Shown here one piece after another: positions 1 through 32,008 of a stretch of DNA of 32,008 bases. The stretch is from NCBI GenBank assembly GCA_003228585.1, contig QIEJ01000241.1, forward strand, positions 1 to 32,008, read 5' to 3'. This DNA is from Pseudomonadota bacterium. GTDB taxonomy: Bacteria; BMS3Abin14. Every line of letters starts with the position of its first letter. Position 1 is the stretch's first letter. The position numbers were made by a program, and so were the translations under genes. The notes beneath the pieces were generated by a model that was not told the origin of the DNA, searched no databases, and worked only from the letters and a program-made list of their open reading frames with translations.

Positions 1-2
1 CC

Positions 3-1697
3 AATAAAGGCCTACCCTTCACAACCTCCCTCCGGCTTCTGCTCTCGTACCGGATCATGGAGCTGAGAAACCTCTTTGTCTTTGGAGGGACCAGGACCAT
101 GATGTGGGCGGCTTCCATTCTGCTGATCGGCGGTCTCTTTATCTGGCTCGATTACGTGTTCTTCTTCAAACTCATTCAGGCCATTCAGGAGAAGCTTGAG
201 TTCCTGGCTCCGTATATGCTCGGACAGCTCATCCATACTCTCTTCCTGTCCTTTTTCGGTCTGCTGGCCCTCTCGAGCATGACATCTTCAGTGTCCGGTT
301 TTTTCATGAGCCGTGAAGTCCCGTTTCTATTGACCTCCCCGGTTGATCCCAAGGCATTTCTCATACAACGATTCGGTCTGGTCTTTACTCAGAGCGTGTG
401 GATGATCATCATCTTTGGCGCGCCTCCCTTCTTTGCCTATTCGTCGCGACTGGGTCTCCGGTGGAATTTTCTTGTCGGATGGTTTCCCGTATTCCTCCTC
501 CTTGTCACTATTCCGGTGCTGCTGGGATCATCCTGCGGGATCGTCCTCATGAGGCTGCTTCCCGCTTCCAGAGTCAACCAGGCGCTGAGCTTTCTGACCC
601 TTGCCATCGGAGCCATGATCATTATCCTCTTCCGGATGAGCCGCCCGGAGCGGTTGTTCATGGATGTTCCCCAGGAGGAGGTAATGGATTTCGTTCAGGC
701 CATGTCTGTGCCTGATTTCGCATTCATGCCCACGAGTTGGGCAACCTCAGCTGTAGTCAGCCTGGGTTCTGATCAGATGGGGGGGGTTTATCTTCTTAAC
801 CTTCTTTATCTTTTAACGGCTGCTGCCGGATGCGCATTGCTGCTCTTGATGGTGTTCCGGTTGTTCTACCGGAAGGGGCTTTCCTCCCTTGATGAAGGGC
901 AGATCCGGAAGGCCGGAAAGGGCAAAGGCCTCGTCGAGTCGAGCCTTGAAAGGCTTCCTCCCTTCCTGGGCTCCTATCTGAGCAAGGATGTGCTCATCTT
1001 CGTCAGAGATCCGTCCCGCTGGACACAGCTTTTCCTCCTCGGGGCCCTGGTGGTGCTCTACGTATATAATGCCTACAGTTTTCCCCTTGGGGGTTTTTTC
1101 TACCGCAACCTGGTGGCTTTTCTCAATCTGGGCCTCACCGGCTTCGTTCTTTCCGCGCTTTGCGTGAGGTTCGTCTTCCCGTCAGTGAGCCTAGAGGGTC
1201 TGTCCATGTGGATCACCATGTCCGCACCGGTACCCATGAGGAGGTTTTTTCTGGCCAAATATATCTTCGCGGCTGTTCCACTGTGTATCATCTCTCTGAT
1301 CCTGTCGGTGACGACGAATATGGTCATGAAGGTGGACGGTGACATGATGATCCTTTTCGGCGGGGCATCGGTGGCCATGGCGCTGGCTTTGGTGGGATTG
1401 AATCTGGGGATGGGGGCCGTCTTCCCACGGTTTCATTATGAAAACGAGGCCCAGATCCCCGCCTCTCCCGGGGGCGTGGTTACCATGATCATCAGCCTTG
1501 CTTACATCGGTTTCGTGATCGTCTTCATGGCTGCACCGGTGTACCGGTTCTTCGCTTCTCCAATGGGCCTGACGGCCCTGACGAAAGGGGACGCCGTTTT
1601 CGGTCTGGCAGGAGCGTTCCTGTTGTCGGTGGCGGTGGCGGTGATCCCGGTGGGTTTCGGATTGCGGAAGATCGGACAGTGGAGTGAGAGGCGGTGA
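3..1697 (+). CDS. Putative ABC exporter permease subunit, multi-pass membrane protein (5' end truncated by window)
   Basis: Open frame continues upstream of the listed ATG at 57 to the window edge (..NKGLPFTTSLRLLLSYRIMELRNLF..); many hydrophobic TM segments; resembles the putative ABC exporter family. Confidence 0.75.
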   Translation, partial: NKGLPFTTSLRLLLSYRIMELRNLFVFGGTRTMMWAASILLIGGLFIWLDYVFFFKLIQAIQEKLEFLAPYMLGQLIHTLFLSFFGLLALSSMTSSVSGFFMSREVPFLLTSPVDPKAFLIQRFGLVFTQSVWMIIIFGAPPFFAYSSRLGLRWNFLVGWFPVFLLLVTIPVLLGSSCGIVLMRLLPASRVNQALSFLTLAIGAMIIILFRMSRPERLFMDVPQEEVMDFVQAMSVPDFAFMPTSWATSAVVSLGSDQMGGVYLLNLLYLLTAAAGCALLLLMVFRLFYRKGLSSLDEGQIRKAGKGKGLVESSLERLPPFLGSYLSKDVLIFVRDPSRWTQLFLLGALVVLYVYNAYSFPLGGFFYRNLVAFLNLGLTGFVLSALCVRFVFPSVSLEGLSMWITMSAPVPMRRFFLAKYIFAAVPLCIISLILSVTTNMVMKVDGDMMILFGGASVAMALALVGLNLGMGAVFPRFHYENEAQIPASPGGVVTMIISLAYIGFVIVFMAAPVYRFFASPMGLTALTKGDAVFGLAGAFLLSVAVAVIPVGFGLRKIGQWSERR

Positions 1698-1753
1698 CGC
1701 CGGCACGAGGGGGCGAGTGGGCGCATGGGCGAGGGGGCGACACGGGGAAAATG

Positions 1754-1880
1754 CGCAGTCATCGCGAGGACCGGCGGGACGAAGCGATCTCGGCTGGTTG
1801 AGACTGCCGCAGTCGCTTAGCTCATCGGGATTGCCGCGTCATCACACCCAAGGCGTGACTCCTCGCAATGACTGCGCTTT
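1754..1880 (+). repeat. Dispersed palindromic 'TCATTGCGAG' repeat, copy A
   Basis: GCAGTCATCGCGAGGA...TCCTCGCAATGACTGC outer arms (15/16 complementary); internal GACTGCCGCAGTC hairpin; shares blocks with copies at 11212, 14648, 21337, 21781, 25935 and 27157. Confidence 0.85.
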
Positions 1881-1883
1881 CCT

Positions 1884-1932
1884 TTGGAATGTGGAATCTG
1901 AAATCTGGAATTTTAAACGTGGGACCTTGAAA
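1884..1932 (+). repeat. Degenerate period-7 array (7 units)
   Basis: TTGGAAT GTGGAAT CTGAAAT CTGGAAT TTTAAAC GTGGGAC CTTGAAA. Confidence 0.8.
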
Positions 1933-1949
1933 ATGTCGCAGAACCGCCG

Positions 1950-2249
1950 TCAGTCTTCTTCCTGTAAACGGCGGCTTTCAGCCATAATGACCTCGTAAAT
2001 GCGAACCAGAGCATCCGCATCCATGGGGCCTTTGGCTCCGCCCGCCAGTTTCTTTCTGATCTTACCCTCCCTGGCCGGATCCTGGATGGGGATCCCCAGT
2101 TCCTTTTTGACCATCCCTGTTTCCTGGGCCAGGCCCGCCCTCTCCTGAAGCAGCTCGATGATCCTGGTATCGATCTTGTCGATGAAGGACCGGATGTTGG
2201 AAAGGCGTGGGTCCTGAGGTTCAGCTTTAGGGTTTTCCCGGTTTTTCAT
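1950..2249 (-). CDS. Chorismate mutase (AroQ class)
   Basis: IRSFIDKIDTRIIELLQERAGLAQETGMVKKELGIPIQDPAREGKI matches AroQ-type helical chorismate mutase; ATGA overlap with upstream nadB. Confidence 0.88.
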   Translation of the reverse strand: MKNRENPKAEPQDPRLSNIRSFIDKIDTRIIELLQERAGLAQETGMVKKELGIPIQDPAREGKIRKKLAGGAKGPMDADALVRIYEVIMAESRRLQEED

Positions 2250-3868
2250 CCTGTCTTCCCTTCATCTCTTCTGTTGATCACAGTGTCAAATGCCAGTTTG
2301 TCGTCTGTTTCGGGGTAGTCAAGAGTGTAGTGCAGTCCGCGGCTTTCTTTCCTGCCCATAGCACAGCGGACGATGAGTTCAGCCACGGTGACAAGATTCC
2401 TCAGCTCGATGAGTTGTCTCGTGATGCGAAAGTTCCAGTAGTACTCCTCCACCTCCCGCTGAAGAAGTTCTGTCCGGTGCAGAGCCCTCTCCAGACGCCT
2501 GTCCGACCGGACGATCCCAACGTAATTCCACAGGGTCCTGCGGATCTCGTCCCAGTTGTGCGTGATGACTACCATCTCGTCGGAATCGACAGCGTCCCCC
2601 GGGTCCCAGCCCGGAATCTCTGTGAACGGCGCGGCGGAAAGAGTTTTCCAGTCCCTCTCGAGGACTCTGGCGATACGGTCGGCCATAACCACAGCCTCGA
2701 GCAGGGAATTGCTGGCAAGTCTGTTGGCACCGTGAAGGCCGGTACAGGCCACCTCGCCGCAGGCAAATAGTGAGGGAATATTTGATCGACCGTCAAGGTC
2801 TGTTACAACCCCTCCACACTGGTAATGAGCGGCAGGAACGACTGGGAGGGGGTCCTTGGTCATGTCGAATCCGTATTCGCTGCACTTTTGGTAGATGTTG
2901 GGGAAACGATCAATGATCTTGCGGGCAGGTTCGTGGGTGATGTCCAGCAATACGTAGTCGTCACCCCTGGTTTTTAATTCGCTGTCGATGGCCCGTGCCA
3001 CGATGTCCCGCGGCGCCAGATCCTTCATGGGATGGTACTTTTCCATGAAAGCGGTTCCGTCAAGGGTCCTGAGTATGGCCCCCTCACCCCTTACCGCCTC
3101 ACTGATCAGGAATGATTTGGCTTCCGGATGAAAGAGGCAGGTAGGGTGAAACTGGATAAACTCCATGTTGGCGATGTCGGCCCCGGCACGATATCCCATG
3201 GCTATTCCGGCTCCTGTGGCCACATCCGGGTTGCTTGTGTACAGATAAGCTTTCCCCGCGCCGCCGCTGGCCAGAACTACAGCACGGGCTGACCACGGGA
3301 TGACCTCCCCTGACTGGGTGTCATGGATATAACACCCGAAGCAAATGTCATCTCCCGGTTTGTCAGGAAGGCGGGATTCGAGGGAACCTTTTGTGACAAG
3401 ATTCAATGCTGTGTGATTTTCCAGAAGCTCAATCCTGTCGGATCCGAGAACGGCCTGGAGGAGAGCCCGTTGAATCTCCCTTCCGGTCATATCCTGTGCA
3501 TGGACAATACGCCGGTGTGAATGGCCTCCCTCTCGACCCAGGGCCAGGTCGCCGCCATCAGAAAGGCTGAACTTTGCCCCGAAATCCATCAGTTCCCTGA
3601 TGGCTTTCGGACCATCACGGACGATGGATTCCACCGCATCCCGATGACACAGCCCGGCGCCTGCATCCAGGGTGTCCCGGATGTGATACTCGAAACGATC
3701 CGCGTCATCCAGTACGGTGGCGATGCCGCCCTGGGCCTGGGAGGTAGAGGTATCGTCAGCGGTTTTCTTGGTCACTACGGTGACATTGGCAAAAGATGCC
3801 ATTTCAAGGGCCGCTATCAGGCCGGCGACACCGCTGCCAATGATGAGAATATCACTCTGTCTGCTCAT
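2246..3868 (-). CDS. nadB: L-aspartate oxidase
   Basis: GSGVAGLIAALEMA FAD-binding motif, QAQGGIA, HPTCL, RGEGAILR, ALFACGEVACTGLHGANRLASNSLLEAVV; ATG at 3868 preferred over TTG at 3880. Confidence 0.95.
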   Translation of the reverse strand: MSRQSDILIIGSGVAGLIAALEMASFANVTVVTKKTADDTSTSQAQGGIATVLDDADRFEYHIRDTLDAGAGLCHRDAVESIVRDGPKAIRELMDFGAKFSLSDGGDLALGREGGHSHRRIVHAQDMTGREIQRALLQAVLGSDRIELLENHTALNLVTKGSLESRLPDKPGDDICFGCYIHDTQSGEVIPWSARAVVLASGGAGKAYLYTSNPDVATGAGIAMGYRAGADIANMEFIQFHPTCLFHPEAKSFLISEAVRGEGAILRTLDGTAFMEKYHPMKDLAPRDIVARAIDSELKTRGDDYVLLDITHEPARKIIDRFPNIYQKCSEYGFDMTKDPLPVVPAAHYQCGGVVTDLDGRSNIPSLFACGEVACTGLHGANRLASNSLLEAVVMADRIARVLERDWKTLSAAPFTEIPGWDPGDAVDSDEMVVITHNWDEIRRTLWNYVGIVRSDRRLERALHRTELLQREVEEYYWNFRITRQLIELRNLVTVAELIVRCAMGRKESRGLHYTLDYPETDDKLAFDTVINRRDEGKTG

Positions 3869-4066
3869 TATGCTGAGCAAACTAGCATATTCCCCTGTGC
3901 GGGAAAAGTGTTATAGTATCGAAACTTGCGCTTGGTTAACTCTTGCGCCCTTAAAGCCCTTTTGGTAAAGATTGATGGGCCTGCCAGAGGTGGGATCGAA
4001 GGGCTGACACCCTGCTCTGTTTGCAGGGCATCTGGAGGAAGATGTTTGTTTCTGCTTATCGGTGAG

Positions 4067-4993
4067 ATGAAGCAGTTGCCGTTCGGTCCCAGGGACATAG
4101 TTAAGGTTCACAGGGGCATGAACATGGTCAAAGTATCCGTTGGGGAACACATTTCGGAACCCTCCGAGGTCTACATAACGACCATTAAAGATGGAGAAAA
4201 ACTGTCCACCAATGTTGTTTTTTATCTGATTGAATCCAAAATCAGAACACTTTATGGTTTCAAAGGAAATCCCTACGAGTCGTCCAACAGGATCAACATT
4301 GAGACCGAGGCGAGAGAATTCGTTGAGGAGATGGGAGCCATCCTGGAGGACATCGGTTGGGAGAGCATGTCAGAGGAGGACCAGAAAGGCTGGCTTGATC
4401 AGCAGTTTCTTTTCCCGACGCAGGAAGAATTACAGGCGGATCAGCCGGTCGATGAGACCGTGAAATTGGTAGAAGCGGAGGTCGATGAAGAGGCCATCCT
4501 TCTGGACATCGAGGTGGTAGTTCCAGAGGAGGCGCCGGAGGAGGCGCCAGTTGAAGCTTCCAAAACGGGAGAACCCGCGGTAGCTGCGCAGGATGAGGTT
4601 CCTGACGATATCCCCACCGAAGAACCCGCTGAACCAGAGGATGCTGCCCAGGCAAAAAGACAAACCGGGGAATCCCTTGAAAAAGCCGACAAAAAGGTTG
4701 TTTTCGTCGAGGAAAAATTCGATGAGATGCTCAAGCAGGCTTTTCTTGTTCCCCCGGATGACACGGAGGATGATGAAGGAACCGAACGTGATGAATCAGC
4801 CGGCTCGAAGGAGGTTGAGGAAACTCCGGTCAAATCCGCAGATGACGGTTCTGTAAGAGAAGAGAGGGTCGAAGATGCCCGGGTTCAGGCGGAATCCGCT
4901 CCTGAAGGAGAAACTCCTGAGGCAGAATCGACCCGGGAAGCCCGGAAGAGATCAGATGCGGGAAAAATCCTGCGCTTTCTTTCGAAGATGTAG
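4067..4993 (+). CDS. Hypothetical protein: conserved-looking N-terminal domain plus long acidic Pro/Glu-rich C-terminal tail
   Basis: In-frame ATG at 4067 (MKQLPFGPRDIVKVHRGMNMVKVSVGEHI...); C-terminal half rich in E/V/P/A; next gene follows after 30 nt. Confidence 0.7.
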   Translation: MKQLPFGPRDIVKVHRGMNMVKVSVGEHISEPSEVYITTIKDGEKLSTNVVFYLIESKIRTLYGFKGNPYESSNRINIETEAREFVEEMGAILEDIGWESMSEEDQKGWLDQQFLFPTQEELQADQPVDETVKLVEAEVDEEAILLDIEVVVPEEAPEEAPVEASKTGEPAVAAQDEVPDDIPTEEPAEPEDAAQAKRQTGESLEKADKKVVFVEEKFDEMLKQAFLVPPDDTEDDEGTERDESAGSKEVEETPVKSADDGSVREERVEDARVQAESAPEGETPEAESTREARKRSDAGKILRFLSKM

Positions 4994-5023
4994 TTCAAAA
5001 ATATATATAGAGGAGAGACGACT

Positions 5024-5797
5024 TTGTTGCGGAATAAATGGTTTCTACGATTCATGATTGTCGGGACGTGGGCTTTTCTGCTTTCCTCGTGTACTTCCAT
5101 GAGTGAAAAAAAGGCTGAGAGCAAACAGGAAGGCGCCCTCCATTTTCAGATCGGGGTTAATTATCTTGTCAAGGGCAACATTGAGATGGCCTACTTTGAG
5201 CTTGGCAAGGCCGCGCGTCTCATGCCTAAGGACCCGGATGTTCATTTTGCCCTGGGCACCGTCCATGCCGCCAGGAAAGATTACAGCAGAGCATTGGAGG
5301 AGTACAAACTGACCATCCGTCTTGATCCGGAATACGCTGACGCATACAACAACATTGGATTTGTCTATTTTAAACTGGAGCAGTGGGACAAGGCTATTGA
5401 GTACTGCCGGAAAGCTCTGAACCAGATCAGTTATCAGACCCCGGAAAAGGCACTCACAATTATTGGCGATTCCTATTATAGAAAGGGCGATAACGCCAAA
5501 GCTATCGAAAATCTGAAACGCGCACTGGGGATCAATCCCGATGAGCCGCGCCCTGCCAACACGCTGGCCATGATCTATCTCGAAGCGGGGAATTTAGGGG
5601 CGGCCAAGGACATACTCACCGAACTCATCGGCCGGCATCCCAATTATCCAGGCGCTCACCTTAATCTGGGAATCGCCTATTACAAAGAACGTGATTTCCG
5701 TGCAGCAAAAAAGGAATTCGAGATTGTTCTTAACCTTGCGGAGAAGAACAGCGAGGACAGCCAATTGGCCAGAGGGTACCTTGACCTTATTGATTGA
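5024..5797 (+). CDS. TPR-repeat lipoprotein (PilF/PilW/Tgl-like)
   Basis: Signal peptide with lipobox LLSSC; successive TPR motifs (ALGTVHAARKDYSRALEEYKLTIRLDPEYADAYNNIGFVYF); RBS gaggagag upstream of TTG start. Confidence 0.82.
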   Translation: MLRNKWFLRFMIVGTWAFLLSSCTSMSEKKAESKQEGALHFQIGVNYLVKGNIEMAYFELGKAARLMPKDPDVHFALGTVHAARKDYSRALEEYKLTIRLDPEYADAYNNIGFVYFKLEQWDKAIEYCRKALNQISYQTPEKALTIIGDSYYRKGDNAKAIENLKRALGINPDEPRPANTLAMIYLEAGNLGAAKDILTELIGRHPNYPGAHLNLGIAYYKERDFRAAKKEFEIVLNLAEKNSEDSQLARGYLDLID

Positions 5798-5805
5798 ATT
5801 TACAT

Positions 5806-5857
5806 AGGGGGCGTTGTTGATTTGTTGGTGTCAATCAACAAATCAACAATGCCCCCT
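5806..5857. repeat. Long near-perfect hairpin (22-bp stem, 8-nt loop)
   Basis: AGGGGGCGTTGTTGATTTGTTG-gtgtcaat-CAACAAATCAACAATGCCCCCT; single G:T mismatch; no T-tract after it. Confidence 0.93.
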
Positions 5858-5876
5858 CATCGGACCGGTGGTAGAG

Positions 5877-6590
5877 ATGAGCCAGGAGTTGGGCGATTAC
5901 ATCCGGAGACTCAGGGAGGAGTCGGGGGTCAGCCGAAAAGATCTGGCCGAAACGACCAGGATAAGGCTCCGATATATTGAGGCACTCGAGGAAGGCCATA
6001 TTGATGATCTGCCTGGGGTTGCCTTTGTCCGAGGCTTCATTCGTACCATTTTTTCCGAGTTGGGTGAGAACCCGGACAGAGCCCTTTACCTGGTTGAGGA
6101 TTATTATCACGAGGAAGAACCTGACGAGCTTGAAACAGTTCCTGTATCACGAAGGATCTTTCTCCCCCTGGCGGTGGCCACCGCCGTTCTTGTTATTCTT
6201 CTTGCCGGAAGCCTTTTTCTCCGCAAGTGCGGCACTCGAAAAGGCGAGGAGCCTTCACCCGATGAAATAGCGGGAAAAGCCGCCTCGAACACCTTTTCAA
6301 ATGAGGCCGGCATACAGACCATCGGTGAACTGGAGGGCCTCGAGGACCTGAATCTCATCATACAGGCCATCGACAAAACATGGCTGAGAATTAAAACCGA
6401 CAGTTCGGATTCATGGGAAACGACAATGAGACCTGGAGACGAAGTCCGGCTGCGGGCATCTGATCGGATCAATCTCCTGATTGGGAACGCTGGCGGCATC
6501 CTGTTCGATCTCAACGGGAAACAGTTCGGACCTCCCGGTTCCAAGGGACAGGTTTTATCGAACTATGTGATTACGAGGGATAATCTCTGA
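5877..6590 (+). CDS. RodZ-like helix-turn-helix membrane protein with C-terminal DUF4115-type domain
   Basis: [39 protein letters not shown]_25-like start, single [23 protein letters not shown]-terminal beta-rich domain ([41 protein letters not shown]). Confidence 0.85.
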
Positions 6591-6642
6591 TTTTTCTCCA
6601 CCACGCCGGTTTTTTATTAGAAGGTGGGAGAGAAAAATCAGA
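6586..6642. repeat. Long inverted repeat spanning the rodZ-like stop codon
   Basis: TCTGATTTTTCTC-CACC ... GGTG-GGAGAGAAAAATCAGA; 13-bp perfect outer stem. Confidence 0.85.
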
Positions 6643-6657
6643 AATGTAAGGAACGAT

Positions 6658-8682
6658 ATGTCACTGGATAAGCTGCGAAATATAGGCGTCATCGCCCACA
6701 TCGATGCGGGAAAGACCACAACCACCGAACGGATTCTTTACTATACCGGAAAAATCCACAGGATGGGTGAGGTGGACGATGGATCGACCCAGATGGATTG
6801 GATGACCCAGGAGCAGGAGAGGGGTATAACAATTACCTCCGCAGCGACGACCTGCCGGTGGGGACAGCACGTCATTAACATCATAGACACTCCGGGTCAT
6901 GTGGATTTCACGGCAGAGGTGGAAAGATCCCTGCGGGTCCTTGACAGTGCTGTCGTGGTTTTTTGCGCCGTTTCAGGAGTCCAGCCACAGTCCGAAAAGG
7001 TGTGGAGGCAGGCCGACAAATACAAAGTGCCAAGGATTGTATTTATTAATAAAATAGATAGGTTGGGAGCAGACCCTCATAAAGTACTTGAAGATATCAG
7101 GAGTACTCTTGACGCAAAGCCGCTTCCTCTCCAGATGCCCGTTGGCGTGGAGTCACACTTTCGGGGAATCGTGGATCTTGTAACCATGAAATTCGTGACA
7201 TGGGATGATGATGAGGGCGAGACTCCACTTGTATCGCCTGTCCCGGAGGCGCTTGTCAAGGATGCCGCGCAGTGGAGAGACTCCTTAATGGAGGTCCTCG
7301 CCGAAGTGGACGAGGAGGTTATGGATCTGTATCTCGAAGGTGACGCTGTCCCCGGGGATCTCGCGATGAGCGCCATTCGAAAGGGTACTCTCGGGAGGGA
7401 TTTTTATCCTGTTCTGTACGGTTCTGCACTGAAGAAGAGAGGTGTACAACCGCTCCTGGATGCCATTGTGGATTACCTCCCTTCACCTATGGATCTGCCT
7501 CCGGTGTTTGGGTCCCGGGATGGAGAGAGTTTGACAAGGGCTCCCGATCCGGATGGCCCTTTCAGCGCTCTCATGTTCAAGACCATGGCGTTCTCCGGTC
7601 GTCCCAACCTTTTCTACCTGCGTGTGTATTCAGGCCGGTGTTCTCTGGGGGCAAAGATGCTGAACACCAGATCAGGGAAGGTTGAACGCGCCATGAAGAT
7701 CCTCAGGATGCACGCCAACAGGCGCGAGGAGATACGGGAGATGACGGTAGGGGACATCGTGGCACTGGTTGGACTTAAGGACGCAAGGACTGGCGACACT
7801 CTTTGTGATCCCGCCAACCCCGTCAACCTTGAGGAACTGTCCTTCCCGGAACCGGTTATCTTCATTGCCATTGAACCGAAGAGCACAAAGGATCAGGACA
7901 AAATGCTGGACGTTCTTTCAGTACTGGCGGATGAGGATCCGACCTTTGGTGTCCGAATAGACGATGAGACCGGGCAGATTATTCTGAGCGGGATGGGTGA
8001 ACTTCATCTGGAGGTCCTGGTCGATCGTCTGTTCAAGGATTTCAAGGTCCAGGGCCGGGTAGGGAAACCACAGGTATCGTACCGGGAGACGGTGACAAGG
8101 ACGGTAACTGCAGAGGAGAGGTTCGCCAGGGAGATTGCGGGCAAGGACCATGAAGCGTCGGTTACCCTGAGCGTCGATCCGTTGCCTGATGGGGGGGCAG
8201 TGCGGTACGTTGATAAATGTCCCGACGGGAAGATACCGGAGGAGTACCGCCGTTATATAGAGCAGTGTGTCTACGAGGCCGCGTCCAGCGGCGCAAAGGC
8301 CGGTTATCCGGTCATTGACATCCAGGTTACCCTCCTTGACGGCGATTACCATCCGGACAGATCCAGCGAGACGGCCTACAAGGCAGCTGCGATGGGGGCT
8401 CTGCATAAATGTCTCCTGGACGGGAATCCGATTCTCCTTGAACCGATCATGGCGGTGGAGGTTGAAACGCCGGAAGACTTCACCGGGGATGTTATGAGCA
8501 GCCTCAACGTCAGGAGGGCGACCATAGAGGGCGTTCAGAAACAGGGCCAGCTGGAGGTAATCAGCACCAAGGTCCCGTTAAAGGAGATGTTTGGCTACAC
8601 AACCTCTCTTCGATCGGTTACCCAGGGGAGGGGGACTTTCTCCATGGAGCTTTCGCAGTACCGTCAGGTGGAGGACAAATGA
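6658..8682 (+). CDS. fusA: Elongation factor G (stand-alone paralog, not in a str operon here)
   Basis: [60 protein letters not shown]; full EF-G domain layout. Confidence 0.92.
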
Positions 8683-9506
8683 GCCGTATTGTTGTCTTGA
8701 CCGATATGGACGGAACCCTGCTGGATCATGACAGCTACAGCTTCAGAAGGGCGCTCCCCGCGCTGGATCTTCTCATCAGACGGAATATTCCAGTGGTGCC
8801 TGTCACCAGCAAGACGTCGGCCGAGATGACCCGGTGGATGAAGCATCTGTACCTTAAAGGACCTTTCATCTGTGAAAACGGTTGTGGAATCGTTATCCCC
8901 AGCGACTATTTTTCGGTGGAAGTGAAGGGGTGCAGGAAGGAGGGAGATGTCCTGAAACTGTCCCTCGGATCCGGGATTACTCAGATTAGAGAGGCACTCG
9001 GGGAAATTGCCCTCGAACTTGGAGTAAATTTACGGGGATACGGGAACATGAGTTCCGATGAGATATCAAGTGTTACCGGGCTCAAGGGCGAGGAACTGAT
9101 TTCCAGTATTCAACGGGAACACGATGAACCTTTTCTGATGGACGGGGACTGCGATTTTGACACACTCAGGTCTGCTGCCGGCAAGCGTGGGTTAACGGTC
9201 CTGCGTGGAGATCGCTTTTACCACCTTGTCAACCACTGCGACAAGGGCAAGGCTTCCACGATCCTCCTGGATCTCTACCGGCAGGAATATGGGAAAATCA
9301 GGGTGATCGGACTCGGTGACAGTCACAACGATCTGGATTTTCTCAAGGTTGTGGACATACCGTTTGTCGTACAGCGTCCGGATGGCACCTATGATCCCCT
9401 GATCCCCGAGGAAGCAGCCCAGAGGATTCCCGGAATCGGTCCGAACGGTTGGCGGATCGCCATTGAGAGGTTTTTAGCCGGGGAAGTCAAAGGATTCGAA
9501 CAGTGA
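8679..9506 (+). CDS. HAD-IIB phosphatase, mannosyl-3-phosphoglycerate phosphatase-like
   Basis: [18 protein letters not shown] motif [28 protein letters not shown] motif IV; ATGA overlap with the EF-G gene. Confidence 0.82.
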
Positions 9507-10231
9507 AAACTCGTAAGGGAATCAAATTAAACTCTAACAGGAAGCCCGATTTGGAGAGGCTTGAGGCGAGCCTGAGGTACCATTTCAGTGATCAAAAGCT
9601 CCTCAAAGAAGCCCTGACACATCCGTCTGCTGTAAAAGAGGGCAAGTCAGCAGGGCCGGACAACCAGAGGCTCGAGTTCCTCGGAGATGCTGTCATACAG
9701 CTCGTCGTCTCCCATATGTTGATGATCAAATTTCCTGAAAGGGATGAGGGATCATTGAGTTTCATGAGAGCGGATGTCGTTCGAAAAGAGAACCTGGCCG
9801 AACTGGCACACGGGATAGATCTCCTGGAACATGTTGTCATTGGCTCGAGCCTGGAGTCGGCTGAACCGGTAGCCTTTGAATCGGTTGCTGCAGACGCTCT
9901 GGAAGCTGTCCTCGGGGCCGTGTTCCTGGATGGAGGATGGCAGGGGGCCATGGATGTAACAGGACGCATTTTTGTCAGGCTTCCCGAACCTGACGAAAAC
10001 CTCAAGGGATGCAAATCCGCTCTGCAGGAGATTATCCAGGGCCGCTTTAATGGGGAGGTACCGACCTATATCATCGAGGAAAACCTCCAGGCAGGGTCTG
10101 AGGAAAGATTCAGAGCGCGCGTTTATCACGGGAATAGACTGTTGGGTTCAGGTTTGGGACGCAGCAAGAAAAAAGCTGAAGAATCAGCAGCATCCGAGGC
10201 AGTAAGGGAAATGGCGGGAAAGGGAAAATGA
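9503..10231 (+). CDS. rnc: Ribonuclease III
   Basis: NQRLEFLGDAVIQLVVS signature, DALEAVLGAVFLDGGW, C-terminal dsRBD GSGLGRSKKKAEESAASEA; GTGA overlap with previous gene. Confidence 0.95.
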   Translation: MKTRKGIKLNSNRKPDLERLEASLRYHFSDQKLLKEALTHPSAVKEGKSAGPDNQRLEFLGDAVIQLVVSHMLMIKFPERDEGSLSFMRADVVRKENLAELAHGIDLLEHVVIGSSLESAEPVAFESVAADALEAVLGAVFLDGGWQGAMDVTGRIFVRLPEPDENLKGCKSALQEIIQGRFNGEVPTYIIEENLQAGSEERFRARVYHGNRLLGSGLGRSKKKAEESAASEAVREMAGKGK

Positions 10232-11118
10232 GCCAGATCCGTTCCGGTTTCGTCGGGATCCTGGGGAGACCCAACGTGGGCAAATCGACTCTCCTGAACA
10301 AGCTTTGCGGGGAGAAGCTGGCCATAATATCCGCGAAACCGCAGACTACAAGAAACCGGATCCTTGGGGTTCTTCACAACCCCGGGTCGCAGATCATCTT
10401 TCTCGATACGCCGGGGATGCACGAATTCGGGAAAGCGTTGAATCGCTATATGCAGGATGTGATAACGGGTGTAGCCAAAGATGTGGATACCGTGATCTAT
10501 ATGGTTGATGTCACAAGAGAACATGGCCGGGAGGACAATCTTACCCTCGAACTGATCTCACCCGAATCCGGGATTCCTGTCCTGCTGGCCGTCAACAAGA
10601 TCGACAGAGTCAGCGGTGGGCAGGTTCAGGAGCGCATCGATCTCCTGACGCAGAGGTGTTCCTTTGATGGCATATTCCCCATCAGCGCCCTTAACGGTAA
10701 AGGTCTGGAGCAAATGGTGGAGTGTGTTACCGGGCTTCTCCCGGAAAGTGTTCCCTATTTCCCGGAGGATATGGTAACGGATCAACCCCTTGGATTCCAG
10801 TTGGCTGAGATCGTACGGGAAAAGCTGTTCGACCTGACGGACCAGGAGGTTCCTTACGCCACGGCTGTAGTGGTGGAGGACATCTCACCGAGGCGGGACG
10901 GTTTGATAGATGTTTCCGCGATGATCTATGTGGAGAGGGAAACCCAGAAGGGCATAGTCATCGGGAAGGGGGGAAGGGTGCTCCGTGAGGTAGGAAAGGC
11001 GGCGCGCAAGGACATGGAGAACCTTCTCGAAAAGCAGGTTTTTCTGGAGCTCTGGGTCAAGGTGAAAAAGGGCTGGACGGACCGGGAGGGGCTTTTGAGG
11101 CAGTTGGGGTATCGATGA
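10228..11118 (+). CDS. era: GTPase Era
   Basis: GFVGILGRPNVGKSTLLNKLCGEKLAIISAKPQTTRNRILG, DTPGMHEFGKALN, NKIDR, KH domain GIVIGKGGRVLREVGKAARKDME. Confidence 0.96.
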   Translation: MSQIRSGFVGILGRPNVGKSTLLNKLCGEKLAIISAKPQTTRNRILGVLHNPGSQIIFLDTPGMHEFGKALNRYMQDVITGVAKDVDTVIYMVDVTREHGREDNLTLELISPESGIPVLLAVNKIDRVSGGQVQERIDLLTQRCSFDGIFPISALNGKGLEQMVECVTGLLPESVPYFPEDMVTDQPLGFQLAEIVREKLFDLTDQEVPYATAVVVEDISPRRDGLIDVSAMIYVERETQKGIVIGKGGRVLREVGKAARKDMENLLEKQVFLELWVKVKKGWTDREGLLRQLGYR

Positions 11119-11211
11119 GGTGGCGCATGGGCGAGAGGGCGCGAGGGCGGAAAAGAGCAGACGCGGGGAATCTCAGAGTCACGGGGACTGGGGGAAGGGA
11201 AGAGGAACAAA

Positions 11212-11300
11212 CGATCGTCATTGCGAACTGGTTGGTGTGTGAAGCAATCTCGTCAAAATGAGACTGCTTCGGTCGCCAAGCACCTCGCAGTGACAAGCGC
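11212..11300 (+). repeat. Dispersed palindromic repeat, copy B (internally shortened)
   Basis: cgTCATTGCGAACTGG...GAAGCAATCTCG...GAGACTGCTTCGGTCGCC...CTCGCAGTGAC; lacks the inner right arm GAGATTGC. Confidence 0.8.
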
Positions 11301-11307
11301 TTCTCTT

Positions 11308-11335
11308 TTTGGATTTTGGATCTTGGATTTTGGAT
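11308..11335 (+). repeat. Period-7 array (4 units)
   Basis: TTTGGAT TTTGGAT CTTGGAT TTTGGAT. Confidence 0.85.
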
Positions 11336-11365
11336 TAGATCTTCAACAACCGAAAGGCGCAAACC

Positions 11366-12721
11366 ATGTATACGAGTAAAATCGACACTTTATTGGAGAG
11401 CATCAGGAAACTCCTGCGGAGAGGGGCCTATCCTAATGCTCAGAGGATCATCGAGAAGATGCGTGCGGCTGACGTCGCCTATCTTTACCGCTACCTGAAT
11501 GAGAAAGAACAGTTCGCGGTCTTCAAGCTCATCGATGATCTTGACACGGCAGCCGAGATCCTCAGTCACGTCGATACCCCAACCGGAGCTAACATTCTGA
11601 CCAACCTGGAAAGGGAAAGAGGGGCTGAGATCCTCAAGGCCATGGATCCGGACGACGAGGTGGGGATCCTCGAACAGATCAGCGAAGAGGTGAGGGAGGA
11701 ACTGCTCAGCTTCAGGTCCGCCTCGGACACCGAGCGCATCGAGGAGGTGTTCCTGTTTCCGGAGGACAGCGCCGGCCGGATCATGAACACCAACTTTTTC
11801 GCCCTTAACGAGGAGATCACCGTCAGCGAAGCTATAAGAGAGCTCCAGAAGAAGGGAGAGGATTCAACCGAGATGGTGTTCTATGTCTACGTTGTCGATG
11901 ACAGGAACCACCTTGTGGGCATATGCTCCCTGCGTCAGCTTCTCATGGTGCCGCCTTCGACCAGGATCCATAAGGTCATGACTCCGGATGTCGTGAGCGT
12001 CGTTCCAGAGACCGACCAGGAGGAGGTCGCAAGGTTGGTCGAGCGGTACGATTTCCTGGCCGTTCCGGTGGTGGACCAGGAAAACAAGATGCTGGGGATC
12101 GTGACGGTGGACGACGTCATCGATGTAATCCGCCACGAGGCCACCGAGGACATCATGAAGATGGTGGGTACTGGTGACGAATACCACAGCCGCTCTGTTC
12201 TGCACAGAGCCAGGATGAGGATGCCCTGGTTGCTGGCTGCTTTTATCGGAGGTTACATCGGCATACAGTTCCTCAAGATGTTCGATGCTACTCTTGAAAA
12301 GATCGTCGCCCTGGCTTACTTCCTGCCTATCATCATCGCCATGGGGGGCAATATCGGGATCACGTCCATGACCATCGTCGTGAGGGGACTTGCCACGGGC
12401 AAGATTGCCGTTCAGGAGCTGAGGAAGGCTGTTTTAAAAGAGTTGGGTGTCGCTCTCCTCCTCGGTATCCTTTACGGCGCCGCCCTGATGGTACTGGCCT
12501 ACCTGCAGTTCGGTGATGTCACCTATCTTGGTTTGGTCGTCGGAACGAGCATGCTCATTTCCATGCTTATGGCGGCGGTTATCGGGACCATGATGCCAAT
12601 AATCCTGCACTATCTGAAATTCGACCCGGCTGTGGCAACAGGCCCCTTCGTCACAAGCACCGTTGACAGCCTGGGGATTCTTGTTTATCTGGGAATGGCG
12701 ACGGTGGTTTTGATGAAATAA
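11366..12721 (+). CDS. mgtE: Magnesium transporter MgtE
   Basis: N-terminal MgtE domain, two CBS domains (HKVMTPDVVSVVPETDQEEVARL), C-terminal TM domain with PIIIAMGGNIGITSMTIVVRGLATG. Confidence 0.95.
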   Translation: MYTSKIDTLLESIRKLLRRGAYPNAQRIIEKMRAADVAYLYRYLNEKEQFAVFKLIDDLDTAAEILSHVDTPTGANILTNLERERGAEILKAMDPDDEVGILEQISEEVREELLSFRSASDTERIEEVFLFPEDSAGRIMNTNFFALNEEITVSEAIRELQKKGEDSTEMVFYVYVVDDRNHLVGICSLRQLLMVPPSTRIHKVMTPDVVSVVPETDQEEVARLVERYDFLAVPVVDQENKMLGIVTVDDVIDVIRHEATEDIMKMVGTGDEYHSRSVLHRARMRMPWLLAAFIGGYIGIQFLKMFDATLEKIVALAYFLPIIIAMGGNIGITSMTIVVRGLATGKIAVQELRKAVLKELGVALLLGILYGAALMVLAYLQFGDVTYLGLVVGTSMLISMLMAAVIGTMMPIILHYLKFDPAVATGPFVTSTVDSLGILVYLGMATVVLMK

Positions 12722-12728
12722 AGCAATA

Positions 12729-12756
12729 GTCCAATGTCCAACGTCTAAAGTCCAAC
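12729..12756 (+). repeat. Period-7 array (4 units), oriented opposite to 12813-12833
   Basis: GTCCAAT GTCCAAC GTCTAAA GTCCAAC. Confidence 0.8.
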
Positions 12757-12812
12757 GTGCAGTGCGCAAACAAAAAAAGTCTTGATTATGAGAAACACAT
12801 GAAGCAGCTTTA

Positions 12813-12833
12813 TTAGACCTTGGACCTTGGACA
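12813..12833 (+). repeat. Period-7 array (3 units)
   Basis: TTAGACC TTGGACC TTGGACA. Confidence 0.8.
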
Positions 12834-12842
12834 TAAAGTGAG

Positions 12843-13589
12843 ATGGGCAAAACATTAAATACTGAAGCCATTGTTCTTACTAGAACCGATGTCGGTGAAG
12901 AGGACCGCATCCTGACGTTTCTGACCAGGAGATACGGCCTCCTCAAAGCGGCGGCATCCGGCGCCAGGAACCTTAAGGGAGGACGCACTGCCCCGCTGGA
13001 CCTCTTTGTCAGAAGCAGAATCCAGTTCCATGTCTCGAGTAAACCTGGAAAACTGTGCCGCATCAGATCAGTGGATGTGGTGGATCCCTATCTGGAGATT
13101 CGCGAGGACTATAATCGTCTCTGTGCCGCATCATATATGGCAGAAGAGGCAGCCCACTGCGTACAGGAGGCCGACCCTTCCGAGGGAATCTTCGATCTTC
13201 TGGCCTCCTGTTTCGATCAACTCCGTCACAGGGATGGGACCTACAGCGTTCTGTTCATCTTCGAAACCCGGTTAATGCGGGAGCTGGGTATGGCCCCCGA
13301 GATGTCAAACTGTGTGATCTGCGGCAGGGAGATGACGGGAAAGGCCGCGGTCAGTCCACAGGAGGGCGGGCTTCTGCACCCTGATTGTTCGCCGGGGGGT
13401 GATCTGAAGGAACTGGAATCAGGGGATCTGGCGATCATGCGTTTTGTCGCTCAACGCCGTCTGCAGGCGTTGGACAGGTTGAAAATCGATGATGCCTCGG
13501 CAGTCAGGCTGTACAGAGCTGTTCACTCGTTCGCGATCCATCATCTCGGTTTCGAACCGAAAACGGTGAAGACGCTGCCTCCAATCTGA
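12843..13589 (+). CDS. recO: DNA repair protein RecO
   Basis: EAIVLTRTDVGEEDRILTFLTRRYGLLKAAASGARN OB-fold start; C-x2-C...DC zinc motif (CVICGREM...HPDC). Confidence 0.93.
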   Translation: MGKTLNTEAIVLTRTDVGEEDRILTFLTRRYGLLKAAASGARNLKGGRTAPLDLFVRSRIQFHVSSKPGKLCRIRSVDVVDPYLEIREDYNRLCAASYMAEEAAHCVQEADPSEGIFDLLASCFDQLRHRDGTYSVLFIFETRLMRELGMAPEMSNCVICGREMTGKAAVSPQEGGLLHPDCSPGGDLKELESGDLAIMRFVAQRRLQALDRLKIDDASAVRLYRAVHSFAIHHLGFEPKTVKTLPPI

Positions 13590-13659
13590 CGGGAAAACTT
13601 GACATCAGGCGGGTTTAGCTGTTTATTTATAGCCGCATAAACTGGAGAGGATATTGGGT

Positions 13660-14574
13660 ATGGAAAAAAAGAAAAGCTACCAACAAGTGGTGCTCGAGCT
13701 TGAGCAGTTCTGGGCCGATAAAGGGTGTGTCATAGTACAGCCCTACGATCTGGAGGTGGGAGCGGGGACTCTCAACCCTGCGACTCTTCTCAGGGCGCTG
13801 GGACCGGAGCCGTGGAACGTCGCCTATGTGGAACCCTCTCGCCGCCCCACGGACGGACGCTACGGAGAAAACCCCAACCGGCTTCAACACTACTACCAGT
13901 ACCAGGTCATCCTCAAGCCTTCGCCGGACAACATTCAGGACCTGTATCTGGAGAGCCTCTACGCTCTGGGTATTGACCCCATGAGACACGACATCCGGTT
14001 TGTGGAGGACGATTGGGAGAACCCCACGGTGGGAGCCTGGGGCCTCGGCTGGGAGGTGTGGCTGGACGGCATGGAGATCACCCAGTTCACCTATTTCCAG
14101 CAGGCGGGCGGGTTGGATCTCAAGCCGGTCTGCGCTGAGTTGACCTACGGCCTGGAGCGTATCGCCATGTACCTGCAGGAAGTGGACAACGTCTACAACC
14201 TCATCTGGACGGATGGGGTGACCTACGGCGATGTCCACCATCAAGGGGAGGTGGAGCACTCCACCTACAACTTCGAAGAAGCCGACACCGGGATGCTGTT
14301 CCAACTGTTCAACATGTACGAGGCGGAATCAAAGAAAATCCTGGAAAAAGGATTGATCCTGCCCGCATTCGATTACTGTCTCAAATGCTCCCACGCCTTC
14401 AATATCCTGGATGCCCGAGGGGCCATCAGTGTTACCGAGAGAACCAGCTTCATCCACCGGGTGAGGGACCTGTGCCGCGCCTCCGCGGAGGCATTTGTCG
14501 CTCAGAGAGAAGCCATGGGCTACCCCCTCATGGGCAAGAACATTATGCCCGATCAGGAGGGCCTGGAGCGATAG
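13660..14574 (+). CDS. glyQ: Glycyl-tRNA synthetase alpha subunit
   Basis: [81 protein letters not shown] is highly characteristic; RBS ggagagg at 13643. Confidence 0.97.
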
Positions 14575-14647
14575 TCCGGTATGGGAGTATGGGCGAGAGG
14601 GCGAGAGGGAGTATAGGGGTATCGGGGTAACGAGGAGGCGGGGAAAA

Positions 14648-14780
14648 GCGCTCGTCATTGCGAATCACGCCGTCGGCGTGATGAAGCAATCTCGGCAAAA
14701 TGAGACTGCCGCAGTCGCTGTGCTCCCTGAGATTGCCACGTTGGCCTCAGCTTGCAGGCCGCCTCGCAATGACAATCGCG
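14648..14780 (+). repeat. Dispersed palindromic repeat, copy C (most complete cloverleaf)
   Basis: Outer CGTCATTGCGA/TCGCAATGAC, hairpin ATCACGCC-GTC-GGCGTGAT, inner GCAATCTC/GAGATTGC enclosing GACTGC-C-GCAGTC, hairpin GGCCT/AGGCC. Confidence 0.88.
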
Positions 14781-14784
14781 TTTT

Positions 14785-14854
14785 TTTGGACTTTGGATTT
14801 TGGATTCAAATCTGAAATCTGGAATCTGGAATCTGGAATTTGTAATCTGAAACC
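14785..14854 (+). repeat. Period-7 array (10 units)
   Basis: TTTGGAC TTTGGAT TTTGGAT TCAAATC TGAAATC TGGAATC TGGAATC TGGAATT TGTAATC TGAAACC. Confidence 0.88.
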
Positions 14855-14870
14855 AGTGAGGTTTAACTAA

Positions 14871-16940
14871 ATGACACGTGACCTGTTACTTGAGATTGGA
14901 ACCGAGGAGATCCCGGCGAGCTATCTGCCGCCTGCACTCAAGCAGATCCAGAACCTGGCGGCCAGGGAGCTTGGCGCGCAGCGCATATCCTTCGGGAAAA
15001 CCTCCGCCTATGCTACACCCAGGCGGATCGTCCTTTACATTACCAAGGTGGCAGAGGCCCAGGAGGCCAGCGTAAAAGAAGTTCACGGGCCCGCCAGGGC
15101 AGTGGCCTTCGATGAGAAGGGGAAGCCCACAAGGGCCGCAGAGGGCTTTGCGAGAGGGCAGGGGATCGGCGTGGACGATCTGAAGATAGTCAACACGCCC
15201 AAGGGAGAGTACGTGGCTGCGGTCAGAGAGGAAGCGAGCAGGGCCACAGCCGAGATACTCCCTTCCATCATGCCTGGACTCATCACCTCTTTGCACTTCC
15301 CCAAGATGCAGCGGTGGGGTTATATGAACCTTCGATTCGCTAGACCCATCCGGTGGCTTCTGTGCCTGTTCGGGTCCGATGTGGTGCCCTTTGACCTGGA
15401 GGGAATCAAGTCCGGCAGGATGATGACCGGTCACCGGTTCATGGCGCCCGGCCCCTTCGAGATCAAGGACGCCAGGGACTACTTCCGTCAGGTCAAAAAA
15501 GCCAGGGTGGTCCTGGACCAGGAGGCGCGCAGAAAGATCATCCGGGAAGGAATCATCCAGGCTGCCGCGGAAGTGGGCGGAAAGCCTATCGAGAACGAAA
15601 ATCTCGTCGAGGAGGTCACCTATCTCGTGGAGTACCCGGTGATTCTCAGGGGCACGTACGAGAAGAAGTATCTGACCCTGCCATGGGAGGTTCTCATCAC
15701 CTCCATGAGTTCCCACCAGAGATATTTCTCTGTGACGAACAAAAGCGGCAAACTGCTGCCCTATTTCATCACTGTGAGCAACAACGTGGCCAGGGACAAT
15801 AACCTCGTCGCCCAGGGAAACGAGCGTGTTCTACGGGCCCGTCTCGAGGACGGCATGTTCTTCTTTGCCGAAGACAGCAAGATTCCCCTCATGACAAGAG
15901 TGGAGGAGCTCAAGGACGTGGTCTTCCAGGAGAAGCTGGGCACCTCCTACGAGAAGATGGAGCGTTTCCGCGCCCTTGCCCGGTTCCTGGTAAGGAGGGT
16001 TGAACCCGACAGTCTTGATGAGGTGAAGAAGGTCGCAACCCTGTGCAAGGGAGACCTGGTGACCCAGATGGTGGGCGAGTTCGCTGACCTTCAGGGGGTC
16101 ATGGGCAAGGAATACGCTCTCCTCGAAGGAGAGAGCGAGGTGGTCGCCAGGGGGATCAGTGAGCACTACTACCCCAAATTCTCAGGCGACAGGACACCGG
16201 ATACAGTGGGCGGCGCTGCGGTGAGTCTCGCCGACCGGATGGACACGGTGTGCGGCTGCTTCGGAATCGGGATCACTCCCACCGGGACCGCGGACCCCTA
16301 CGGCCTGCGCAGGCACGCACTGGCCATCATCGCCATTCTCATAGACCGGGGGTGGAGGATTTCCATGGTGGATCTGATGAAGGAGTCCCTGAAGCTCCTC
16401 AAGGGAAAGATCGACGTTCCCCCCAAAGAGGCTCTGGCGGAACTCAGCGACTTCTTCAGAGGAAGGCTCCAGAACCAGTTCACAGGCAGGGGGTTCCGGT
16501 ACGATCTGGTACAGGCCGTCCTCGAGGATCACTGGACGGATCCGGTGGACGCGGCTGCCCGGCTCGACGCTCTGGCCAAATTCTCCGAGAAAGCCGACTT
16601 TGCGGATCTTATGCTGTCCTTTAAACGGGTGATGAACATCATTCCGGAGGGCTTCCGCGGCAAGCCGGATAAAAGGAAGGCGAAACAGCAGGTGGAGAAG
16701 GATCTTCTTGACGCGGCCAGGGACGTGAGTAAGGACGCGGCAAAGCTGCTCGAGGCAGGGAAGTACTCCCAGGCGCTGAACCGGCTGGCCAGGCTCAAAA
16801 AACCGGTGGACGCATTCTTCGATGGCGTCATGGTCATGGACAAGGACAAGGCTGTACAGAAGAACCGCCTGGCTATTCTCCAGGAGGTATCCAGCCTTTT
16901 CGCCCAGGTGGCCGATTTCAGGAAGGTCGTGACTGAGTAA
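14871..16940 (+). CDS. glyS: Glycyl-tRNA synthetase beta subunit
   Basis: DLLLEIGTEEIPASYLPPALKQ start; MSSHQRYFSV; DRMDTVCGCFGIGITPTGTADPYGLRRHALAIIAI. Confidence 0.97.
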   Translation: MTRDLLLEIGTEEIPASYLPPALKQIQNLAARELGAQRISFGKTSAYATPRRIVLYITKVAEAQEASVKEVHGPARAVAFDEKGKPTRAAEGFARGQGIGVDDLKIVNTPKGEYVAAVREEASRATAEILPSIMPGLITSLHFPKMQRWGYMNLRFARPIRWLLCLFGSDVVPFDLEGIKSGRMMTGHRFMAPGPFEIKDARDYFRQVKKARVVLDQEARRKIIREGIIQAAAEVGGKPIENENLVEEVTYLVEYPVILRGTYEKKYLTLPWEVLITSMSSHQRYFSVTNKSGKLLPYFITVSNNVARDNNLVAQGNERVLRARLEDGMFFFAEDSKIPLMTRVEELKDVVFQEKLGTSYEKMERFRALARFLVRRVEPDSLDEVKKVATLCKGDLVTQMVGEFADLQGVMGKEYALLEGESEVVARGISEHYYPKFSGDRTPDTVGGAAVSLADRMDTVCGCFGIGITPTGTADPYGLRRHALAIIAILIDRGWRISMVDLMKESLKLLKGKIDVPPKEALAELSDFFRGRLQNQFTGRGFRYDLVQAVLEDHWTDPVDAAARLDALAKFSEKADFADLMLSFKRVMNIIPEGFRGKPDKRKAKQQVEKDLLDAARDVSKDAAKLLEAGKYSQALNRLARLKKPVDAFFDGVMVMDKDKAVQKNRLAILQEVSSLFAQVADFRKVVTE

Positions 16941-17039
16941 GCGGTAAGGGAAAAGGGGAAAGGTTTTAAAACCTTGTCTCACGCAAAGCTCGCTAAGCAC
17001 GCAAAGAAAGGCGATTAACGGGTTAAAACCTGTAAGAAG

Positions 17040-17470
17040 GGTTTTCCTGGCGTTCCCGGCGAAACGGCAGATGAACTCATTGACTATTTCGCCAGCGAGG
17101 TCTGGGATCGGGTGGATCAAGGTCTGCAGAACTTCCTGATGAAAACGTCGTACCTGCCGGCCATGACATCCCGGATGGCGGAAGAGCTGACAGGCAATGT
17201 TCGTGCGAAGCGGATCCTGGCCGGTTCCGGTCAGATCGAGGAAGCGGTGGGGCTTCTTCTCGACGCGCAGGCCTGGGAGAAGGCCGTCGAGCTCATCCTT
17301 ACCCAGGCCCGGGGCCTTACTACCATTGGCCGTTCTCTGCGAGAGCAGCTTCTATCTATGGTGGGATTTAGATGAGGTCGACCACTGGATTGATGAGCTG
17401 AAACGGCTTCTGAACGAGGATTTTGCGAAGCCATCAATTTTGTCTCACGAAATTGTCTCACGAAGAGCCG
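17040..17470 (+). pseudogene. Decayed fragment of a MalT/LuxR-type (BTAD-like) transcriptional activator
   Basis: Frame reads GFPGVPGETADELIDYFASEVWDRVDQGLQNFLMKTSYLPAMTSRMAEELTGN..RIL then jumps to GSGQIEEAVGLLLDAQAWEKAVELIL; homology-like text resumes in another frame as VDHWIDELKRLLNEDFAKPSILSHEIVSRRAA; upstream in-frame stop at 17016. Confidence 0.6.
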
Positions 17471-17555
17471 CAGAGAAGTTCAAAACCCGTGATCCCCTTG
17501 TTACAATCTGCAGGTAACAGTATACTTAATATTTATTCCTTTTCCGGGAGGATAA

Positions 17556-18704
17556 ATGGTTCGTATCGAAAGAGAAAAGAAGGAAGCCGCCGAGCTTGCT
17601 TCGTATGCTGCGCTCAACTCCTTTTCCAGGGGCCGGCAGCATCCCGAACAGGAGCACCAGTACCGGCTGGCTTTCGAGAGGGACCGTGACCGGATCATTC
17701 ACTGCAGCGCCTTCAGGAGGATGGAGTACAAGACCCAGGTCTTTTTCTACCACGAGGGCGATTATTTCCGAACCAGGCTCACCCACTCCCTGGAGGTATC
17801 TCAGATCAGCCGATCAGTTGCTCTGGCCCTCGATCTGAACGAGACCCTGGCCGAGGCTGTGGCTCTCGCCCACGATCTGGGACATACCCCATTCGGCCAT
17901 GCCGGGGAACGGGCAATGAACGCTCTCATGACCGATGACGGAGGTTTTGAGCACAACCTCCAGACCCTCAGGGTCGTTGATCTGCTCGAGAACCGTTATC
18001 CTGGATTTCCCGGCCTGAACCTCTCCTGGGAGGTGAGGGAAGGTATCGCCAAACACAGCACCGATTACGATATTCCCGAGATCGCTTCTTTCGGGGAAGG
18101 ACAGCCGACCCTTGAGGCACAGATCGTGGAACTGGCCGATGAAATCGCCTACAACAACCATGATCTTGACGATGGGTTGACGTCAAGAATGATAACCCTG
18201 GAACAGCTTCAGGAAATTGCTATCTGGAGGAGCGTGACGGATCAGATCCGTAAGGATATGCCTGCTATCACACCCACCATGCTCAGGTATGAGACGATCA
18301 GAAGGATCATCAACTGGCAGGTCAGCGATCTGATAGAGAATATCCGAAGCAATGTCAAACAGATGGGCATCTCGGACCGCGGTGAATTGATTGACGCACC
18401 CGAAAGGGTGGCCTTTTTCAGCTCCGGGATGAGTGAAATAAACAAGGAACTTAAACACTTCCTGAGAGAAAACCTGTACAGCCATTTTCGCGTTATCCGA
18501 ATGGCGGAAAAGGCCCAACGCATTCTCAAGGATCTCTTCGAGGCCTACCGTGAGAAACCAGGGCAGCTGCCCCCTCACGTGTATCGAAGGATTGGAGAGG
18601 AAAACGGCGACAGCAGGGTCATCTGCGATTATATGGCTGGAATGACGGACAAATTTGCTCTTGACGAACACAGAAAGCTCTTTGATCCCATGGAGAAGGT
18701 GTAA
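17556..18704 (+). CDS. dgt: Deoxyguanosinetriphosphate triphosphohydrolase-like HD protein
   Basis: DRIIHCSAFRRMEYKTQVF, RTRLTHSLEVSQISR, AEAVALAHDLGHTPFGHAGE HD motif, EAQIVELADEIAYNNHDLDDGL. Confidence 0.93.
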   Translation: MVRIEREKKEAAELASYAALNSFSRGRQHPEQEHQYRLAFERDRDRIIHCSAFRRMEYKTQVFFYHEGDYFRTRLTHSLEVSQISRSVALALDLNETLAEAVALAHDLGHTPFGHAGERAMNALMTDDGGFEHNLQTLRVVDLLENRYPGFPGLNLSWEVREGIAKHSTDYDIPEIASFGEGQPTLEAQIVELADEIAYNNHDLDDGLTSRMITLEQLQEIAIWRSVTDQIRKDMPAITPTMLRYETIRRIINWQVSDLIENIRSNVKQMGISDRGELIDAPERVAFFSSGMSEINKELKHFLRENLYSHFRVIRMAEKAQRILKDLFEAYREKPGQLPPHVYRRIGEENGDSRVICDYMAGMTDKFALDEHRKLFDPMEKV

Positions 18705-18728
18705 CGGGTGGGAAGGAGGAAGGTGTAA

Positions 18729-19031
18729 ATGTATAAGATCTTGCTGGCAATTACGGTAGTCTCTCTGATTATCATGGTGGGGGGGATGACAGCCCCGGCC
18801 CAGCAGACCGGAAGCGGGGAAATGGACATGGAGGCGGCGAAGGCCACCTTCGAGAGCTACTGTTCCAAATGCCATGATGTCGGCCGGGCCCTGGGCAAGA
18901 AGAAGGACCAGGCCGGCTGGGAAAAAACAGTGACCAGGATGTCGGGATACCACAAGAGGTTCGGAGCCAGGATTCCCGAGGAAGATCGTAACACGATCAT
19001 CAAGTACCTGGTCGAGGTTGCGGGGAAATAA
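18729..19031 (+). CDS. Small exported monohaem c-type cytochrome
   Basis: N-terminal signal peptide, haem motif CSKCH, WEKTVTRMSGYHKRFG, IIKYLVEVAGK. Confidence 0.82.
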   Translation: MYKILLAITVVSLIIMVGGMTAPAQQTGSGEMDMEAAKATFESYCSKCHDVGRALGKKKDQAGWEKTVTRMSGYHKRFGARIPEEDRNTIIKYLVEVAGK

Positions 19032-19086
19032 AGAATAGTTCCAAGGTGTTAGCGAATAATTTTAATGTTAAACTTTAAATGATTAA

Positions 19087-19118
19087 GGCGGGGTTCGAGG
19101 GGGTCCCGCCTCTCTTTT
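19087..19118. terminator. Terminator-like hairpin between convergent cytochrome c and dinB
   Basis: GGCGGG-gttcgagggggt-CCCGCC followed by tctctttt. Confidence 0.7.
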
Positions 19119-19120
19119 CC

Positions 19121-19148
19121 CTGAAACGTGGAACATGAAACCTGGAAC
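19121..19148 (+). repeat. Period-7 array (4 units)
   Basis: CTGAAAC GTGGAAC ATGAAAC CTGGAAC. Confidence 0.82.
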
Positions 19149-19154
19149 TGGATT

Positions 19155-20375
19155 TCAGGTACTGTTCCGAATCCCCTTCGGTCTCCATGAAGGGGAGATG
19201 ATCCGGTTACCCCGAAAATTGTGGATCTGGCCGGCATAGCCCAGGGAAAATTCCCCATACCGGTCGTTGATCCTGTCCAGAGCCTCCTGCAGGGCCTCCT
19301 TCCTCCTGTCCTCCGGCAACAGTGGGTTTGGCTGAAAACCGAAGACGAGATTGCCCAGGGATAGTCCGAGAAGGCGTACCGGGCTCGTGAGGGTGATCTC
19401 CCTGTTGATCATCAGAGAAGCTTCGTAGATCTGTTCTGTTGTACGAAGGGGCGCCGGAAAGGTTTTTTGACGAGAGAATGTCAAAAAATCGGAATACCGG
19501 ACTGTCAACGTCAGCCTGTACCCGGCACATTCATGGCGCCGCGCCCTGCGGCCCACCATCTCAGACAGGGTGTGAAGTACGTTCGTGACTGTTTCACTGT
19601 CCTCAACGTCCGTGGGAAGCGTTACAGAGTGCCCCACGCTTTTTACGTCAGTTTCGCCCTCTTTGGCACAATGAATCGGGGATGAGTCCTCACCTCGGCC
19701 CATCCGGCTTAAAATCTCCCCGTAGACCCCGAAACGCATGGACAGGATATCCAGGGGGAACCTCCCGAGTCGGCCGCAGGTCTCAATCCCCATGGATTTC
19801 AGCTGCCGGGTTGTTTCAGGTCCGATACCGCAAAGCTCTCCCACAGGTGTTTTTTCCAGAAGGGAGGGGATCTGTTCAGGGTTCAGGATCGTCAGGCCGT
19901 CAGGTTTGTTCTTTCCACTGGCCAGTTTGGCAAGGAGCTTGTTTGGTGCGGCCCCGATGGAGCAGGTGAGGCCTGTCTCCCGGCGAATAGCACCTTTGAT
20001 CTTCATGGCAAGGTTTGAGATGTTGTCGAAACGTCTTTGAAGCAGAGTTGCGTCAATGAACGCCTCGTCAACAGAGTAGGGTTCAAAGGCCGGAGTGAAG
20101 GACTCGAGAACGGTCAGGACAGCTCGAGATGCGTGGCTGTATTTTCTGTGGTCACATCTTACGACGATCAGGTCCGGGCAGAGCCTTTTTCCCTGGCCGA
20201 CACTCATTCCTGTACGGACACCGAAGGAGCGTGCTGCGTAGGAGGAGGTTGTGATCACCGTCCGCTTTCCCGGTCCCGCCACTGCCAGAGGTTTACCGCG
20301 CAAGGCTGGATTACACCGTTCCTCTACGGCTGCGAAGAAAGCGTCCATGTCGACGTGCAGGATCGTCCGGTTCAA
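19155..20375 (-). CDS. dinB: DNA polymerase IV (Y-family)
   Basis: RTILHVDMDAFFAAVEERCNPALRGKPLAVAG, YAARSFGVRTGMS, YSVDEAFIDAT; TTG start at 20375 with GGAG upstream overlaps the preceding stop as TTGA. Confidence 0.93.
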   Translation of the reverse strand: MNRTILHVDMDAFFAAVEERCNPALRGKPLAVAGPGKRTVITTSSYAARSFGVRTGMSVGQGKRLCPDLIVVRCDHRKYSHASRAVLTVLESFTPAFEPYSVDEAFIDATLLQRRFDNISNLAMKIKGAIRRETGLTCSIGAAPNKLLAKLASGKNKPDGLTILNPEQIPSLLEKTPVGELCGIGPETTRQLKSMGIETCGRLGRFPLDILSMRFGVYGEILSRMGRGEDSSPIHCAKEGETDVKSVGHSVTLPTDVEDSETVTNVLHTLSEMVGRRARRHECAGYRLTLTVRYSDFLTFSRQKTFPAPLRTTEQIYEASLMINREITLTSPVRLLGLSLGNLVFGFQPNPLLPEDRRKEALQEALDRINDRYGEFSLGYAGQIHNFRGNRIISPSWRPKGIRNST

Positions 20376-20626
20376 CCTGGTGTCTCCACATGTTCCAGAC
20401 GCCAGGTCAAAGATTCGGTATTGAGGATCAGCTCGAAGATGTCGGCGCCGTCTGAAACCGCAAAATGATGGAGGGATGTCCTTCCCTTTCGTTCCACCCA
20501 TGTGTAGTTCGTCTCTATTACGTTGTGCCGCCTCCCATTCCAGATGAACCAGGCGGGTCGAATCTTTGAAGGGGAGCCGAACACGGCACCGACGATGACC
20601 GGTTCCCCGATGTCCTCAAGTCTCAT
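20372..20626 (-). CDS. 84-aa conserved-looking small protein between lexA and dinB (DUF6504-like by pattern)
   Basis: MRLEDIGEPVIVGAVFGSPSKIRPAWFIWNGRRHNVIETNYTWVERKGRTSLHHFAVSDGADIFELILNTESLTWRLEHVETPG; 4-nt overlaps with genes on both sides. Confidence 0.75.
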   Translation of the reverse strand: MRLEDIGEPVIVGAVFGSPSKIRPAWFIWNGRRHNVIETNYTWVERKGRTSLHHFAVSDGADIFELILNTESLTWRLEHVETPG

Positions 20627-21309
20627 GGTTTCAGTTCTCCCCAGGAGCCTGCACGAGGTTCTCCGACAGGCTCCTGATCCATAAGGCGGATTACTGCCTT
20701 GACCTTTCCGATGATCCTCATATCGCTATTGTCCTTCGTGATCTCAATGGGAGAATAGGAAGGATTGGACGGTTCCAGGACCACGGTGTTTTTCGTCCGC
20801 CTGTATCGTTTCATGGTCGCTTCATTGTCAACCATAGCCACGACCAGATCACCGTTTCGGGCCGTGGCCTGGGGTCTGATCAGGGCCAGATCACCGGGCT
20901 TGATGTGATCGCCGGTCATGCTTTCCCCCCTGACCCTCAGAAGAAAATCACCCTTTTTCCCTATCGTGGCATCAACGGTCATGACTCCATCCATGTCCTC
21001 AACCGCCAGATCGAGGGGGCCCGCGGGTACGGTCCCGAGAATGGGCAGATCCGTGGATGACAACTTATCGGCTGATGAGGGAAAGGGAGGCTCCATTACC
21101 TCGATCCCCCTGGATATACCTGGTGTGCGCCTGATCCACCCTTTGCGTTCAAGAACCTCCAGGTGTTTGGTTGCCCCTCGCGGGCTCGAGATTCCCAGGA
21201 TCTGGGCCAGTTCCCGAACCGTGGGAGGATAGCCCCAGTCATCACGATAGCGGATGATCGTGGCCAACACCTCCCTCTGCCGGGCGGTAAGATCCTGTTT
21301 CATCGGCAA
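20623..21309 (-). CDS. lexA: LexA repressor
   Basis: LTARQREVLATIIRYRDDWGYPPTVRELAQILGISSPRGATKHLEVLERKGWI winged HTH; Ala-Gly cleavage site in GTVPAGPL; catalytic GESM Ser and ATMKRYRR Lys. Confidence 0.95.
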   Translation of the reverse strand: MPMKQDLTARQREVLATIIRYRDDWGYPPTVRELAQILGISSPRGATKHLEVLERKGWIRRTPGISRGIEVMEPPFPSSADKLSSTDLPILGTVPAGPLDLAVEDMDGVMTVDATIGKKGDFLLRVRGESMTGDHIKPGDLALIRPQATARNGDLVVAMVDNEATMKRYRRTKNTVVLEPSNPSYSPIEITKDNSDMRIIGKVKAVIRLMDQEPVGEPRAGSWGELKP

Positions 21310-21336
21310 CTCAAGACCCGGATACCCGTGTTAAGG

Positions 21337-21456
21337 CGATCGTCATCGCGAGGACCAGCGGGACGAAGCGATCTCGGCAAGCTGAGACTACTTCGGTCGC
21401 CTTGCTCCTTAGGGATTGCCACGTCGCTCCTTCGTCACTCCTCGCAATGACTGCGC
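21337..21456 (+). repeat. Dispersed palindromic repeat, copy D
   Basis: CGTCATCGCGAGGACCAGCGGGACGAAGCGATCTCGGCAAGCTGAGACTACTTCGGTCGCC...GGGATTGCC...CTCCTCGCAATGACTGCG. Confidence 0.85.
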
Positions 21457-21462
21457 TCTCTT

Positions 21463-21490
21463 TTGGAATCTGAAATCTGAAATTTGGAAT
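21463..21490 (+). repeat. Period-7 array (4 units)
   Basis: TTGGAAT CTGAAAT CTGAAAT TTGGAAT. Confidence 0.82.
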
Positions 21491-21529
21491 AATCCCGGGC
21501 GCGGACCAGGGTTTGTGCTCGCATGCGGG

Positions 21530-21570
21530 ATTAAACCTGAAACCCGGAACCCGAAACTCGGGACTGGAAT
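21530..21570 (+). repeat. Period-7 array (about 6 units)
   Basis: ATTAAAC CTGAAAC CCGGAAC CCGAAAC TCGGGAC TGGAAT. Confidence 0.75.
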
Positions 21571-21573
21571 CAA

Positions 21574-21591
21574 GGTATCCATATGTATACC
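21574..21591. promoter_or_regulatory. Candidate LexA operator (palindrome) upstream of lexA
   Basis: GGTATCCATATGTATACC; palindromic apart from one pair, embedded in 22-bp AAGGTATCCATATGTATACCTT; agrees with the recalled Geobacter-type LexA motif GGTTN2CN4GN3ACC except T4->A. Confidence 0.55.
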
Positions 21592-21780
21592 TTAGCAAGG
21601 CAAAAGCCTGTCCGTCAACGGTTTTTGACAGGGTAAGTGTGGCTTTACATCGAGTACACGCCATGGTAGAGTTTTCATGCCAAAAGCGTCAAGTATGACT
21701 TGACGGTTACGCACAACTAACGTGAAAAGCTTTCACCACAGAGGACACAGAGGAAAACCGGAGTTTTTGGTTTTGAAAAA

Positions 21781-21846
21781 GCGAAGTCATTGCGAGGAGT
21801 CATCACGCCTGTGGCGTGATGGGCGTGACGACGCGGCAATCTCGGA
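21781..21846 (+). repeat. Dispersed palindromic repeat, copy E (left half only)
   Basis: gaaGTCATTGCGAGGAGTCATCACGCCTGTGGCGTGATGGGCGTGACGACGCGGCAATCTCGG; right half missing. Confidence 0.75.
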
Positions 21847-21906
21847 TTATGCAATGGGTTCGGGGCAGGCAGAATCTCACTGAGAAAGGTTTAATTTTCT
21901 TGCGTC

Positions 21907-24900
21907 ATGAAACTTAAAAGGCTGGAAATACAGGGTTTCAAATCATTCCCCGAGAGGACTGTGTTCAAGTTCCAGCCCGATGGGTTGACCACTGTTGTGG
22001 GGCCCAATGGCTGTGGAAAGAGCAACATCGTGGATGCTGTCCGCTGGGCGCTGGGTGAGCAGAGCGCCAAGCTTCTGCGCGGCCAGATGATGGAAGACGT
22101 CATCTTCAATGGCAGCGACCGCCGAAAGCCCCTCGGAATGGCGGAGGTGACCCTCCTTTTTGACAATGACGGTACCCTCAATTCGCAGTGGAGGGATTAT
22201 GCCGAGATCTCCATCAGCCGCCGACTGTATCGAACCGGTGAGAGCGACTATCTGATCAACGGCGTACCGTGCCGTCTCAAGGACATCCGTGAACTTCTGG
22301 CCGATGCCGGAAGCAGCAGCCGTGGATATTCCATCGTCGAGCAGGGACGCATCTCCCTTCTTATCAACTCCAAACCCGAGGAAAAGAGAGCCCTTATAGA
22401 AGAGGCCGCAGGGGTCCTCAAATACAGGATGCGCCGCCTCGAGGCCGAACGGAAAATGGAGAGGACGAAACAGAACCTCTTCCGTGTCAGCGACGTTATC
22501 AGGGAGGTAAAGAGGCAGTTGGACTCCCTGAAGCGCAGCGCGGCCAAAGCAAGGCGCTATCGCAGGTTGAGGGAAGAGTTGGATCAACTGGTTCTTAATC
22601 TTCGTTTCGTGGAATTCGTGCAGATCGAGGCCCAACTGGGCAAGCTTGAAAAGGAACTGAGCAGTAAACGGTCTCACCTTGAACTGAAAGAGGCGGAATT
22701 AGGATCCCTCGAGGCCAGGGAAGAAAAGCTGCGTCTCGAACTGGCGTCGGGCGAGGAACAGATCACGGGTTGTTTTGAGCAGGTCAGGGCTATCGAATCC
22801 GAGATAGCCAGGCTTGAGGGAGACATATCGGTTCGGGAGAGCTCCATAAGCTCGCTGAATGAGCGGATAACCAGGTTAAAGGATGATGAAACTCAACTCC
22901 AGAAACAGGGCGAAACGGAACGCACGGAAAGAGTCCAGCTGGAATTGGAACTGAAGACCATTGGGGACGAATCCCGGCGCCACGAGGAGGACCTGGACAC
23001 CGCCGGCAAGTCATATACGGATGTCGCGGCCAGGCTCGAGGATAACAGGAGCTCCCTGGATCAGATGCGGTCCCGTATTTTCTCTCTGGGTACTGAGCGT
23101 GCGCGGTTGAATTCAGAGGTTCAGTCAGGTGTGAAAGCGCTAAGTGGGCTGGAGAGGCGTAAGGATGAGATCGACGGTAAAACAGATACCCTTGACGCGG
23201 GGATCAGAACCGCGTGGAAAACCAGATCCGGGCGTGAAGCGGCGTTGGGCAGGATCGCCTCCAGCAGGGACGGCATCACCACCAGGCTTGGTGACCGCCG
23301 GGACTCCCTGTCGAAAAAGCGGAAGGAGTTTGCCGAGCTGGAGGCCGGGATCGCGGATCTTTCTGAGAAACTGGCCGAAGTGAGGGGACTTCAGAGGACA
23401 CTTGCAGCTCTGGAGGAGGACATGGAGGGGTTCTCTGAGGGGGTAAGAGGGGTTCTGAAGGAATACGCCGGCTCGGAAACCTCAGGAGTGCTGGGTGTCG
23501 TTGCGGACCATATCGAGGTTCCGCAGAATTACGAGAAGGCGGTAATGGCCGTTCTTGGAGAGAGGCTGCAGCATGTGATCGTCGACGAGCCCGAAAGCGG
23601 TCTTTCGGCAGTTGGTTTTCTGAAACAGCGCGCCAGGGGACGGGGTGGATTTATTCCCAGGTCACCGAGGGCCAACGGGAAAGAAAACGGAACATTTGAA
23701 GAATCAGGGGGAGAAGGGGTCCTGGGTCCGCTTACTGATCTCGTTAAGTTTTCCGATGAACTCAATGGCGTCGGGGAATTCCTTTTCGGGGACGCTCTTG
23801 TCGTGGAGGACCTCGCAAAGGCTCTGAACCTGTGGAGGAAGAACGGCATCACCGCGACCCTGGTCACCCTGGATGGTGATGTGGTGGAACCTGCGGGAGT
23901 CATCACCGGGGGCAGCATGGAGGGTGGTGAGGCCGACCTCCTGGCCCGCAAGCGGAGGTTGAGGGAAGTACGGGAGACATCAGCTTCCCTCGAGGCCGAG
24001 TTGAAGTCCAGCCGGTCCCAAAGGGATTCGGTGAAGGGAAAGATCGCTTCGGATGAGAAGGAACTTGGCGATCTCGAGATCCGCCACAGGGAACTGGAGC
24101 GGGACTTCATGGACGAAGAGGGTTCCCTGGCGGTCCTGGTCAAGGAACTGGATCACCTCGAGAAAACAGCGGAGGGTCTGCGGCTCGAGAAAGAGATGAT
24201 GGATGACGAGGTAAACAGTATCCGGAATCATAGTGATCAGAGCCGGATGAGGCTGGCGGAGGTTGAAAAGGAAGAGGAGCAGGCACGGGAGCAGATGGAC
24301 TCCCTGGAGACCGAAGCACAAAGACTTGGTATTGAGGTGGAAAGACTTCGGCGTGGTGTTGAGGAGGCCAGGATCCGGGTTAACACAGCCCGCCTGAAAA
24401 AAGAGAGTTCCATGCAGGCATTGGAAAGTGCCAGGAGCCGCTCTCAGGATGTGGAAGACAGGAGAAACCGTATTCACGAGGAGATTGATGATTCCAGGCG
24501 CCAGATCCTGCTTCACCGTGATGAGGTCCAGGCAGGGTCTGAATCGGTTGTCAAGCTGGTTGCTGACCTGGAAGACCGCAAGGAACAGCTGGTACGGCTG
24601 CGTGAGGAACAACAGGAATCCCGTTCAGAGTCAACCCTGTTGACAGGAAAGATCCGCGAGATCAGGTCCGAGGCCGCGACCGTGCGCAATGAGAGTGCCG
24701 AGATCGATATACGGGTTCATGAGTTAAGAACGGAGAGACAGAACCTTACAGAGCGCGTCCAGGAGGACCATAACCTCCAGCTGTCCTCCCTGACGGAGGA
24801 TGATTTCGATGCTGAACGGTTCGACATGGTTGCCGCCAGTGAACAGATAGGCAGCCTCAGGCAGAAGATCTCTACCCTGGGGGAGGTTAATCCCGGGGCG

Positions 24901-25479
24901 GTGGAAGAGTTTGATGAACTCAACGAGAGATACGAATTTCTGACGACCCAGAAGGCCGATCTGGAGGAATCCATTGAATCCCTTCAGAAAGCTATCCGGA
25001 AGATAAATCGCACAAGCAAGGAAAGGTTTCTGACGACCTTCAAGGAGGTGAATGAGAACTTTTCAAAGCTGTTCCCCGTTCTTTTCGCCGGTGGCAGCGG
25101 AGAGTTAGTTCTTCTGGATGAGACCGATCCCCTCAACTCGGGGGTGGAGATACAGGTCAAACCACCGGGCAAGAAACTGAAAAACATGCAGCTTCTCTCC
25201 GGCGGCGAGAAAGCGCTGGTGAGCCTGACGATGATACTCTCGATGTTCCTGGCCAAACCGAGTCCGTTCTGTATCCTTGATGAGGTCGACGCCCCCCTGG
25301 ATGATGACAACCTTGGTAATTTCGCCGCCATCATCAAGGATCTTTCGAAGGATTTTCAGTTCCTCATCATTACCCACAACAAGCTGACTATGGAATCAGC
25401 TGATGTCCTCTACGGAATAACCATGAGAGAGCCGGGGGTTTCACAGGTCGTCTCCGTCCGTATGAAAGATGTTGCCTGA
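21907..25479 (+). CDS. smc: Chromosome segregation protein SMC
   Basis: Walker A VVGPNGCGKSNIVDAVRWALGEQSAKLLRG, coiled coils, hinge, C-terminal LLSGGEKALVSLTMILSMFLAKPSPFCILDEVDAPLDDDN. Confidence 0.97.
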   Translation: MKLKRLEIQGFKSFPERTVFKFQPDGLTTVVGPNGCGKSNIVDAVRWALGEQSAKLLRGQMMEDVIFNGSDRRKPLGMAEVTLLFDNDGTLNSQWRDYAEISISRRLYRTGESDYLINGVPCRLKDIRELLADAGSSSRGYSIVEQGRISLLINSKPEEKRALIEEAAGVLKYRMRRLEAERKMERTKQNLFRVSDVIREVKRQLDSLKRSAAKARRYRRLREELDQLVLNLRFVEFVQIEAQLGKLEKELSSKRSHLELKEAELGSLEAREEKLRLELASGEEQITGCFEQVRAIESEIARLEGDISVRESSISSLNERITRLKDDETQLQKQGETERTERVQLELELKTIGDESRRHEEDLDTAGKSYTDVAARLEDNRSSLDQMRSRIFSLGTERARLNSEVQSGVKALSGLERRKDEIDGKTDTLDAGIRTAWKTRSGREAALGRIASSRDGITTRLGDRRDSLSKKRKEFAELEAGIADLSEKLAEVRGLQRTLAALEEDMEGFSEGVRGVLKEYAGSETSGVLGVVADHIEVPQNYEKAVMAVLGERLQHVIVDEPESGLSAVGFLKQRARGRGGFIPRSPRANGKENGTFEESGGEGVLGPLTDLVKFSDELNGVGEFLFGDALVVEDLAKALNLWRKNGITATLVTLDGDVVEPAGVITGGSMEGGEADLLARKRRLREVRETSASLEAELKSSRSQRDSVKGKIASDEKELGDLEIRHRELERDFMDEEGSLAVLVKELDHLEKTAEGLRLEKEMMDDEVNSIRNHSDQSRMRLAEVEKEEEQAREQMDSLETEAQRLGIEVERLRRGVEEARIRVNTARLKKESSMQALESARSRSQDVEDRRNRIHEEIDDSRRQILLHRDEVQAGSESVVKLVADLEDRKEQLVRLREEQQESRSESTLLTGKIREIRSEAATVRNESAEIDIRVHELRTERQNLTERVQEDHNLQLSSLTEDDFDAERFDMVAASEQIGSLRQKISTLGEVNPGAVEEFDELNERYEFLTTQKADLEESIESLQKAIRKINRTSKERFLTTFKEVNENFSKLFPVLFAGGSGELVLLDETDPLNSGVEIQVKPPGKKLKNMQLLSGGEKALVSLTMILSMFLAKPSPFCILDEVDAPLDDDNLGNFAAIIKDLSKDFQFLIITHNKLTMESADVLYGITMREPGVSQVVSVRMKDVA

Positions 25480-25847
25480 TGTCCTTCAGAAAACTTCTCG
25501 AGGACATAGTTGAAAAGGCCTCCGGGGCTGTAGGCGCTGCCTTTGTGGATGATGACGGGGAAACCATTGAACAGTTCACCAATGGGAGCTCCTATGAGAT
25601 CCGTCTGGCAGGAGCCCATCACGGGATCCTCTTTCAACTCATGGAGAAGATTGTCGAGAACGTCGAGAATGTCGAGAACAGTCGAAGCCTCTCAGCTGTC
25701 TCCATCACATCGGATCTCAATATTTTCACCATGGTTCCAGTGGAGGACGGGACGTTCCTGGTGCTTGTTCAGGACAGGACCGGCATTCAGCCGCAGGGGT
25801 TGCGGGTGTTGATGGAGACTGTACCTGCGATCAGGGCGCTTATTTGA
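25479..25847 (+). CDS. Small roadblock/LC7-like protein coupled to smc
   Basis: FRKLLEDIVEKASGAVGAAFVDDDGETIEQF pattern of roadblock/MglB-type proteins; start codon overlaps the smc stop (TGATG). Confidence 0.6.
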   Translation: MSFRKLLEDIVEKASGAVGAAFVDDDGETIEQFTNGSSYEIRLAGAHHGILFQLMEKIVENVENVENSRSLSAVSITSDLNIFTMVPVEDGTFLVLVQDRTGIQPQGLRVLMETVPAIRALI

Positions 25848-25876
25848 ACGGTTCTATGCGGCTGCAGCCCGGGAAC

Positions 25877-25925
25877 ATTCCATATTCCATATTCAATCCA
25901 AAATCCAAGATCCAAAATCCAAAAC
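25877..25925 (-). repeat. Period-7 array (7 units), reverse orientation
   Basis: ATTCCAT ATTCCAT ATTCAAT CCAAAAT CCAAGAT CCAAAAT CCAAAAC. Confidence 0.88.
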
Positions 25926-25934
25926 TCAAACAGA

Positions 25935-26059
25935 GCGTTTGTCATTGCGAGGATCAACGGGACGAAGCAATCCCATGGAGCGCAGCGACTTCGACAGTCC
26001 CATTTTCCCGGGATCGCCACACTCCCAAATAAATCGGGTCGCTCGCGATGACAACCGTA
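25935..26059 (-). repeat. Dispersed palindromic repeat, copy F (reverse orientation)
   Basis: Reverse complement reads ...GTCATCGCGAGCGACC...GGCGATCCCGGGAAAATGGGACTGTCGAAGTCGCTGCGCTCCATGGGATTGCTTCG...CTCGCAATGACAAACG. Confidence 0.83.
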
Positions 26060-26128
26060 ACACCCAGCGCACTCGTTTTCATACTGACTACTTTATTTAT
26101 TGAAAAATCTCCCGTATAAGAATTCTCC

Positions 26129-27073
26129 ATGACAAAAAGCTTCGATAAAGCAATCTACACAAAGGGTCTCGAAAAGAGCCGTGGTTCCATCATGAGCCGG
26201 ATCAGGTCGGTATTTGGCACAAGAAAGGCTATCGATCCAGAGGACCTTGAGGACATCGAGGATATCCTGATTCAGGCCGACGTGGGGATAACCTATACCA
26301 CGAGGATTATCGAGGATCTGAAAAAGACGTCAGCCCGGACTGATGTTTGGAGCGAGGAGGGCCTCAAATCTTTTCTCGCCCGATGGATAGCCGGGGCTGT
26401 CGGCGGAATTGTCCAGGAGAATATCGAGATCCTCGGAAAGCCGCCTGATGTGGAGAGCACCCTTCCCCACGTCCTTCTCATGGTCGGGGTCAATGGAACC
26501 GGGAAGACGACCAGCATAGGGAAACTTGCGAAAATATTCCGGAATCGAGGGCAAAAGGTCATGGTGGTCGCGGGTGATACCTACAGGGCGGCTGCTGCGG
26601 AACAGCTCGAAGTGTGGGCTCAAAGGTCGGGAGCCCTCTATCATCGGGGGCAGGATGGGGGCGATCCCGCGGCGGTGGTCCACGATGCCCTGAATAAAGC
26701 CTTGGCAAAAAAGGTAAATACTGTGCTTGTGGACACGGCGGGCAGGCTCCACACCAAAAAGCCCCTGATGAAGGAACTGGGGAAAATATCCACAGTGGCC
26801 TCCAGGGTGATCGATGGAGCCCCACACGAGGTGATCCTTGTGCTGGACGCGACAACAGGTCAGAATGCATTGATCCAGGCCAGAACATTTACCGAGGTCG
26901 TTGGGGTGACGGGGATTATCCTCACGAAGATGGACGGGTCAGCCAGGGGCGGCATCCTCGTGCCCATTGCAGGTGAGCTTGGGCTTCCCGTAAGGTATGT
27001 CGGCATGGGGGAGGGGATCGAGGATCTGGTTCCTTTTGATCCTGAGGCATACGCACAAGCGCTTGTAGGGTGA
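26129..27073 (+). CDS. ftsY: Signal recognition particle receptor FtsY
   Basis: LMVGVNGTGKTTSIGKLAKIF, AGDTYRAAAAEQLEVWAQR, DTAGRLHTKKPLMKEL, ILTKMDGSARGGI. Confidence 0.95.
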   Translation: MTKSFDKAIYTKGLEKSRGSIMSRIRSVFGTRKAIDPEDLEDIEDILIQADVGITYTTRIIEDLKKTSARTDVWSEEGLKSFLARWIAGAVGGIVQENIEILGKPPDVESTLPHVLLMVGVNGTGKTTSIGKLAKIFRNRGQKVMVVAGDTYRAAAAEQLEVWAQRSGALYHRGQDGGDPAAVVHDALNKALAKKVNTVLVDTAGRLHTKKPLMKELGKISTVASRVIDGAPHEVILVLDATTGQNALIQARTFTEVVGVTGIILTKMDGSARGGILVPIAGELGLPVRYVGMGEGIEDLVPFDPEAYAQALVG

Positions 27074-27081
27074 ACCTTATT

Positions 27082-27116
27082 CAGGTCCCGGGTCCCGAGT
27101 CTCGGGTTGCAGGTGC
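27082..27116 (-). repeat. Period-7 array (5 units)
   Basis: CAGGTCC CGGGTCC CGAGTCT CGGGTTG CAGGTGC. Confidence 0.72.
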
Positions 27117-27156
27117 CAGAATTTTTGTACGAAGTACGAAGAGAAGAACCATGAGC

Positions 27157-27273
27157 AGCGGTTGTCATTGCGAACTGGTTGGCTTGTGAAGCAATCCCGA
27201 AAATTCGAGACTGCCAATGTCGCTTCGCTCCATGAGATTGCTTCGTCCCATTAGTCCTCGCAATGACCGCACG
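27157..27273 (+). repeat. Dispersed palindromic repeat, copy G
   Basis: GCGGTTGTCATTGCGAACTGGTTGG...GAAGCAATCCCG...GAGACTGCCAATGTCGC...ATGAGATTGC...CTCGCAATGACCGC. Confidence 0.83.
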
Positions 27274-27277
27274 TTGT

Positions 27278-27333
27278 TCTGGAATTTGAAATATGGAATC
27301 TGGAATCGTAAACCAGACACCAGAACACAGAAA
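27278..27333 (+). repeat. Period-7 array (8 units)
   Basis: TCTGGAA TTTGAAA TATGGAA TCTGGAA TCGTAAA CCAGACA CCAGAAC ACAGAAA. Confidence 0.8.
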
Positions 27334-27344
27334 CTAATGCTAAT

Positions 27345-27473
27345 ATGAATGAAAACCTGCCCAATCAGACGAAGAAAAAGTTCCTCGAGGGGATCGGATG
27401 CCTGCTTTACATCGCCGCGGCGGTGATCCTCATCGCAGTGTTTCTTGCCCATTGTGACAGTGTGTTTCAATGA
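27345..27473 (+). CDS. Possible 42-aa single-pass membrane microprotein
   Basis: MNENLPNQTKKKFLEGIGCLLYIAAAVILIAVFLAHCDSVFQ*; charged N-terminus then one TM helix; below the ORF-track size cutoff; weak RBS. Confidence 0.45.
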   Translation: MNENLPNQTKKKFLEGIGCLLYIAAAVILIAVFLAHCDSVFQ

Positions 27474-27502
27474 AACATATCTTGTCCGAAGCAGGTTTTT
27501 TT

Positions 27503-27529
27503 GACAGGATTTACAGGATTAACAGGATT
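27503..27529 (+). repeat. Period-9 tandem repeat (3 units)
   Basis: GACAGGATT TACAGGATT AACAGGATT. Confidence 0.9.
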
Positions 27530-27593
27530 TTTCTCGGTGTCACTTCGCAAAGTTGACTTTTAATTGAATTAGAGCTACTTAGTTCTGTTCTCA

Positions 27594-27670
27594 GGCGGTG
27601 TAGCTCAGGTGGTTAGAGCATGCGGCTCATATCCGCAGTGTCCGGGGTTCAAGTCCCTGCACCGCCACCA
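27594..27670 (+). tRNA. tRNA with CAT anticodon (elongator Met, or Ile2 if lysidine-modified)
   Basis: GGCGGTG acceptor, GCTC..GAGC D-arm, TGCGG-CTCATAT-CCGCA anticodon arm (CAT at 27628-27630), CGGGGTTCAAGTCCCTG T-arm, CACCGCC acceptor, encoded CCA. Confidence 0.95.
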
Positions 27671-27672
27671 AC
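27636..27672 (+). repeat. attL-like direct repeat (3' portion of the tRNA gene)
   Basis: CAGTGTCCGGGGTTCAAGTCCCTGCACCGCCACCAAC, identical to 29407-29443. Confidence 0.92.
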
Positions 27673-27713
27673 AGAAATAACCGTAATCGGCGATAAACTA
27701 TTACGGATAAAAG

Positions 27714-27752
27714 AAAAGCCCTCTTACAGTATCGGGCAGGAGGGGGCTTTTT
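27714..27752. terminator. Terminator-like hairpin just inside attL
   Basis: AAAAGCCCTC...GAGGGGGCTTTTT. Confidence 0.65.
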
Positions 27753-27754
27753 AT

Positions 27755-27777
27755 ATGACACAAGTATGACACAAAAC
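27755..27777 (+). repeat. Left subterminal repeat, possible integrase arm-type sites
   Basis: ATGACACAAGTATGACACAAAAC, two ATGACACAA units 11 bp apart. Confidence 0.6.
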
Positions 27778-27819
27778 CATGATAGCCGAAGGGTGGATAT
27801 TTGCGAACAGAAAGGCACC

Positions 27820-27849
27820 TTGACAACGCGGGCCCAACTAACCTAATCT
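27820..27849 (+). promoter_or_regulatory. Candidate sigma70 promoter of the three-gene operon
   Basis: TTGACA (27820-27825), 18-bp spacer, TAATCT (27844-27849). Confidence 0.55.
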
Positions 27850-27880
27850 CAACACCCGCACAATAACAAGGGGGAAGGTC

Positions 27881-28315
27881 ATGGGATACACCAAGGGTTC
27901 TGGAAAAAAGGGCACTAGTAGTAAGAAGGCTGCTGGTACCAAAAAGGCTGCTGGACCAAAAAAAGATGATGATTCAGTACCTGTCAGCATCATCCCTGTT
28001 CTTTCGAAGGATCAAAAGCCTGCATATGCGAACCACTTGAACATCAGCCATTCACACAACGATTTTCTGCTTGCCTTTTCCAACGTACAGCCAGCCATAC
28101 TGTCAGAAAAAGAACGCGAGCGCTTGGAAGCAACCGGTGAGTTGGTGATAGACCCCACGGCTACGGTTGTAGTACCAGTAACAATAATGTCTAAAATCAT
28201 CGATGCAATGATTGATAATTACACTCGGTATTTGGTAACTAACCGCGATAACATTAAATTAAGCGACTCAGATATAGCCATACTAGAAGAAATTGATAAA
28301 CGGAGTAATAAATAG
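27881..28315 (+). CDS. DUF3467-like protein with Lys/Ala-rich N-terminal tail
   Basis: RBS aagggggaagg; YANHLNISHSHNDFLLAFSNVQP...ATVVVPVTIMSKIIDAMIDNYTRYL matches the DUF3467 pattern; N-terminal KKGTSSKKAAGTKKAAGPKK. Confidence 0.7.
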   Translation: MGYTKGSGKKGTSSKKAAGTKKAAGPKKDDDSVPVSIIPVLSKDQKPAYANHLNISHSHNDFLLAFSNVQPAILSEKERERLEATGELVIDPTATVVVPVTIMSKIIDAMIDNYTRYLVTNRDNIKLSDSDIAILEEIDKRSNK

Positions 28316-28912
28316 ATGGCTGAGCCCGTAAAAAAAGTAGTTCGGATTGAAAATTTTGTAGAAGCCACCCACAAAAAAAAAGGCAAAATGGCTGCCGGAT
28401 GGAAAATTCCTGTTGGTATAATTGACAGCAGTAGTGGGGTAGCATCATCATTTATCTCAGCTGACAGTTGGGTTACTGATTTGGAATTGGAAAGTGCACC
28501 TTCAGCAAGACCTTATTCAATTTCTTCTGGAGAGGTTTCAGATAAAGACTTTTCTACTAGAGTGACCTTTTATGGTGCGCTTAGGGGACGCGCGCTCTCC
28601 AGGTCTTTTGCCTCTACGGTTGAAAGTGAACCTCTCACCACATCCCGAATTGTTCCTATCAATTCCCTGGGCAAAAACGGGGTTTCACTTAAACGGCCCA
28701 TTCATGTTGAGGTGCTCGAAGAAGAGGATGGTGTTACTGCCTCGTTCAGCGATGTTAATCTGTATGGTTTCGGGAAGACTGAAACGGCCGCACTCAATAT
28801 GCTTCGAGAGCAAATTGTGTGCCTCTATGAAAAAGTAAACTCTGAAGAAAAACTGGGTCCACTCCCAAGGCAGTGGAAAGTTATCCTGGGTGAGCTCATC
28901 GAGGCCAAATGA
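28316..28912 (+). CDS. Hypothetical protein, C-terminal HicB-like fold (candidate antitoxin)
   Basis: Abuts previous stop (TAGATG); C-terminus IHVEVLEEEDGVTASFSDVNLYGFGKTETAALNMLREQIVCLYEKV follows the HicB pattern. Confidence 0.65.
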   Translation: MAEPVKKVVRIENFVEATHKKKGKMAAGWKIPVGIIDSSSGVASSFISADSWVTDLELESAPSARPYSISSGEVSDKDFSTRVTFYGALRGRALSRSFASTVESEPLTTSRIVPINSLGKNGVSLKRPIHVEVLEEEDGVTASFSDVNLYGFGKTETAALNMLREQIVCLYEKVNSEEKLGPLPRQWKVILGELIEAK

Positions 28913-29226
28913 GTTCCACTGTTTATAAAACCCAAGAAATCAGGAGAGCACTTGAAAAGGCGGAAGCAGATCCTGGGCAGGCTGAAAAGACAGGTTTTGT
29001 TATAACTGGATCTAAACACATCAAGGCTGAATTTTTTTATAAAGGTGAGTGGATACTATCAACTTATGTTGCGCATTCAAAAGGCGATCTTCCACCTGGA
29101 ACGCAGAACAAAATTAGAAAACAACTTGAGCTGAATAGACCAGAGTTCGGAGATTTTATTGGATGTCCAATGAAGCTTCCAGGATTAGTCCAAACTTGGA
29201 AAGATAGCGAAGTGATTAAGGAATAG
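28909..29226 (+). CDS. HicA-like small protein (candidate toxin)
   Basis: ATGA overlap with upstream gene; GFVITGSKHIKAEFFYKGEWILSTYVAHSKGDLPPGTQNKIRKQLEL resembles HicA G-S-x-H ... kkdlpkGTlrkIlkql. Confidence 0.65.
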   Translation: MSSTVYKTQEIRRALEKAEADPGQAEKTGFVITGSKHIKAEFFYKGEWILSTYVAHSKGDLPPGTQNKIRKQLELNRPEFGDFIGCPMKLPGLVQTWKDSEVIKE

Positions 29227-29240
29227 TGACAATCTTTAAC

Positions 29241-29263
29241 GCGGGCTCCGGCCCGCTTTTTCT
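29241..29263 (+). terminator. Intrinsic terminator after the three-gene operon
   Basis: GCGGGC-TCCG-GCCCGC-TTTTTC. Confidence 0.88.
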
Positions 29264-29338
29264 TTGTCTTGACACCCCCCCCCCTGATTCCCCCTGGGCC
29301 TTTCCCTTAGGGAGGTCGTGGACGGGAAAGTGGTGACT

Positions 29339-29359
29339 ATGACACAAGTACGACAAAAC
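29339..29359 (+). repeat. Right subterminal repeat, possible integrase arm-type sites
   Basis: ATGACACAAGTACGACAAAAC, near copy of 27755-27777 in the same orientation. Confidence 0.6.
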
Positions 29360-29406
29360 AGCACAGGTGACAGGAAAAAGAGTTGATATGTCAACTGCTT
29401 AGTGCC

Positions 29407-29443
29407 CAGTGTCCGGGGTTCAAGTCCCTGCACCGCCACCAAC
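29407..29443 (+). repeat. attR-like direct repeat (tRNA 3' fragment)
   Basis: CAGTGTCCGGGGTTCAAGTCCCTGCACCGCCACCAAC, identical to 27636-27672; not a complete tRNA. Confidence 0.92.
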
Positions 29444-29446
29444 TAT

Positions 29447-29474
29447 AAAAAAGCTCCCGGTCGGGAGCTTTTTT
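29447..29474. terminator. Strong intrinsic terminator, probably the original tRNA terminator
   Basis: AAAAAAGCTCCCG-GT-CGGGAGCTTTTTT immediately after the tRNA 3' fragment. Confidence 0.88.
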
Positions 29475-29487
29475 ATGGTTGTTCTGT

Positions 29488-29516
29488 TAAACCTTTTCCC
29501 CCCCGCCTGTGTCTAA
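29488..29516 (+). promoter_or_regulatory. Candidate ECF-type (autoregulated) promoter
   Basis: TAAACCT - 17 bp - TCTAA upstream of the ECF sigma gene; similar to ECF -35 (GAAC-type) and -10 (TCTAA-type) elements. Confidence 0.4.
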
Positions 29517-29538
29517 TATGCTAGAAAACCAATGATAT

Positions 29539-30093
29539 ATGGAGATAAAAAGGGAAAAGGACCGTGAGCGAAGTCTTGCACAAAAGGCCCGGAATGGAGA
29601 TTCGGAGGCATTCGAGGACCTTGTCCGGATTCACCAGAGAGCTCTCTATGCTTTTCTTTACCGACTCTCGGGGAATATGCATGATGCGCAGGAAGTATCC
29701 CAGCAGAGCTTCATCAAGGCCTACCTGGCTATGGCCTCATTCCGTGGGGAGGCGTCCTTCAAAACCTGGCTTTACAGGATCGCCGTCAACACCTTTCGCA
29801 ATTACGTGCGGGACGAGGGCAGAAGACGTCACCTTGCACTTGATGAGAACATACATTCCACGGATGAAGGGGCCTTCTCGCTGGTGGCCGGTAATCAGGA
29901 GCGGAGCATGCTTGAAAAGGCTATAGACACCCTTCCTGCCAGGCAGCGTGAGGCTCTTGTCCTGCGGGTCAACGAGGGCTACCGTTTCACCGAAGTGGCC
30001 AGGGTCATGAACTGTTCCGTTGGAGCGGCCAAGGCCAGCTATCATCAGGCCGTGCGTAAACTCAAGGCGGCTGTGGGAGGTGACCGGCGGTGA
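29539..30093 (+). CDS. ECF-type RNA polymerase sigma factor
   Basis: GDSEAFEDLVRIHQRALYAFLYRLSGNMHDAQEVSQQSFIKAY region 2, FKTWLYRIAVNTFRNYVR, LPARQREALVLRVNEGYRFTEVARVMNCSVGAAKASYHQAVRKLK region 4. Confidence 0.94.
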   Translation: MEIKREKDRERSLAQKARNGDSEAFEDLVRIHQRALYAFLYRLSGNMHDAQEVSQQSFIKAYLAMASFRGEASFKTWLYRIAVNTFRNYVRDEGRRRHLALDENIHSTDEGAFSLVAGNQERSMLEKAIDTLPARQREALVLRVNEGYRFTEVARVMNCSVGAAKASYHQAVRKLKAAVGGDRR

Positions 30094-30722
30094 AGTGCCG
30101 CGACAGATGGATAAAAACACGCCTTCCTGCCTTTGCAGCCGGGACTCTTCCGCCGGAAAAGAGAGAAAGGGTCCTCGCGCATTTAAGAGCGTGCGAACAC
30201 TGCGAGGAAGAGCACACACTGCTCGAATCAGTGAAGGTGCTGCGTGTCCCTGATCCCGGGGAAGAACACTGGTCATCACAACCAGGCAGGATCATGAACG
30301 AGATACTTTTGATGGAGGAAATGAAGCAAAAGGGTGGCGGCCGTCTCCGTCTGTTTCATTCCTGGACGCTTCCCGTCAGATGGAAACGGCTCACTGGACT
30401 GGCCGCAGGATCTGTGGCGGCAGTTGCTCTTCTTTTCGCTCTTTTCCCGGCAAAATCACCCATCACTGAAACAAACCGGGTCCTGAGGTTTAAACCCGTA
30501 TCGTTCATACAACTGGGTATGGAAACGGACATTCTGTCCGAAGGCGGCCAGAGGGTTGCCGATATAAGTTCAGCACTGGATATCGATCTCAAAGCGATGG
30601 ATGAGGGCCTGGTTCTCATGTCTGGTCCATCCGGGCATTCAGGGCTGGATTACCTGGGTATGACAACCGATGCGCTCAGAACCATGGAGATGGTTCTGGA
30701 TGAGATGTCCCGACAAGGATAA
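30090..30722 (+). CDS. Putative anti-sigma factor with zinc-finger (ZAS-like) N-terminus and one TM
   Basis: HLRACEHCEEEH H-x3-C-x2-C motif; TM GLAAGSVAAVALLFALFP; GTGA overlap with the sigma gene. Confidence 0.82.
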   Translation: MKCRDRWIKTRLPAFAAGTLPPEKRERVLAHLRACEHCEEEHTLLESVKVLRVPDPGEEHWSSQPGRIMNEILLMEEMKQKGGGRLRLFHSWTLPVRWKRLTGLAAGSVAAVALLFALFPAKSPITETNRVLRFKPVSFIQLGMETDILSEGGQRVADISSALDIDLKAMDEGLVLMSGPSGHSGLDYLGMTTDALRTMEMVLDEMSRQG

Positions 30723-30738
30723 GAAGGAGAGTGTGATC

Positions 30739-31269
30739 ATGCAAACCAGAATTTCCCTGTTCCTGACGATAGTGTGTACGTCGCTTGTCCTCGTATTTTC
30801 CATTCCGTTACACGCCTTCGGTTGGAACGATTTGCCGTCCGAACAGGACATCAGCCGCGTTCGGAAAAAACTTGAAACCTTAAGGGCCTGGGAGCTTACC
30901 AAATATCTGGAACTGAACGAAGAAACCAGCGCTAGATTATTCCCCGCAATACGCGATGCTGATGAACAACGTCTAAAGATCCAGGCTGAAAACCGGGGCC
31001 TCGTCCGACGGATGAGGGAAAGTCTGGAAGCGGACAGCCCTTTGACGGAGGAGATAAACGAGTACCTTGATCGCCTGCAGCAGAACAGGAAGGAGATGGC
31101 CCGTATTGAAGTGGAACACATGGAAAGGGTCCGGTCGATACTGTCAACCGAGGACACGGCACGATACCTCCTGTTCCTGGTCAGATTTCAGCGGGAGGTA
31201 AGGGAGCGGATTTCAAAGGCATCACAGGACAGGCGCAAGAACCGGAGCGAATCCCGGGAAAGAGATTAA
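30739..31269 (+). CDS. Periplasmic CpxP/Spy-like protein
   Basis: Signal peptide MQTRISLFLTIVCTSLVLVFSIPLHAFG; helical YLELNEETSARLFPAIRDADEQRLKIQAENRGLVRRMRE, typical of LTxxQ/Spy-like chaperones. Confidence 0.65.
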   Translation: MQTRISLFLTIVCTSLVLVFSIPLHAFGWNDLPSEQDISRVRKKLETLRAWELTKYLELNEETSARLFPAIRDADEQRLKIQAENRGLVRRMRESLEADSPLTEEINEYLDRLQQNRKEMARIEVEHMERVRSILSTEDTARYLLFLVRFQREVRERISKASQDRRKNRSESRERD

Positions 31270-31279
31270 GAAAGAGGGG

Positions 31280-31304
31280 GGAAAAGCCGAGGGGGGGCTT
31301 TTCC
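31280..31304. terminator. Bidirectional terminator between convergent genes
   Basis: GGAAAAGCC-gaggggg-GGCTTTTCC. Confidence 0.8.
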
Positions 31305-31316
31305 TTGACACTGATT

Positions 31317-32008
31317 CTAAAACGCCATCGGCATGGCGATCTCATCCTCTACGGGCCTGATCTTCTCATCGTATATGGTTCGGTACTCATCCAACGTCGG
31401 GATCTTGCCGGTGAGTGCGCAGATAGTAGCCACATGAGTTGATCCCAGATAGACTTGCGCGCCGGTTCCCATTCTGTTGTCGAAATTCCTGGTGCTGGTA
31501 GAGAGGACCGTTGCACCGGTGGCAACCTGACCCTGGTTTCCCATGCATAACGAACATCCGGGGACATGGATGTTGGCCCCGGAGGACATCAGGATCTGGT
31601 GGACACCCTCGTCGGCGAGCTTGACGTTGCTCTCCCTGTCAGGCGGGACCGCCCAGAACCTCATGGTTGGAGGGATCCGTGAACCCTCCATGATCTTTGC
31701 CGCGGTCCTGAAGTCCGTGATGTCCGTCATGCAGGACCCGACGAAGACCTCATCAATGGTTGTGCCTGCCGCCTCGGAAAGCGTCACGATATTGTCCGGG
31801 TCGTTCGGGGCTGCCAGCAGAGGTTCAGTTATGGTGTTCATGTCGACCTCAATGACATCGGCATATGGGGCATCCTCATCGGCTTTGGGAAGTACCGGGT
31901 CCGCAAGCCACTTTTCCATGAGGTTGATGATAACATTGATCTGCCTGGAGGGATTTCTCAGGTTGAAGTTCTTCTTGAGGAACGTAAGGTTGTTCTGGAC
32001 ATATTCAA
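31317..32008 (-). CDS. acnB: Aconitate hydratase B, C-terminal part (truncated by window end)
   Basis: TIDEVFVGSCMTDITDFRTAAKI, PGCSLCMGNQGQVATGATVLSTSTRNFDNRMGTGAQVYLGSTHVATICALTGKIPTLDEY; frame open to window end. Confidence 0.93.
   Translation of the reverse strand, partial: EYVQNNLTFLKKNFNLRNPSRQINVIINLMEKWLADPVLPKADEDAPYADVIEVDMNTITEPLLAAPNDPDNIVTLSEAAGTTIDEVFVGSCMTDITDFRTAAKIMEGSRIPPTMRFWAVPPDRESNVKLADEGVHQILMSSGANIHVPGCSLCMGNQGQVATGATVLSTSTRNFDNRMGTGAQVYLGSTHVATICALTGKIPTLDEYRTIYDEKIRPVEDEIAMPMAF

Follow-up and report, generated by a model that had tools for sequence, protein, structure and literature searches.

Integrative elements that insert at tRNA genes leave behind a restored tRNA 3' end on one side and a direct repeat of that end on the other. 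At one tRNA(CAT) gene, such a pair of repeats encloses 1.77 kb of DNA that holds three small genes, and the question raised by this locus is whether the enclosed DNA is a real insertion and, if so, how it came to be there and what its remaining parts may do. The window, by which we mean the whole stretch of DNA that was analysed, is one complete contig of 32,008 bp from a MAG-like draft assembly of 276 contigs and 2.09 Mb that is 98.1% complete. The features discussed below are collected in Table 1.

Table 1. Features of the element and of its borders, in window coordinates
Feature	Position	Strand	Basis and remarks
tRNA(CAT), annotated tRNA-Met	27594..27670	+	ARAGORN; insertion target, 3' part doubles as attL core
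attL core copy, 37 bp	27636..27672	+	100% direct repeat
Element-borne replacement terminator for the tRNA	about 27716..27755	+	Hairpin of -14.2 kcal/mol, then T run
Arm-type-like tandem pair, 2 x 11 bp, TATGACACAAG TATGACACAAA	27754..27775	+	Repeat D2; shuffles; motif by tRNAs elsewhere
Gene 1, 144 aa, distant DUF3467-like, Lys/Ala-rich N-terminus	27881..28315	+	Pfam PF11950, E=0.0033, 17.9 bits, cut-off 25
Gene 2, 198 aa, putative HicB-like antitoxin (C-terminal domain)	28316..28912	+	PF24113 0.018, phrog_13047 0.0071, both weak
Gene 3, 105 aa, putative HicA-like toxin	28909..29226	+	phrog_353 'toxin' 5.1e-5; Pfam HicA_toxin 0.0073, below cut-off
Terminator of the trio, rho-independent-type	29241..29256	+	Hairpin
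Second arm-type-like tandem pair, TATGACACAAG TACGACAAAAC	29338..29359	+	Repeat D2, 85% over 26 nt
attR core copy, 37 bp, former chromosomal tRNA 3' end	29407..29443	+	100% direct repeat
Native tRNA terminator, displaced by insertion	29440..29481	+	Hairpin; equivalent directly after tRNA in 8 relatives

A real insertion at the tRNA(CAT) gene

The two core copies are identical at 37 of 37 positions, are spaced 1771 nt apart, and consist of the last 35 nt of the tRNA(CAT) gene plus 2 nt. Such a match within 3.6 kb lies far beyond chance. The core occurs at just these two places in the assembly, in which the whole element is single-copy. The DNA between the cores has a GC content of 0.443, as compared to 0.542 in the rest of the window. 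Exact duplication of the tRNA end and an AT-richer interior had both been claimed in an earlier note on this DNA, and both claims stand.

Relatives were searched throughout the phylum, which is represented by 12 genomes, all of one family and none of the same genus. Nine of these, including the window's own, match the tRNA gene, which is 95-100% identical in the relatives and has FtsY and/or acnB beside it in several; the order FtsY-tRNA-acnB, with FtsY upstream and aconitase B downstream, is kept around several of the tRNAs. In the eight others that have the gene, a T-rich terminator comes immediately after the CCA end of the tRNA, and no insert bracketed by att copies is present. The terminator of the closest relatives is plainly the same hairpin as the one located behind the second repeat of the window. 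Because tRNA and native terminator are adjacent in the eight relatives, positions 29407-29481 represent the old chromosomal tRNA end, and the present tRNA 3' end came from the element. The replacement terminator stands where the native one would, and the location of the native one after the attR copy makes this a tRNA 3'-end insertion in the classical sense. These comparisons show that the 1.77-kb element is a real insertion. The empty site that the earlier note had looked to relatives for, with the tRNA directly before the native terminator, is thus present in the family, and neither of the two patterns that the note had set against its own reading was encountered, namely the repeat occurring with no empty site and the trio occurring as core genome elsewhere. 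A larger island with the same att and trio was also looked for, and none was found among the family relatives or in the genome, phage, plasmid and viral-contig searches.

Candidate arm-type sites and possible sources of an integrase

The element carries a second repeat, D2, whose copies at 27754-27779 and 29338-29363 lie in the same orientation and resolve into two tandem 11-mers per side. The two arm pairs match at 19 of 22 positions, a value not attained in 1000 dinucleotide shuffles of the 150-bp flank on either side, and the attR pair is slightly degenerate. Circularisation of the element gives the order arm pair, core, terminator, arm pair, and at the circle junction of the window the arm repeats lie at -73/-62 and +114/+125 relative to the core. 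Since a tandem arm-like pair is kept at each end, a whole attP-like site appears to have been retained. From the sequence and layout of these repeats, which lie on both sides of the core, we conclude that the tandem 11-bp units represent putative integrase arm-type sites. A palindrome-like sequence, AGTTGATATGTCAACT, stands at 29381-29396 between the attR arm pair and the core, and is a possible binding site.

The distribution of the arm motif is consistent with such a role. A search of 386 genomes for TATGACACAANTATGACACAA, allowing up to 2 mismatches and using the reversed pattern as the control, returned 22 sites versus 2 for the control. When the 2 sites of the window and 7 sites of a single genome (G319) are left out, 6 of 13 loci lie 62-127 bp downstream of a tRNA 3' end, for which a rough binomial estimate gives a chance of ~7e-10, a value that is only approximate because two of the 13 loci, from one genus, share sequence on visual inspection; the fraction is 6/20 with G319 counted. 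The loci near tRNAs belong to unrelated genomes, and integrase-like ORFs are found at two of the motif loci as well. The motif was not found elsewhere in the window's own genome. Integrase-less elements of this kind, which integrase-centred searches would miss, could be sought by a signature of tandem units of the TATGACACAA type located 60-130 bp downstream of a tRNA end. The seven G319 sites (L177, L192, L194-L198) are tandem motifs of the TATGACACAA type, and none is near a tRNA in the fetched stretches. An identical arm pair occurs in one phage-like viral contig (L166:5197-5217), between lysozyme-like and chemotaxis-receptor-like genes, where it might mark a prophage end. This is the sole viral contig with an identical pair; it has no tRNA and no copy of the window's core, and it supports at most the arm motif.

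Among the ORFs of the element, no match to an integrase or excisionase was found, as the earlier note had stated, and because no integrase is encoded the element is not classed as autonomous. The only tyrosine recombinases found in the assembly are XerD, which scores above its equivalog cut-off, and a XerC-like protein, which matches XerC best and falls just below the XerC cut-off. A resident helper integrase was rejected on the grounds that the assembly's two tyrosine recombinases are these; a helper integrase may lie in the missing 2% of the genome or outside the bin. An integrase-tail remnant was also considered at 29310-29380, where an open frame (...VVDGKVVTMTQVRQNSTGDRKKS*) runs over the attR arm pair. 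Its tail could be an integrase C-terminus, but it gave no match.

A phage provides an example of how the same tRNA half can be used. In a stretch (L050) of a 63-kb viral contig, ~50 nt of this tRNA half directly follow the gene for a 411-aa tyrosine integrase (PF00589, 8e-19). Its attP has AGTCACCC pairs at -94/-82 and +161/+173 from the core, plus a terminator hairpin, in the same order as in the window. The contig shows that the tRNA half serves as a phage attachment core. Because its AGTCACCC arms differ from the TATGACACAA arms of the window, L050 illustrates the mechanism but is not itself the matching helper. Relatives of its integrase in the window's family are limited to weak matches of 17-28 bits and 23-27% identity. 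In another genome with the same tRNA end (L159), TGTCCCAAA tandem pairs at +127/+138 precede an ORF with a match to the L050 integrase. Where other genomes have this tRNA end, the stretches fetched from them contained no second att core. Two findings strengthen the tyrosine-integrase origin that had been proposed for the element: the paired arm-like repeats, and a phage contig in which integrase, arms and the same core occur together.

A putative toxin-antitoxin operon as cargo

The three genes lie on the same strand, the first two abutting and the last two overlapping by 4 nt. Of the three genes, promoter and terminator described in the earlier note, the genes and the terminator are borne out, and the promoter is not, as promoter-like sites number 4 versus 3.1 in shuffles. 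The putative identity of the cargo is, like the arm-like pairs, an addition to that note.

Genes 2 and 3 look like a HicB-HicA toxin-antitoxin (TA) pair that is divergent in sequence. Gene 3 falls below the HicA family cut-off (PF07927, 16.8 bits vs 27), and the N-terminal half of gene 2 is unlike anything found. The best support for the HicBA reading is positional and comes from a genome of another, small phylum (G083), in which adjacent overlapping genes are homologous to the gene 2 C-terminus (E=4e-7 by pairwise BLAST) and to gene 3 (E=2e-9). The two-gene order is therefore kept across lineages in one independent case. The G083 pair is close to an 884-aa Eco57I/N6-methylase-type gene, a defence-like neighbourhood, and the counterpart of gene 1 there is an 87-aa ORF that is not recognisably related. 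A TA function is predicted for genes 2 and 3. The HicA survey (PMC10865869) describes two classes of HicBA, 7 and 8, that they resemble, and the likeness is one of resemblance only: the genes overlap, HicB is long and has no known DNA-binding domain, the HicB-like part is C-terminal, and the HicA-like partner is slightly long. Unlike those classes, the window's genes fall below family cut-offs, gene 2 has an odd N-terminal half, and an extra DUF3467-like gene lies upstream. Single-sequence AlphaFold models were poor (pLDDT of 47 and 32).

Relatives of the cargo are scarce. The gene 2 protein has none in the genome contigs, viral contigs, plasmids, phages, 60 relatives or phylum that were searched. 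Genes 1 and 3 have no relatives in plasmids or viral contigs, gene 3 has none in phages, and gene 3 has one match among the 386 genomes. DUF3467 is common, being present in 139 of the 386 genomes, and was considered as a marker of the trio. It was rejected because none of 30 fetched DUF3467 loci has a homologue of gene 2 or gene 3 beside it, and DUF3467 therefore does not mark the trio.

Origin of the element and competing explanations

We consider it probable that the element is non-autonomous and CIME-like, being what remains of a tyrosine-integrase island; a matching integrase might mobilise it in trans. A circular island would have been inserted into the 3' part of tRNA(CAT) by a tyrosine integrase, through recombination of a tRNA-matching attP core with the chromosomal tRNA. 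The end of the tRNA would have been restored from element DNA, which also brought a new terminator, while attR was formed by the old 3' end together with the native terminator. Later loss of the integrase and of any further mobility genes, most simply via internal deletion, would have left a HicBA-like TA operon with the partner gene upstream of it and, divided between the ends of the element, an attP that is structurally complete. This deletion is a step that we infer, as the searches yielded no larger relative in which the same ends accompany an integrase. Stabilisation of the element would be one role of the TA operon, and phage defence may be another. An incoming element with matching arm specificity could supply an integrase to excise and move the DNA in trans.

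CIMEs, or cis-mobilizable elements, are defined in PMC5704250, which cites Pavlovic 2004 and Bellanger 2011. Like them, the window element keeps attL and attR, has no integration or transfer genes, and holds cargo only. Known CIMEs are identified as decayed ICEs or IMEs via the relation of their att sites to a known ICE, whereas the searches run returned no parent for this element, and no parental ICE, IME or phage that shares its arms is known. It is also very small, at 1.77 kb, with a TA-like trio as cargo. The element also resembles the Pseudomonas tRNA/tmRNA defence islands I23, I44 and I55 (PMC12595487) in its location at the 3' end of a small-RNA gene, its direct repeats, its lack of transfer genes and its defence-type cargo. 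In contrast to the window element, those islands encode a tyrosine integrase, IntY, and AlpA. If the attP-like site is live, a tyrosine integrase would have in this element a natural substrate of very small size that carries selectable-type cargo. It could then help to show what minimum an island requires to move and how TA operons spread among bacterial phyla that are poorly known. As a relic, it would instead be a clean example of what selection retains in a decaying island, a TA-like operon and att sites.

The alternative that survives best is that the element belongs to a functional minimal lineage that has no integrase, carries TA addiction cargo, and is repeatedly excised and integrated in trans by the integrase of a helper phage or island. 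Such hitchhiking is paralleled by MITEs and CALINs (PMC11389934), which have no recombinase of their own and retain their recombination sites; unlike them, since they need transposases or integron integrases, the window element would by analogy need the tyrosine integrase of a phage or island. A complete attP-like layout is retained on both sides, the cores are perfect although the attR copy is under no tRNA constraint, and L050 shows the tRNA half in use by at least one phage. However, perfect cores are equally expected of any recent insertion, L050 has arms of another type, and the element is a single instance that the searches run did not recover from other genomes, phages or plasmids. We regard this lineage as unlikely. 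It is just as doubtful that there is an unrecognised class of integrase-less elements of <2 kb, each with a full attP and a TA operon and borrowing phage or island integrases of shared arm and core specificity, and the proposal that such a class would be the tyrosine-integrase counterpart of MITEs is equally tentative. For an element known from one instance, with neither a parent nor a second copy found, an origin by deletion from a larger island is the simpler view, and we favour a reduced island over a satellite mobilised in trans.

An assembly artefact, in which the contig collapsed a longer island between the att copies and the integrase was assembled elsewhere or lost, is very improbable. 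Identical repeats of 37 bp can mislead short-read assemblers and mobile DNA is often lost from bins, both of which are pertinent to a MAG-like draft of 276 contigs. Nevertheless, the interior forms a single coherent operon, both arm pairs are in place, and the 98%-complete assembly contains neither a third att copy nor an integrase beyond the XerC/D-like proteins. Least probable of all is that the TA operon arrived by a route other than an integrase and the tRNA end was duplicated by chance or homology. The TA operon of one of the eight relatives (G005), which lies in its tRNA-acnB gap with no att repeats, offers a precedent, but this route leaves the paired arm-like repeats, the replacement terminator and the match to a phage attP layout unexplained.

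The region between the tRNA and acnB varies in other respects. An ECF-type sigma factor operon (29539-31269) lies between attR and acnB in the window, and its best relatives in other family members are located away from the tRNA-acnB junction (11 kb beyond it in G009), which implies that the region downstream of attR has also been rearranged. In G005, the gap (L047:928-2213) contains a three-gene TA-type operon of a Gp49-like toxin, an HTH antitoxin and a SecB-like chaperone; no att copy was found there, and tRNA and terminator are adjacent despite this unrelated operon. After each of the two operons, that of the window (29241-29278) and that of G005 (L047:2234-2271), stands a 38-bp stretch consisting of the terminator and CTTGACA..CCC, with 84% identity between the two (E=5e-7). 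This is the sole such pair among the family loci examined, and it may be the shared tail of two cargo insertions.

Follow-up and report, generated by a model that had tools for sequence, protein, structure and literature searches.

A putative three-gene HicBA-type toxin-antitoxin module as the entire cargo of a mini-island in a tRNA-Met gene

The window, i.e. the complete 32,008-nucleotide stretch of DNA analyzed here (contig QIEJ01000241.1 of the Pseudomonadota assembly GCA_003228585.1, denoted G000), harbors a three-gene operon which makes up the whole cargo of a 1771-bp (~1.8 kb) integrase-less island located between perfect 37-bp direct repeats at a tRNA-Met gene. On balance, and judged from sequence comparisons, the operon probably encodes a tripartite type II toxin-antitoxin system of the HicBA superfamily with a Class-8-type HicA, in which the first protein (ORF1) would act on an extension of the antitoxin (ORF2). 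The module is a variant of HicBA and not a new kind of system. The role of the operon as full island cargo is the main context missed by the original prediction, which had proposed a new DUF3467-like, HicB-like and HicA-like trio on a minimal island; the island itself turned out to be better founded than claimed there.

Anatomy of the island and mobility

The insertion site is a tRNA-Met gene (CAT; 27594-27670, plus strand) recognized by ARAGORN, the 3′ end of which is supplied by the island-side repeat. The attL-like copy of the perfect 37-bp direct repeat (27636-27672, plus strand) comprises this tRNA 3′ end, and the attR-like copy (29407-29443, plus strand) follows at a spacing of 1771 bp; in shuffled flanks the longest repeat was 11 bp. 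At the left repeat the tRNA-Met gene is complete, whereas the right copy is a 3′ tRNA fragment with a strong hairpin (29440-29481, plus strand) immediately behind it, presumably the original tRNA-Met terminator. Elements integrated into tRNA genes normally have this layout. The three ORFs are the only convincing genes between the repeats, and the GC content inside the island is 42-46% compared with 51-57% in most of the flanks. The hairpin search also returned an intrinsic-terminator-like stem after ORF3 (29241-29256, plus strand).

Comparison of repeats within the island revealed a further pair, the left one (TATGACACAAGTATGACACAAAACCA, 27754-27779, plus strand) being a candidate arm-type site of an integrase and the right one (29338-29363, plus strand) 85% identical to it. 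Copies of TATGACACAAGTATGACACAA lie near both island ends (85% over 26 nt); no other copy was found in G000 or in the 11 other family members, the sample of 12 genomes of one family (including G000) being at the same time the sample for the phylum. An exact 21-bp copy of TATGACACAAGTATGACACAA occurs once in the viral collection, a short way behind an endolysin gene and ahead of a chemotaxis-receptor-like gene (L097:5197-5217), probably near a prophage end. This location fits TATGACACAAGTATGACACAA as an integrase arm-type site, as a single case. The tRNA 37-mer had no match in the viral contigs.

No integrase is encoded within the island. The island has no resident integrase, because the only tyrosine recombinases of G000 (an assembly of 276 contigs, 98% complete) are XerC and XerD, as assigned by context and sequence, xerC being located in a trmFO-xerC-hslVU context. 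Neither a resident nor a tandem ICE or IME was found. Cis-mobilizable elements (CIMEs) are defined by att-like sites together with the lack of integrase and transfer genes (PMC5704250). The window island resembles them in that its att-like sites, located in a tRNA 3′ end, are retained and integrase and transfer genes are lacking, and differs from them in its size of only 1.8 kb and in the lack of a detectable resident or tandem ICE or IME.

A second candidate for an integrase-less mini-island was observed in one of the related loci described below (L086:5616-7399), where the DUF3467-type trio of L029 is located between 36-nt direct repeats (35/36 identical) at a spacing of 1748 bp. The right repeat copy covers the region where a creatininase-family gene starts, and the repeat-bounded stretch contains a truncated-looking phd-like ORF and no integrase. 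Around L085, L087, L089, L091, L092 and L094-L096 no att-like repeats beyond chance were detected. Two trios with a TIGR04255 first gene (L090:4893-6572 and L091:6748-8434) are positioned directly downstream of tandem tRNA-Ser genes, with no convincing repeat of the tRNA-Ser 3′ end downstream.

The three proteins of the operon

ORF1 (27881-28315), ORF2 (28316-28912) and ORF3 (28909-29226) are all located on the plus strand and tightly coupled, ORF1 and ORF2 abutting in TAGATG and ORF2 and ORF3 overlapping in ATGA, with the antitoxin candidate encoded before the toxin candidate. Coordinates, junctions and gene order agree in every detail with the original prediction. A ribosome-binding-like GGGGGAAGG lies upstream of ORF1, and a search for sigma-70 promoters gave no match above chance.

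ORF3 (105 aa) is the HicA-like toxin candidate. As a single sequence it matches Pfam HicA_toxin below the gathering score (E=0.0073) and the toxin family PHROG 353 with 5e-5. A family of 16 sequences, collected by iterating through distant relatives, yields a profile which aligns with eight canonical HicAs in hhalign at a probability of 97 (E 1e-10), and the profile built without canonical HicA still finds the canonical HicA of HicAB pairs (2e-5 for L031; 9e-8). His37 and Cys86 are invariant in the family alignment (16/16). The histidine occupies a GSxH-like position, which we take to be the catalytic position of HicA. In the same alignment ORF3 and its Class-8-sized relatives are alike in length and have in common a conserved C...Y..iL segment C-terminal to the dsRBD. 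The AF2 model computed without an alignment (pLDDT 47) is too poor to assign a fold; its H-E-E-E-H-H topology is HicA-compatible and does not constitute evidence, and Foldseek searches with this model returned noise only. By profile comparison ORF3 is a member of the HicA superfamily, as had been predicted, and a probable, putative RNA-cutting toxin.

ORF2 (198 aa), the antitoxin candidate, consists of a variable N-terminal extension (residues ~1-120) and a C-terminal HicB-like domain (~125-198). The single sequence does not match HicB in Pfam directly, the only hit being DUF7387 (E=0.018). With family profiles the assignment of the C-terminal ~80 residues as a HicB-like domain is solid: the C-terminal family aligns with canonical HicB in hhalign (probability 92.5, E about 5e-7), and the partner proteins of every aligned locus match residues ~125-198 of ORF2 with their C-termini, their N-terminal extensions being strongly different between loci. 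Against the PDB the same profile gave weak matches throughout (3k6q, E 0.013; 2yzt, 0.4; the HicB 6g1c, 1.0), and an alignment-free AF2 model (pLDDT 33) is too poor to confirm the fold. The original prediction of HicA and HicB folds for ORF3 and the ORF2 C-terminus, respectively, is thus borne out by profile comparison. No HTH, RHH or other DNA-binding domain was matched by ORF2 in Pfam, its N-terminal extension being without a family assignment; HicBs of Classes 7 and 8 are likewise described as devoid of a DNA-binding domain in Gerdes 2024 (PMC10865869).

ORF1 (144 aa) is well supported as a divergent DUF3467 protein at the level of profiles, which upholds its earlier assignment. The Pfam match to DUF3467 (PF11950) has an E-value of 0.0033 and 17.9 bits versus a cut-off of 25; a DUF3467 profile scores 16.9 bits, a value reached by none of 1000 shuffled sequences, and hhalign gives a probability of 83.9 (E 7.8e-6). 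The motif AYANHLNISHSHNDFLLAF of ORF1 has its counterpart in GTYSNLAIITHSPAEFVLDF of canonical DUF3467. The N-terminus, formerly called histone-tail-like, is indeed rich in Lys and Ala, but it is just a low-complexity tail absent from the first genes of the relatives.

Canonical DUF3467 is common, occurring in 137 of 386 genomes from many families and mostly in single copy. None was found in G000 at E 0.001; 7 of the 11 other family members, unlike G000, possess one. A partnership of canonical DUF3467 with HicA was considered and rejected, as no HicA-like ORF is found near 30 canonical DUF3467 genes. An identity of ORF1 with SecB likewise has no sequence support in Pfam, and the canonical DUF3467 profile has no PDB match. 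The literature search returned no paper joining DUF3467 with HicA and none mentioning TIGR04255.

Relatives and comparison with known systems

Searches with ORF1, ORF2 and ORF3 as single sequences found no homologues in genome contigs, viral contigs, plasmids or phages. The module is real and modular. The order DUF3467-like, HicB-like, HicA-like is found in the window and in L013 and L029, two genomes of another phylum, and perhaps in L011, which amounts to three confirmed DUF3467-type trios. The co-conservation of the trio anticipated by the original prediction is therefore observed, and its recurrence across phyla suggests a little-known three-part variant of HicAB. L013 and L029 have first genes that are clearly homologues of one another and modestly DUF3467-like (1/1000 and 5/1000 shuffles scoring as high, respectively; 0/40 shuffled profiles for the profile of the pair). 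The first gene of L011 was rejected as DUF3467 since 91/1000 shuffles score as high, and that of L004 shows no similarity.

In L030, L076 and L077 the first position is instead occupied by a TIGR04255 gene, recognized by a family match in L030 (E 7e-31) and by evident similarity in the other two. Other first genes are without a family match (L004, and L081 with a 206-aa protein), and in L080 and L075 a hicBA pair has no recognizable first partner gene. The L075 pair, from a genome of the same family as G000 (L084:4163-7313), is located between two direct transposase copies and its first gene is missing. Thus the ORF1-type family is not obligatory, several relatives having no first gene or another one. 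Where a first gene is present it is closely coupled in several cases, by a 4-bp overlap in L011 and by overlaps in L004, L030 and L081. In all ten loci examined the GC content of the operon is lower than that of the locus (10/10).

Large HicBs with extra domains fused to them are found in L012, L027, L070, L078 and L079, L070 being a Geminocystis plasmid with a HicB of 356 aa and a HicA of 95 aa. L027 (1965-3258) corresponds to gp38/gp37 of Methanocaldococcus fervens tailed virus 1 (MFTV1), an archaeal tailed virus, and this pair, annotated as hypothetical, has the look of a Class-8-type HicB/HicA.

In the survey of Gerdes 2024 (PMC10865869), hicBA classes 1-10 are described as bicistronic, and the HicB of Class 8 as a protein of 331-356 aa with three domains, the HicB fold being C-terminal, next to a HicA of ~95 aa which carries two additional small helices at its C-terminus. 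DUF3467 is absent from the main text of this survey, the DUF matches there being DUF1902. The window module shares with Class 8, as described there, the position of hicB before hicA, a HicA that appears to extend past the dsRBD and the HicB fold at the antitoxin C-terminus; L070, L012, L078, L079 and MFTV1 gp38/gp37 resemble Class 8 as well, and one profile joins all of them to ORF3. By sequence, ORF3 would be placed in the longer, ~95-aa HicA lineage called Class 8 in that survey. Contrary to the described Class 8 HicBs, ORF2 is only 198 aa long and bears a single short extension, and the pair is preceded by a separate DUF3467-like gene. The claim of a distinct new system is therefore retained in part: the architecture is a new variant, but the HicA lineage has already been described as Class 8 (PMC10865869) and the first gene varies.

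With canonical HicAB (HicA_toxin PF07927, HicB PF15919) the module has homologous toxin and antitoxin domains and the histidine at the catalytic position in common, whereas ORF3 carries a C-terminal extension with the invariant Cys86, the gene order is reversed, the HicB domain is located at the ORF2 C-terminus and no HTH or RHH is detected. TAC systems, in which SecB-like chaperones serve the antitoxins HigA, MqsA and HicB via an extension (PMC5105189), are similar in having three genes, a variable antitoxin extension and one gene that is a specialized homologue of a widespread protein. The defining traits of TAC are resemblance to SecB and an extended antitoxin C-terminus, which confers chaperone addiction. 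Here, in contrast, the first genes show no similarity to SecB in Pfam, the partner gene comes first instead of last, and the extension of ORF2 is N-terminal.

Proposed mode of action and alternatives

On the basis of homology and the conserved histidine, ORF3 would act as a HicA-type ribonuclease which, in analogy to HicAB, would be sequestered by the C-terminal HicB-like domain of ORF2. ORF1 may bind the N-terminal extension of ORF2 and keep the antitoxin folded or competent, neutralization thereby being permitted or withdrawn. Loss or titration of ORF1 or ORF2, caused by an infecting phage or by the island being lost, would free HicA, RNA would be degraded and growth would stop. A tyrosine integrase provided in trans may have inserted the island, or the island may have lost an integrase of its own. 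ORF1 is regarded as a component because of its tight coupling, the presence of another family in the same slot and the additional domains that Class 8 HicBs carry as fusions; swapped first genes together with such fusions are to be expected of a slot for a functional partner. Phage defence is plausible by analogy with the HicA literature in Gerdes 2024 (PMC10865869), and addiction to the island would be an equally simple benefit.

It is rather doubtful that ORF2 and ORF3 suffice as a two-component hicBA with ORF1 as a passenger or an independent regulator outside neutralization. The L080 and L075 pairs lack a recognizable first partner gene and the Class 8 loci described in PMC10865869 are two-gene, as such a pair would have it, yet several loci show close coupling of the first gene, through TAGATG in the window and through the overlaps of L011, L004, L030 and L081, DUF3467-like or TIGR04255 genes keep recurring in the first slot, L075 has a transposase in place of the first gene, and the extra domains described for Class 8 are fused to HicB. 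A more specific form of the tripartite explanation, so that the degrees of confidence given here are not exclusive, would make ORF1 a dedicated chaperone which folds or protects the antitoxin via its extension, as in chaperone addiction. Canonical DUF3467 is widespread (137/386 genomes) and in most cases single-copy, and a specialized version of it beside an antitoxin with a variable extension would suit this (cf. PMC5105189); since no first gene matches SecB in Pfam, the ORF2 extension is N-terminal instead of C-terminal and the gene order differs, we judge it unlikely.

Two further alternatives concern the island. The module might merely stabilize the mini-island without a role in defence, which is possible though far from favored: the trio is the sole cargo between the repeats, and a HipAB module has been reported to stabilize a composite genomic island (PMC8978831), but most loci of the relatives lie outside recognizable islands and the third component would be left without explanation. 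That the island is instead the decayed remnant of an originally larger element that lost its integrase and most genes by deletion, the module being possibly inactive, appears improbable. With att-like repeats and no integrase it does conform to what defines a CIME (PMC5704250), yet none of the three ORFs is disrupted, active-site histidine and coupling are preserved, and the repeat-bounded trio of L086 has nearly the same size (1748 versus 1771 bp), which argues against chance decay.

Beyond the tripartite system favored for the window, a broader scheme can be put forward only tentatively, namely a modular three-part HicBA family whose first protein is interchangeable (DUF3467-like, TIGR04255 or another type, with fused domains in its stead in Class 8) and would be the trigger sensor of the antitoxin. 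Such a family might spread as self-contained units of ~1.75 kb, which lack an integrase, rely on borrowed ones and integrate at tRNA genes or at the starts of genes. The longer HicA lineage comes in several architectures, which are here brought into one modular scheme. DUF3467 and TIGR04255, families which are widespread or sporadic and without an assigned function, gain a testable context as possible partners of HicB-type antitoxins. Finally, a toxin-antitoxin operon as the entire cargo of a 1.8-kb integrase-less island, together with a second candidate case of nearly equal size, makes the existence of trans-mobilized mini-islands testable.
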